A stretch of 64,000 nucleotides of DNA from Flammula alnicola (lineage: Eukaryota; Basidiomycota; Agaricomycetes; Agaricales; Strophariaceae): assembly GCA_015499995.1 (NCBI GenBank), contig JADNRV010000134.1, forward strand, positions 1 through 64,000, in the 5' to 3' direction. Positions within the stretch are counted from its first letter, which is position 1, and each line of letters begins with the position of its first letter. Shown one piece after another: positions 1 through 64,000 of the stretch. Position numbers and translations under genes: made by a program. A model generated the notes under the pieces. The model worked only from the letters and a program-made list of their open reading frames with translations. It had not been told where the DNA came from and searched no databases.

Positions 1-57
1 TGAGGTGCTTTGATCCTCATCTACGCGAGGACATTCTGTCCTCATCTACGTGAGGCA
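1..57. repeat. End of a 25-bp dyad minisatellite
   Basis: Two to three degenerate units of the form GAGGAYNTTCTGTCCTCRTCTACG are present. The arms GAGGA and TCCTC are inverted repeats. This is the same family and orientation (TTC in the centre) as the array at 4,880-5,660. Confidence 0.7.
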
Positions 58-255
58 TGTCCTGTCCTCGCGCGGTCCGTCCGCGACGCCTCCACCCACA
101 ATGAACACAAACGAGGCCTCCATTACTACTGTCTCCGTCTCTATATGTAGTACAATATAATTAATACACTTTGTTTTTGCTTGTCTCGCGAGTGCATAAA
201 ATATTAAGAGTGAGTTAGGCCTAAACTACGAAGCGTGCAAGCCCAGCTGTAGATG

Positions 256-775
256 AGCCGTCTCTGCGTTTCTCGTAACAAACTCGAGGGAGCATAGGCT
301 ACGTTTGAATATTGAAGCACGCGCCATACAATACTCGAGCGAGCATAGTCTATGTTCAAATATTGTAGGATGTGCTGCACAATACTCGAGCATAGACTGT
401 GCTCGAATATTGTAGGACACCCATACCCACTTGAACGAGCATGTGCCATACAATACTCGAGCGTAGACTGTGCTCGAATATTGTAGGACACACATACCCA
501 CTTGAACGAGCATAGACTATGCTCGCGTACTGTAGCCTGTGCCGTACAATATTCGAGCATAGACTGTGCTCGGGTATTGTACGACACATGTACACAACTC
601 GAGTGAGCATAGACTATGCTCGCGTACTGCGGGATGTACCATCCAACACGCGAGCATAGACTATGCTCGAAGATTGTAGGACATGCCATACACACTCGAG
701 CGAGCATAGACTACGCTCGAATGTTGCAGGGCATGCCGTACAATACTCAAGTGAGCATATACTATGCTCGGATAT
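256..775. repeat. ~50-bp minisatellite with GAGCATAG hairpins
   Basis: About ten copies of a unit centred on the palindrome GAGCATAGACTATGCTC, separated by AATATTGTAGGACAYRCCATACAATACTC-like spacers. Unit starts near 556, 605, 651 and 705 give a spacing of roughly 46-54 bp. Open frames here are repeat artefacts and occur in several frames on both strands. No gene is supported. Confidence 0.85.
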
Positions 776-1190
776 TGTAGGACGACATGCAGACGGTGCA
801 TCGCAAAATGCGAGGATAGTCCATGCTCGCGTGGATGTATGTGCACACAGTGTGTCGTGAAATGTGAGCATATACCATCCTCGCATTACTGTGTGTACAG
901 ACGGTGCATCGCGAAATGCGAGGATAGTCCACGCTCGCATGGATGTACGTGCACACAGTGTGTCATGAAATGCGAGCATAGACCATCCTCGCGTGGACGT
1001 ACACATCCTCGCATTAGTGTGAGTGCTGACGTGCAGACGGTGCATGGCGAAATGCGAGGATAGTCCATGCTCGCGTGGATGTACGTGCACACAGTGTGTC
1101 GTGAAATGCGAGCATAGACCATCCTCGCATTACTGTGTGTGCAGACAGTGTGTCGTGAAATGCGAGGATGGTCTATCCTCGCAATTTCAG
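776..1190. repeat. ~57-bp minisatellite, alternating hairpin units
   Basis: Alternating units contain TGCGAGGATAGTCCATGCTCGC and TGCGAGCATAGACCATCCTCGC, joined by GTGTGCAGACGGTGCATCGCGAAA-like spacers, so the dimer is about 115 bp. The array ends at a GAGGATGGTCTATCCTC hairpin, directly before the 1,191-1,856 spacer. The array at 1,857-2,745 ends in the same way before its own spacer. Confidence 0.8.
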
Positions 1191-1856
1191 AGGCCCACAA
1201 CACGCCAAACGGTGAAGCGAAAAGATGGTTCAAAAGTTTAGGGTCAGGGTGCCCCTATCCCTATCCCTAATAATGCGGTGAATTAGTAATAAGCGATAAG
1301 ATACCGGTTAAGGGAAAAATAACCATGATGGGCGCTTAACTAGGCGCTCGTGGGTCAAGTGAGACAACGGATGAACGAAAAGTAATTATTTATACAGGTA
1401 CTGACTCTTCTTTTTTGTTGCATTCAGCAACCTTAATGATACAGAGTCTTTATCCGTGAACTATTGCACAAAAATGACTCTTAAATTTATCGTGGCTAAC
1501 TAAGACCAACTCGAAAGCTCCTTTCCACCCTCGTATTTCTTAGAGACAGACCAGGTGTATGAATGATGCTTGTTAGCACTCGCGGTGACTCGAGAGGAGG
1601 ACCGGGGATGGATGTCTTGGAGATCGCATTCGGAAACAAGCACGAGCATCATTTATGCTCGTGGTGGCTGGTGAGGCTGGGATTACAGAAGCGTAGGTGG
1701 CAGATGTGGTGGTATATTCATTCGAATGTGCTTAGAGCTCCTTCGTCGTCAGCGAGGAGGTGCCGGAGGTGAATGCGCGAGCGCGAAAGCGTGTCAAAGT
1801 GCGTCGCGGCGTTTGCCGAAACGCCCATCGACCGCGTTCACACGGTCAATGGAGCG
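1191..1856. repeat. Inter-array spacer, copy 1 of a duplicated module
   Basis: This non-repetitive spacer is clearly homologous to 2,746-3,410. Shared landmarks are TGATGGGCGC (1,327 and 2,841), the TTGC(A/G)(T/C)TCAGCAACCT stretch near 1,420 and 2,930, and GCGTTTGCCGAAACGCCCATC (1,809 and 3,361). It contains GGCGCTTAACTAGGCGC, an imperfect hairpin that is perfect in copy 2. No protein-coding signal was seen. Confidence 0.75.
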
Positions 1857-2745
1857 TAGAACGTCCTCGTGTATGCGAGGATGGAATGTACTTGTCTATG
1901 CGAGGATAGAATTTCCTCACATATGCGAGCACATAACATACTCACCTACGTGAGTGTGGAAAATACTCACATATGCGAGCATGTAACATACTCACCTACG
2001 TGAGTGCAGAACATACTCGTGTATGCGAGCATGTAACATGCTCGCAAATGTGAGCACGGAACGTACTCATCTATGCGAGCACGTAACATACTCACATAGG
2101 TGAGTGCGGAACATACTCGCATATGCGAGCATGTAACGTCCTCGCAAATGCGAGCACGGAATGTACTCGTCTATGCGAGGATGAAATGTCCTCGCATATG
2201 CGAGCATGTAACATACTCACCTACAGGAGTATGGAACATACTCGCCTATGCGAGGACAGTACATACTCACATATGCGAGGATGGAACGTCCTCGCATCGG
2301 AGAGCAGGGAATGTACTCCCATACGTGAGTACAGACCACACTCACCTATGTGAGTGTGGACAATACTCGCATATGCGAGCATGTAACGTGCTCGCAAATG
2401 TGAGCACAGAACGTACTCGTCTATGCGAGGATGGAATGTCCTCGCAGATGCGAGCATGTAACATACTCACCTGTGTGCGAGGAAAGTACTCGCGTATGCG
2501 AGCATATAACATCCTCGCAAATGCGAGCATGTAACGTACTTGTCTATGCGAGGATGGAATGTCCTCGCATATGCGAGCGCGTAACATACTCACCTGTGAG
2601 TGTGTTCTGCACTCGCGTATACGAGCATGTAACGTACTCGTCTATGCGAGGATGGAATGTCCTCGCATAGAAGAGCATGGAATGTACTTCCATACGCGAG
2701 TACAGAACACACTCACCTATGCGAGGATGGTCCATCCTCACACTT
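1857..2745. repeat. 25-bp dyad minisatellite, AAC/GAA orientation
   Basis: About 35 units of 25 bp run from GAG...CTC to the next GAG. Typical forms are GAGCATGTAACATACTCACC and GAGGATGGAATGTCCTCGCA, each followed by TAYGC. Each unit is a spaced inverted repeat with an asymmetric centre (AAC or GAA), so orientation can be read; it is opposite to the arrays at 4,880-6,420. A 25-bp period keeps three frames open, which explains the long spurious ORFs. Confidence 0.9.
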
Positions 2746-3410
2746 TCGGGAGTCTGCAATACCCCAAACTGCGATGCACTAGTGGTATGGCGAATTAGCG
2801 ATGAGCAATAAGATAACGGCTAAGAGATGTAAAATAACCGTGATGGGCGCCTAAACTAGGCGCCCGTAGTCAACAGACAGGATAAATGAATCAAGGAACT
2901 AGGAAAGCAGGTACTGACTTCTTTTTTGTCGCGCTCAGCAACCTCAATGATATAGAATCTTTATTCGACAGCAATTTTCCATCTAATAACATGCTTTCTC
3001 TGTACTTCCTTCCTTATTCACTCCGGAGTTATTCAATTAATAGGGTAAACTATTGTACAAAATATGTCTATTAACTGTATTGTAAATAAGACTAATTCAA
3101 AGAGGGCTTCGTTCGCGAAGCGGCTGTGGAGCGGAGGTGGTGCCGATGGAAGCTACATGGCAAATGCATAAACAAGCGTGGAGGGGTAGCAGATGCAATG
3201 CATCCGTGGCTGAGGTGCCTTGTGGGCTCGATGCGATGGTTGCAGAGACTACTGGTCGGCTTCACGAACGTCCGTCAGGAGACGTGCAGCCATGGACGGG
3301 GCACAGCGTATGCAGTGTCATCCGGAAGTCGATGCGCTCAGGCGTGTGCGCTGCGTCTCGGCGTTTGCCGAAACGCCCATCAACTGTGTTCACACGGTTG
3401 ATGTTCACTT
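2746..3410. repeat. Inter-array spacer, copy 2 of a duplicated module
   Basis: Diverged copy of 1,191-1,856 in the same order and orientation. It contains the perfect inverted repeat GGGCGCCTAAACTAGGCGCCC at about 2,845. It ends like copy 1 at the GCGTTTGCCGAAACGCCCATC landmark. No gene is supported. About 230 bp of unremarkable sequence follow to 3,640. Confidence 0.75.
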
Positions 3411-3639
3411 TCAACCTTTATCTTATCGCTCCCCTGCCATCGCAATACGCCGCTCTTTCACTCGCGGACGATGGAACCGAGGGGTAGGACCGGAAGGGAA
3501 GACCCATGGAGTGGGAGATCCAACAGGTGCGTCATTTGATGCTTCCATCCACCCTAACCTAACACACGGACCCCTCGTAGCCCAGCTCCTCGACATGAGT
3601 ATCTCGCAACGTATGGAGTATTACTCCTGCGTCTGCTTG

Positions 3640-4760
3640 TATGCCACACTCATCCTCTCCGCCGTCACCTCCTGCAACAATTACGAGCACGAACGATCTT
3701 CGCGCTTGCTCGTACAGCTGCCACACGACCTCCATGACCACGACAGCCGCCTCGCCGTGTCTCCGACCGCCTCTCGACCTGCTGCCTCTGTTCCGGCGGA
3801 ATCGAGCACGGAAGAGCTTCGCGCTCGCTCGTGCAGTCACTCCGCCACATCCGTCCATCCTCCCCACCGCCTCCTGCAGCGACGTTGAGCATGAACGTGC
3901 TTCGTCCTTGTTCGTACGGCCGCCACATGACCTTCGTGACCACGAGAGCTGCCTCGCCGTGTCCATGGCCGCAGCTCCGTCGTCTCAACCTGCTGCCTCC
4001 GTTCCGGTGGAATCGAGCACGGAAGAGCTTCATGCTTGCTCGTGCACCCACTCCGCCACATCCACGACCGCGGCATCCATCCTCTCCTCCCCCAGCCTCC
4101 TCTGCGGCGACGTCGAGCTTCGTGCTCACTCGTACAGCGCCTCCACGACCACGATAGCAGTCCCGCCGTGTCCACAACCCACAGCGTTCCGTCCTCTCCA
4201 TCCGCTGTCTCCGCTCCGGCAACATCGAGCATGAACAAGCTTGATGCTCGCTCCTGCGGCCACCTCACCGCATCCACGACCGCCGGGACCATCCTACCCA
4301 CCCCCAGCCTCCTCTGCGGTGACGTCGAGCACGAATGACCTTCGTGCTCGCTCCTGCAAGCGCTGCACGGCTTCCACGACCACGACAGCCGCTCTTATGC
4401 GTCCACCTCCGTCGTCTGAACCCGCTGCCTCCGCTCCGGCGGAATCGAGCACGCAAGAGCTTCACGCTCACGCGTGCAGCCGCCTCGCCGCGTCCACGAC
4501 TCCCCGTGTCCAACGTCTCCCGCCCACGCCTACCCTGCGGCTACGTCGAGCATGAGCGAACTTCGTGCTCGCTCGTACAGTTGCCGTATGACTTCTGAGA
4601 CTCTAACGGCCGCCCTTCCACGTTACGTCCATCCTCTCGACCTCTCCGGCGAAATCGAACATGATTGAACTTCATGCTTCCTCGTGCTTGCTTGTGCAGC
4701 AGTCTTGTTCCCCCTGCAGAAATATCGAGGCTGAACGGGCTTCGAGCTTGTTCATACCAC
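3640..4760. repeat. ~110-bp GC-rich minisatellite with GAGCACGAA palindromes
   Basis: About ten diverged units, each with a dyad core of the type GAGCACGAA-N-GAGCTTCGTGCTC followed by GCTCGTGCAG and a proline/serine-like CT-rich linker. Cores lie near 3,680, 3,795, 3,890, 4,010, 4,225, 4,325, 4,445, 4,545, 4,655 and 4,725. All six frames carry long spurious ORFs (up to about 220 codons) with no recognisable domain, so I do not call a gene. Confidence 0.8.
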
Positions 4761-4879
4761 CCACCTCGCGACCTCCGTGACCACCGTTCCCTGGATCTCG
4801 CCGGGCAATGCATGGGGTATGACTCCTGCATTTGCAACCGACAACGACGACACATCTGCAGCATATGGGGTACAACCCT

Positions 4880-5660
4880 ATGTATGCATGGTCCTCCTGT
4901 ACGTGAGGATGGAATGTCCTCAGGAGCTTCGATCCTCGTCTCCGCAAGGATGTTCTATCCTCGTCTCCACGAGGAGCTTCGATCTTGGTCTGTACGAGGA
5001 TACGCGAGGACGTTCTCCTCATCTACACGACGATGTTTACGCGAGGACCTTCTGTCCTCGTCTATGCGAGGATGGAATGTCCTCGCGTATGCTCATGTAT
5101 GCGAGGACGTTCCGTCCTCGCGTATGTGAGTGTCATTTCTGTGTATACTTAGGTTACCGTCTCTCGTCTGTACGAGGACGTTCTCTCCTCGTCTGTACGA
5201 GGACGTTCTCTCCTCGTCTGTACGAGGACGTTCTCTCCTCGTCTCCGCGAGGACGTTCTATCCTCGTCTCCACGAGGATGTTCTCTTCTCGTCTGCGCGA
5301 GGAGCTTCGATCTTGGTCTGTACGAGGATGTCCTAACCTCGTCTGCACGAGGACGTTCTGTCCTTGTTTGTGCGAGGATACTCTGTCCTCGTCTACGCGA
5401 GGATGTTCTGTCCTCGTCTACGTGCGGATGTTCGATCTTCATCTGTGAGTGACCACATTGTCAGCATCTCGACTTTAGAAAGCGAAGTATCCATGTCGGT
5501 GTATTCTCTGAATCTACATGGCCAACCGTCTTACGGTAGCCCTAGCTATTCCTCCTCAGCGAGGATGTTCTATCCTCGTCTGCGCGAGGAGGTTCTGTCC
5601 TCGTTTACGTGAGGAGGTTCTATCCTCGTCTACATGAGGAGCTTCTATCCTCATCCGGTT
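4880..5660. repeat. 25-bp dyad minisatellite, TTC orientation
   Basis: About 25 units such as GAGGACGTTCTCTCCTCGTC plus TGTAC, nearly identical between 5,165 and 5,260. This is the inverted orientation of the 1,857-2,745 family. Two short non-repeat gaps interrupt it, near 5,130-5,160 and 5,450-5,550. Confidence 0.9.
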
Positions 5661-5739
5661 ATCGTACTTAGATTACAAATGTATTACTCTTTGAATCAAT
5701 ATACTTGCACATGTGTGACGATGATCTGTGGTTGTATCC

Positions 5740-6420
5740 ATGAGGAGATTCTATGCTCGCATCTACAAGGACACTGCTCACACCTGCAAAGACATTCTGT
5801 TCTCGTGTGTGCGAGGATGTTCTATGCTCGCATTTGCGAGTAGGTTCTGTGCTCGCAATTGCGAGTAGGTTCTATGCTCGCAATTGCGAGTACGTTCTAT
5901 GCTCGCAATTGCGAGTACATTCCACACTCGCATTTATGAGTATGTTATAGGCTTGCATTTGCGAGTACGTTCCATGCTCGCAAATGCGAGTATGTTCTAT
6001 GCTCGATGATCGTAATTGCGAGTATGTTCTGTTCTCGTGTGTGCGAGTACCTTCCATGCTCGCAAATGCAAGTACATTCCACTCTCGCAAATGCGAGTAT
6101 GTTCTGTGCTCGCAATTGGGAGTACATTCTATGCTCGGCGCTCGCAATTGGGAGTACATTCTATGCTCAGAAATGCGAGTACATTCCATGCTCGCAAATC
6201 CAAGTACATTCCACGCTCGCATTTGCGAGTATAGAACATACTCGCAAATGTGAGTACATTCCACACTCACATTTGCAAGTATGTTCCATGCTCACATTTG
6301 CGAGTACATTCCACACTCGCATTTGCAAGTATGTTCTATGCTCGCAAATGCAAGTACATTCCACACTCACATTTCCTAGTATGTTCTGTGCCCTGTATGC
6401 GAGGACATTCTGTACTTACA
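5740..6420. repeat. 25-bp dyad minisatellite variant, TTC orientation
   Basis: Units are of the form GAGTACATTCCACACTCGCA plus TTTGC, with variants. Spacer and arm sequences differ from the 4,880-5,660 family, but length, dyad layout and orientation are the same. The array ends near 6,420, where orientation flips. Confidence 0.88.
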
Positions 6421-7225
6421 CATGAGAGCATGGTATGTACTCACATATGTGAGCATAGAACATACTCACGTGAGCATGGAACACACTCACGTGAGTGTGG
6501 TATGAATTAGAATAAGTTTTGGCTGACTACATTACATAAGTAATTCAGGTAACTAAAGCTACCTCGGTATGAACTCTCATATGTGAGCATAGAACATACT
6601 CACATGATACTCATGTGAGTATGGTGTATACTCCGAAATATGGGCATACAATATATTCATGTGAGCATACAACATACTCACGTGAGTGTATTGTATTCTC
6701 TCATATGTGAGCATACAACATGCTCACATTTGCAAGCACAAAACATACTCACGTGAGCATGGTGTACACTCCGAAATGTGAGCATACAACATACTCACGT
6801 GAGTGTATTGTATACTCTGAAATGTGAGCATACAACATGCTCACGTGAGCGTGGTATGTACTCTCATATGTGAGCATAGAACATACTCACGTGAGTGTAT
6901 TGTGTACTCTGAAATGTGAGCATACAACATGCTTACATGAGCGTGGTGTGTACTCTCATATGCGAGCATATAACATGCTCACATTTGCGAGCACAGAACA
7001 TACTCATGTGAGCATAGTGTATACTCTGAAATGTGAGCACAGAACATACTCACGTGAGTATGGTGTATACTCCGAAATGTGAGCAGACAACACACTCACG
7101 TGAATGTGCTGTATTCTCTGATATGTGAGCATACAACACACTCACGTGAATGTGCTGTATTCTCTGATATGTGAGCATACAACACACTCACATTTTGCAA
7201 GCACAGAACATACTCACGTGAGCAT
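6420..7225. repeat. Dyad minisatellite, AAC orientation (inverted relative to 5,740-6,420)
   Basis: Units such as GTGAGCATACAACATACTCAC followed by GTGAGTGTATTGTATACTCTG repeat with a ~46-bp dimer period. The centre now reads AAC, so the junction near 6,420 is a head-to-head switch that could form a long fold-back. Between 6,500 and 6,570 about 70 bp is non-repetitive. Confidence 0.85.
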
Positions 7226-7405
7226 TAACCTACTGTCCCTACTCATACAACCTACTGTCCCTACCCAGCCCTACCCAGCCCTACCCACACTACCCACCCT
7301 ACCCACTCTACTTACCCTACCCACCCTATCCACCCTACCCTACCCACCCTATAGGTTTCAACCCTACTCCCCTACTCGCAATAAAAAAAGGTCCCCATAA
7401 CCCTA
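7226..7405. repeat. Degenerate C-rich telomere-like tract
   Basis: Many CCCTACC, CCCTACT and CCCACCCTA motifs lie on the + strand, ending in CCCATAACCCTAACCTAAG. It resembles a degenerate form of the fungal telomere repeat CCCTAA with the C-rich strand reading left to right. It separates the dyad arrays from the 318-bp repeats. Confidence 0.7.
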
Positions 7406-7475
7406 ACCTAAGCTTAGCCGTTTGGCATAGGGGTTGATATATATGAATGATAATTGCACCACACAATCCAGCTAT

Positions 7476-8297
7476 GCACAGTTGAAGATGCCCTGTCTAT
7501 TGACGTGACGGCCCTTTTGCGCTGAAACGCCACCACCGTTCGGGGCAATGCTCAGTTTTCCAGAACTGTGCATCTTAGCGGTGTTCACTGCTAATGTATA
7601 TGACCTGTAGCAACCTATCAGTCATGTTTTCGGAGTGGCACAGTTCTTGGATCAGTCGCAGCGAATATTTAGTCGATCCCAAGGCCAAAACGCCATCTGA
7701 CCGCTGAGAGACAACCAAGAACTGTGCAGCTTAGTGGCTTGGCACAAAAATAGTTTGAAATATATAAAAAAACATGAGATAGGAGACGGGCTGGCACAGT
7801 TGAAGACGCGGCCGCTATTGACGTGACGGCCCTTTTATACTGAAACGCCACCACCGTTTTGGGCAATGCTCAGTTTTCAAGAACTGTGCATCTTAGCGGT
7901 GTTTACTGCCAATGTATATGACCTGTAGAAGCCTATTGGTCATGTTTTTGGAGTGGCACAGTTCTTGGATCAGGCTCAGCGAATATTTAGTCGATCCCAG
8001 GGCCAAAACGCCGTCTGACCGCTGAGAGACAACCAAGAACTGTGCAGCTTAGTGGCTTGGCACAAAAATAGTTTAAAATATATAAAAAATCATGAGATAA
8101 AACATAGGCTGGCACAGTTCAAGACGCGGCCGCTATTGACGTGACGGCCCTTTTACGCTGAAACGCCACCACCGTTCGGGGCAATGCTCAGTTTTCTAGA
8201 ACTGTGCATCTTAGTGGTGTTCAGGGATAATAGTTATGGCCTGTGGGAACCTATCTGTCATGTTTTTGGAGTGGCACAGTTCTTGAATCACGCACAG
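7476..8297. repeat. 318-bp tandem repeat, about 2.6 copies
   Basis: The landmark ACGTGACGGCCCTTTT occurs at 7,503, 7,821 and 8,139, exactly 318 bp apart. Each unit carries several copies of the word GGCACAGTT / AACTGTGC in both orientations (for example GGCACAGTTCTTGG and CCAAGAACTGTGCAGC), so the unit can fold on itself. The third copy is cut short near 8,297. It ends just before the Penelope-like element and may be its upstream part or an independent telomere-associated repeat. Confidence 0.9.
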
Positions 8298-8356
8298 GAA
8301 GCCTATTACCCTCCAAAACGTCGGAGGAAAGGCACCGATCGGGCCACAGAGACCTT

Positions 8357-8368
8357 GAACCCTAACCG
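8357..8368 (+). repeat. Short telomere-like motif upstream of the Penelope element
   Basis: AACCCTAACC lies in an otherwise unremarkable stretch, with a second one (CCCTAACCC) near 8,405. They are single motifs and could be chance, but they recur on both sides of the element. Confidence 0.4.
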
Positions 8369-8528
8369 ATCAAGGTCAAAGTTTTTGTTTCAGGGTCAGA
8401 TAGCCCTAACCCGGCCCTCCGGATAGACAGCCCTTCATTTTACAGTCAAAGGACCTCGCGTCGGGTTGTGCGGTGTCAGGACGTCTGCGGACGCCGCCCC
8501 GAGGGACCGAGGAACTGTGCCGCTCCAA

Positions 8529-8580
8529 GAATTTTTTTGGGACCTTGTAATTGGTCAAGGACCCCCCAAAAAAATTTTCA
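8529..8580. other. Inverted repeat (potential hairpin) ahead of the RT frame
   Basis: AATTTTTTTGGG plus CCTTG on the left are mirrored by CAAGG plus CCCCCCAAAAAAATT on the right, around TAATTGGT. This may form a stem in the element's RNA leader. Confidence 0.6.
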
Positions 8581-8756
8581 GGGTCCCCGGCTGAATTCGG
8601 GTCACATCCGAGGGTGGAATGTAGGAACACTATAGATAGGCAGTTGTAGCGCCCGGCCTTCGGTCCCTTGCAGGACTCGCTGCCAAGTGGGTCGGCGTCC
8701 AGCAGTCGCTGGACAACCTACTTGCGCACAAAGCGAGGAAGACGTGGCCCCCTTCT

Positions 8757-9582
8757 TTGATCGGGGTCCATTTCCCGAAGCTCGAACTCACCGCCGAGTT
8801 CGCTGCTACGAATCCTTCTGGCCTCGGCGAGGTGAAGGAGACGTACGACAAGTTCCGCGGCCTTGTGCTTGACAAGCACATCGAGGTGAAAACCTCGGAG
8901 GCCAAGTGGCTTGACGAGCAGATTGCTCCCAAGCATTCCGCACCGCCGCTACTGTCTCTTTTGACGCAGCACTATGGCCTTCTGATGAAGGATTACCGGG
9001 ACTTGAAGGGCGAAACGCCCGTCAAGGATGACCACGGTAATACGATTCGGATTGAGCCTGTGTTCGCGGAGTCGGCTCTCTTCAAAAAAGAGTTCGACAA
9101 CTTGCTCGTGGATCTCCCGATCCTGGCCTCGCGCGTCATTACCCTCGAGCGTAACCGCTACTACGAGGCTAAAGCGAAGCGTGCCGCCAAGGAGAGTCTG
9201 CGCCAGGAAACGGATGTCGTGATGGGTGACTTGACCACCGACAACGCCGCTGCGATCATCGACGCCCGAGTCAACTCGGTCCTGGAAAAACGACTTCGGT
9301 CAATGCGCTTGGTAAGCACCGATTCTCCCTTTTTATTAAGCGAGATCTCTGATTACTATTCAGGTTGGAGGCAAGGGCGCTCGAGGCGTCTCGAAGGTCG
9401 GCCCCGCCTCCTCGAATATCAAGAGTACCAAGCAGACGCCAAAACTCAAACCGGCGACTCAGAAGAAGTCTGGCGGCGGGCCCTCGCGCCCCCGCCAGCC
9501 TTCTTCGAACAAGTCGCCGAAACCGCAGGCGAAAGCCTCGAGTTCGGCCTCACGCAAAGGCAAAGGGAAGCAGAGGCAGTAG
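8757..9582 (+). CDS. Alternative spliced product of the PLE: short protein with basic tail
   Basis: A good 52-nt intron (GTAAGC at 9,312; TTCAG ending at 9,363) lies in the first part of the open frame. Because 52 is not a multiple of three, its removal moves translation into another frame that runs 72 codons to TAG at 9,580-9,582. That frame encodes a low-complexity, lysine-rich tail (for example KPATQKKSGGGPSRPRQ and SRKGKGKQRQ), whereas the unspliced frame over the same bases looks less protein-like until the RT region. The predicted product is about 257 residues from the TTG. I infer two products: a spliced, possibly nucleic-acid-binding protein and an unspliced form leading into the RT. 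A frameshift, a further intron (acceptor CCATACAG near 9,692) or reinitiation could also connect the two. Confidence 0.55.
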
Positions 9583-12125
9583 TTGCCTCTGCCGTCGCTG
9601 GAGGAACGCGGGCGGTGCCCGCCCTTCGGTACGATAGAGCTGACACCTATCCAGACGAAATCTTACTGATCCCTTTCCCCCTCGCCATACAGTATATAAT
9701 CGCTGCTACGCCTCCTGTGGTTGTGGAGGCGGCTAGATTCCGTAGTAGCGTACATCTCGGTCCGGGGGTTTCGGCCCCCAATTATATATCTGTACAAGTG
9801 TCCGCGGGTTTAAGGTACCTCCCTCGCGCTGGAAGCTCCAGCGGTAAAAACCTTAATAAAAATTTGCTTTACCGTGCGTTCGATGATATGTGTGATCGTC
9901 TAAGGTGGCGCCTCTACTGGCTAGAACGCGAAAGCAAAGGAGAGACCGAGAAAAAAGTCTATGACCCAGACTATGATATTCGCCGCCCCCGGTCAGAGGC
10001 GGTCGAATTGCACCCCTACATTGAAGATGGACTTGCTGCCGGAAGGTCGTACATAGATTCGTTCTGTGCCAACGTCGTACCTCAGTTACTCAAAGTCGAA
10101 CCACGCCCCGAGCTGGTAGACTACCAGAGTGTCCAGGACTTCCTCCGAAGCAATAACTATATCGTTTTGCCAACGGATAAGAATCTAGGTGCATCCATAG
10201 TAACTCGGGACTGGTTCTTAGACAACACACGTGCGCTCCTCTCAGACGCGGCTAATTACACCATATTTAGTCGGGAGAACGCAGAAGTCATGTTGATACA
10301 AACATGTAATTCGGTCATTGAGTTGTCGGCGGACGCTCGTGCTATCTTTAGTAATGACCAATTGGCAGATTTTTTGCGGCAATTTGTCCCGGACGAGTTA
10401 GCGCTCGATAAGTTCATCGTGCCTGTGTTCTATGGTATACCCAAGATTCACAAGGAACCCGTAAAGATGAGACCTATCGTGCCTTGTCACAGCGCGCTTG
10501 TAAACCCGGCTGCCAAGTTTGTATCAAAAACGTTGAAACCTTTCCTAGCACAGCGTCCTTACGTCCTTCGCGGGACTAAGGACCTAGCGATTCGGTTATC
10601 CAAAACAACGTTTGATCCTACACGCAAACTTTTCCTCGTTGGATTCGACATCGTAGCGTTTTATCCAACGATACCAACCTTAGAAGCGATCAAAGCGGTT
10701 TTATCGCTATGGTTGAGGAAATCTAATCCACGCCCATCTACACAACTCTTCAAGTTCACTGATAGAGCGATGCGGCTTGCGTGCATGGATCTTATTTTTA
10801 AGTTCGAGCAAACATTCTACCTGCAGAAGCGCGGTTTAGCAATGGGCGTAGCTTGTAGCCCGGATGTTGCTAACCTGTGGGGCGCTGTCTTTGAGGAAAA
10901 ATGGGCTCCCGTCGAGCTAAATAAAGGTAAACTGGCGTTCTACGCTCGGTTTATCGACGACGGTCTTGCTTTAGTGTATGCCAACTCTCGCGAAGAAGCG
11001 CTTGAGTATTGTCAGTCATTCATAAAGTTTGACGAGCACGAACTTACGTGGGACGTGAGCGAGTTTCATCTCGCATTCCTGGACATGATGTTGTACATCA
11101 ACCCGGCTAGCAACCGGCTTGAATGGCAACCTTACCGCAAAGCACGTAACCACCTTGAACGCATCCCGTTCGCATCTCACCACCCCCTCGATGTCCGAAA
11201 GGGCACCTTCTTGGGAGAGATGTCACGGCTAGCCGTACTTAGTAGTAATCCTGCTAATTACTTCGAGGCTCTCCAAGATCTTCGAAGTATCTACATCAGT
11301 AGAGGCTACCCGTTGAAGTTGTTAAACAAATGGTTAAAGGACAACACCAACAAGAGATGGCATGCGCGCTTTGAGGAGAGCGCAAATGGAGACCGGTCCA
11401 AAAGACCGGATACCGGAGGAGCCATAATCGATCTCTTGGTCCTGAAATCAGAGTTCAACCTGATCTGGGAAGCGTTCGACCTACGAGAACTTCAGAATGT
11501 TGTCGTTAAACGCTGGATAACCAGTCTGTCCGAGGTTCGCTCGAACAGGTTATCCCGACTTTACGAATTCGCTAAGTCCCGTTACGGAGCCGATATATCT
11601 AGTATTGATTATACTACCATCGCAAAGTACGCGGAAGGACTTGGGTTCGATGTTCGTCGCGGGTTGGCTCCGGCCGAACCGATGGATGTTGACGTGAGTG
11701 GGTCTTCGGATCCAGCCCAGGAGGAAGTGTCGATGTCAGTGGACGAGTCGAACGGTGACCAGTCAGTTCCGGCTGTTAAGTTGCCTATAGATTTGGAAGC
11801 GGTTGATACCCTGAACAATCCTGACTTCGGTTGGGATGATATCTCCCTTACGTATCTGCGCCCCATGGGGTTTACCAGTAACAGTATGGAGGTCAGGGAC
11901 GTGATCGATGTTCGTAAAGTTGGTCTAACGACTGCACGATGGCTTGTCTCCCGCAAACGTTTGCCTAACCTGGGCGATGTTGTGGGTAAGATGAGACGTG
12001 AGGTATTGAGCTCGGTAACACATGCTCTACCTCTACAAAATTCTGAAGAAGATAGTCCCATTATTGCGGACGATCTGGTACTCTTCGACGATACATTTTT
12101 CGGAGAAGAGCCCTCGTTGGGTTAA
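8757..12125 (+). CDS. Penelope-like reverse transcriptase (RT, no GIY-YIG)
   Basis: Open frame of about 1,120 codons. RT signatures in order: LPTDKNLGASIV near 10,170; the RT2-like HKEPVKMRPIV near 10,460; motif A FDIVAFYPTIP (10,643-10,675); motif B LAMGVACSPDVANLWG near 10,840; catalytic motif C ARFIDDG with the two aspartates (about 10,947-10,964); motif D FLDMMLYI; and a thumb region ending RGYPLKLLNKWL. This set is typical of Penelope-like RTs, which are the closest relatives of telomerase RT. After the thumb there are about 250 residues with acidic patches and no GIY-YIG or Cys-rich nuclease motif, so it matches the endonuclease-lacking class. The start is uncertain: position 8,757 is TTG, the frame is open from 8,640, and the first in-frame ATG is at 8,985. 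Residues before about 9,600 may belong to a separate product (see 8,757-9,582). Confidence 0.85.
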   Translation: MIGVHFPKLELTAEFAATNPSGLGEVKETYDKFRGLVLDKHIEVKTSEAKWLDEQIAPKHSAPPLLSLLTQHYGLLMKDYRDLKGETPVKDDHGNTIRIEPVFAESALFKKEFDNLLVDLPILASRVITLERNRYYEAKAKRAAKESLRQETDVVMGDLTTDNAAAIIDARVNSVLEKRLRSMRLVSTDSPFLLSEISDYYSGWRQGRSRRLEGRPRLLEYQEYQADAKTQTGDSEEVWRRALAPPPAFFEQVAETAGESLEFGLTQRQREAEAVVASAVAGGTRAVPALRYDRADTYPDEILLIPFPLAIQYIIAATPPVVVEAARFRSSVHLGPGVSAPNYISVQVSAGLRYLPRAGSSSGKNLNKNLLYRAFDDMCDRLRWRLYWLERESKGETEKKVYDPDYDIRRPRSEAVELHPYIEDGLAAGRSYIDSFCANVVPQLLKVEPRPELVDYQSVQDFLRSNNYIVLPTDKNLGASIVTRDWFLDNTRALLSDAANYTIFSRENAEVMLIQTCNSVIELSADARAIFSNDQLADFLRQFVPDELALDKFIVPVFYGIPKIHKEPVKMRPIVPCHSALVNPAAKFVSKTLKPFLAQRPYVLRGTKDLAIRLSKTTFDPTRKLFLVGFDIVAFYPTIPTLEAIKAVLSLWLRKSNPRPSTQLFKFTDRAMRLACMDLIFKFEQTFYLQKRGLAMGVACSPDVANLWGAVFEEKWAPVELNKGKLAFYARFIDDGLALVYANSREEALEYCQSFIKFDEHELTWDVSEFHLAFLDMMLYINPASNRLEWQPYRKARNHLERIPFASHHPLDVRKGTFLGEMSRLAVLSSNPANYFEALQDLRSIYISRGYPLKLLNKWLKDNTNKRWHARFEESANGDRSKRPDTGGAIIDLLVLKSEFNLIWEAFDLRELQNVVVKRWITSLSEVRSNRLSRLYEFAKSRYGADISSIDYTTIAKYAEGLGFDVRRGLAPAEPMDVDVSGSSDPAQEEVSMSVDESNGDQSVPAVKLPIDLEAVDTLNNPDFGWDDISLTYLRPMGFTSNSMEVRDVIDVRKVGLTTARWLVSRKRLPNLGDVVGKMRREVLSSVTHALPLQNSEEDSPIIADDLVLFDDTFFGEEPSLG

Positions 12126-13480
12126 ATATCCAAACGAAGATATTTACTATTTGCCTTTTAGGCTCGGTTCAAACCCGAACCCGAACCCTAACCGTTAACC
12201 CAGAACCCTAGCCGAAGGTAGTATGGAAGGTATGGAAACCGTAATAGGCCCTGGTTCGTCTTAATCGATATCAGGCACTAGGTAATTCGTTAGTATCGAG
12301 CGTAGTCGTTCGTTCTAAAATAAGACAGTGCAAGTTGTCATTGGGATCTGATCCCCCAACCTGCAGATGATCGCTTCAGGGATCGGACCAGCTGAGTGGA
12401 CTGTAGGCGCCCTTAGGTTGAAATATTACCGACAGGAGTCCCAGAGTTTATGTCTGTAAGTGACGCAAGTACCCTAAAAGCTTCGGTTAGTAAGGGGGCC
12501 TTCGGGTCTTAAACACGAGCTATGTACTCGAGATATCAAAACGCGAGGATACGCCAAGTGACGGCTATCTTGGGGCGAAGGTTCGCCGATGCACCCCTCG
12601 ATCTCTTACTAGTACGCCCAAACGGTAGCTTTACGGCGGCTGTACGGGGAACAGAACGTTCGATACGGCTTAGTCGCGGTGCAGCGCAGTGGTGTGGTTA
12701 AGGGACCGCGACCCGGCGGGAAGTTCGTCGGGGTGGGAGCGGAGAATATACCAACCTTAACAAGGCTTCGGCCTTGAGATCGGGAACAGTCGGAGTAGTC
12801 CAGGGGTGACGGCAAGGACGTACACTGCTATTCTGGCTGGTGTTCGGGGAGCTTCGGGCTTCTCGGGCATCTCGGTCCGACTTGTGCTATTATCGTTGCG
12901 GACGTATTGTGGTTGAGATATACCCGTGCGTTAACGCGCGCTCTAATTGCATTTAGGCGCTAGGTTCCGAATGTTAAGCGCGGGAGTACATGCTCGGGGC
13001 CGGGTAGTAACCGGTCTAGTGCGGGCACGGCATGGAAAGCCGGATACCCCTTGCCTGTCACACGTTGGTTACGCACGTGTTGCTATATTTAGAGACCTGG
13101 GGTCGCCAGTGGGAAAACTGTACCGCTGCCGGTTCCGGCTTCTTTAGAAGCATTATTATTATTAGAATTGTGGCGCACGCACACGCTATTTTTGTTTCCA
13201 GTACAGCGGTGGTCAGCCGGTTAGGCCCCACCACATGCTGCTGGAACGTGAGTCATGTATGAAAAGTACATGCATGGGTTCCGGGTAATCGGCCGCGTGT
13301 TTCATGCCATGCTTCGATGGGTCCGTTCGCGGTCACCTGTCCAGGCGGAAGCTAAGAACCGTGGGTCGGCTTGGACGGCAAGGCCTAACACACCTTATCG
13401 CACCATTATTGCGCCATCTCGCGCAATAATACCCGCACGTTGGTACACTGCCTATGCTCAGGCAGTATAAATACGAGCCA
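12126..13480 (+). other. Long 3' region of the Penelope-like element, no gene
   Basis: No convincing ORF. It begins with a short telomere-like patch (AACCCTAACC near 12,187 and GAACCCTAGCC near 12,208). It contains hairpins closed by UUCG loops, the clearest being CAAGGC-TTCG-GCCTTG near 12,760-12,777. I read it as structured untranslated RNA of the element or as an older insertion. Confidence 0.5.
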
Positions 13481-13548
13481 GGATGCACTGAAGAGGTTCA
13501 ACCGAAAAGTTGCTTTCAAGTCAAGACGACTTGAGCCCTTTTGCATCC
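13481..13548 (+). ncRNA. Hammerhead-ribozyme-like motif (type I layout)
   Basis: The order of elements fits a hammerhead. Stem I 5' strand is GGATGCA (13,481-13,487) and the first core box is CTGAAGA (13,488-13,494). Stem II is GGT-TCA-ACC (13,495-13,503), followed by the second core box GAAA (13,504-13,507). Next comes a stem III region with an internal hairpin TCAAGTC/GACTTGA (13,516-13,522 and 13,528-13,534). Stem I 3' strand is TGCATCC (13,542-13,548), fully complementary to the first. Cleavage would fall after T13,541 (UUU triplet, allowed by the NUH rule but not the usual GUC or GUA). Stem III next to the core is only about 3 bp (AAG/CTT), which is its weak point. Hammerhead motifs have been reported in Penelope-like elements. 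Confidence 0.7.
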
Positions 13549-13611
13549 CGCTTGAACCCCAACACAACGGTACGCCCTTGCCACTGCTCCGGCGGTGGTG
13601 AGGATCTCCAC

Positions 13612-13632
13612 TACCCTAAACCCTAACCCTAA
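13612..13632 (+). repeat. Interstitial telomeric repeat (CCCTAA)n at the element's 3' end
   Basis: Three consecutive units, CCCTAAACCCTAACCCTAA, lie about 65 bp after the hammerhead-like motif. The C-rich strand is in the sense orientation of the element, as expected if the G-rich chromosome end primed its reverse transcription. Confidence 0.85.
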
Positions 13633-13636
13633 GTAC

Positions 13637-14590
13637 GCCATGGGTACGCGCACTGCCAAAAGAAAGAAGGGATGCTCGGCACACCCGGTACGCAACTGCC
13701 ATGGGTACGCGCACTACCAAAAGAGAGAAGAGAAGGCCGGGACGCCCGGAGCGCACCCTACCAAAAGAGGAATGTCAATGGAACGCCTCAGGAATGCGCA
13801 GAGGACGCTGTGAGTAAGCGCACTGGCAAAAAAGAGAAGGGATGCCCAGCATGCACGGTATGCACGGTATGCACGGCACGCGCTCTCCCTAAGCTACGCC
13901 ACGGGTACGCGCACTGGCAAGCACTGGCAAAAGAGAGAAGGGATGCACGGCACGCATGGTACGCACTCCACCAAAGCTATGCCATGGGTATGTGCACTGC
14001 CAAAAGAGGGAAGGGATGGCCGGCACGCCCAGTGCGCATGGTATGCATGGCACGCACGGTACGCAACCAAAGTTATGCCACGGGTACGCGCACTACCAAA
14101 AGAAAGAAGGAATGCCCGGGACGCCCGGTACGCACCCCACCAAAAGCTACGCTGTGGGTTAGGGCACTGGCAAAAGAGGAATGCCAGTGGAACGCTTCAG
14201 GAATGCCAGTGGAACGCCATGGCAGACGCCCTACTGAAAGAGGAACGCCCAGTGCATGACGCAATACTGAAAGAAGAACGCCCAGTGCATGACGCAATGC
14301 CAAGGGTACCCACCAGACAGCAAGAACGCCAGAGGCCACAAAGAAGAACGCCTACGGAATGCCTACGGAACATGTCGGGAACGCCAAAGGGAATCAAGGA
14401 ACGCCTCGGGAACGTCTTGATGCAATGACATCATGCATCGGATAGGCGTACCGGTCCCTGACATGATGGCCGAGAACGCCAGGAGCGTCTACTTTATTTT
14501 TAGATTGACGCTGGGAACGCCATGAATGCCCAAACTATTTTTAGATTGACGTTCTGCAGGCGTACCGGAACGCCCAAATATTCGATTTTT
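13637..14590. repeat. GGTACGC/GGAACGC minisatellite next to the telomeric tract
   Basis: Irregular units of about 60-95 bp share GCCAYGGGTACGCGCACTRCC, AAAAGARAGAAGGGATGCC and CGGTACGC. Towards the right they simplify to GGAACGCC and TGGAACGCC words. ORFs of up to 195 codons here are repeat artefacts. Confidence 0.85.
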
Positions 14591-15130
14591 CGTACGATTA
14601 AACTGTTTATTTAATTTACCCCCTCCCCGTGGGTGGTTTCGGGTGATCTGAAATACCTAGGGGGGGTTTTCAAGGTCGGGGAATCCGAATCTGAAGTCAG
14701 AATGTCGAAATTCCTACGGAACGCCTGAATGCAACGAAGCTGTTGAAATCCTTTGGAATTAGGCCAGTTTTTTTGCGACCAGCCGTAGTAGTTTTGACGG
14801 GTTTGATAGCCCACACGACGAGCTCGAACTTGGCTGGTTCCAACTCGTCATCTGAAACATCGTTGTGAGATGTGGATGCCTTGGTAGTGTGAGCCTGTCC
14901 TCGAGAGGCTACCCGTGTGGTTAGAGAGGGTGTGCTAGTAGGAGGCTGAGCTGGATTTCGAGGGTGTCATCAGCAAATCGTGATTTGGTTCCCACAGTAT
15001 GCCCCTACCCGGATATAGTAGGCACTAGCAACCCCTTATGTAGCTGTAGCATGTCATAGTGTCGCAGCATGCCCCAGCACGCCCCAGTTCTCCACAGTAA
15101 ACACCAGTGACTCCACAGTTCTGCATAGTA
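14591..15130. other. No gene seen
   Basis: About 540 bp with no supported ORF, repeat or RNA gene. Confidence 0.6.
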
Positions 15131-15245
15131 TTTGGTGGATGCTCCACAGCAGTAGATAGTTTGTGGTGGATGCTCCACAGCAGTAGATAGTTTGTGGTGT
15201 GTACTCCAAAGCACTGGGTAGTATGCGGTGGGTTCTCTAGAGCTT
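15131..15245. repeat. 31-bp minisatellite
   Basis: Two near-perfect units (GGATGCTCCACAGCAGTAGA, starting at 15,137 and 15,168) are flanked by decayed copies containing ACTCCAAAGCACTGGGTAGT and TCCACAGTTCTGCATAGTA. Confidence 0.8.
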
Positions 15246-15249
15246 GGCA

Positions 15250-16100
15250 TAGGACGTAGTGAGTACTTCCCAGTGATATACAGCCTTAAGTCACTATTTG
15301 CCTATGTATATACGCTCTACACTTGGGTTCTTGACTGCTAGTCTCTTATTACATACATGCATATTTCTTGAAAGTATAACACCATAAATACATAATATAG
15401 TGATTGTCGTGCTAATAATAATACAGTTGTGCTATCTAACTTAACATATAAAACAGCTTGGCGCAGAAGATAGCGAGCAATGCTTGTCGAATTCATCCAC
15501 TAGCGCTGGCGCTGCAGTCCAAGAGTGGGTTTACAATAAGTGGGTTATGCAGTGCATTGTTGCGGGTGCCTCGGATCAGCAGTGTGGCACGCTCAGTGCA
15601 GGAGATGACGAGGGACTCTGCTACTCACCTGGGATTGGTTGCGGTTGTCATCGAGAGAAGAGAGAGGCTGCCGTGGAAGGAGGGTGTGGCGAGAGCTTCG
15701 CAGCGGCAGTAATTCAGTGTTGTGTCGGTGTTTGTGTGTTTGTGGGGGCACAGGAGTTGGCATGCTGTGAAAGTCAAGGATAAGGGGGCGTCAGCGATGT
15801 CTCATGAGTGAAAAGAAGGGAGCAGAGGTGCGTACCAGCTGTGGCGGCCCTCGTTTGTGGTCGAGAGTTTGTTTGTGGGTTCGGAGGAGCTTGACGGGCT
15901 CAAGGGCGCTGCGGAAGAGGCCCTAGCACAGTTCCTCGAAACGGGGACGGGTGAGTGAAGTGTCGAAGTCGATACCTCGAAAGGAGAGCCGATTTCGATG
16001 GAGGTTTGGTGGCGGAGGAGAGGGTACCGACACATCTAAGAGAACAAAGCAATAATAAAAAGGCCGTCAGTTCGGAGAAACTAAAGGCAGAAAATAAAGG
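15250..16100. other. No gene seen
   Basis: Short ORFs occur on both strands, but none has a recognisable domain or splice-consistent extension. Confidence 0.55.
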
Positions 16101-16106
16101 ACATAC

Positions 16107-16153
16107 GAGTATGTCGTGCCCAGATCGATACCGATAGCTTTTGAGGAAGGCAC
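16107..16153 (-). pseudogene. HSP70 first-exon fragment
   Basis: The minus strand encodes PSSKAIGIDLGTTYS, the start of cytosolic HSP70 (the ATP-binding phosphate-1 motif GIDLGTTYS). It is followed at once by a GTATGT donor splitting the serine codon. The codon at the expected start methionine is GTG instead of ATG, and no second HSP70 exon follows in the next several kilobases. It is therefore a fragment of a duplicated gene. The sequence to its right, where the promoter would be, is not repeated elsewhere in the window. Confidence 0.7.
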
Positions 16154-16599
16154 GCCGCCATATCCTCTGCCAGGGACTCCCTTTGCTTTCCCGGTCCCTT
16201 CTCCTCCCATCCGAAGCCTGTGAGAGCGAGCCCATCTCCCCTGAAGAGCGGAGGAGCATGCGACGGGGTCGGCTCGTTTGTTGGTGCGGTACAGTCGTCG
16301 TTGTACCCGCGGCTTCGCGGCATCGTCGTTGATGCACCCGCCATTGCACCGGCGTCGCGTTGTCATCGTTGCACCCGCTGTTGCTGCATCACTGGGCCGT
16401 CGTCGTCGATGCACCTGCGGCATCATGGCGTCGTCGTAGACCTTATACAGTAACGAAATCTTACCTCGACGTTATAGTTGACAATCTCGAGCAGAGGTCC
16501 GGAGATGGTGGCAGTAGAGTCGACTACTTCACGCAGGACAGCGTGGGCAAAATGTGGGTGGGTTAACAGTACACATGGCATAGTTGGAAAGGTTCTCAG

Positions 16600-16885
16600 A
16601 GTTTCGATCCTCGTCCTGCTCGCTCTTGTATGCAAGGGAGGTGGAGAGGTGGTGGTGGTGGCGTCGAAAGTCGACACCAATCCACCTCCATCTTGTTTTT
16701 GCACATGAGGGAGGTGGAGGATGCAGTTGCGGCGTCAAAGATAGAAACAAACCACCTCCGTCTCGCTTTTGCGTGCGAGGGAGGTGGAGAGACGGTGGCG
16801 GCGTCGAACGGTCAAACGAGGGAGGTAGTGGTGGACGGCAATCCGCCTCCGGCTCGTTCTTGCACACGAGGGAGGTAGCAAAGTA
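16600..16885. repeat. ~80-bp minisatellite, 3-4 copies
   Basis: Units contain GAGGGAGGTGGAGAGRYGGTGG, GGCGTCGAA and CCACCTCCRTCTYGTTTTTGC. Copies begin near 16,635, 16,705, 16,785 and 16,865. The inverted words GGAGGTGG and CCACCTCC let the units pair with each other. A GTCGTCGTTG triplet-rich stretch lies just before it (16,300-16,440). Confidence 0.75.
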
Positions 16886-16889
16886 ACGA

Positions 16890-18500
16890 ACATCGTCTAT
16901 TTATAACCTGCGGAAAGGTGGGTTAGTAGGTGTCGAAAAAGTAAAAGAAAAAATAAATGTGAACGCGATAACAACTGTTATCGCATTCGCGTTTGCGACG
17001 CACCTCGCCAGCTTCCCATTCCTTGGGTCCACCCTGTGGCTTTCTACATCCTTGGACCTTCGTCGACGAGCGAAAACGGGCCCACATCCCTCAGACGAGG
17101 GGAGGGGTGGTGTGCCCAATCCAAGCAGCAGCAGCACGTCTGCAGGGGTATGACGTGGCGAACGAGGGTGGGTGGTAGTTACTGGTGGTGGTGGTGGGCT
17201 TCGGTTGGCTCAAGGAGGTGGTGAAAGGGAAGCCGTGGCGACGGTGGGTGTTGGAGCCACAGCGACGGTGACGACAGATCTGGGCAAGGCCAGCCAGCTT
17301 GAGGCGTTACAGACTTTGGACGTACATGTCCGAAATCTGTCACAGAGATTAAACAAAAGTGAGAGTCTCGACGCGACGCGTTTACTATTAGTCACTTGCA
17401 GCGGAGTTCAAAGATCAGGTCACATGATGTGCTGAATTGCGTTCGTTCAAAGTTCAAATTTGTTCAAAGTTGAACTTAACTTGTACTTCACCCCACCTCT
17501 TACCTGACCTCCCTATGCCACCGTTTTTCAGAGTACGGTAAGTAATCTTTTATGTTTATTCTGTGTAACTTGAGTGTTATTCTATTACTAGGTAATTGAG
17601 CCAGTGCCCGATGTGGGCCGGCCTAACTCATTATCTGACGAACACACAACTACTACTTCAAGACCTCAAACGATGTTATTGTAAGCTTTCTGTTTTTATT
17701 ATATTTGATTTTCATACTGATTTACGGCTTACTAGGACCCAGGCAGCGTGAAACGAAGGCGTAACCCTCCGGATGTGGACAGACCCTTGCAAGATATTGG
17801 GGGAAGATAATGGGTTTAAGAGACCGAGAAGCAGAGGGAGACCCCAGCTGGTGCGTCCTGAATCGAGTCGTACGACTCGATTCGTCCTATCCCTTTCTGG
17901 CTCGCCCACCCATTTACCCAACCCATAGGCTAGACGAGGAGTTGACAAACAGTTGTCGTCTCGTCATCCAACTCCACCCCGCTGCTGCTGCCGCCCCGCA
18001 TACCAACAACTGACGCCCTGCCGCTGCCACCCCTGCCAGTTGCTTCCCGCGCTGCAACACCAGCAGCAACATTGACACCCATCCCTTTCCACGAACCCCG
18101 CCCTCAGTTTAAAGGCAGCGCCACCACTTACCTGACACTAGACTACGACCCCACCAGCTGACATCCCCAGCGACAAACCACATGCACATATCGCGACATC
18201 TCCCAGCTCGATAGCCACGTCACAAGTGGTTAACGATGCGAAGAGATGACAACTGGGCTTGGTTGCTGTGGGATGCGCCCGCTGATCACATCGGCAGGCG
18301 GGGGTGTAGGGGGTGACGAGGGCGGAGAAGGCTAATCGACAACAGCGAGGAAAGAAGAATCGCCGCCGACTCCGGAAGCCAACGAGGTCGACAGACATGC
18401 ACGATACCGTGGGGCTGACAAAACGCGCCAGCGCTCGCGGTGCTGACGAGGGATGGGAGGCGAGGTGAATGCTGGTTCGCCGACCATGTCCTGCCGAAAC
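16890..18500. other. No gene seen
   Basis: ORFs on both strands are short and compositionally biased (Gly/Val or Pro/Arg). No domain or consistent exon chain was found. Confidence 0.55.
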
Positions 18501-18510
18501 GTCGCGAGGT

Positions 18511-19451
18511 ATGTGGCAGCCCACATCCTCGCCTTTGCTAACCCCGCCCCACCCTTTTTTGTCCAGGTAACCATATGCTGGGTATCCGAAATGCCAGACG
18601 ACAGCACGGATGACCGCGAAACACGACACCCAAGACTGGACAAGGCACGGATAGGAGGGTCAGGGACTAGGTGCGTGACAAACGACACTGTTAGACACGG
18701 CTAACACCCCATTCCCCCTTCTGTTCTCACAGAACACTGTTCGAGGTCACTGTCTCGCCTCCAACCTGCCGTGGATGGCCACGGCCCCCAATCGGAACCC
18801 CAGGCACCACCATGACCCGCGCTACGTCACAGGGCCAAGAGTGAGCGAGACAATGAGCCACAAAGGGTTGTCATTGCCATCCCACCTCACCAGGAAGCCA
18901 GCTGGCTGTGGAAATGAGACGACACTGGCGCAGGAGGGCGGGAGGAGAACAAGGCGACAAAAAACGCCACGAGGTACGTGGCGACCAACCCACCCCGCTG
19001 CTGCTAACACCCTATTTTGTCCAGATAACCCCACAACGTCCCCAACCCACCATCGGCGGCCACAGCCACAAGCCAGCGCATTGTCGTCACCATGATCCGT
19101 CGCAAGCAAGAGGAACAACAGCAGTGCAGAACGGTAATGAAACGTATGAGGAGGCCCAATGTACGTGACAAACCACCCCACCAGACCCGCCTAACATGTA
19201 TCCTCCTTTTTTTGTGCAGAATGCGGTTCGAGGCCGCCGCACGCTGCCTGTGCAATGAGCGCCACCCACATGTCACGAAGAGCTTGGCAAATGGATGACG
19301 ATGAGCTGCAAGTGCTCATTGACACCATTACACGTTGCTTGCAAGCCGAAACGCAACACCAGCAACGACAAAGACTGGGGTGAATGGTGCCCGGTATGTC
19401 ATTGACCACCCACACCGCGCTAGTAATCCCTCACATCTACTCTCCATCCAG
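18511..19451 (+). other. Series of five intron-like sequences sharing internal sequence
   Basis: Five segments of about 50-60 bp have a GTRYGT donor, an inner GACMAACCACCCC-like stretch, a branch-like GCTAACA and a pyrimidine-rich TTTTTGTCCAG or TCCAG end. They lie at about 18,511-18,568, 18,670-18,731, 18,975-19,025, 19,160-19,218 and 19,394-19,451. Intervening stretches would be exons of 100-250 bp, but their translations have no recognisable domain and no single long frame. This could be an unknown multi-exon gene or RNA on the + strand, or copies of an introner-like element. Confidence 0.35.
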
Positions 19452-20960
19452 GTAATGGCGCCGCGCGCATCAAAACCTCGCTGTGGCAATGCTAGTAGTG
19501 CCCATGAAACATGGCCCCGAGCATGCGCGCCCTCATTTAAATCAACGAAGCTGCCATGTCACGGAACGTGATGCAACGCGTACATGGCACATGAATGGTT
19601 TGTTATATAATTACCTTAATGTAGCCTTTAGTATTGTTAGTGACATTTCAGAAAGGACAGTAGGAAGTGGAAGAATAAGTTGAAAGCGGGAATCTCTCTC
19701 CCCTCTCTGAGCATCTCAACGTAGCCAACACATCTACATTCAAGTGCGACTTGGACGCGCTTTGCACGCGGTGGTATGCTCCAAATCGAGACGCCTCGCA
19801 ACCACCTTACCATATTGGTCAGTGCCTGAATATCCTATATTGCTGATGGACCGACGCAAAAAAAACCAACACTGACATAGTTTTCGGAATCAGCTGTAAT
19901 CTCATGATGCGGTATGTCGCTATCCCATGCATACTTGCCTGAATATTACATGTGCTCATGTTCGCGATATCTTTCTCTCCGATGAACTGAGACCCGGTAG
20001 GCGAATTAGATGTCAACGCGACAGGATCTGCCGTTCTGTACCTGCGGATCCGACAACGTTTTTAGGGCGCATGATACTTCCCAGATGGAGCACGTTTCAA
20101 CTTTGCGTTTGTGTTTCCCTCAATTACTAATGACACTCAGGCACCCCGAACGGCTTCTACGTTCCCGTCCCCGCGCCTAAGTAGTGATTTCTAACACTTA
20201 GAATGGTTTCAAACATTGTGCTAGAGCTTACTTATTTCGTATGTGATGCGTATTCAATACTTCTATGATAACTTGTATCCGGAACGGTGAAGCCTGTATG
20301 AGAGGCACTAGAAGCAAAGGGCATTTAGGCTAATTTTATAATAACTTACTACAAACGAAGTCTAATATACAAGAAGCGGAGGTGTGAAGAGACTAAGGGC
20401 TACAGAGGGAGATCGGATAAATACGATGCAAGGCAAAAGTGAAACTAGTAGATACACAGGTGTCTAGTATGAACGAAAACGGTACGGAGATCTATTTGCT
20501 ACAAAGGTTATGTGAGTTGGAAGAAGATAAATAATACATACGAAACCCTCAGTCAATGTTTCGAGCACTGAATAGAAGAATGGTGGATATGACGCAGGGT
20601 TCAAAAAGGCCGGCCTGGAACGCCTCGCTCGTAATCTCGAGGATAATTTTGTTATTATCCTGCGCTGAGCTGATTCGTGGGAACTGTTCTGGGGGGTTAG
20701 GGCCGTAGCTGTATAACTGGGAAGACGGAGAAGAGTATAAGGATGGGGTCCAGTACAGAAACGATAATCCCACATACATAAATACCACTTGAGCCCCGGG
20801 GAATCCAGGCGTACAGTTTGCCACTGATCAGCATAGATCTATAGCTGCAATCAGGAAGCTAATCAGCGAACAGCCGTTGGATCAAAAAAATCTAACTCAC
20901 GTCTGATCGTCGGAGAGTTTCAGAAAATCCTTCGTGAGCTGACGAGCTAGGACTCCTCTC
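19452..20960. other. No gene seen
   Basis: AT-richer DNA with short ORFs only; nothing recognised on either strand. Confidence 0.55.
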
Positions 20961-21047
20961 ACCTCGACAGCAGGTGGGTCGGTGACTGCGCCTCTGCTGT
21001 ACAACTCCTGCTCTCGCTGGTTCCAGATAAGCCTTGAAGAGAAATCT

Positions 21048-21723
21048 TCATTTTTTCTTGCCACCGGCGACAGGGACAGGGCCACCACCAAGGGGCGGCG
21101 CCACGGGCATACGCACGTCCACCCGCCCACTCGTCGTCAACCCCAGGCCTACCGGCTTCGTCAACGTCAACATCGGCGGCGGCTCCACGTTGTCGAAGCC
21201 GTTGTCATCCTCCCACTCATCGTCTTCCTCGTATCTCTCCTCTCCGCCTCCGCCCTCCTCCGCGTCCTCCTGCTGATTGTTAGAAGAGCCGTCTTCTTCT
21301 GGATGCCCACCTGCACTTCGCTTCTTTCGCAGTTCTTGCGGATTGGCAAACTTGATGGGGCTGACGGGGCGTTGGCCCTCGTCGGGCGCGAAGGTGATGG
21401 GTGACGGTGGTCGCATCCTTGGTACGTCTTTGGAGATACGACGCGGGTGAAAGGGTAAGCCGAAGCATTTCGCGAGGATGCTCTGCTCGAAGTGCTTGAT
21501 TTTCCAAGTGGGGTCGACATGCGTGAGGCACCATTGGTCGTAGGGTACTAGAGTCACGAGTTAAAGTTTAGGACATCCAAATTGACACGGAACTTACTGT
21601 ATCGACAGGCTAGTGGTAATATGTTTCTGTTTCTGTATCTCCATGATGTCGATCCTCCTCGCCAGCAACCTGGCTGGTACACGTTCTGGTAACCGTTCTC
21701 CCGTTTGTATCCACTGTGCTGGG
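21048..21723 (-). CDS. Unrecognised gene, 3' exons, with acidic and proline-rich C-terminus
   Basis: Two exons join in frame. Exon 21,598-21,723 (acceptor ATTAG) is rich in Gly, Tyr and Arg and ends ILPLACRY. A 50-nt intron (GTAAGT to CTCTAG) follows. Exon 21,048-21,547 reads IPYDQWCLTHVDPTWKIKHF, then proline-rich repeats (PPSPITFAPDE, RPVSPIKFANP), then an acidic run (EEDDEWEDD), and ends GGKKK-stop. The upstream exon and start are not identified; they should lie to the right of 21,723. I do not recognise the family. The YDQWCLTHVDPTWK segment is the most protein-like part and a natural query. It could be a truncated copy. Confidence 0.45.
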
Positions 21724-22290
21724 CTAATCAAGAGAAAGTAAGTTGTATGGATCACAAATCAAGAACAAAGCGTTTCTGACCGACAGCTTTACGTTAAAAA
21801 GAGAAACGTTGTCTATGGATAATCCGACTAATGATACAGATTTACTTGATAATGTCGATTGTGCTGTCGTTGATATTGCGTTGGTAATAGATATTGCCGA
21901 AGATGGAGAAGATTGAGATGCAAGAGGAGACGCAAAAGCCTCAAGGGAAGGCGAACCGATGGTATGAAATGTATGGAAGGATGTCAAAGAAAGTATGTGC
22001 AAGGTCAGAGGGTAGTCGTACTCTGAAGATTCCGAAGTTAGCTGGATGGGAAGAGAAGGCGAACAAATACAGGATACTCGCAATTACAACAAAGAGCTTT
22101 GGGAATCAAGGTCGAAGCAAGGCCAGATAGCAAAAGCAGCTTGACGACTTGATGCTTCCGGAGAGAATATAACACATGTAGATCGTGGTTCATGTTCACG
22201 TTCGTCTTCATCCGCAGATTCCATTCTATATAACGAAAGTTATCAGAACTTTAAGTAGTAACGCATGGGTGAAATACGCACAAGATACCA
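21724..22290. other. No gene seen
   Basis: A serine-rich minus-strand ORF (21,724-22,083) may contain an upstream exon of the 21,048-21,723 gene, but no splice join is convincing. Confidence 0.4.
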
Positions 22291-22300
22291 AGAACCGGCC

Positions 22301-22507
22301 TCATTTCCGCAAATGGATCCTTACCGCCCTGTGGGACCGACCGGGAACTTTGACAGGCAATACCGCCGCATGGACGATACGAACGCCCTCACTTCCATCT
22401 CGTCGATCCCCCACCATCAACGCCCACTCCGCTGAATCGAAATTGAGGTTAAACACCTCTGAGATCGCGCTCAGATCAGCGCAATCCCACAGTTGGAGTC
22501 CAGCTGC
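22301..22507 (-). pseudogene. Exon fragment resembling a BCAS3/Atg18-type WD protein
   Basis: After an acceptor-like CCTACGCAG the minus strand reads GLQLWDCADLSAISEVFNL, then a stretch containing VRIVHAAVLP, to a stop at 22,301. The GxQxWD pattern followed by a VVHAAxLP-like strand resembles the first blades of BCAS3-family WD-repeat proteins. No further exon of such a gene was found on either side, so I take it as an isolated, truncated copy. The family call is from memory of motifs and needs a search. Confidence 0.4.
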
Positions 22508-22509
22508 GT

Positions 22510-23539
22510 AGGCAAGTACAAGGACACGTCTTCATGATATCACGCACGTGAATTAGCAACTGAACGAGATCTCAAAGGCAGAAAGACCTACCGCTCATTT
22601 AAAGCATCCCATCTTACCCAAGTAATGGTGTCTGCTTGGGCTGGTAATTCACGAGGCCGAGATCCGCCAGACGCTCCTCAGATAAGTCGCTGTTCTGCCA
22701 GCTTTCGCACTTCGCTGGACATGGCTGTGCGTAGTGCCCACCGAACCGGCAGCAGCACCTCAACGCATAGCTGGTGGGTGCAGAAAGTCAGCTAGGTCAG
22801 GGTGGGAGGGGCAGATTGGGTGGATGATGACAGTGGTGCTGGGTGCCGGTTTCGGTGCCTGCTCGTCGTTGACGTTGACGACGTTGGCGTTGGTGCTGGT
22901 GCGAAAGCGGCGGGTGTCGAGGATGCTTCCGTTGGCGGTGCATGATCCTCCTCGGATAGCCCGGGCCCTCAAACGGTGTTTATTCGGATCACGTGGTCGT
23001 CGTCACGCGTTACAGGGCTTAAGTTATCGTGCATGAGCCTGCATGGGCCTCTTAAAACATGCATAACCAACGCCGTATCCAACGTTCATGACAAGCATTT
23101 TTCAGAGGACCATCACGGTGCAGTGCACAGGCCACGGGCCTAAATCAAATCCAGGCTGGTTATTCACACGCGCTGTTGGCGCCGCTTGCGGTTCTTTTCT
23201 CCCCATATCTTCCTTTCTAACCTGAAAAGCTCCTCTAGAAACATCACTTGGCTCAAGAAAACCGATATCCGACGGAACGGGGACATATTTACGATCAAAG
23301 AGGCCTTGCACCAGCAAAATCTGATCCAGAGCGGACATTTGAGTCTGAGCCCGGAATCTTGAATCAGAGTGAGCTTTTTCCTACTCCCTCCCGACCCAGG
23401 TTCTTCACTTTCACTTTCACCGTCGCTTTGCCCTGGCTCGTACTGATATGTTCTCTTCAATGTCGCCAGTAACGTCATACAGCGCCCGTGCCACGTATCG
23501 ACCGTTGTCGTCGTGTGGAAGTTTTGCTGAGCAACAAGG
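22510..23539. other. No gene seen; presumed promoter side of the 23,540 gene
   Basis: ORFs here are overlapping and on both strands. The last few hundred bases should contain the promoter and 5' UTR of the Zn2Cys6 gene, but no element can be pinpointed. Confidence 0.45.
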
Positions 23540-24854
23540 ATGAGCGAACAAGCAAAGCCGACGCCTCCAACGCAGGAGCACCCATACCCGCCTCCGGCCA
23601 TCGTCCAGTACCTGCACCAGGCATTCAATGGCGCGCCGTACCCACCTCCGGGGCCACCTGGTAGCTACATGCCGCCATTTTTCGCGTATCCACCTCCGCC
23701 CGACGGTAGTCATCCAGAAGATACACAGAACGGGGTTCCTGGCCCACTCATCTTTGGTCTGCCTCCTGGAGTCATGTACGTCTGCCCTCCCCAACCTCAA
23801 GCGCAATGTGAGTTGAATGACATATGATCTTTCTATCGCCGCTGACTTCTCACGTAGCCTTAGGTGCTCCGCCAGCGAACCCTGCCCCCGCTGCTTTGTC
23901 GCGTCCAAAGCGAAAACAGGTCAACATAGCTGTGAGTTTGATTGTACGGTTTTTTCTTTGATAAATCTCAATTTTTTTTCGGTGATAGTGTACCAATTGC
24001 GCTGGTGTTTGCAAGCGATGTGACGAGAATCGACCTTGCGAGAGATGCATTAAATATGGCGTTGCGGACACCTGCATCGACGGTCAGAGAAAGGAGAGGA
24101 AGAAAGGCACCAAACGTGGTCCGTACAAGCGCAAGAGCAAGGGCGAATCGGATGGCAACAGTTTCAATGGTATTTCTATTTTATCTTCTCCCTCATGACA
24201 CATATTCAACTTTGCTTAGGTGAATGGACTCCAGGTTCGCAAACGCCCTCGACATCTACAACAGCGGCCACCATACGCGCAGTAGCTCAGTACACCCTGG
24301 AGGGGTTCTACCCTACTTATTACCCTCCACCTGGAGCTTTCATGCCCCACCCCCACGAAGGACAACCTGGACCAGACGGCTCTCCACCTCATGCCAATGG
24401 CCAACCCATCATGCCATATTACATTCACCCTGGTTCATACCCACCATTTCCACACTATTTTCCTATGTATCCTCAAGCCAGCCCTCTGCCGCCTGGTGCT
24501 CCACAACAATCGTCTCCTCAACCCCCACAGCAGCCAGCCGCCGCCCAGCCCCCAGAGCAGCCTCAGACTCAGCCACAGCCACAGACGATCAACCCTGCTG
24601 ATGCTGCGAAGAAAGCAGAGGAATCTCCACCGTCGACGGAGAGAAATGGCGTCGAGGGCATGGGCACAGGCAAGAAGCGACCGAGGACAATGAAGAATGG
24701 AGAGCTGAAGGCAAAGAAGGCCAAGGTGGTGGTGGCGCCTACCACTCTTGCCACTGCTGCTGCTGCGGTGCGCGAGAAGGGCAAAGAGGATGAGGCAGCG
24801 ATTGCCGAGCAGCCAGTCGTCAACGGCGAGGGTGAGTTGGACAAGGGCACCTGA
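23540..24854 (+). CDS. Zn(II)2Cys6 transcription regulator (complete, 4 exons)
   Basis: Exons 23,540-23,807, 23,858-23,931, 23,989-24,169 and 24,220-24,854 join in frame to 385 residues. Donors are GTGAGT, GTGAGT and GTATTT. The first acceptor has two in-frame choices 6 nt apart (CACGTAG and CCTTAG), changing two residues. Residues from about 115 carry CTNCAGVCKRCDENRPCERC plus a last Cys after eight residues, i.e. CX2CX6CX5CX2CX8C, the fungal zinc cluster. A strongly basic stretch (QRKERKKGTKRGPYKRK) follows directly. The flanks are low complexity: proline/tyrosine-rich before and after the zinc cluster, then Gln/Pro/Ala and lysine-rich with a nuclear-signal-like KKRPR. The zinc cluster is internal, not at the N-terminus, as in one group of basidiomycete regulators. 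Expected to be a nuclear DNA-binding protein; target genes cannot be inferred. Confidence 0.85.
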
Positions 24855-25330
24855 GCAATTTCCGACGGTGATTCCCCACCTCCTGTTCCTCCGTTTATTA
24901 AGTAATATCTAATTCGCTATAGTATTATAGCAGTAACTTTCTGTAGTGGAATATATAATTTTGATTCCTCGTACAAGAATGAAACTACTCAATTCACTGA
25001 TAGTATGTGTCTATGTAACGCTAATCGTGTTGCGCTCATGCCAAATCATTTGACTTGTGTGTCAAAGCTTCAGATAATTCTCGATAACTGTTTGCGTATA
25101 TTGTTGACCTCTCATTGCCACGCAGAACGGACGACTAAGATGTTCGTCGTAAATCTTCTCCCACAGGGATTTCTCGAATATATCGTATGAACTGGAGCCG
25201 TTTTCACCCGGCCCGTAGGCCACAGGCGAGAATTGCCTGTGTCCATTAGGATAAGCATAGCAGTAGTCTGCGTCCGACGCCACTTCGACACCATCCAACC
25301 ACCCCGACGCCCTGCAGGACCAGATCCAGT
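24855..25330. other. 3' flank of the regulator gene; no further gene supported
   Basis: AT-rich 3' UTR-like DNA follows the stop. A 78-codon minus-strand ORF (25,062-25,298) has no recognised domain and I do not call it. Confidence 0.4.
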
Positions 25331-25332
25331 GT

Positions 25333-26225
25333 CAATGGTTTACTCTGGTTCTAAAGGACGATTATCTCGTCTCCTGGTACAACCTCGCAGCTTACAAGCT
25401 CGTTGAGCTCCATTCCTCGCCGCCGTCTGTCTCATTCGCCATCTCTGCTTCGCTTGGGCAACTTCTCTTGCATGGCACCATCAACGCCGACGCCAACATC
25501 CTCAATCAAGGAAACAATCCATCGCAAGCGAAGAGCGGCATCATCAACACGTCCGCGAGCGCCACCTCTGCTCTCAGCAACGCCCTCACGCTCTCGCTGA
25601 GCGCAAACCAGTGCTGCAGACGTCCAACATGACTTGGACCCCGCTCTGCTTCACGGCCTTGCCGCGCCACGATCCAGCGGCGTACGTCCAGCGGTACTGG
25701 GAGCGCTGGGTGCGCACCCTCCGCGTGGTGTTGCGCTCCTCCGCCTCTGGGGTGGGCACGGACCCGACACCTGGCCCTGGCGGGCGGGGCAGGAAGGCGG
25801 GTGGGTGGGCGAGAGTGAGAGACGTTCTGGGAGGGAGAGGGCTCCACCTGGAAGAGAGAGGACGAAGACGAAGTTGAAGTGGAGAGAGAGATGGGCTGTT
25901 ATTCGAGATGGAGTAATTTCTTTGTTCAAGGAGCGAGACGTGAGTTTTTTTCCTCTCTTTTTTCGATATTTTTCGCATTCTGTTATTTTTATTTTTATTA
26001 ATAATTCCTCGTTTTTTCGTGATATATTTGTCGAGGACCAGTCTATTTATCTCTTCATCCTTTGCCGTCTTTTCCTCGTTGTTTCTTTCACTGTTTCTTC
26101 TGTACTCGTTGTATCGCATTTTCGTTTGATTTTCAGGTCTTTCTCTTACCTGTATCCCCTTGAATGCATTACTGATCGTACCGCCTCCTTCTTCAAGACC
26201 CAATACCGACCCACCGCCTCCCACT
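25333..26225 (+). pseudogene. Fragment of a PH-domain protein (CAF120/Skg3-like), frame-broken
   Basis: One frame reads WFTLVLKDDYLVSWYNLAAY and KLVELHSSPPSVSF, then shifts near 25,600 to a second frame with WTPLCFTALPRHDPAAYVQR and WVRTLRVVLRSSAS. It ends KWRERWAVIRDGVISLFKER, which looks like the first strands of a PH domain. A T-rich intron of about 195 nt (GTGAGT near 25,940 to TTTCAG near 26,136) follows, then a short Ser/Pro-rich stretch. No start, no complete PH domain and a required frame change between the first two parts point to a truncated, decaying copy. The CAF120/Skg3 assignment is tentative. Confidence 0.45.
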
Positions 26226-26239
26226 CTGTGCCTTGATCA

Positions 26240-26866
26240 ACCTGCGAGGTGCTGAACATCTTGCTCAATCCGTCCATTGGAAATCGTCACACACGGGCTC
26301 GACGTCAGGCCGAACGCGAGGCAAAGGGTCTTCACGGAACGCGATGGGTTCATAAATAAATAAAAAGATAACACGTGGCGGGTATCTCGAGGAGAGGAGA
26401 AACCTTCGACGAATGCCGACTCACTTCCACCTGAAGATCTCATATCTAGATGCTTTCTAAATAATGCCCTTTCAATTGTCGCATATCTTGTTTCATGTAT
26501 TTCTAGTCTTGATGTCTTTCGACGGCGTATATGATGATTTCAATGTAATTCAATCTACTGTAAGTTTCCTGCAATTTTAAAGACGAGAATACACTATATA
26601 CAAGTGACCTAGAACAACACTGCCCATGGCCTAGATCACTGAGAGCAACTACAAAGCAACTACAAAGCGACAAACTAACTGTACTGTATCATCCCAGAGA
26701 TTATTCACTACCAAGACACTGAGGATGTCGACAACAAATCCTCTTCCGAATAATAAGGGACCCAGGTAAAAGACATATCAACAACGGCGGGGTCAGAATT
26801 ATGTAGATAGAAGGATAGGTAGAAGGTTGGAAGAGGTAAAATCCATAGTCAGGCACTGGGGCAGAG
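26240..26866. other. No gene seen
   Basis: AT-rich intergenic DNA, probably 3' flank of the minus-strand regulator gene starting at 26,867. Confidence 0.5.
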
Positions 26867-28244
26867 TCATACAGGCGGAGTAGAAACAGTCGGATTACTG
26901 GCCGCTGCACTGTCCGAGACTAGAAGACTTGCCCCCGGCTCTTTGTCAACGCCGTCAGAAGGGTCGGAGACTTTCTTCTTCCTCATGCCTCGTCGACTTT
27001 TCGATGGAAATTCGCAACGAAGCGAGCGTCTTTGGCATTGACTAACAAAATTCACCAAAAAAAATGTCAATGACCAGAATTTTCCCAATGGATAGATGCA
27101 ATGATATACTCACTTGCAGGTTTTATCCGTGCTGCCGGGCAAAGGCGGACCACAAGCAATTTTGCGGCCGCGACAGAATAAACACGCCAGGGGTGGCTTC
27201 TTCTCGAGTTGGCGTTTGCTGGGAAGTGGGCTCAGTCGCGTCGTGCTGGAATGGGAATCTACCCATGACATCCCGCGGATAGTAACTTTGTCTGAATGCG
27301 AAGGAAGATGGGATAGCGAGCGAGCGTGTCGGTGGTTGTAGTCGTGCTGACGGGCGCGGCCTGGGCGCGAGGGAGAGGCCCTATTCGGGTCAGTGTCCGA
27401 GGGTAGAGAATGGTGCTTGGTACCATGTAATTGACGCGGAGATGGCATGTTTGTGGGACGATGCAATGGGTGATGGGTTTCGTGGCTTGGTCCGGCAACG
27501 CGAGCAACAATACTCCCTGGGAACTCGTCGATTTCACTCCTGGGAGAACCTGCGAGATCTGATGGTGTATCTGGAGGAGGAGAAAAAAGGCCATTGGGAG
27601 AATATACGTCCACAGGAGACTCGACCAGATTATGAGAGCTCGGGGATGAACGAATTCGATGCAGGTCCAGGTGTGCATGCTGGGTATGTGGGTGACCATG
27701 GTGAGTTCCGCGATGAGCCTCTAATTGCTCGCGAGGGATCAGCTGTCCTGGAATATAGCATGCGTATTCGAGGGGTGGGGTTGAAATGGGTAGGATACCC
27801 GAGTTATGAGGTTCGGGATAGGATGTACGACCAGCCTACAACATGAACGTGAGATAAGATGGCTGCAGGGTGTAGAAAAGTTGGGTCAGAGCTTACTGGG
27901 GTAGAATACTGGCGGCTAGTGGCCTTTGGTTGATTTGTCGTAGGTACGTTGTGGTTGTCGGGCATATAACACGAACTTGGTTGTTGAACGGGGGATAGAA
28001 CATCGTAATCACAATGTAATGAATTGGCTGGGTGGGGTATATATGGACTGGCTACATGGTGAGGGGAAAGGATCAGATATTCTCCTCCTCCTAGCGCAAG
28101 ATAGCCGCAATCGCTCGCAGCATCATTGGCATATGACTCGGACAGCGCTTCCACCTGGAAATCGTACTTTGCTTGAGGGAAATGGGCGAAGAAGAGGGCG
28201 TCCATGTCGCGGACGGTCTCTTGAAATCCAGAAAGTGAAGACAT
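26867..28244 (-). CDS. Zn(II)2Cys6 transcription regulator (complete, 3 exons)
   Basis: Exons 28,244-27,897, 27,835-27,114 and 27,041-26,867 join in frame to 414 residues. Introns of 61 and 72 nt have GTAAGC and GTGAGT donors. The C-terminal part carries CLFCRGRKIAC, GPPLPGSTDKTC, then NQCQRRSLRC, i.e. CX2CX6CX12CX2CX6C, with the second intron inside the zinc cluster. Basic SKSRRGMRKKK follows. The long N-terminal region is rich in His, Pro and Ser and probably disordered. Start chosen at ATG 28,244 (MSSLSGFQETVRDMDALFF); an in-frame ATG at 28,304 is also open. A C-terminal zinc cluster is characteristic of a basidiomycete group of these regulators. Expected to be nuclear; targets unknown. 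Confidence 0.85.
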
Positions 28245-28439
28245 GACTATGATGAGAAAAGGAAGAGGGGCATCGTTGAGTCGGACGGACAACCCTGACA
28301 GCAAAGTGGATGTCAGTGAAAAACGTTTTCAATCCTTTCCATATTCGAATACTTGCGGTCTCAGTGCGGCCTCTCAAGATTATCTAATCAATGAAATCAG
28401 AATCCACGTTGTATTGGCGTGTATCGATATTAATGATGT

Positions 28440-28600
28440 GCCGGCTCAGCTCGGCCTGAAAGCCGCGGCTTAGGCTTTTTCTAGGCCTCGGCCTCCCAAA
28501 ACTGAAGCCTGAGCCGTGCTGGTAGGCTTGGGCCGGCTTGGGCTCGGCCTCGGCTCAGGCCGCGGCCTGTGGGAAAGTGGTCATGTGATGGTTGACCAAT
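28440..28600. repeat. GGCCT/CGGCTCAGGC low-complexity block
   Basis: Many overlapping GGCCTCGGC, CGGCTTGGGC and CTCAGGCCGCGGCC words. A similar block with the inverted word GCCTGAGGCCGCGGCC occurs at 51,985-52,050. It may be the end of a dispersed repeat; the block itself has no gene. Confidence 0.55.
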
Positions 28601-28985
28601 TAGTCGAGCGTCGAGCGTCGACTGTTGTCCACAGCTTCCACGGAACCACCACGGTCCCATCTCCTCGTCCTCTCGTGCTTCCGCCGTCGCGTCACTTGGC
28701 GACCGGAACCACCTACTCTCCCGCCCCCTCCTAAACTAACATTCATATGTCAACCTGTGTGCCCCTCCCCTCTGAGAGGGATGCGGAGCCGGGTTTACCT
28801 CGCCAAGTCGCCTTCAACAACGCCACCTCTCCGCTTACCAACGTCGGCACTTGGCGAACGACGTTGATACGACAACGAAAGCACTCACGAATTGAGATCT
28901 CAGAGCGCACGGAGAGAAGGCCGGAGGAGGGTTGTACATGACGAGCGGTCCCTGACACCAAAGGGAGACCCTAGAAGGTACGTCT

Positions 28986-29007
28986 AAAGACGGATCGATC
29001 CGTCTTT
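28986..29007. other. Perfect 22-bp palindrome
   Basis: AAAGACGGATC followed by GATCCGTCTTT. It lies about 35 bp before the first recognisable exon of the truncated HECT ligase copy. Confidence 0.9.
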
Positions 29008-29040
29008 CAATGCACCCCACCACTCACCCCACTACGCACA

Positions 29041-30296
29041 GGCTAATCCTCATGCCTATCCCACCGAATGTAAGTCATCTAGATATCGTTCGTCTTCTGA
29101 GTACTGACGACGTTTACCCTATTCTTGAAGCCCATAGCTTGAACTGGTATCGCTTCATCGGTCGGATCTTGGGAAAGGCTATGTACGAGGGCATTCTGGT
29201 CGACGTTGCATTTGCCGGATTCTTCCTGGCTAAAGTAAGTGGCTATGGAAGCTCTTATACGCTCTTCCTGTTCTAATATTACCCATTCTAGTGGTTGGGC
29301 AGACAGAGCTTCTTTGACGACCTCTCTTCGTTGGATCCCGACTTGTATAACGGTCTCATTTTCTTGAAGCATTACAATGGAAACACGGAGGATTTGTCCT
29401 TGAATTTCACCGTGGCTGTCGAAGGTAACCTTTCTTCTTCCTGGTCTGCTTCTGTATTGGCTCATCGGTCATCCTGCATTGGCAGAATTTGGCGTCACCA
29501 AAAGCATCGACCTCATCCCCGACGGCAGCAACGTGCCCGTCACGAAGGAGAATCGCCTGACTTACATCTACCTCGTTTCGCATTATCGACTCAGCAAGCA
29601 GATCAAGCAACAGAGCGACGCATTCTTTGAAGGATTGTCGGAGATGATCGATCAGAAGTGGTTGAGGTATGTCTTTTCACGACGCTTAATTGTACGAATT
29701 TAGAGCTCAACGTTGGTTCTTTCTAGGATGTTCAATCAACAGGAGGTTCAAATCCTCATTGGTGGCGTCAATTCGCCTATCGACCTCGATGATCTTCGCG
29801 GCCATACCAATTACGGAGGTCTTTATGACGACCACCATCCAGTTATTGTGGCGTTCTGGAATGTACGCCCTCTTATCTCCGGATCTCTACTGACATGTTT
29901 ACTGAAGGCCCTTGTTCAGGTCGTCAATTCGCTCGATGAAGAACGGCGCCGAGCCTTGCTGCGCTTCGTGACCAGCTGCAGCCGACCACCTCTTCTGTGC
30001 GTAGTTCTGTTCGTTATATCTTACCTTATTTGCTGGCATCCTTCTCTCCATTCTTAGTGGATTCAAGGAACTCGTGCCGAACTTTTCAATACGCGACGCG
30101 GGTGAAGATCAGTACCGACTTCCCACTTCGAGTACTTGCGTCAACCTTCTCAAAGTGAGCTTCACATTTGTCTCTCGTACCTGTCATTTTTCGCTCATCA
30201 CACGGTAATTAGCTTCCGAGATACACCAACGAAAGGACGCTGCGCGAAAAGCTTATCCAGGCTATCAATTCTGGCGTTGGCTTCGATTTGTCGTAA
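29041..30296 (+). pseudogene. HECT E3 ubiquitin ligase, C-terminal fragment (Hul5/UBE3C type)
   Basis: Eight exons join in frame without a stop: about 29,041-29,069, 29,131-29,234, 29,292-29,424, 29,486-29,666, 29,727-29,862, 29,920-29,996, 30,058-30,154 and 30,213-30,296. Together they encode most of a HECT domain: NWYRFIGRILGKAMYEGILV, WLGRQSFFDDLSSLDPDLYN, MFNQQEVQILIGG, TSCSRPPLLGFKELVPNFSI and the catalytic loop LPTSSTCVNLLKLPRY, with the active cysteine codon at 30,137-30,139. It ends at the usual family C-terminus. The pattern matches Hul5/UBE3C, which acts with the proteasome on difficult substrates. The full protein is about 1,000 residues; everything before the HECT N-lobe is missing and upstream sequence is unrelated. 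Splice sites are kept, so it is a DNA-level 5'-truncated copy. It could still be read if a new promoter or exon lies upstream. Confidence 0.75.
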
Positions 30297-30928
30297 CTCG
30301 GTAATCAGGACTTCTGAAATACAATAGTTACTTTTTCTTAGTCTTAGAATCGCTTTCTCTTCGTCGTCCCTTTTTTGTTAACAGCGACCTGTATAGTTAG
30401 ATCCACCATGTTTTGAGAGTAGGCTGTCCAACTTAATTGTTGTTAATTGTACCGCAAAAGTTTTCCATTCAAGTGCCTCGTCGAGCACTCAAACCAAATT
30501 TTGAGAGCACATGAAATCGTTGGCACTGACTTGAGTTCAAACGCAGTTTCAATCGCCAGTCATAAATTACGTCCGTTGGAGCAGTCCAATCTGTCCTAAG
30601 GTTAGGAAGCTCGGGATCGGATACGCGTTGAGCACACCGTGCGGTATAGCGTCGCAGGCACAAGTGCGGAATGGATTGCAGGATGAGACGCGCTGGCACA
30701 CAAAGACCGATATCTAATGATTAATCTAATCTACATGAGCCTCCGCCAGTCCTCTATGCCTCACTACTACAGCGGGTTTCCGCCGCTCAGTTACACTTGC
30801 GTGACACAGCCCATCGACTTAGAATATTAATGACATCATCATGAGACGCTTTTACAAAGCAGCGATGGCGTGGGAACCCGATAGCACAGGCCGACGTTGA
30901 AGACAACGTTTACCTTGCCTTCGCCACT
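30297..30928. other. No gene seen
   Basis: Intergenic between the HECT fragment and the HNH gene; the right part presumably holds the HNH gene promoter. Confidence 0.5.
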
Positions 30929-32165
30929 ATGGCACAAATCCCCAGACGTAATGTACATGTGTTCAGCTCCTCGAATGGGGCAGAAGTGGCTGGTGAGTTC
31001 GGCAGAAGTATCCTACTTACCTTCGTAACGACTATACCATGGCAGGCTTTTTCCAGCACGGAGGCGTTGCAATCTCTTACGTTCATCGGTTGGATCAACG
31101 AAGTCTGTTACATTCCCGTCGAATGGGCTCTGTACCCAAGCCAATTTAACAACAATCGCGCCGTTGGTGGCGCAGCACTTGATTCCGCCAGTGGGAATGA
31201 ACTTCAACCAGGCCGGTACGTCATACGCACTCCGTCCCCTGGTGAGGTTCTCTATCATTCTTTTTCAGTCTCGCTGGCTGATAAGGATGTTACAGAATCG
31301 GCACAGATTGTTGTATACCTCACCACAGATGTCCCCCGCACGCGAGCGTACTCTGTCAACTATACATATACTCCGCACGTTCGTTTTCCGGCAACGGTTT
31401 ACTCACATCTGAAATCGCTGATAAATCGGTTAGGAAACAAATTTCGTGACGCGAGTCGGAGCCCGCGACTCTCGCTGCTGCATTACGGGTGACTTGGTTG
31501 CGGGTGAAGATTATACAGGATTTGAAGCTGCCCATATTTTCCCACTTAGCGAGACGGACATTGTGAGTTTTTTTAGTTGCATTAAGGCCGATTTCAACTT
31601 ACCTGCCTTGAGTGGAATGAATTGAATGACAAACGCTTCATCGAGGATGATCAAATTCAACCTGGAATGGAGCTGAATTCCATCCAACAAGGCTTCTTAT
31701 GCTCCTCGACGGAACATCGTATGTTCGACGACTACTCCATCGGCGTGAACCCTGACGTGAGAGCTTATCTTGTAATTTAGGGTATCCACCATGACGATTC
31801 TTCTGCAGGACAACTACCGAATTTGTGACTTTGTGGGTCGCCACCCCAATCGTTCGCCGCATTGGAAAATATTCTATCGAAACCCCAATGAGCAGCAACA
31901 TTATCTCCCTTCTGCAGATCTCTTGCGAGACCATTTTCGACAGTGCGTCCTTCGACATGTCAAGGGTGCCGGAGAAAGCAATGAACCCCACAGGCGTTTT
32001 GACCCCGATATCGATCTTCAGGCAGGAAGCTTCAATCTTACGGCCGGTAGTTGGTGGTCAGGCTTGGAAGGCAAGAGACAATTAGAAGCTGAACTCGCAG
32101 GGCGGCTTTGGGGAGCGGTCGCCACTCAAAACCAGATATCCGAAGTTGAACAACTATATCAGTGA
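30929..32165 (+). CDS. HNH-nuclease-domain protein of the basidiomycete type
   Basis: Exons 30,929-31,378, 31,434-31,562, 31,613-31,756 and 31,809-32,165 join in frame to about 359 residues. Introns are 50-55 nt (donors GTTCGT, GTGAGT, GTGAGA). The middle part reads TRVGARDSRCCITGDL, then GFEAAHIFPLSETDIWNELN, then LNSIQQGFLCSSTEHRMFDD. This is the CxxTG, AAHIFP and NGL-H-FD arrangement of fungal HNH_2-type proteins, with the His of AAH and of EHRMFD as expected catalytic or metal residues. The N-terminal 150 residues are not recognised; another possible intron (GTGAGT near 30,991) makes that part uncertain. Such genes are multicopy in mushroom-forming fungi and their biological role is unknown. 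Confidence 0.7.
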
Positions 32166-32229
32166 GTCGCAAATGTTGTTAGATTATTATGTCCAACACT
32201 ACCCTTGGCTGCCGATCCATCAACGCTAA

Positions 32230-33050
32230 AGTTAGCAGAGATGTATGACGAAAAAAAGAAATCCCTCACAAGTCCCATCCAGAGCGATCGCACGGTGTAC
32301 TATCCTGCTCGCGGCCTTGCGTGCGATCTCGAGCTCCTCGTCCATTTTGAATAAGAGCAGGGCGTGAAAGTTGTTGCCACTGCCATCTCCAACGTGCCCT
32401 ACTATCATAGACACCAGGCCGACTTGGTCGAGGTCCTTTTTCGTATGTTATTAGTTCAGGCAGTTTCGACACCCGCACGCTGGAGGCATTTTTAGAATAT
32501 ATTTCGGTCGAAAATCGGGACTTATCGCATACCAGACGTCGTCGTCATCCCACGGGGGCCTCAACCAAAGAAAGCCCTGAATAATACAGGTTCTTCCTGT
32601 CTTGCCAGATATCTTCTGCTTCTTTCTCGTTCTTGGCAAGTGAGAACCCAGTCCCGTGCTTTGCGACGATTCGCTGGACGACGGAGGCCGTTTCTTTCAA
32701 CGATGCTTGTGATGGTCCCTAGAATTTAAAGAATAGGCTATCCTTTTCAAGCCATTTGCGGGAGGATATCCCGTAATTGTTGGTAGCTTTCATCGATAGC
32801 GCGTCCAAGAGTTCAACACATTCTAATGAATTTAAGAGGATTGAAATAAAGAAGAGAAGACAGCAGAAAGAACGTACGAATGTCAACCCCTTGATTAATG
32901 ACGTCTAACGATGCAGCAGTAGCCGAACGCATGTCAGGAAAATGCACGACTGCGACCGTCGTAGGCAGAACGGGTGCCAGCCGGATGGTAACTGTAAGCA
33001 AAGGTTTCCAAAGCATCGAACTCGAGCGACACTTCTGAGGGTAGTACAAT
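32230..33050 (-). pseudogene. D-lactate dehydrogenase (FAD-linked) fragment, frame-broken
   Basis: Reading right to left, pieces of the C-terminal FAD-oxidase domain appear in different frames: TVTIRLAPVLPTTVAVVHFP with DMRSATAASLDVI (about 33,000-32,880); after an intron, CVELLDALSMKAT and SSRKWLEKDSLFFKF; then KHGTGFSLAKNEKEAEDIW with QDRKNLYYSGLSLVE (about 32,640-32,570); then VSKLPEL; then MIVGHVGDGSGNNFHALLLF and ARKAASRIVHRAIALDGTC. The VGHVGDGNFH metal-binding motif is spoilt by a small insertion. At least three frame changes and stops are needed, and neither the N-terminal FAD-binding half nor the very C-terminus is present. It is a dead, truncated copy of a mitochondrial D-lactate dehydrogenase (cytochrome) gene. 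Confidence 0.7.
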
Positions 33051-33067
33051 GAGGGGAATGTACCTAC

Positions 33068-33112
33068 CTTAATTAGTCTGTTACTTGACCGTCAACTGAC
33101 AGACTAATTAAG
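33068..33112. other. Perfect 14-bp inverted repeat with 17-bp loop
   Basis: CTTAATTAGTCTGT and its complement ACAGACTAATTAAG enclose a short spacer. It may form a cruciform, act as a bidirectional terminator-like hairpin, or be the relic of a small TIR element. Confidence 0.75.
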
Positions 33113-33187
33113 TTAGAGTTATCGCAGCCAGAGAACTGTTCAGATGCATGTGTATTTAGTACTGAAGGCCAAATTACAAACTGAACT

Positions 33188-33679
33188 TCACGCGTTTCCT
33201 AGCTGCTCTACCATGTTCTTTTTGCTACTCGATCCAGTGACAAGCGCCGTGAAATGTATCATAATTTCATGTTTCTCCTTCTCGCGCTGGCATCTGTCAT
33301 TTAACGCATGACGGCGTTCCTCCGCTTCCACCTCGATACAGCGTATTTCAGCTGCAGTCTTCTTTTCTTGGACTTCGAGCTCAAGTTTCTGCCGTTTGAG
33401 TTGGATTTCGGCCATTTGTAGCTCATATTTCTGGATTGCGGTAAGCCCTTGTGCTGTATCATCATCTACAGCTATTGGTCGCAGAATGGCCCGCGGCGAG
33501 TAGGCGCTGAAATGGGCACCAAGTAGGCGCTTGGAACGGGCGCCAAGTAGGCGCTGGAACGGGCGCCAAGTAGGCGCTGGAACGGGCGCCAAGTAGGCGC
33601 TGAAACAGGCGACGAGTAGGCGCTGAAACGGGCGACGAGTAGGCGGCGGAACAGGCCGAGAGTAGGCGGTGCAATGCAC
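33188..33679 (-). CDS. Coiled-coil ORF with tandem-repeat N-terminus
   Basis: The C-terminal ~95 residues (from AVDDDTAQGLTAIQKYELQM, through a Lys/Glu-rich segment containing EAEERRHALNDRCQREKEKH, to MVEQLGNA-stop) form a convincing charged coiled coil. The N-terminal half is encoded by tandem repeats of AAGTAGGCGCTGGAACGGGC (33,490-33,665) and looks recent or spurious. Similar coiled-coil tails occur in DNA-binding accessory proteins of transposons, and a MULE copy lies 0.6 kb to the right, but a link is only inference. A true start may be missing. Confidence 0.4.
   Translation of the reverse strand: MHCTAYSRPVPPPTRRPFQRLLVACFSAYLAPVPAPTWRPFQRLLGARSKRLLGAHFSAYSPRAILRPIAVDDDTAQGLTAIQKYELQMAEIQLKRQKLELEVQEKKTAAEIRCIEVEAEERRHALNDRCQREKEKHEIMIHFTALVTGSSSKKNMVEQLGNA
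33490..33665. repeat. ~20-24-bp minisatellite GTAGGCGCTGRAACGGGC
   Basis: About eight direct units, the central ones nearly identical (AAGTAGGCGCTGGAACGGGC followed by GCC). They overlap the 5' half of the coiled-coil ORF. Confidence 0.85.
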
Positions 33680-33884
33680 CTTTATCCAAACTGAAATAGC
33701 AATAACACTTTATGAATCCTCTTTGATTACGGTAACATGTTTGTGAAGGAGTTGGACTTTAAAATATTACAGACAAGCAAATTTTCGGGTACACTGATGG
33801 TGGCTACCGTCTATGTACACTGAGCATAATCTGTCTCTATGTGACATGAGTGTGTCCCGTGGGGTGCACTGAGCCCCATGCCAC

Positions 33885-34065
33885 CATATCTATGCTGTCC
33901 CTACACTGTCCCTCCGCAATCCCTACACTGTCCCTATGCCATCCCTGCGCCATTCCTGCGCCATCCCTGCGCCAACTCTCTGCATCCTTACACCATCTCT
34001 CTGCATCCCTACTCCGTCCCTAGGGATCCCTACTAAAAATCCCTAGGGATCCCTAGCAATATAGA
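33885..34065. repeat. CCCT-rich short tandem repeat
   Basis: Words of 11-14 bp such as TCCCTACACTG, CCATCCCTGCG and CTGCATCCCTAC are repeated, ending in palindromic CCCTAGGGATCCCTA. Except for the coiled-coil ORF to its left, no gene was seen between 33,680 and 34,250. Confidence 0.6.
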
Positions 34066-34249
34066 CTATATAGTCCCATAACCCGAACAATGCTCTGAAC
34101 AATTCCATTCAGGTGTATGACGAGGCGCGGGCCTTGAGCGACCTGCTCGGGTGCCTTGCTCTGCAAGGCTCCATTTAATCGAACAGTAACGTGCGGGATA
34201 GCTTTAGTTGCAATGTATTGAGGCTAAAATTGACATTTTAATAACAGAA

Positions 34250-36315
34250 TTACAGAAAATAGTTCGTAAAACTCACCCCTGCATTAGGTTCCTTTGCTTG
34301 AGCGATAGGCACAAACTTTTCGTCAATCCAATTGAATTTCTTTTTTGCCTCCTTGACATCGTAATATTTTGGCCGTCGCCGAAGGATTGAAAGTCGGGTC
34401 TTTATCGCTCGAAGGCAGTGCCAAAAACATAGCTGGTGCTTTGCATTCGGAAACTTCTTCAGGAATGCGTTAATCTCGGAGAGGTCCTTGTCGGTAAGTG
34501 TGAAGAGTACAGTATACTGACGGTCCTTGGGACACTGACGTTCCTTGGGACAAACACAAATTCTGACCGCAGTTCTCATCTAATTAACTTCAGTTTCTGG
34601 TAAAAAGTATAGTGATAATAAGAATACATGTTCAGACAAAACCCGAGGCCCATTGGGCAATTTTGTGAGGCTGGAGATTGACATTACACCGGAAAATTGT
34701 CTGTTTTCGTCAATCACACTTTTCTTTCACAAGATCCTGCTGGATCAAGGCCTCTTTTAGACGAGGTTCTTAGATATTCCGATAACTGTCCTTTTCATCT
34801 TCAGATTGCACTTTGAACGGAGAAAATCCGTGCAAAATTGACCTCAAAAAGCTTGTGGTCGTGAGGACATCATGGAAGCGTGACACAGGCTGTTGATTGA
34901 TGGATCGAACACATGAGGATACACTGTTGATTTGTGTCACATTTTCCTCTCAGCAACACTGGTCCGCCTCTGTCACGCGTGTCCCAAGGAACGTCAATCG
35001 TGACATTCTGGTGCTCTCGGATTATACCCTTTTTTCACAACATTCATACTGACTTCTTACATTAGTGTTATGATGAATATGTACTTTAGAACCAACTAGT
35101 TAATCCTATGTAGGCTGTGTGACCTAAATGCTTGATTTACGAAATAAAAGGTTCAAATACAAAAAGGTGTCCCAAGGACCGTCAGTATACTGTAGTCGTA
35201 ATTTCCACTTCTTGTTGAAGTACTCCAAAAGATCAGCAATAAACCGCTCCTTTCCTCCGGACTCGCCTCCAGATGATCGAATGAGCAGATATCCTAGTGG
35301 GCATCCCGATCCATAAACTTCGCCAAGTAATGCATAGACCTCGAAGCGAGATCCATTTGTGTTCCCTAAAGCAAATTTATAAGGTAAATTCAGTTTCAAT
35401 CCAGTTTCCTATCAATTAAGAACTTACATGTAGAATCAAGCGCCTGCTCTCGTATACGGCCGCCCCATTGATGCAAAATTTCGGGAAGAGCAAAAGCAAT
35501 TGCAGTAAATCCTTCTTCATTGTGAAGCGGGATCGGTTCGACATTGTAAAGTGAGTTTCCATTCTTCGAGGCTTCATCGATTAATATTTTTGCAGATTTA
35601 ACTTCGTCTGGATCGCGCTTCCATTGCTTGGATGTGTGGTCGGACCACAGTTGGTAAATAGCTTTCTGACTATATGCAGGCTTCGGATCTATCTTGAGAA
35701 CTTCTTGCCAAAGCTTTTAAAAAACAAATTTACTGATTCTGACAAGTTAGAAATAAACTGAATGACGTACCTGAGTGGAAGTAAGCTGACGATTTTTTTC
35801 CACAAATTCACGGATGTTTGGTGGGACATTGATGCACCAGTACGGAATATGCTCTTCTGCGTGGTTCAGCTTAATCTCCACTGATGGCGACCCCTCATAG
35901 ACCGTGATCTTTAACCAGCCTTTACACGGAAATGTGCCCATAGAACCTTTATCACGCGGCTTTGCTCCCTCGCGAACCCCCTTTTTTGACTTGTTCTGAT
36001 GCTTCTCAGCTTGTGCACAATGGTAATAAAAGCGCGCTGAAGGCGCCTGATGCTTATATGTTCTGTGGTAGCTAATGAAATACCATGGATAATTTTTAGG
36101 ATCACGTCTAACTTCAAGGTAAAAATTTACTCACTGGAACCGGTATTTCAGGCACTCCCAAATTGCCTTTGCAACCCTGTCCGCCGTCTCTCGCATGTCC
36201 GGAGATTGGATGCTTGAGATATCTACATGCGCGACGACGGACCGAACCTTTTCACACGCGGACAAGGAGGCCAAGAACGCGTCAAGATTGACGCCCAGTG
36301 AGAAAGGTGGAAAGC
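34250..36315 (-). pseudogene. MULE-type transposase, 5'- and 3'-truncated, split by a small transposon
   Basis: Read right to left, exon pieces include FLASLSACEKVRSVVAHVDI (about 36,280), AIWECLKYRF, then YYHCAQAEKHQNKSKKG and GTFPCKGWLKITVYEGSPSV (about 35,990-35,880). These are followed by EHIPYWCINVPPNIREFVEK, ALGNTNGSRFEVYALLGEVY (about 35,370) and YLLIRSSGGESGGKERFIAD. After the 683-bp insertion comes TLTDKDLSEINAFLKKFPNA with KHQLCFWHCLRAIKTRLSIL (about 34,490-34,380). The NTNGSRFEVY...ALLGEVYGSG, TDKD and CFWHxxRA motifs are those of the MULE transposase core in basidiomycetes, with TDKD carrying a catalytic aspartate. The zinc-finger C-terminus and the start are absent, so the copy is inactive even apart from the insertion. 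Confidence 0.75.
34510..35192. mobile_element. Tc1/mariner-like non-autonomous element (683 bp, TA target duplication)
   Basis: The ends are inverted repeats: CAGTATACTGACGGTCCTTG at 34,510 and its complement ending at 35,192 (about 25-27 bp with one end continuing GGACAC/GTGTCC). A TA dinucleotide flanks each side (34,508-34,509 and 35,193-35,194). A second, inner pair (GACGTTCCTTGGGACA and GTGTCCCAAGGAACGTC) repeats the end sequence. There is no ORF. It interrupts the MULE transposase coding sequence between LRLQY and TLTDKD. Confidence 0.88.
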
Positions 36316-37205
36316 CAGGTCAAACCAAATAAAACGAAATATAATTAATTTTATTTTGACTGATGATTCGGACTAATCTCGATTTGGGACGATTACACAT
36401 CAAGCGATATCAAGCATTATCGAGCAAAATTCTAACTACACATACATTGTAATCTAACCACATCAAACCAAAGCCAGAGACCGTGATAGAACCAGATCGA
36501 GCCAGATACAACCTCGGCGTCCTGCATCATCTAGCAGAATCGAGCGAAAGGAGTGAGAAGTTTGCGCCGCACTGCAAAGGCCATAGAACGGATGCGAAGT
36601 CCGATTATCGAGTGAGATCGAGTGCAGTATGGTGGTCTTCGATACTGGAATGTGAATGAGCTGGGGTTGTGAGCAAATTCGGTGTAAGTCAGCAATTTAG
36701 GCGGAAAAACAACATAAAACTCACTCAACAGAGTCTCCGGAGCAGATTCCGGAGGAGGAACATTGAATATATGTGTCAGCTGTGCAAATCAGTGCAAGGA
36801 GGCTAGATTAAGAGAGCGCGAGGGCCGCAAAGGCAAAGCAAGGGTAGCCAGAGTGAATAACAACCGAAAACAGAGTTCAAAGAAAAGAGGTAGAGCACGG
36901 AGCCCATAACGGCGGAAGGCATTAAATCGAGCGCAGCAGATTGCAAAAATAGGAAGCGAGGCGATACGAGTCATGAGCGAGCAGAATTCGGACGACGAGC
37001 GAATAGGAGACGTCATGAGCTGGCAGAGGCGGCAGCGGGGAATGTTCAAATGGTTCAGCGAGGGTTGTATCAAAGCGGAAAATCAGAGTCAATGTGCAAG
37101 ATTTGAGATAGAGCAGATGGGGCTGAGGCCTTTGAAGATTCGCAGCGCTGAGAGGAGTGTTGAACGTAACGAAAGAAGGTGGAACAAGTTGAGGAACTCA
37201 CCGAT
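36316..37205. other. No gene seen
   Basis: Repeated CGAGCCAGAT/ATCGAGC-like words between 36,360 and 36,620 hint at decayed repeat DNA; ORFs on both strands are short and unrecognised. Confidence 0.5.
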
Positions 37206-40200
37206 TTAGCCATCGTCGGCATGATCTTCGACGGTACGGCTCTTTTTCGACTTACTTAGCTCATTCCAGTGCTTTATCTCGTCCTTCGGTAATGTTTTGT
37301 AGAATGCTTCGAAAGCAGCGGGGGTGAGCGGTTCATGGTTATCGAGATATGCTTTATAGCATAGATTTCTAGGGAATGTATTATTGGTACAGTCAGTAGC
37401 GACGCCAACATCTCCGGAAACTCACTTTGGTGCGTTACTCTTGGTAACTTTTTTCAGGTTACCAGTGGCTGTTTTCGAGCTGCTTGGGGCTTCCGGAGCT
37501 TTCTCGTTTGAGGTATCTACAGAGAAGAGTCAGATATGTTAGAACAAAAAGCCAAACCACACCTTCTGAGACACGACTTTGCAACGTGTCGGCATTTGTG
37601 ACGGCAGCATCTACCTTGGCTTTTTGCGCAGCCTGGGTGTCACGAAGAGCGTCTGAGTGCTTAGTAGGTGCTGACGGCGGACCGTGTATCTTGCTGCTAT
37701 GGAAAAGCAGGGAGTTAAGTACAAAAACATTGAAAATATTTACATGGGCTAGGACGTACATGGGGTTGATGATTGGCCACCGTGCTGCAGCTCTTGAAGG
37801 CCTCGCAGCAGCTTCCACAACATCTGCAGTAACCGGAGCTGGCATGGCTTTGGTCATCTTGTTTGGTGGTGGTGGCACTGCAGATATGGTGGTAGCGGGT
37901 GTGGGAACGGTTGGAGGCAGAATGCCTGTTGCGTCATCTGGGGTTGCCTCAGCTGAAGCTGTCTTGGCTGTCTCGGTTGGTGGCGATGGTGCTACAGATG
38001 TGACGGCAGCAGCAGGAGCAGTCGAAGGGGTCGAGTTGAGCCCGGAATTGATGCCAGAGGCGGCCTGCCCATCCTGAAGATGTAAGTCCATTGCTAGCAG
38101 CTGCAGATCAATTGGAGGTGAAGCGGAGCGATGGCCTGAAGAAGAGGCTGCATCTGGAGCTGTGGAAGTAATGAGTCAGATGTTGGGGTTGAATTCCAAC
38201 AACGAAAGCCCAAAGAAATAAGATCAATAAAAACTCACTTTTGAATATATGGATACACTTGGCATTGGGGCCACCGCTGTCGCTCACATCTCTCCTCCGC
38301 TTGCGATCCTCAACCTCAGGCATTTTGTCCAATGTCGGCCCATCTTCGACTTTAGGAATCGGCTCGGTCTTTACAATCGCATTGGCATCGCGAGCAAGCC
38401 GCTTCTTGATAGTGGCGTGGTAAGTCGAGAGGCAGCGTCCGGCGATGTAACTTGCCTTCCAGTCATCGAAGCAGAGGAGGAGGAATGAGAATTTTCGGTA
38501 CAACTCATTGAAAATGTACTGGCGTTCAACAAGCAGAAAGTTCTGTAGCTAATTACCATATATAGTGTATTACCTTGTGTGACATAAGTACCATCAGTGA
38601 TGGCCTAGCCTCACGAGCTCGTGCTGCCAAAAATACCCATCCAGGATGGACGAGCTCGTGAGAGGCCAAGCGAGCTCGTGTAGGTCCAGCCAGCAAGGCC
38701 AAGCTTGCCTGTCATGCTGGAATAGCTTGCTAGGTGGATTCCTTATGTACTGTAGGCAGTCATCATAACATTTATACTATTAATACATCTCATTATTCAA
38801 AGCTCTTCACAAGCCCGTCACCTTTTTTCTTCTCCAAACCTGGAATGATGACTTCAATTTGAGTAAGGTCTGGAAGATTTCTGATCCAGGATGTCAATTT
38901 ATCAGGTCTTCACCTGCAATCCATGCTGCATCTCAGTCTCAAGATGCAAACACCTCCAGACCTGTCTGTCAAATTAGGCAGACCGGATAGGTCTGCCTAA
39001 ATTATTCCAGAGCTCTGGAGTTGCTTGCAATTTTATCTAAATGAACACCAAGCACTGGAGATGCTCATTGCTTACAAGTCCACCTGAATTAACATAGAGC
39101 TCTGCAGTGCCTAAATTAACATGGAGTCCAGAGATGCTTGTGAGTCCACGTAAAATAACAGAAGAGATCCGGATGTGCTTACAGGTCCACCTAAATTTAA
39201 GCACAGCTCTGGAGACAATTACAGATCTGCATATACTTACACAGAGCTCTGGAGAGGCTTATAGGTCTGCCTAAATTTACATGGAGCTCCGGAGAGGCTT
39301 AGAGCTCCACCTAAATTAACACTGAGGCCGGAATGTCTTGTGAGTCTGCCGGAATGTACAGGGAGCTCCGGAGATGCTAATGGGTCTGCCTAAATTTATC
39401 CAGAGCTCTGGACAGGCTTAGAGGTTCACATAAATTTACATGGAGTGCCGGAGATGTCTACAGGTCCGCCTAAATTAACACAGATTCTGGATTTGCTTGT
39501 GAGTCTGCTGGAATGTATATGGAGCTCTGGAGATGCATACAGGTCTACTGGAATGTACGTGGAGCTCCGGAGATGCATACAGGTCCAGGTAAATTTATGC
39601 AGAGTGCCAGAGAGGCTTAGAGGTCCGCCTGAATTAAACCAGAGTCCGGATGTGCTTGTGAGTCCGCAGGAATGCATGTGGAGCTCCGGAGATGCATACA
39701 GGGCAACCTAAATTTATGCGGAGCTCTGGAGAGGCGTAGAGCTCCACCTAAATTAACACAGAGGCCGGATTGTCTTGTGAGTCTGCCGGAATGGACGTAG
39801 AGCTCTGGAGATGCATGCAGGTCCGCTGGAATGGGCGCAGAGCTCCAGACAGGCTTGCATGTCGACATAAATTAATATGGAGTCCGGAATTGCTTGTGAG
39901 TCCGCTGGAATGCACGTGGAGCTCTGGAGATGCATACAGGTCCGCTGGAATGGGCGCAGAGCTCCAGACAGGCTTGCATGTCGACATGAATTAATATGGA
40001 GTCCGGAATTGCTTGTGAGTCCGCCAGAATGCACACGGAGCTCTGGAGATGCATGGAGGTCTGCCGGAATGAACGCAGAGCTCCAGAGAGGCTTGCAGGT
40101 CCGCCGGAATGTACGCGGAGCTCCGGAGAGGCTTACATGTCCACCTAAATTAAGATGAAGTCCGGAATTGCTTGTGAGTCTGCCGGAATGCACGTGGAGC

Positions 40201-43200
40201 TCTGGATTTGCATGCAGGTCCGCTGGAATGCACGCAGAGCTCCACAGAGGCTTACATGTCTGCCTAAATTAATACGGAGTCTGGATTTGCTTGTAAGTCC
40301 GCTGGAATGTACGTAGAAAGTCCGGAGATGCATGCAGGTCCGCCGGAATGCACACAGAGCTCTGGAGATGCATACATGTCCACCTAAATTAACACGGAGG
40401 CCAGATTGGCTTGTGAGTCCGCCGGAATGTATGCAGAGCTCCAGAGAAGCTTGCATATCCACATAAATTAATACAGAGTCCGAATTTGCTTGTGAGTCTG
40501 CCGGAATGCATGTGGAGCTCCGGATTTGCATGCAGGTCCGCCGGAATGCATGCAGAGCTCTGGAGAGGCTTATGTGTCCACCTAAATTAATAAAGTGTCC
40601 GGATTTGCTTGTGAGTCCGCTGAGAGACCCGCTACGTGCTCAGCGACCTAAACAACACACACAACTGCGGAGCGAGATCCTAACTAGGTCGAGCGACGCT
40701 CTACTAGCTTCAGAAATATGTAGTGTGCTGTACTCCACAGTGTTTGTTTTATTTAGCTAGCTGACTTGTAGACAGCGCCTCGCGGTTCGTTTAAAGTGGG
40801 TATGAGGGATTATTCAAATACACGTTTTATCTTCGTTTCAAGCTTCGTTTTATCACAAGGATGAACGGTTTTATTGATTTTAAGGTTTTATGTTTTTAGA
40901 AAAGCTCTCTAAGACGCTACTAGCTCGACTTTCGAAGCACTAGCTGCTCTGGAGGCTCGGAACTCGTCTGAAACTAAGGCCGCACTGTGCGCTACCTTCT
41001 GAACGATCTGCTAGCCCACTTGGACTCTGTTTCTGACTTTCTCTAGGCACTCTTCCGGCCTCTAAGCACTCTTCTGGCTTCTAAATTCTTGGACCTTGTC
41101 CTCAAGAACTTCTCTTTAACACTAAGCCTTCTTCTGGCTTTCAAACGAACTCTATTGAAGTCAAAACTGATCCTTTATTCGTCCTCTTTCTTACTAGACA
41201 CTGCGTCTTAGCTCGAAATAAAACTGGGAAGAGATTGCTTAAGGTAACTAACTACATAGGTACATCTTTTATACTACAGCTATGTGTGGTTCTAGTATGC
41301 GAATAAAATAGTGTAAAACATTCTTATCTCGTGTAAATAATGCCTGCAGGCAATGGGTATAGGGTTGGGTATTCCAGGTGACCAGATAGAGGTCAAGGGA
41401 TTTGGAAATTCATCCCATTTTAGCGCGCTAGGATGCTCCTGACTTCCGCGTACCATGCGCATCATGCGTGCGTCTCGGCTAGCGGTGCCGCTTTATTCCG
41501 GACCTGCGGCCATCATTGATGCCGGTTCCTTCTTTCCTTTCTCGTCCTATTACCACTTTTGGTAGCCCCCCCGGGTAGAGGGTAGAGCGTGCGTCTAACT
41601 AACGCGTCCGCGTCCCGTTCGTCTCGTAGTAAGTCACAAGATACGCGCGCTAGTAGTCGTGCGTTTTGACCGCATGCTAACTAGCTGCGTCTTGTACTCC
41701 TAGCTGTAGTATTTTATAGCTAGCTTTTCAGCAATACTCTGATTGTACTGAATTCGCTGCGCACTAATTCCAAAGTATCCAGAAGTCTTTTAAATTATTC
41801 CCCATAGTGCGTTTATGCCTCGCTAGTCGTTTATGACTTATGCGTTCTGTGTTTTACTGCCTGATAACTTTTAACTGTCTCCCGGCTTATCATACGGACT
41901 CAGCTAGCTCTGAACCGCGTCTGATTACCATTGTCACAGGTTATATGACAACTAGTAGTCGCATAGCTAGGCCTTAGACTACTAACTTGGGTAGGTTATA
42001 GTCTCTCTGTCTCGGTTATATTCTATAGGTAAAAGATGATATATTCGCGAAATTCACGCGTGGCCTATTTGCGGCCCTATCACCGCCAGAATGCGTGCGG
42101 AGCTCCTGAGATGTATGCAGGTCCTCCAGAATGCACGCGGAGCTCTGGAGAGGCTTACATGTCTGCCTAAATTAATACGGAGTCCGGATTTGCTTGTGAA
42201 TCCGCCGGAATGCACGCGGAGCTCCGGAGATGCATACAGGTCTGCCAGGATGCACAGGGACCTCCAGCGATGCATACAGGTCCACCTAAATTTATGCGGA
42301 GCTCTGGAGATGCTTGCAACAGGATTTCTGGACCGCTGTGTTAATTTAGGCAGACCTGTAAGCATCTATGGAGCTCCACTTAAATTTCAGTGGACCTGCA
42401 AGCAAATCCAGACTCTGTTAAACATGCTTAGTACCAGGTGTGTGTGAACTACTAGATAATAAAGTAGTCACATTTAATAGACTTTGTAATGTCTACTAAC
42501 AGGATCACTATCAAATCTAACTTGCTTCACTTCTAATACTAGTAGTCTACACTTCAAACACCCAAATTAATATTTAGTTGACTTAGTTCATCCAAGGGGA
42601 GGATAACAGTTTTATAATATCAATACCTGATAGTAGACTTGCTATAAAAGAAGGTTCTTAACTATATAATGGCTTGGACAAGGTCTCAAGTGCCTAATAG
42701 TCAATAGGTCATTTTAAGTCCAATAGACTTGTGTATATTCATAACTGGTGTTCTGAAGTGCTCTATGCACAAACTGCTATCTGATCTTGTCTTAACTTGT
42801 TGTCTTAACTTGTTCTCCAATTGAGAAGATAGCTCTACGCCCTTTAACTTATCTCAAAACTATGCTTGTGGAAAGAGGCGCACAGACATCTTATCTGCTG
42901 ACACTATGATGGCCAGAGGCACGTAGACACTTTCATCTACTGGCACTACAGTCCAGGTCCCCAGATGTCCTTTGACAATAGGTGGTTTTGAACAAGTCAC
43001 TTAGACAAGTCCCTCAGTTTATAACTCTCTTTTCTTTAACTTGGTAAACCACTTAGGCATGCCATCTTATCTTAGACAGTTTATTTAGAATGTTTACTGG
43101 TTTTTTATTATATTGGGACACTTGCTTTTGAAATACCTTAGAGGCGGAACCCTTAGATGAGATCTTAAGCGCTCAAAACTCATGGGTGGTAAATTGCTTG

Positions 43201-46200
43201 TCTTCTACAGTGTTACAGGGCTACTTGTATACTACTGAGATTAAATATTATTACATAGACACAATGACGAGATTATAGAGAATTCATAAGCATTTGTGGA
43301 TGGGTGGAAGACTGTGGAGTACAGTTTCCATGCGCTTTCACTTGATTGTGCATTTTTGGATGCATCAGGAGCTCAGATCACCTTCGGTTCAGCTAACTTA
43401 AGCACTTAAGACTGTACCCTGTACCCTAGTACCCTCAGTGTGCATCTGGGATCTCGGTATGTCGTGTTATGCACCCTGGACATCTTACTGTAGCCAGACA
43501 TACCCGATATGGTATATATTTCCAAATAGGTATCCCTTTGATCCGAGCTTTGATCGGCATTGCTACAGGCACATCTATGGGCATCTGCTTTTACCCCACT
43601 GCTCCATGTCCTCGGTGCCTTTGGCAATTTCACGTGACCCGGCCTGTAGTGTGCCTAGATGTCTGTTCTTTAATCTAGAGACACAAGCTCCATATACATT
43701 CTGGCAGAGTCACAAGCAAATCCGGACTCCATGTTAATTTAGGCAGACATCTAAGCCTCTCCAGAGCTCTATGTAAGTTTAGGTGGACCTATAAGCCTCT
43801 CCGGAGCTCTGCATAAATTGAGGTGGATCTGTATGCATCTCCGGAGGGCCATGTGCATTCCGGCAGACCTGTATGCATCTCCGGACCTCCGCATGCATTC
43901 CGGCAGAGTCAGAAGCAAATCCGGACTCTGTGTTAATTTAGGCAGACCTATAAGCCTCTCCAGAGCTCTGCATAAATTTAGGTGGACCTATATGCATCTC
44001 CGGAGCTCTATGTGCATTCCGGTGGACCTGTATGCATCTCCGGACCTCCACGCACATTCCGGTGGATTCACAAGCAAATCCGGAATCTGTATTAATTTAG
44101 GTGGACATGTAAGCCTCTCCAGAGCTCTGCATGCATTCCGGCAGACCTATAAGCCTCTCTGGAGCTCCGCATAAATTTAGGTGACCTGTATGCATCTCCG
44201 GAGCTCCACGTGCATTCCGGCAGACTCGCAAGCAAATCCGGACTCCGTATTAATTTAGGCAGACATGTAAGCCTCTCCAGAGCTCCGCGTGCATTCCGGA
44301 GGACCTGCATGCATCTCAGGAGCTCCGCACGCATTCTGGCGGACTCACAAGCAAATCCGGACACCGTATTAATTTAGGCAGACATGTAAGCCTCTCTGGA
44401 GCTCCTCATAAGTTTAGGTGGACCTGTATGCATCTCTGGAGCTCCTCGTGCATTCCGGTGGACTCACAAGCAATCTGGACTCTGTATTAATTTAGGCTGA
44501 CCTATATGTATCTCCGGACCTCTATGTGCATTCCGGCGGACCTGCATGCATCTCCGGAGCTCTGCATGCATTCCGGCGGACTCGCAAGCAAATCCGGACT
44601 CTGTATTAATTTAGGTGGACATGTAAGCATCTCCGGAGCTCCGCATGCATTCCGGCGGATTCACAAGCAAATCCGGACTCCGTATTAATTTAGGCAGACA
44701 TCTAAGCCTCTCCAGCTCTCTGTATACATTCCGGGGGACCTGCATGCATCTCCAGAGCTCCACATGCATTCCGGCGGACCTGTATGCACCTCCAGAGCTC
44801 TGTGTACATTCCAGGAGACTCAATGTGTTTCCCTGGAAGTCAAATGCACTTTCCTGGAAGTCAGATGCACTTCCCCAGAGATCAGATGCACTTCCCCGGA
44901 GATTAGATGCACTTTCCTAGAAGGCAGACACATTTCCCGGGAAGTCAGACACTTTTCTGGAAGTCAGCTGCACTTTCCTGGAGATCAGACACACCTCCCC
45001 GGAAGTTAAATGCACTTTTCCGGAAGTCAGATATATTTCCCTAGAGATCAGACACACTTGTCAGAGGGTTTCCCTGAGGAATCACTGGATTTGGCGTTCA
45101 ATGCAAATTCTGATGCAAAATGGCTCCTGCATAGCAATTCAATATATTACTGAGCAAGAGGTAATGCAGAATCTATATAATATATTGACAAAATCCTCCC
45201 CCCCCCAGCCCAAAAACACCAATTTGACAAGCTTGTCCATCAATGGAACAAGAGCTCGTCCATGTAGCCACCACGAGCTCGTGAGGCTATGCCATCAGTG
45301 ATGGCACCTTAGTCACACAAGGTGTCACACTCAGTAAAAAATGAAGTCAGTAGTTGGTCATGAATTGGTCACGAAATAGTCGAAAATAGAAAAACTTACC
45401 TTTCATTGACTATTATCTGCTTTGGGGAACGTGTTTTTGACTTGCGGGAACAGGTCAATGTTGTCTATGGTCAGTAGATTGTCATTACAGTGTATTCTCT
45501 AGTCGTGGCTGATCATACACTAGTCATGCATCAGCCAAACTCTGATGACGGCTAATTGCAAATTAAATAGTCATATAAAAGTCAGATCCCAGACGTTCTC
45601 TTTAATATTCCTCACTCCAGGCATTTAGAAAGCACAAAGAACAAAGGTATATTCCTACACCAGATACTACATATGTACCAATACAAAGATGGAGGGTATT
45701 ACCATAATCCTAAACCCAGCATAGCACCTCATTACCCGTTCCTAACTTGACTCAATGTCCGCATCCACGCCGGTCCACGAATTCTGGTCCTTCGAGGATT
45801 TATTCCGCGCTTGGTGCAAGTGGAGGTGGGGTCTGCACAAAGTATGAGTCAATGGCGTGCAAGAAAAGGAAAGGAGGCATACCCTTATCTTGGAATCCAT
45901 CCCCGTCCGTCGACCCTCTCCTCAAGCCTTCTGCGTAGCGTTAAGTATCGCGATCGCCAATCGGCATTGTATGCCTCTGGAGTGGCACTAAATGGTTTAA
46001 GTGCTTGCAAAAAAGGAATAAAGACGACCACTTACCATAGAAAAGAGATGGCCATGCAGATAGGTAGAGCTGGAACTTACATGAAGTGGTCAGGAGGGCG
46101 AAGAGAACAAGTTGCGAATTCAGCCAAGTTGCGAATTTGAACATTGTATTCACGTGATATGTATGGGAACTTTCCCACAGTTCACCGACAAACGTGAAAT

Positions 46201-47821
46201 CTGACTTCCTCCAAACTTCGTCAAATGTAAGACTTGTATGACTAGTGTATGACTGAGCTACGACTAATAGACGACTATGATACGGAGGTGTCTGCGATGC
46301 CAAGAAATTTTCAAGAAGGCAAGGACTTTTGCTGACTTTTGCCGACTTTTGCTGACCTTGCGTGACATTGCCTTGACTATGGCTGACTTTGCTTTTTACT
46401 GAGTGTCACATGGGTAGTGGGAAATTCTACTGAACGTCCTGCAACAAGTCCAATCTGACCCCAGGATTTCGGTAAGATGGTCATGCCATTGAAAATCTTC
46501 TTGAGAAGATCCCGAATGGCCTCCGCAACACGCCCGTCAACGATTGTCCCATCGTCTTCTTCCACGAAATTCAGGGACACATTTTCCCCTTCTTTCAAGC
46601 GCGCGTTCCCTCGAAGCGACTTTCCTTTGTTGGCTTCGAGGACATCTGAGTCGCGTTTTTGATCCTTGGTGTGCTTTGCATAGTCTGTTTGATACCAGAA
46701 TTTGATGTTCGGGAATCGAGATGCAGCGTTCTGTCGAGTTAGGTCCCTGTACTGCTCGGGGATGATGAATACTTGGGAGCCAGGGAGTGAGGTTGAGGAG
46801 CTGGAAGAGCTGGAGCCAGAGAGGGACTGAGGGGGAGAGGTAAGGCCTTCCTGCAACCGTCGACCAATTGCCTGCATAAGATCTTCGTGGGCTTTTGTCA
46901 GTGTTTCGTGTGCTGATCTAAAACAGAGTCAAAACATGAAACTTCTAAGTGGAAATATTGAATAATACTGAACTTGAGGTCAGAATATTGACTGTGAATA
47001 GCATTGTACTTGTCTTGAAGCCTTTCTAAACGTCTCTTACAGTCGTGATGGTGATCAAAACTGCCATTGCGACGCATATAGCCCTGAAAAAGTGCATATA
47101 GTCAACTTTTATCTTTCTGTTTGACCAGAAATAAAGATATATACCTAGTGCTTGAAAGTCCAGTTAGGTCCGGTTTTTGAGTACCCAGAGGCTCTAACCG
47201 AGTCCGAGACTGGTTAGCCTTTGTTCCCAGACCCAAAATAACCTAACCTAACTGCAAAAAACCGCAAAAAACCGGTTAGTTGCAGTTAGTAACTGATTAG
47301 GACCGAAAATATTAAAAACCAGTTATAACCGGTAGTAACTGCACATTTATGACTTAGTACAATTTATTGTCCTTCATTTAAGCTTCAAATCGACCCTGGG
47401 AACGTTAAATTCTGTAAAGAAATGACTGAGTTATGATTTTATTACATGCTATCTACTCTTTTGACTGATATTTTATGGTTTTAACTGTAACTCAGTCAGT
47501 TTTTGACCTAAAATTATGGTCCAGGGCTTGTTTTAACGGGAAAAATGAGGGCTAAAAATAATCAGTAATAACCGGTTATAACCGGTTGCTAACCGGTCCT
47601 ATAACTGCTTTCTATGTAAGTTCTTCCTCTTGGGAATGGTTTCGACGATGAAAGGCTGATTTCGGATAGGAATCTTGAGTGTCTTTCCTTCGCTGGTTGA
47701 CAGCAGGGGAATCGAGTTCAGTGAGCTCTACAATACTGTTGGAGCTCCCTGTGGTTAATGAGCGCGTCATAGCGTGTATTGGAGGTCGAGAGCGGTTAGA
47801 GGAAGCAGACGAGGAGGACAT
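37206..47821 (-). CDS. Unnamed basidiomycete gene with a ~7.9-kb intron full of repeats
   Basis: Right-hand exons: start near 47,821 (MSSSSASSNRSRPPIHAMTR), 47,083-46,974 (YMRRNGSFDHHHDCKRRLER, coiled coil) and 46,917 to about 46,440 (ends ILPKSWGQIGL). Left-hand exons: about 38,550-38,239 (ERQYIFNELYRKFSFLLLCF then DDWKASYIA), 38,159-37,760 (Ala/Pro/Thr-rich), 37,696-37,563, 37,516-37,427 and 37,368-37,206 (NLCYKAYLDNHEPLTPAAFE ... stop). All left exons join in frame with 50-90-nt introns. The two halves face each other across repeats and mobile elements placed exactly between a donor and an acceptor. The SWGQIG...DDWKA pattern recurs in uncharacterised mushroom proteins. It starts 183 bp after the Tnp2 gene on the same strand and could be a transposon accessory gene. 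The first exon junction is unclear because of another insertion (47,161-47,606). Confidence 0.55.
38930..40616. repeat. 39-bp minisatellite, orientation +
   Basis: From about 39,420 the unit is close to 39 bp: GTCCGCCGGAATGCACGTGG plus AGCTCCGGAGATGCATACA, alternating with GTCCGCCTAAATTAACACGG plus AGTCCGGATTTGCTTGTGA. From 38,930 to 39,420 units are more decayed. The core GGAGCTCC is a palindrome. It ends at the solo LTR. Confidence 0.9.
40621..42082. mobile_element. Solo LTR (1,462 bp) inserted in the 39-bp array
   Basis: The segment starts TGAGAGACCCGC and ends GCGGCCCTATCA, i.e. TG...CA with imperfect inverted ends. It interrupts the minisatellite, which continues on the right, and is flanked by CCGC (40,617-40,620 and 42,083-42,086), a short target duplication. 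There is no coding sequence. This fits a solo LTR left after recombination of an LTR retrotransposon. Confidence 0.65.
42087..42425. repeat. 39-bp minisatellite with orientation switch
   Basis: Units run in + orientation to about 42,320 and inverted from about 42,335 (GGCAGACCTGTAAGCATCT). This is the internal fold-back point of the satellite block. Confidence 0.8.
42426..43685. other. Non-repetitive insert between inverted arrays, no gene seen
   Basis: About 1.26 kb without ORF or recognisable element. It may be another insertion into the array or the original core of the TIR element. Confidence 0.5.
43686..44825. repeat. 39-bp minisatellite, orientation - (inverted copy)
   Basis: Units such as CATCTCCGGAGCTCCGCATG plus CATTCCGGCGGACTCGCAA alternate with GCAAATCCGGACTCCGTATT plus AATTTAGGCAGACATGTAA. 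They are the reverse complement of the 38,930-40,616 family. Confidence 0.9.
44826..45062. repeat. 21-bp minisatellite
   Basis: About eleven units of the type TTTCCTGGAAGTCAGATGCAC, continuing directly from the 39-bp array. Confidence 0.88.
45328..46405. mobile_element. CACTA-like non-autonomous element (1,078 bp, TCA target duplication)
   Basis: The ends are CACTCAGTAAAAA on the left and its complement TTTTTACTGAGTG on the right. Each side is flanked by the 3-bp duplication TCA (45,325-45,327 and 46,406-46,408). CACT ends plus a 3-bp target duplication are the hallmark of the CACTA superfamily. Short AGTCA/TGACT words near both ends look like subterminal repeats (for example TGACTTTTGC repeated at 46,320-46,360). 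No transposase inside; a Tnp2 transposase gene lies 1.6 kb to the right. Confidence 0.8.
47161..47606. mobile_element. AACCGGTT-rich MITE-like insertion
   Basis: The left end CAGTTAGGTCCGGTT and the complement of the right end, CAGTTATAGGACCGGTT, are similar. The interior is AT-rich with many AACCGGTTATAACCGGTT words. It lies between the first exon and the DFQALG-encoding second exon of the 37,206-47,821 gene. No target duplication could be defined. Confidence 0.5.
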
Positions 47822-48003
47822 TATGAGAGTCACAGTCTACAAACGTAACAAAGAGAGAACTCGCACAAACGACAACATGTGACTGTGTTGCGATGGTCAC
47901 AGCCAAGTCATTTCTCTCACCTATGTCTTCAAATCTATGTCAAGATTCAGAATAACTACGCCAGTGTAACATATATGTAGGGAAATTATACTAGTATGTA
48001 CAG

Positions 48004-51000
48004 CTATGCATCTGGGTCATTAGCATCACCAGCATCCTCATACGACCCCCCCAAATACCCTATTTCGAGCCCCATTTTCTCACATACAAAAAATCGTCCA
48101 TCAGGCGGTTTGGTAAAAGGAATCATTGCCACGCAAGTCGAAATAGAAGTGATATCGATAACCTTGAGGGATTCGTTTCCACGGTAGAGGGCTACCCAAA
48201 GAGCGTGACTAGATTCACGAAGCAAATCTGGGTCTGGTGGATCATACACAGAAATGAGGGCAAGTCCTCTGATCTCGTTGTCTTGAACTGTTGCACGAAA
48301 AAAGAATTGCACCTCGCCGTAATTTACCTGTTGCTCTCCGTCTACAGTTTCAAACCACTTGAGAGTATACAATTCAAGTGAATGAAGTATAAAACAAATG
48401 ACACGACATACCATAATATTCCGTGAGATACGGACAGATCCTGAGCGCAAGTTCTCCTTCCATGCTGTGCGAACAATTTGCTTGGTTGGTAACTAGACGC
48501 GTGCCCAGCGCTTCAGCCATGGTACCCAGTCCTCTTCAAATTGGACTCTGTTGGATGCAAAGTAGTGGTGAATTGCAGGAATGTAAAATGGGTTAACAAA
48601 CCGAGTGGTTGCATCACGGGAACCTAGAAGGATATAGCCACGTCCGAGGTCAACTGATATGCGAGGCTGAGGATTTTGTTTGGCGAGCTCGGGTATAATT
48701 TTTTCCAAAGCATTAATTCGGGCCCTGCACAGCCCACGTTCAGATAGATTCTGGAAGGGATTTGATGGCTGCCGAATCTCCTGCCTGAGGATCCCAATCA
48801 TGTGCTCCATGCACCACTGAGTAGAATATGTACCGGGGCCAATGCGCATCGCCTCTGGACCAGTATGTAAAAGCGCGTGAATGCTTTGGCGGCAAAAGTG
48901 TAGGCGGGATGTCTTTCGTTGATAATATAGGGCTTCAAATCCTTCGACGAAGCTGACTAAAAGGTTGTGTCCTTCGAGGATTTGAGCAGCTGTGATGGAA
49001 CGTTGGTGGAGCAGGCAGATTCCACGAACAAGTTGGCAGAAATTCTTCCAATAAGGGAGAGGGAGAATGTTATAAAAAAATCCGGGGCCGAGTCCGTAAA
49101 CATAGGTGAGAACGTGTTTTCCATGCTCTTTCCAGGTATCTCCTTTAAGAACTGCCCAGTCCCAGGTCGTTTGGTCATCGCGTGGATCGCAATCGAAGGT
49201 TCCACGCCATAACCTGAGCAGGAGGTCAGTGAGATTGAGGGAAATCAGGTGCATAAGATCAGGCCCAAAGCAAGAAGGAACTTCGAGCATCTGATCATTT
49301 GGAAAGCCACTGAATATGCTTGGTTTGCTGATCCCAGTATCCTTTCGTAGCTTCTGGTATTGAGCTTGAGTGCGGGCACCAAGGAGGACTTCCAAGTTTG
49401 TGAGGTACTCCGCTTGGCTTCCGCCATCTAAATTTCTGCCATCGACGTCGTCATGATCACAGCCTTGTACAGTATAGTTGTTAGGCTTCAGAAGTGCGGG
49501 ATAGTAGTGGTTAGCACCCGGCTTCCTTCGACCTTTGATAGGACAGTATAACCGACATCTGTGGGCACCGCTGTGTCCAGTAAGGCTATTCAGATATGTT
49601 AGTCCAGGGCCGTCTGCTGCTCCCAGCATAACAAATAGCTTTGACAGAAAAACGCGATTCTGATGAGCATCCCAGACCTGTAAACCTTCTTTCGTGAGGG
49701 CGGCAACATGGTAGAGTCCAGGGAATAGAAAGGAGTCGACATTTTTAGGCTTATTTGGCCCAGGAATGAAGCCGCCTGGCAAGACGTAGCGTTTCTTGTA
49801 GCGTTGATTGGGCGCTAGATCGAGGACAACCCAAATATAAATCCAACAGTCAGATTGTTTGCTCTGGTAGAGCTGGGCGCCGTCGATTGAAAGCAGGAGA
49901 ACCATGTCGTCACTCCCGATTTTGCCATCTCTAACCGCCTCGAGGTAGTCACTACCAGAGTAGACGTCGTCAAACAATAGCTGTTCATAATCATTTTGCT
50001 CCAGTTCCTCGAGAATCTTCTGTGTTTCTTGGTTACGATGCCGCATAGCCTGAGCATCCTCGGGATTGTGCCAGATAGCCTGAAGCTGCGGACCAATTGG
50101 CAACATATGAAATTGGCGCCGTGAGACCTTCTGCTGACCATTGCTGGAGGCGAGTATTGCAGGATCATAGCGTGGCTCGGAACAATAGAAACAGGAATTG
50201 AGCTCAGCGAATGGGCCTGTATATGCTAGGCACGTATTGATACACATATCGGTCATGATAGAGTGGACTCCAGTGAGCGCGCCAATTTCTTTCTTGAAGG
50301 TGAAGAGGCTTGGCATGGAATTTTCGGTTTGATCTACGCCGAGGCGGTCAAGGTAGGCGTGGACAGATTGGCGAACATCGTTGTATGTTTCCTCTGATGC
50401 ATTTGTTGTATTAAGATAGATGTCGATACCTGCACAAAGGTGGGGATTTGTGTCGAGATTGACAGGTTCTGTGATAGGATTTCGTAGTTGATCCATAGCA
50501 TCTGCATCAAGGCCATCATCGCCTTCGAGAGTTGCTTCGCGCAGTGCTGAGATGAATTGTTGGGCGATTTTCAATTCGTCGAGAGTGGCTTCAATTGTTA
50601 TGTCATTATATTCAGTCAAACGGGGTAGGATGTCATCTTCGAGATTATTTGGCAATCCAGGACCTTCTGGTTCTTCGTTGGGAGCATCAGGTGGAATTGG
50701 GGTCATTTCTCGCGAAGGAGGTGGAGAAACTCCTTGATTGTCTTGATTTGCGGGTACTGGGGTCGGAGGACGGGACTGAAGTGTTTGAAATCACTTTTTA
50801 TTTACATTTTTGACATACACAAGAATAAAAGATGTACGAACTCGAACGTAGATATCTGAATCATCGGAATAATGCTCGTCTTCTGTACAGGGAGAGCCCA
50901 TCTCACCAGCATCACTAGTGCCAATATCTGGTTCACCATGTCCATGTCTATCTGCATCTACGCCTTCATCGGGGTTGGGTTCGAGATCTCTGTGCTGGCG

Positions 51001-51165
51001 TTGTCGAGGAGGCTCAGAGGATGGACTACGTGAGTGGCCATGATTAGTGGGATTGGCTGATGGGCTACGTGCACGCCGACGTGGTATGGAGGGACCAGGA
51101 GTCAAATTACCAGGCTGTGGTAGTGCCGCAGGGTGCCAAGGCTGCTGCACGAGGAATTCAGCCAT
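48004..51165 (-). pseudogene. Tnp2-type CACTA transposase gene with an in-frame stop
   Basis: Exons 51,165-50,842, 50,775-48,412 and 48,357-48,004 (introns 66 and 54 nt) keep one frame except for TAG at 48,493-48,495. The long exon carries zinc-binding FAELNSCFYCSEPRYDP, then FHMLPIGPQLQAIWHNPEDA, LLLSIDGAQLYQSKQSDCWI (first catalytic Asp, about residue 275 counted from 50,706), YVLPGGFIPGPNKPKN, a CRLYCP motif, CFGPDLMHLISLNLTDLL (second Asp, about 480) and MEHMIGILRQEIRQP (candidate Glu, about 634). These are the landmarks of Tnp2 transposases of mushroom CACTA-like elements. The part after the stop (WFETVDGEQQVNYGEVQFFF to ANDPDA) is the usual C-terminal domain, so the stop is probably a recent mutation and the copy otherwise well preserved. 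The N-terminal exon is disordered, proline and acid rich. Confidence 0.8.
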
Positions 51166-51392
51166 TGGGGTTGGCTACACGGAACGGTAGGTGGATTTGC
51201 TGATGAGCTTGGGCTCTGTTCGACCGCTGGTCATACAGTAGCGTGTGCAGTTGCACGGCCTTTTGGGAGGCATTGCACGACGAGCTATAGAGTGGCAGCT
51301 AGCGAGGGCTCGATTTCGTTAGATATTTTCAACCACAATCCTGATAAGCCCGATATAGATCGATCACGCTACTTGGTCTATATACGGCCACA

Positions 51393-51671
51393 TCACACTA
51401 TATTTGGAAACCAGTCATTTTCACTGGGATTGATGGCTGACATGTTAACAAAGTCCGAGGCGTCATCCGTTTCGGCGTCGTCATCTTCGGAATCTTCTCC
51501 ATCTGATGGGTTTTCCTTGTTCGAGCTCTTCTTGGTCGCGTAAGTCTTCTTCTTCTTATTGAGGCATTCTAGACATGTCTTGGAGAACCCATCTTGCTGA
51601 AGTTTGAATTCGGACGCATCTAGGGACTTCTCATTTTTGCATGAATTGCAGCGGCGATAAGCAGGGGCCAT
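51393..51671 (-). CDS. Small protein with CX2C...CX2C zinc motif and acidic tail
   Basis: 92 residues: MAPAYRRCNSCKNEKSLDAS, then FKLQQDGFSKTCLECLNKKK, then an acidic stretch (DGEDSEDDDAETDDASD). The two CX2C pairs about 25 residues apart could bind one zinc ion. It sits 228 bp upstream of the Tnp2 gene start on the same strand, so it may be an accessory protein of that element, or the first exon of a larger gene whose remainder is lost. It has a proper ATG and stop. I do not recognise a named family. Confidence 0.5.
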   Translation of the reverse strand: MAPAYRRCNSCKNEKSLDASEFKLQQDGFSKTCLECLNKKKKTYATKKSSNKENPSDGEDSEDDDAETDDASDFVNMSAINPSENDWFPNIV

Positions 51672-51984
51672 CAGATCATGAGAAACGCGCTAATTATGGG
51701 TTGTACGTAAGTTTGACGCATGTCGGCAGGAGGATGGGAAAAGAAGTGTGTAGTCGGCGGTAGTTGGATGCATCCCTGGATGTGTGATAAAAAAGATAAG
51801 ATTCAAATCTATAATCTACAATCTATAATCTATCTAATCGTGATAAGGGTTCGAAGTTCAACGTTCAACTCCAGTTTGTCGAGAAATATTCTCCAAGTCC
51901 ACCGTCGGTGATTTCCGATAATCACGTGTTGTAAATAATCACGTGTTGCGGAAAATCTGTTGGGTGAATAGCGTTCACTACGGC

Positions 51985-52060
51985 CTTACGGCTCAGGCTT
52001 CATATTTTGAAAGCCTGAGGCCGCGGCCCAGGCCGACGGCTTTTGATTCCAGAAATTCGG
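51985..52060. repeat. GC-rich palindromic block similar to 28,440-28,600
   Basis: GGCTCAGGCTTCATATTTTGAAAGCCTGAGGCC is an inverted repeat around an AT centre, followed by GCGGCCCAGGCCGACGGC. Confidence 0.6.
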
Positions 52061-52284
52061 CAAAATATTACATCTTGAAAAAAATATTTGTTTGTCATGC
52101 CCGAAAGTGTCTCAAATTCATCGCAAACGCCTGCACAGAGCCCCAATACTCCTTCATCTGCTATGGCACAGGCCGTTATTGGTGAACCACCACGTATATT
52201 GTATGTGATTGAACATTATTCAGGCAGAATTCTACTCTTACCACATTTTGTAGATGTTCATCTCATGCAATCCACCTTTCCGTG

Positions 52285-54110
52285 TATGATCACCTCAAGA
52301 AAGTGCAAGATTGGCTTAAACAACACAATCCTGATGTAGACTGGACCCGTGGACAACTATCCCTCTCTTGTTGCGGCGCCAATCACGACTTCCCTGTTTC
52401 CGCTTTTGGCAAAGGCTATAGTCTTACAAGTCCATCTGCCTCTCACCTCAATATTGGTTCTCTCGGTCTAGGCCTACGTCTTAACGATAAACCTTCCATC
52501 TCCCGATCTATGTTGTTTGATCTCTTGCCAAGATGATCGACAACTCCCAAAACTTTTGCTTCCGGGATCTTTGCTAATTATAGATCAACACCTTCTATCC
52601 TTCGTCCTTCTATTCCTAACAGCCTCAGTCGCGCGGAACTCAAAGCCATCTGGCTGTCCCCTCTTGCTCCTCCGGACCCCGTCTACGGTCCACCCAATAA
52701 ACCTATCGATGTCGCTCATGTAACACCCCAGCGCTTCGCAAAATACGCAAAAAATCTCGACTGCTATTGTATCTGGTATACGCCCAATGAAGATCTCGAC
52801 ATCCGCATCAACGCTCTTTCATCTGAATTCCCTTCTTCACCTCCTCCTTCTCAACCTCCGCCTGAACCTCCTCCTATTAATATTCCCACCGACCAAGTTT
52901 CCGATCCTGACGAGGATGTCCAGAAACTTGTACCCAACAAGTACCACGACTATCTCGACGTCTTTTCACCCACTGAAGTTAAGCGCCTACCTGACCACCG
53001 GCCTTACGACGTCAACATCGAGATAGAAGATGGGAAACAACCTCCCTTTGGCCCCATTTATTCCCTTTCATCTGACGAACGAAAGGCCCTTAGTGAATAT
53101 ATTCAAGAACACCTCGCTAAGGGCTACATTCGTCGTTCTACCTCCTCTGCCGCCGCTCCCATTATGTTCATCAAGCGGAAAACTGGCAACTTACGTCTTT
53201 GTGTCGATTATCGAGGTCTCAATGCGATAACTAAGAAGAACCGCTACCCACTTCCTCTTACTCACGACCTCATCGACCGCGTCGCCGGCTGCGACCACTT
53301 CACCATTATCGACCTCAAAAACGCGTTCAACCTTATACGCATAAAAGAGGGAGATGAGTGGAAAACCGCTTTCCGTACCCATCTCGGCCTATATGAGTAT
53401 ACAGTCATGCCCTTTGGATTAACTAACGCCCCGGCCACCTTTCAAGCCTTTATTCAGGATGTTTTGCGCGACATTCTTGATATCTCTTGTGTCGTGTACC
53501 TCGATGACATTCTCATATTCTCAAAACCCGGCCAAAACCATGACGAACTCGTATCTCAAGTTCTGGATCGCCTTCGTCATGCTCATCTATTCGCAAACGC
53601 CAAGAAATGCAAATTGACAAATCCCATGTCGAATACCTCGGCTATATTATCTCTTCCCAAGGCGTTCAAATGAACCCCAGAAAACTCACCACTATCACTG
53701 ACTGGCCGCTTCCAAACACCGTCAAGGATATTCAATCATTCCTCGGTTTTACGAACTTCTACAGAGATTTTATTCACCATTACGCCGATATCGTCCTTCC
53801 CCTCAATTCCCTCACCAAGAAAACTTGCAAGACTGCGTTCCCAGGTCTTACGGATGCCGCTGAGAACGCTTTTAAGATGCTCAAGCTCGCTTTCACCACC
53901 GCTCCCGTCCTTCATCATTTCGATCCACTCCTCCCCTCTACCATTGTAACTGATGCCTCCGACTTCGCTCTCGCTTCCATTCACCTCCAGCCTGACAAAA
54001 GCGGCTTACTTCACCCTGTCGCTTATCACTCACGGAAATTCTCACCAGCCAAATCAACTATGAAATTCACGACAAAGAACTTCTTGCAATTGTCGACACT
54101 TTCCGTGATA
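52285..54110 (+). pseudogene. Ty3/gypsy retrotransposon pol fragment, frame-broken
   Basis: Order of pieces: WLKQHNPDVDWTRGQLSLSC (post-protease linker, about 52,310), DEDVQKLVPNKYHDYLDVFS (about 52,910) and the RT from GYIRRSTSSAAAPIMFIKRK, through LRLCVDYRGLNAITKKNRYP and FGLTNAPATFQAFIQDVLRD, to VVYLDDILIFSK with the catalytic YLDD (about 53,496). Then comes a frame change near 53,610 to HVEYLGYIISSQGVQMNPRK, the connection LGFTNFYRDFIHHY, and the start of RNase H (VTDASDFALASIHLQPDKSG). A further frame change near 54,050 precedes loss of the rest. At least three frame breaks, no integrase and no LTRs were seen. It is a dead, truncated copy of a chromoviral-type element; the lineage within Ty3/gypsy cannot be fixed. 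Confidence 0.85.
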
Positions 54111-54549
54111 AGAGGGTTCGAGGAAAAGGAAGGTGAAATGTTCCAGAAAAAGAAAAAGAAAAACAGAAAAGGGGTATCGAACGAATACACTGAAAATGAC
54201 TAAATTAATACCAAGAGATGATGGATTTCGAAAGGAGTGTGAGCCAGCAAAGACCCCCAACGCGCAATCATGGAAGCCATCGCCTTGGAATTTACTTGTT
54301 GTCAGCGTCGTTGGTGGACGGATGAGGTGGGTTGGGAGCGCTATCTTATCCTCGACATCCTAACCAAATCTGGACCTCTCTCGTCACAAGCTTTTAGTGT
54401 ACGCTCACAACCTCTGAATTCCAACAGACTGACCGTAGCTCATACATCAGGAACCCAAACGACCCCCTACCCCAGTCAGTTTCTGTCAGTGCTCAACTCA
54501 CAAGTAGATCGTAGCTAATCACCTGGGCTGCTTGTTCGCCTGACGATGC

Positions 54550-55590
54550 CACAGGTTGTATCCGCCACCTCGCGCGGTGATGGTCACCCCGATATATGAT
54601 ACCCCCATACCTTCCCAGGATGGATCTTACCACTCGAACTACCACAGCTCGGAATCACCCATAGGCTCTCCCCGCAGCCGCGACTATGGCGATCGCCCAT
54701 GTCAGCACTCCCACCCTCATAACTGAGGCGTGTACACTGACTCGGAGTACGAAGACTCACGGCCCTACATACCCTATACAGTGCGCCTCATCAGGGGAGG
54801 CATTATGATACCCGATGCTATGAGGACTCGGATCAGGACTCGTACGCTGACCGCTCGCGGCAGCCGTCCTCTGATGAGTATTCGAATAGATATACCCACC
54901 CGCACGGGCATGGTTCTCGCTCTCAGGACTATGGCTATGACTCTCCACGGCAGCGCGATGATGATGACCACGTGCGGTCCTCCTACGACCACCTGCACTC
55001 TCGCTCCCGCCCAAGCGGTGCTACTCACGGTGCACCTCCACCCCAAGCAGTTCAACAGCACCCCTCACAGCAATACCAGCACTCCCGACCCCAGTTCGAC
55101 GATGACGATGACAACGAAGATGCAGAATCCTACGATCCACACTCAACCCTGCATCAACATCCTCGCTCCCGTCCGAACGGTGGCACCCCACGGTGCACCT
55201 CCATCTCAAGTGGTCCACCAGCAAGCCTCACAGCAACCCCAGCACTCCGGACCCCAGGTCGACGATGACGATGATGACGAAGATGCAGAATCCTACGATC
55301 CACACTCAAACCCGCACCAACATTCTCATTCCGGTCAGAACAGCGGCACCACCCACGGTGCACCTCCATCTCAAGTGAACCACCAGTACACCTCACAACA
55401 ACCACAACAGTTTCAGTCGCAGTTCCTCCAGGGACTTCACCTCCCCCCGGCCACAATGGCTTTACTGCAATACACAGAGCGTAAAGGGTACCTGGACGAG
55501 ATCGGTCGGTACCTCAAGGTCCTCCCCCCTGCGCCCGATTTCTGCTACTCCAAATGTACGGGGAGGAGGAAGGCGGTGTGTGTGAGTGTT
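54550..55590 (+). pseudogene. Disordered, repeat-containing gene with frameshifts
   Basis: A compositionally consistent, Ser/Tyr/Asp/His-rich protein can be followed through frame changes: QDGSYHSNYHSSESPIGSPR, PHQGRHYDTRCYEDSDQDSY, then two to three tandem units containing THGAPPPQAVQQHPSQQYQH and FDDDDDNEDAESYDPHS, and a better-ordered end PPATMALLQYTERKGYLDEI plus GRYLKVLPPAPDFCY. The DNA repeat (landmark CACGGTGCACCTCCA at about 55,025, 55,189 and 55,354) has a period of about 164-165 bp; a 164-bp step breaks the frame. A stop occurs at about 54,727. Probably a decayed gene; family not recognised. Confidence 0.4.
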
Positions 55591-55899
55591 GATTTTGTGC
55601 TATCTTTAATTAATTCTATGTTTTTCTGTACCTTGTGTCCGGATCCTTCATTCTCCGTCTTCCATTCTGTCCTTCATTCTTCTTTTAGTTCGCTGTCTGC
55701 GTCGTCTGAGTATGGTGAAGGTGTCGCCGCCCCCTCACAGCCTCCTTCTCGCGTTCTTCTGACCTATTTCTTGTATTTCCTGCCTCCTCCATCGTCTCAA
55801 TCGAATAGATACTTACCCACCCAGAAATCTAGATCGGGATCAACTATGTTGGACAAAAGGACGAGATGAAAGGATGCACGAATGATGCGCGAAATATGC

Positions 55900-56760
55900 G
55901 GGATTTTCTCATGAGTGTGTATACCATCTCTTTCACTCTCTCCATCTCCCATCTCATTTCTTCCCGCTGTCTGTCATCTGTCACATAACCTACCCATATT
56001 TAATTTTATCCGGACAGTCATTCCACCTGCTACACAAACAACACTGGTCAATCCGTCAATGGATGACACTGAAAAAAGGTCATATGCAGTCGTCGGTGTT
56101 GGGGCAAGGGCAGCCGTTGACGCGGCGATACAAAGGATCTTGATGGCGGAGTGTGATGGGTATGGCTCGCCGTTTCCCGCCTTCTGACACCCAGTTCTGC
56201 TGGTCTAAGGGCAGATGGCATCAGTAAGTCTTCTCCTGTTTATTCAAGGTTGTGTGGGTCTTGTATTGGAACCATTCAGCATTGCTCTCCATCTAAATTT
56301 CAGAACGAATATATTCAGGAATGTGGTATTAAGCCAAGTGTGTTACTACATACAATAAAATATATCTCAGCATTGTTACAGGTCGTTAGCATTCATCATT
56401 AATCATCCTTACCCTATCTAATTAGTCATCATCCGAGTCCAATGTTTATCTCCAAATATCAAGTTTGAAACTAAATACCACGCCCAAAAACTAATCTAAA
56501 GATTCACAAAAACCTTTCAAATGGGTAGAGTATGAGGGATCCCATAGAGCAGACCCAACCTTTCCACATAAAATCCCTCGCAAATGTAATAAAGCACCAT
56601 CAAAAATACTGGTAGCACCAGGCCGTGCACGTGAAGTTGAACTGCTCGTTCATTGAAATGATGCGAGAAACTCATAGAATCCATTGGGCATTCACAGCAT
56701 CTGACATCATGATTAAAATTGTAAATGCATAACTATAACGAAAACATTTGAACTAGTATC
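55900..56760. other. No gene supported
   Basis: A 42-codon ORF (56,059-56,187, MDDTEKRSYAVVGVGARAAV) has a faint Rossmann-like start but nothing after it. The rest is AT-rich 3' flank of the TET/JBP-like gene. Confidence 0.4.
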
Positions 56761-57901
56761 TCAAGGAGAGTAATCAATAACTGGTACATTCAAAAATTCG
56801 TCGCCATGTTTAAGCAAGGTCCGGTCACTGAAAAGAGTCAAAATGATCCGTCTACCTTTAGTGATGGGAGTGGTACAGTGGACAAGGGTCTTCGTCATTA
56901 CGGCCAGAGCCTGACCAGGCCGCACTGGGATTTTGACTCCAAGTTGTGGGAGGCAAAATTTCCCCCCTGTCCAGTCACCTAACGGGATGACCCATGAGAC
57001 GGAATTGGGATCATCATTGAAGTCGATGTGAAGGATCTCGGAGGAGCCTTCCTTGACTGCAACGACAAAAAAAGATCCCCCAAAATCCAGGGCAGGTCGT
57101 TTCTTGAGCCATGCTCTGAGAAGGATTGAGACCCAGGCATGCGCCCTATACACAAAAAATTATTAGCCTACAATCCCTACAACTAAAGGAGATTTCAACA
57201 CACCTTTCTTGACGGGAATATTGCTGTGGAAAATATCGGTACAAAAGGTTTCCCAGCCTTGGCGCAATGAATTTCCCAATGAGGGACAGGAAAATGTCCA
57301 TCGCGATGATCACATCCGGTGCTTGGTCTTGTGCATCAGAGGAAATAATGGGCAACAGATGGTAATTCTCCCAAATTCCCACGTGTAATGCCGGCACCTT
57401 AGAGTGTTGCAGCTCAGGCTTGGGATATCTGACATCCAATGTATTCAGTGCATCCCAGGCGGCGATGAGTGCAGTCTGTTCCGGACGCTTCAGGACATCA
57501 TGAAACCGAGCAGCAAGATATGGGGAGTGCAGGGATTTCAGTCCATCGCAGGAAGGTGTGGGATACATGAGCCGCCCATCTTGAGGCTCAAGTTTAAGTT
57601 GATCGAGCATGAGGCTGGGGAAAACTCTCGCCAGAGTGTCCGCGACTTGCTCCCGACCTCGGATACAGAGGAACTGATCCGGATACTGTGGGATGTTCGT
57701 GGTTCCTATAGCATATACAGCATGAAAATAAGCATGTACCAGGAATCTGAATGAATGGGGCTTACTGGTACTTGATTGGATTTTCTTGAGGACACGGTCC
57801 AGTCCCCCAGATTCCACCCATTTTTCAGTCAATCTTTCTGCAGTTTTCAGGTTGCGTTTCCCTCTGCGAGTCTTCTTGGTCTGCGGTTCAACGCGCGGCA
57901 T
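56761..57901 (-). CDS. TET/JBP-like 2-oxoglutarate/Fe(II) dioxygenase (complete)
   Basis: Exons 57,901-57,766, 57,705-57,204 and 57,145-56,761 (introns 60 and 58 nt; donors GTAAGC and GTGTGT) join to 340 residues with no stop. The N-terminus is basic (MPRVEPQTKKTRRGKRNLK). The catalytic half has the double-stranded beta-helix signature: iron ligands in LHIDFND (His252, Asp254) and LVHCTTP (His302), and the 2OG-binding arginine in KGRRIILTLF (Arg311/312), with WVIPLGDWTGGKFCLPQLGV between. This pattern, HxD then GDW-GG-F-lP-lg then H and R, is that of basidiomycete TET/JBP proteins, which oxidise 5-methylcytosine in DNA. Such genes are expanded in mushrooms and often linked to DNA transposons. 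All catalytic residues are present, so activity is plausible. Expected to be nuclear. Start chosen at the first ATG before the basic segment. Confidence 0.8.
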
Positions 57902-58099
57902 GTCGGTGAAAAGGTGTTGGTTGTTGTTGTGGCGGTAGGGATGATCGCTAAAGATGCAGGGCTGCTGTGATCCCCAAAACAATGCAAAATAGAGACAACA
58001 GAATAAATAGACAGCCGCACCCACAGCAAAGACCTTGGAACATGTCGCGATCCAGGGATTTGCACGGTTCGTGAACTGAGGGAGACTGCAAACCCTCTG

Positions 58100-59400
58100 A
58101 TTCAACCCACTCCACCGTCTGATGCGCTCTCCACAACCCACGCTCAACCACGTAATTGATGTTCGACATGTAGTCGATGCATATCCAACGTGTAGTCGAC
58201 GTGTAGACGACGTTCGACACGTCTTCACGCTTCACGTTGTCATTCACATCCGACGCAACAGATGGCCTAATTTTAGAGAGTTCGGTGAGTATCTGAGAAA
58301 CACAGTGAGTTTAGAACCATCACGAGTGCTGTCGCACTTACCACACTCCTCTCTAGCCGCCGCCCACCAATTCAAGTGCTTCCAACCAACTCCGCCACGT
58401 TCACGCTTAACCTAATGCCCGTCCGTTCGACCCACCACTTCGTATCAGCACGCACGATGAAGAACCCGACACGTGTACAACGAACGAGGGAGGAACAAGG
58501 GCGATATCTACGACGACGGCTGTGACAGGAACACGGCGAGTAAATGTAGAGCCGTCGTGACTGATTTCAAACTTACTAACATTCTCCATTCCCCTCTCGT
58601 TAGGCCTACTCCTTCCCACCTACATAGCCGCCGTTGATTCGAGAAGCCTGGCATGTCAGGAGACAGTCCTACATGTCGATCGCCAACGAACCACCTACTT
58701 AGACGACGACCAACAGCCGTGCTATCAACAACCGGGCTCTCAAGAAATCCAGTAAGTTTCGTAACCGATCGACAGACGACATACGCTTACCTATACGTAC
58801 CTCCTAGCCGCACACATCGACAAGAAGAGGCAGCAGTGACAGCGCTGGCGCCTACCCGCTCCATCAGAGAACATCAACATCCAGAACGCCGTCGATAAGC
58901 ACTTAAAAGACAAAAAATCAGAACCAGACTCACTCACCATCGAAGACCTCGTCGACGATCATACGCGGAGGAGAAAAAGGAGTGTTAGCCGCGTATGCTG
59001 GGCTTTGGGTAGCGGCGAACGAGAAGGCGGTATGGGGGCTAGAAAAGATACAACAACCTGGTGAGTCCTAACAACCGCAATCAAGAGCATGTACTTACCT
59101 ATTGTCTTAGTCCATCCGGAACAAACCCACACATCGACCAGCGGGGGCTGCGGCCAGGTCGAACGTCAACGACAATTGGCACGACGACGATGAGAAGGGC
59201 TTACCCTCTGGTCGTTTTACCTACACTCTTCGTCCGAGGACGCGGCGGCAGAACAAACCCACACATCGACAAGTGGGGGCTGCGGCCACGTCGAACCTCA
59301 ACGACAATAGGCTATCGACAAACAGGCCTATAAGAAATCTAGTGAGTGAATCCCAGGTGAAGAGGGAGAGATATGATTAACTATCATTAGAGCTCAGTAG
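58100..59400. other. No gene supported; splice-like signals and a short duplication
   Basis: Several GTGAGT/CTTACC/TAG patterns suggest remnants of small exons and introns on the + strand, but translations are not recognisable. Two ~80-bp segments starting ACAAACCCACACATCGACMA at about 59,122 and 59,253 are direct repeats (131-bp spacing). Confidence 0.45.
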
Positions 59401-59698
59401 GCCTGTCCCTCTCCACTAACTTGACGGCTCTCCACACTTAACCTCGCACGTCACTCGTCCGCCTCGTGAATACTCACCACCGGAACTTCCGCTTCTTGTC
59501 GATTACATCAACAATAGCACCCATTATCTCCTTCCTATAGCTCTGGCGCTCTTCTCGAATCAGAACATCGCGAGTTCGATACGTCGTACGACCTTGGGGA
59601 TGGAGAAGAGGACACTGCGCTCCAGGAGTCAGGCGACTGGGCTAGGATGAGGAGGCCGTCAAGGAGCGAGTTGTCAGCCTCTGGGTGCAAAACCAGCA

Positions 59699-60622
59699 AT
59701 GCCGCCTCCGTCGTGGAATCATCGACCCGCGGGGAAACGCACGGGTGGGGGAAGCTCGGGGGCGGGGGCGGGTGCAAGTACGAGTACGAGTAGTGCGGGG
59801 TCGGTGTTTTTGTTGGAGGTTACGATTCCGGAAGGAGGGGATACAGAGAGGGTGGGGAGCAAGTTGTCGTCTTCGTCGAGTACTTCGAAGATGGCGCGGT
59901 CTGGCGGTGGCGCTGGTCGGAGGGGTAGTTTGGGGTTGTTGACGCATGGTGCTGGAGCCAGGGATTCGTTGGGATCTTCGATGTTTGATCATCCAATGGG
60001 GATCGGTTCGAGGTATCGTTGTGTGACGCCGACGAAGAGGCCTTCGGCGGCTGAGGTTGGTACACCGACATCCACTGCTTCGACATTGAGTATTCCGATG
60101 CCTGGGATGCTGAGGGATGGTGACAGGTTGTCAAGTTCGACAACACCGGTGCAGGGGTTGGGGTTGGGGATGATCGATGAATCGATGAAGTTTAATAAGG
60201 AGAAATCGTTGCCTCAGCTGCCTAATGGGGGGCTTATACGACCAAGTTCGCGGATACCTTTGATGTCAAATTCGAATTCGAAGTCGACGAGTGCGATAGC
60301 GAACTTGAAGTTCAACGCCAAACGCCAAATCGACTTTGACTTCACCTTCGAACACCCTACGTGCCCCCCCTCAGATGGATCAGGAGCCAAGTATGCCCTC
60401 CCTCGAGCGCAGACGTTTTCATCTAGATCATCTGCTTCCTTACGGGTGCTGTGGACGTTGCGAGTTGTTCGCCTCACCTCGGCGGAGTACAATTCTGCCC
60501 CTTCTTCGCCTCTACCTCCTGGAATGAATTCGACGCTGATGGCTGAACGAGCACCAGGATGGTGCACCAGAAACCACGTACGGCGACCGGGGTGGTGTAT
60601 AGGACGAGTACGGCTTCGATGA
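59699..60622 (+). CDS. Unrecognised Ser/Gly-rich protein ORF
   Basis: An open frame of 307 codons. The first ~75 residues are Gly/Ser-rich; then come SRYRCVTPTKRPSAAEVGTP, LSIPMPGMLRDGDRLSSSTT, MIDESMKFNKEKSLPQLPNG and KRQIDFDFTFEHPTCPPSDG. Composition suggests a disordered protein. The last ~60 residues are less convincing and a splice site may be missed near 60,440. No domain recognised. The opposite strand also has open frames but with poorer composition. Confidence 0.45.
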   Translation: MPPPSWNHRPAGKRTGGGSSGAGAGASTSTSSAGSVFLLEVTIPEGGDTERVGSKLSSSSSTSKMARSGGGAGRRGSLGLLTHGAGARDSLGSSMFDHPMGIGSRYRCVTPTKRPSAAEVGTPTSTASTLSIPMPGMLRDGDRLSSSTTPVQGLGLGMIDESMKFNKEKSLPQLPNGGLIRPSSRIPLMSNSNSKSTSAIANLKFNAKRQIDFDFTFEHPTCPPSDGSGAKYALPRAQTFSSRSSASLRVLWTLRVVRLTSAEYNSAPSSPLPPGMNSTLMAERAPGWCTRNHVRRPGWCIGRVRLR

Positions 60623-61400
60623 GGTCGAAGATGCGCGTGCCATTGGTGTTGACTTCTGCGTCTGGTCTGGGGTTGGTGGTGCAGGTGTGAGTGCGGGCGG
60701 TGTTGGCGGTGGCATGGTGCCCTCGATGGGGTGGCCTGCGGAGCAGGCTATCGTTCTGTTCGCGATCATTCATCGCGTTCAGTCAAGGGTGTTTGGCTGC
60801 TCCTTCTCTCGCTCGCTTCCTTGTTGGATTGGAAATCTACTCTATTCTATCTCAATATGTAGGTGCGTACATTACAGACTTGACACAATTTTTCTAGGAT
60901 TACTTTCATTGATTACCGCTCACTCGTTTTTTCTTCGCGTACATCTATCTATCCTATGCCTACACATTTTTCATGTCGCCAATTTCTTTTTACCTCGCTC
61001 ATTTGTTTGTGTACTTTTCTTGCATGAATTCGGATGTATGGATTTGGATTTATGATCATTTTTTTCTGCCCCCCAGCTGGTAGCGGTGAACGATGCGGCC
61101 GATGCAGGTACAGCTTCCAATGCGACTGCAAGTTACAGTGTGCTCTTACTCTCACTTACATCAACAGCCCGTACTTACTGACTACCCGCACCAGGAGTGA
61201 ACACTGAACAACAGCCTGAAAGAGTTGCGCACGACTGGTAATAGCGTTTGAACTTCGTCAGGTGTGTACACCACCGTATGGCGACGAGCGAACGCTTACT
61301 TTGATTTACCACCTAGCACAATCCTTCATCGCCTTCCGCATCTAACCTAATAGTATTTACATCAAAGTTGGAAGGTAAGTTTTGAGGGTGCCATCGAAAT
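60623..61400. other. No gene seen
   Basis: A 122-codon Phe/Leu/Ser-rich ORF (60,687-61,055) is T-rich and lacks domain features; I do not call it. Confidence 0.5.
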
Positions 61401-61404
61401 AAAC

Positions 61405-62523
61405 ATGCTCCACCTTCCAGATCACCTTCAAGTTTGTCGGTGCGGAAAGATTAAGCGATGCGGAAATAAAAACACCCAGCTGCTACGACGAAGATTGGAA
61501 GACAGAAGTAGAGATGAGTGGGTTGGAGTGTTATCGGCGGTGCTAGGTAGTGGTGAACTTGAAGGTTTCTGCTTGAACGGAGATGCACTTGGCATATCTG
61601 GGCTGATGAGCTTCAGCGAGGTATGTGCGCAGCGTCTTGGTCATTTCCTATCTTTAATGACCTACAATATAGGCTTGGGAAATCTCTATGCAATATCTAT
61701 ACCCACAGGATATCACCACGGTGGGTGTCGATGCGGATGGCAGACTTTACGGTAAGATACTAGTATATCTCTTTCATTGTGTATCTTTCTTGACTTAGAC
61801 ACATATTTACGACGAAGATAGGAAAAGACTTGACTATCGCGGGACCCGCGTTTAATCTTATCGTTCAATGTCGAAAGCTGCCGACTTTGCCAGAAAGTTT
61901 TCTCGGTAAGTGGTCGTACTTTGTCTCTGGAGATCTTACACTAACGTGATATCACTAGATGATATGAGAAAGAATTTCCACCTCATGGAAAACGAGATTA
62001 GCCAATATATGGCTCTATATGAGGTACGTTGGCCACATATTACGAAATGTCCCTCCCACTGATGTCGGCTTCAGCTGGAGAAATCCCCAGAGCAACTCCA
62101 GTCTCTAGTCGCACGTTTGATGGAATGGTATAAGGCTTGGGCACCCCCAACAGAGTGAGTAACCTTTATAGTATGCGTTGTTTTACTCAACATTCCCATC
62201 TAGGCTCGGTCCTACTTTATCCACGGCCTACACCCACAATTTCCAAACACGCCTATTTTCCTCCCTTCCACTTTCGTTTGCCCATGGTTTTAAGGAACTG
62301 TGCACATCCCTTCTTGCGCCATCTGAGAATGGGACAAGCGAAGATGGAACGCTCACGATACAACGATGGGACCCGAATGCCCGCGCCCACACGGGTTTGT
62401 GGAAACTCTTCAAGGCGCTCGGCCTTATCGACCGGTACGAGAGCGTCATCGCCAGCGTTGGGTATGAGTTTATCGAAGATCATGTGCTGAAGAACTGCAC
62501 GGGCGAGTGGGTGAATTTTCACC
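61405..62523 (+). CDS. Multi-exon gene fragment, unrecognised (possibly APC2-like N-terminus)
   Basis: Consecutive small exons join in frame: ITTVGVDADGRLYG (to about 61,752), KDLTIAGPAFNLIVQCRKLP (about 61,820-61,912), DDMRKNFHLMENEISQYMAL (to about 62,022), LEKSPEQLQSLVARLMEWYK (to about 62,152) and, after a 50-nt intron, LGPTLSTAYTHNFQTRLFSS, GFKELCTSLLAP, LWKLFKALGLIDRYESVIAS and HVLKNCTGEW. After the last residue an apparent donor (GTGAAT) is followed by no further recognisable exon. The last exon reminds me of the N-terminal region of fungal anaphase-promoting complex subunit 2, but this is weak. The 5' end is unclear as well (two competing frames at 61,405-61,620). Confidence 0.4.
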
Positions 62524-62919
62524 TTTGGGCAAGGTTTCTTGTTTTTCTAACAATCTCCCGGGTCAATAGCACTCACTCGGTGTTTGCCTGCCAGAGGTGA
62601 GAGCATAATTTCAATCATTCTTTCAATGACAAGGCAAGTCAAAAGAGTGACGCATTTTTCCGTCTGCCCAAATCCGCTTTATTTCGTTCTTGTGGACACA
62701 TGGTCTGTTTTTCTAGTTTTCACGGTTTTCCATCGAGCATTCGAGCAAAATTACTATTTACAGATCATTATATACATTCCATCCGCCTCCACGTTACTTT
62801 TGGTATTGTGAACGTTACCATTGCTTTTAAAATGTTCAACGTTAGTTCATTATTCTGTAAGCGTTGAGTCCAAGTCCAATATCTGAGGTGTAATCCAAAG
62901 TTCCAATCATGCAGCGATA

Positions 62920-64000
62920 CTATGAGTTCGCTTCCTGTGTCTTGCGCGCCTGGCGCTTCGCGCGGAGCTCCTCGGCGAGGACAGTGTCGGGGTCGCGGTC
63001 CATGACCTCCGGCAGGAGTAAAGTGAAGACTGCGCGAAGAACCAAGATCAGCATCCGCTCGAAGATAGAGTATCAAGGGGGAGACGCACAAGCACCGAAG
63101 ATGCAGCATCCAACGAAGATCCAGAGGATGGCGGGGGTGCCGATGCGCTTGGACAGCGTGTTGAAGGCGAGCGCGGAGATGATGGCGCCGCACTTGCCCG
63201 CGGCGGTGGAGATGCCATGCGCGGTGGCACGGAAGCGCGTGGGGAAGACCTCGGCGGGGTAACACTAAAAGTGAACGTTAGACATGGGCGACGAAAGGGA
63301 AGGGAAAGTGACGCACATATGTCGTGGTGTTAGCGCCGAAGTTGAAGAAAAATTGGAGGAAGGCAAAGCACACGATGAAGGAGACCTTGCTGAGCTCGTA
63401 GAACCTGTCCGCAAGGATGCCCACTGAAGGCGATCAGAATACGAAGGGATGGAGCACGAGATAGGACATACGGAAGAGAGCAGCCAGCAGGAATCCCTGC
63501 ACCTGGATCCACTTGCGTCCGAGGAGCTCGATGGTGAGGACCGAGGCAAAGTATCCTGCGGAAATGAGTCAAACAAGAACGCGGAGAGGAAAGCAAGACA
63601 TACCGGGCACAAATCCGAGCGCGGTGATGATCATGCCACCCGTTGAGACCTTGAACAGTCTGTTCCAAGGAGTCCCGGTCTTTCCATCATAGCCAATTTG
63701 TTGGAGCACGATGTTCTGGTTGAGATTGATACCGTAGAAACTGAAACATATGAGCACGCGTAGTCAATGACATAAAGCGAACTTACGCAATATCGAGCAA
63801 GAACCAGCACATGCAAGTGCCGATGAGCAGCTTCGCATGACGCCATTCAGAGAAATACTTGAGGAACTCTGTACACGATGTAAGTATATCGAGAACAGAC
63901 GAGGAAGAAATGCACACACCCTTGAAGTGTGCCGGCTTCTTGACGACCATCTCCACCGGTGCCGTCTCCTCGTCGATCTTCTGGTTGGAGGATTTGTCGT
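62920..64000 (-). CDS. PHO84: Inorganic phosphate transporter, Pho84 type (3' part, runs off the window)
   Basis: Seven exons read right to left: 64,000-63,920 (cut by the edge), 63,868-63,787, 63,740-63,604, 63,555-63,472, 63,423-63,317, 63,264-63,090 and 63,029-62,920, with introns of 46-60 nt. They encode [140 protein letters not shown] and a final [20 protein letters not shown]. This is the C-terminal six-helix half of an MFS proton/phosphate symporter of the Pho84 family, with the NQN, LGRKW and [11 protein letters not shown] family motifs. It should sit in the plasma membrane and take up phosphate. Stop TAG at 62,920-62,922. No disruption is visible; the N-terminal half lies beyond the window. 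Confidence 0.9.

Follow-up and report, generated by a model that had tools for sequence, protein, structure and literature searches.

Positions 13481–13548, on the forward strand of the 64,000-nt stretch of Flammula alnicola DNA analysed here (the window), hold a motif that is in all likelihood hammerhead-derived, with a probability of about 0.85. The motif lies 1.4 kb downstream of the open frame 8640–12125 of a 5´-truncated retroelement copy. Self-cleavage of the motif is slightly favoured over its absence. It is about equally plausible, at a little above even odds, that the element is a telomere-associated Penelope-like element of the Coprina/Athena type without endonuclease, whose 3´-terminal RNA module includes a type I hammerhead-type motif.

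Layout and predicted folds of the motif

All of the parts named in the preliminary description can be read directly from the sequence, where it placed them and in the exact hammerhead order. Stem I is formed by GGATGCA (13481–13487) and TGCATCC (13542–13548), which pair perfectly over 7 bp. Its 5´ strand is followed, on the same forward strand, by the core CTGAAGA (CUGAAGA in the RNA; 13488–13494), in which U13489 corresponds to U4, by stem II (GGU/ACC with a UCA triloop; 13495–13503) and by the conserved GAAA (13504–13507), of which A13507 takes position 15.1. Stem III had been described as 3 bp extended by a separate hairpin. The 3 bp (13507–13509 with 13538–13540) and the inner hairpin (TCAAGTC-AAGAC-GACTTGA, 13516–13534; 13516–13522 with 13528–13534) stand, but the hairpin need not be separate: GC at 13512–13513 can pair with GC at 13535–13536, which gives an interrupted stem III of 3+2+7 bp. 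The proposed cleavage triplet, UUU (TTT in the DNA), is found at 13539–13541, and the predicted cut falls between 13541 and 13542 by hammerhead numbering. UUU is a poor hammerhead cleavage triplet.

Outside stem I, GAGC (13475–13478) is a possible outer extension that would pair with GCUU (13550–13553), one G-U pair included; among copies of the element, two one-sided changes are seen there, G13475A on C9 and C13551U on C397, and each preserves a pair. Just past stem I, UUGAACC (13552–13558) is complementary to GGUUCAA (13495–13501; duplex −7.3 kcal/mol) and invariant in the copies. As far as complementarity can tell, it is a possible tertiary contact, pseudoknot strand or competitor of stem II, and it might lie where loop II may meet it in the folded hammerhead. 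The hammerheads of Penelope-like elements often lack such a loop-loop contact. The distance to the telomeric repeats had been put at about 65 bp; 65 nt separate the motif end at 13548 from CCCTAA at 13614.

The sequence has the complementarity for all three helices, arranged about the core as in a hammerhead; the thermodynamic model favours another fold. The minimum free energy (MFE) structure is a closed junction, with a long closed stem and two inner hairpins, at −28.2 kcal/mol, compared with −23.5 kcal/mol for the best hammerhead-compatible fold (a gap of 4.7 kcal/mol). It is more stable than expected (z −3.85), none of 200 shuffles being equally stable, and the C9 copy adopts the same MFE layout. 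In the ensemble, stem I pairs with a probability of 0.999, and stem II and the first part of stem III with about 0.003, under a nearest-neighbour model that is free of tertiary contacts and Mg2+ and uncalibrated on known hammerheads. Of the RNA structures at the 3´ end, the better supported is a terminal hairpin of 12 bp (13576–13603, forward strand) between the motif and the telomeric tail. Its counterpart in the C9 copy has 13 bp and different arms, and four pairs are changed on both sides; the two folds were compared by hand, the automatic alignment being poor in this region.

Chance expectation, model searches and conservation

To assess chance expectation, a descriptor was written that comprises CTGANGA, stem II, GAAA, stem III starting from A15.1-U16.1 (span ≤60), NUH and stem I, with G-U pairs allowed and with limits set after the motif had been seen. 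At all settings tried, exactly one site in the window, both strands included, matches. Among 300 dinucleotide shuffles, no match was obtained with minimum lengths of stems I/II/III of 7/3/3, 6/3/3 or 6/3/2, and one in total at 5/3/2. With CCGA also allowed, 81 loci from this genome, 256,119 bases in total, contain 53 descriptor matches, every one of them in a copy of the motif; since the loci overlap, this result serves as a background control and gives no copy count. The bare CTGANGA..GAAA pattern occurs at chance level (4 matches against 5.18 expected), so that the significance comes from the three stems. The shuffles and the 53 matches place the hammerhead architecture above chance.

A covariance-model search had been proposed as a check, and here the motif fails: it has no match in any Rfam hammerhead model. 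None is found at the gathering threshold, nor at E ≤10 on 12500–14500 and 13460–13570, nor at E ≤1 on six loci, four of which, standing for three copies (C9, C849 and C397), have the whole motif. In whole-genome searches with RF00163 and RF00008, the motif is absent among the 73 of 13322 and 68 of 14450 candidates scored. The Rfam 15 models miss the hammerhead-type variant at 13481–13548. A weak RF00163 site inside the open frame (8976–9029; 19.1 bits, E 2.7) was rejected as chance level. An HDV-like topology was rejected by inspection, given that a linker of 7 nt joins the inner hairpin to stem I and that a P4 is lacking.

The genome also carries an unrelated second hammerhead-like family, with sites on C112 (locus L082, 198–245), C581 (L083, 205–252) and C46 (L084, 203–247) that score 27.5, 27.5 and 21.0 bits with RF00008 (gathering 48.5; genome-wide E 0.033, 0.033 and 2.2). 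Of 14 control genomes, 7 also yield sub-threshold RF00008 matches. The copies on C112 and C581 show no difference across the 181 nt that were compared; the one on C46 shares 79% identity with them over 92 nt, carries an 11-nt insertion at the would-be loop I and has a stem III pair that, by reading, is altered and still pairs. For Pleurotus ostreatus, Table 2 of PMC5040776, as excerpted, lists five Hammerhead_3 matches, three of them on scaffold59 at 142237, 146486 and 152597, a spacing that could reflect retroelement copies.

The whole motif is present in 22 of 26 copies of the element, and 21 of the 22 are identical throughout, although these are partly non-independent (the two on C279 have the same 3´ flank, and a C39 copy likewise shares its flank with a C151 copy). 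The core CUGANGA...GAAA and the NUH triplet are found in the same number, 21 of 22, the C9 copy having CCGAAGA. This copy, the only diverged one, differs at 3 of 68 sites: one is U4C in the core, and the others are two bases in the loop of the inner hairpin. It matches the window only from about 12953 on, without the reverse transcriptase (RT). Within 13473–13559, 82 of 87 sites are identical between C9 and the window, compared with 347 of 507 aligned sites in 12953–13472 (Fisher p 4.9e-8), which indicates that the block 13473–13559 is strongly conserved; the interval was picked post hoc, and when 87-nt segments are compared in a full slide, the best ones start at 13489–13493 and overlap it. 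Compensatory changes, which the preliminary description had asked for, are uninformative: stems I–III are invariant in the 22 copies, so no covariation appears either way. Low diversity among near-identical copies was dropped as evidence of constraint, because 13225–13324 is also without a variable site. Elsewhere in the 3´ UTR, another conserved stretch lies at 13241–13360, where C9 agrees with the window at 97 of 118 aligned sites.

The carrier element and its telomeric 3´ end

The retroelement copy spans 8638–13613 on the forward strand. It is 5´-truncated at about 8638, where homology to the C97 copy starts (the latter extends further upstream), and its 3´ end is fixed before CCCTAA. The open frame (8640–12125, forward strand; 1161 aa) contains an RT domain at about 10446–11024 and no endonuclease domain that we could find. 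RVT_1 matches above its cut-off, with E 1.1e-8, in a 667-aa segment (9900–11900). The whole frame gives no family at E ≤0.001, the flanks of the RT segment no Pfam family at E ≤10, and three parts covering the frame no GIY-YIG endonuclease at E ≤10, in a scan confined to sequence downstream of the truncation. C-strand telomeric repeats, CCCTAAACCCTAACCCTAA, occupy 13614–13632 (forward strand) at the element's 3´ end. The open frame, the RVT_1 match and the 3´ sequence thus bear out the earlier claim of an RT element that carries the motif downstream of its frame and adjoins telomeric repeats. Upstream of the truncated element, 318-bp tandem repeats fill 7476–8411, and related repeats occur on several other contigs.

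Relatives of the RT number 274 proteins at E ≤0.001 among 8000 scored candidates, with a best identity of 55%. Among the best 120 of the 274, three are organism-named: Bondarzewia mesenterica (a basidiomycete), Fibroporia radiculosa and Armillaria ostoyae. It is through these relatives of up to 55% identity that the element resembles the fungal endonuclease-deficient Penelope-like elements (Coprina). None of the database labels names Penelope; NCBIfam offers at best a weak match (to a bacterial RT, far below the cut-off), and a PDB profile search is weak. We infer membership of the Penelope clade from the telomere habit, the missing endonuclease and RT motifs that we take to be those of the Penelope/TERT clade. 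The relatives' DNA was sought in viral_contigs and genome_contigs, which yielded nothing usable. A second RT family in the genome, on C334 (L081, 3063–4199), was found in one copy that is 29–30% identical to the window RT; its frame ends within the RT, and the 4.2 kb fetched contain no descriptor match and CCCTAA only on the other strand.

At least 26 copies of the element are present in the 74-Mb genome. A search with the 3´-end word recovers the same 26, all at ≤2 mismatches (21 exact, five with 1–2); the reversed control gives 7 matches at ≤3. The copies share a common 3´ end, which is followed by CCCTAA in 24 of the 26, by CCCCAA in one and by CCCTAG in one (the C484 copy); on C851, the junction of one copy with a further truncated copy lies at CTACCC. 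The flanks differ beyond one to a few CCCTAA-like units, and the 5´ ends are variable, many of them truncated. At the ends of contigs C849, C100 and C181, truncated copies are joined directly to CCCTAA arrays; 67–83 bases separate junction and contig end, of which 45 were read. Some copies stand head to tail; on C97, about 5.3 kb separate one 3´ end from the next, and a copy there starts without its own motif, directly after the 3´ piece (from 13507) of its neighbour. The fixed 3´ end in C-strand telomeric repeats, the 5´ truncation and the telomeric caps match what is written of endonuclease-deficient Penelope-like elements. Such elements, those of fungi included, are described in passages of PMC3846280 as priming at exposed chromosome ends, with telomeric repeats then added to the truncated 5´ end, and an excerpt of PMC7473861 places Penelope-like elements at two chromosome ends of Agaricus bisporus.

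Function, alternative readings and known relatives

The module would run from the hammerhead-type motif through a linker and the terminal hairpin to CUA(CCCUAA)n. At a chromosome end, the C-rich RNA terminus would pair with the G-rich 3´ overhang, and this overhang would prime reverse transcription, after which the new chromosome end would be healed by telomeric repeats. The hammerhead might cut after U13541 in read-through transcripts of head-to-tail copies and so create the 5´ end of the downstream unit; alternatively, it might cut there when RT binding favours the active fold. Since cutting its own RNA would sever the open frame from the priming end, cleavage must be weak, regulated or late. 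The hammerhead-type fold would also present the telomeric template.

Possible traces of cleavage come from four copies that start within 13507–13556. Two of them, on C856 and C849, start at 13543 and 13545, that is, 1 and 3 nt past the predicted end at 13542 (post hoc P about 0.03 for two of four starts near the cut), and the C856 copy is preceded by CCTAA. RT stalling in stem I could also produce these starts. The two short copies and the block conservation in C9 count for function. Against activity count the missing Rfam hammerhead match, the more stable rival fold, U4C in C9, the UUU triplet and the lack of covariation in stems I–III.

These points have to be weighed against other readings of the site. 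A possible one, though it is the less probable, is that the motif is hammerhead-derived and no longer catalytic, its fold being kept to bind the RT and expose the telomeric template. The near-total conservation of primary sequence, linkers included, is easier to reconcile with protein binding than with a ribozyme free to covary, and both the U4C change and an MFE fold that differs from the hammerhead point the same way. So does the Anolis Penelope-like element, for which portions of PMC11167929 report that cleavage by the hammerhead in vitro requires the element's protein and that catalytic hammerhead mutations leave insertion in vitro unaffected. However, 21 of the 22 copies with the whole motif keep the catalytic core complete, the starts of two copies lie next to the predicted cut, and U4C may be later decay, as the C9 copy matches only the 3´ part of the element, without the RT. 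That the site is no hammerhead at all, with the MFE closed stem or an H-type pseudoknot (stem I plus 13495–13501/13552–13558) as the true structure and the hammerhead-like words coincidental, is unlikely. The stability of the MFE fold and its shared layout in C9 argue for it, and the 7-nt complement would explain the conservation of GAACC beyond the hammerhead; yet chance alone would not uncommonly place such a complement within 87 nt (an estimated probability of about 0.2), and the descriptor matched in 0 of 300 shuffles, at a site where related elements are known to have hammerheads. A functionless chance resemblance, to which only the frequency of the bare CTGANGA..GAAA pattern, equal to that in shuffles, would speak, is very improbable in view of the shuffle result, the C9 block conservation and the 53 of 53 descriptor matches.

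A two-state switch formed by the 87-nt block, in which the closed junction keeps the RT-coding RNA joined to the telomere-priming tail until RT binding or the UUGAACC contact flips it to a cutting hammerhead, is a speculative and rather improbable elaboration. No more probable is its second part, that the released hairpin-plus-telomeric-template RNA would be reverse transcribed onto chromosome ends, as the C856 and C849 short copies suggest. If the switch were true, a selfish element would make a telomerase-RNA-like product.

The preliminary description had called the placement unusual. It is less so than supposed: passages of PMC6431247 on rotifer Terminons already describe hammerheads directly upstream of reverse-complement telomeric repeats, so the placement here is not new. 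We are probably dealing with a hammerhead-type motif in a telomeric retroelement, an arrangement already known in related elements. Terminons and Athena of bdelloid rotifers, according to parts of PMC6431247 and PMC3846280, share with the element a 3´ hammerhead-type fold followed by reverse-complement telomeric repeats, an RT frame without endonuclease, and 5´ truncation with telomeric repeats. Unlike them, the element here has a CCCTAA unit, is compact (about 5.3 kb on C97), places 65 nt and a second hairpin between motif and repeats, and has a long, interrupted stem III.

The minimal type I hammerheads of animal Penelope-like elements, such as Poseidon of Anolis, share with the motif the core, the type I topology and the Penelope-like host. 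In contrast to them, stem III here comprises 3+2+7 bp; nor does the C97 copy carry its own motif at its start. Fungal and protist Penelope-like elements reportedly contain hammerhead variants that are stable as monomers (Cervera and de la Pena, 2014), and such variants would fit the long stem III found here. Excerpts of PMC6155905 and PMC7761336 describe Penelope-like hammerheads as usually minimal, without helix III, and the latter maps some of them to pseudo-LTRs. Among the best matches listed in the literature searches, we recognised no description of a hammerhead in a fungal telomeric element, and we make no claim of priority.

According to a review section (PMC7761336), it is unknown what role such minimal hammerheads play in Terminons and in Penelope-like elements. 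With its many near-identical compact copies, the element described here is a test case for the role of a hammerhead at a telomere-priming end, in which it can be asked whether the hammerhead cuts, whether RT binding triggers the cut and whether the severed tail can self-prime.
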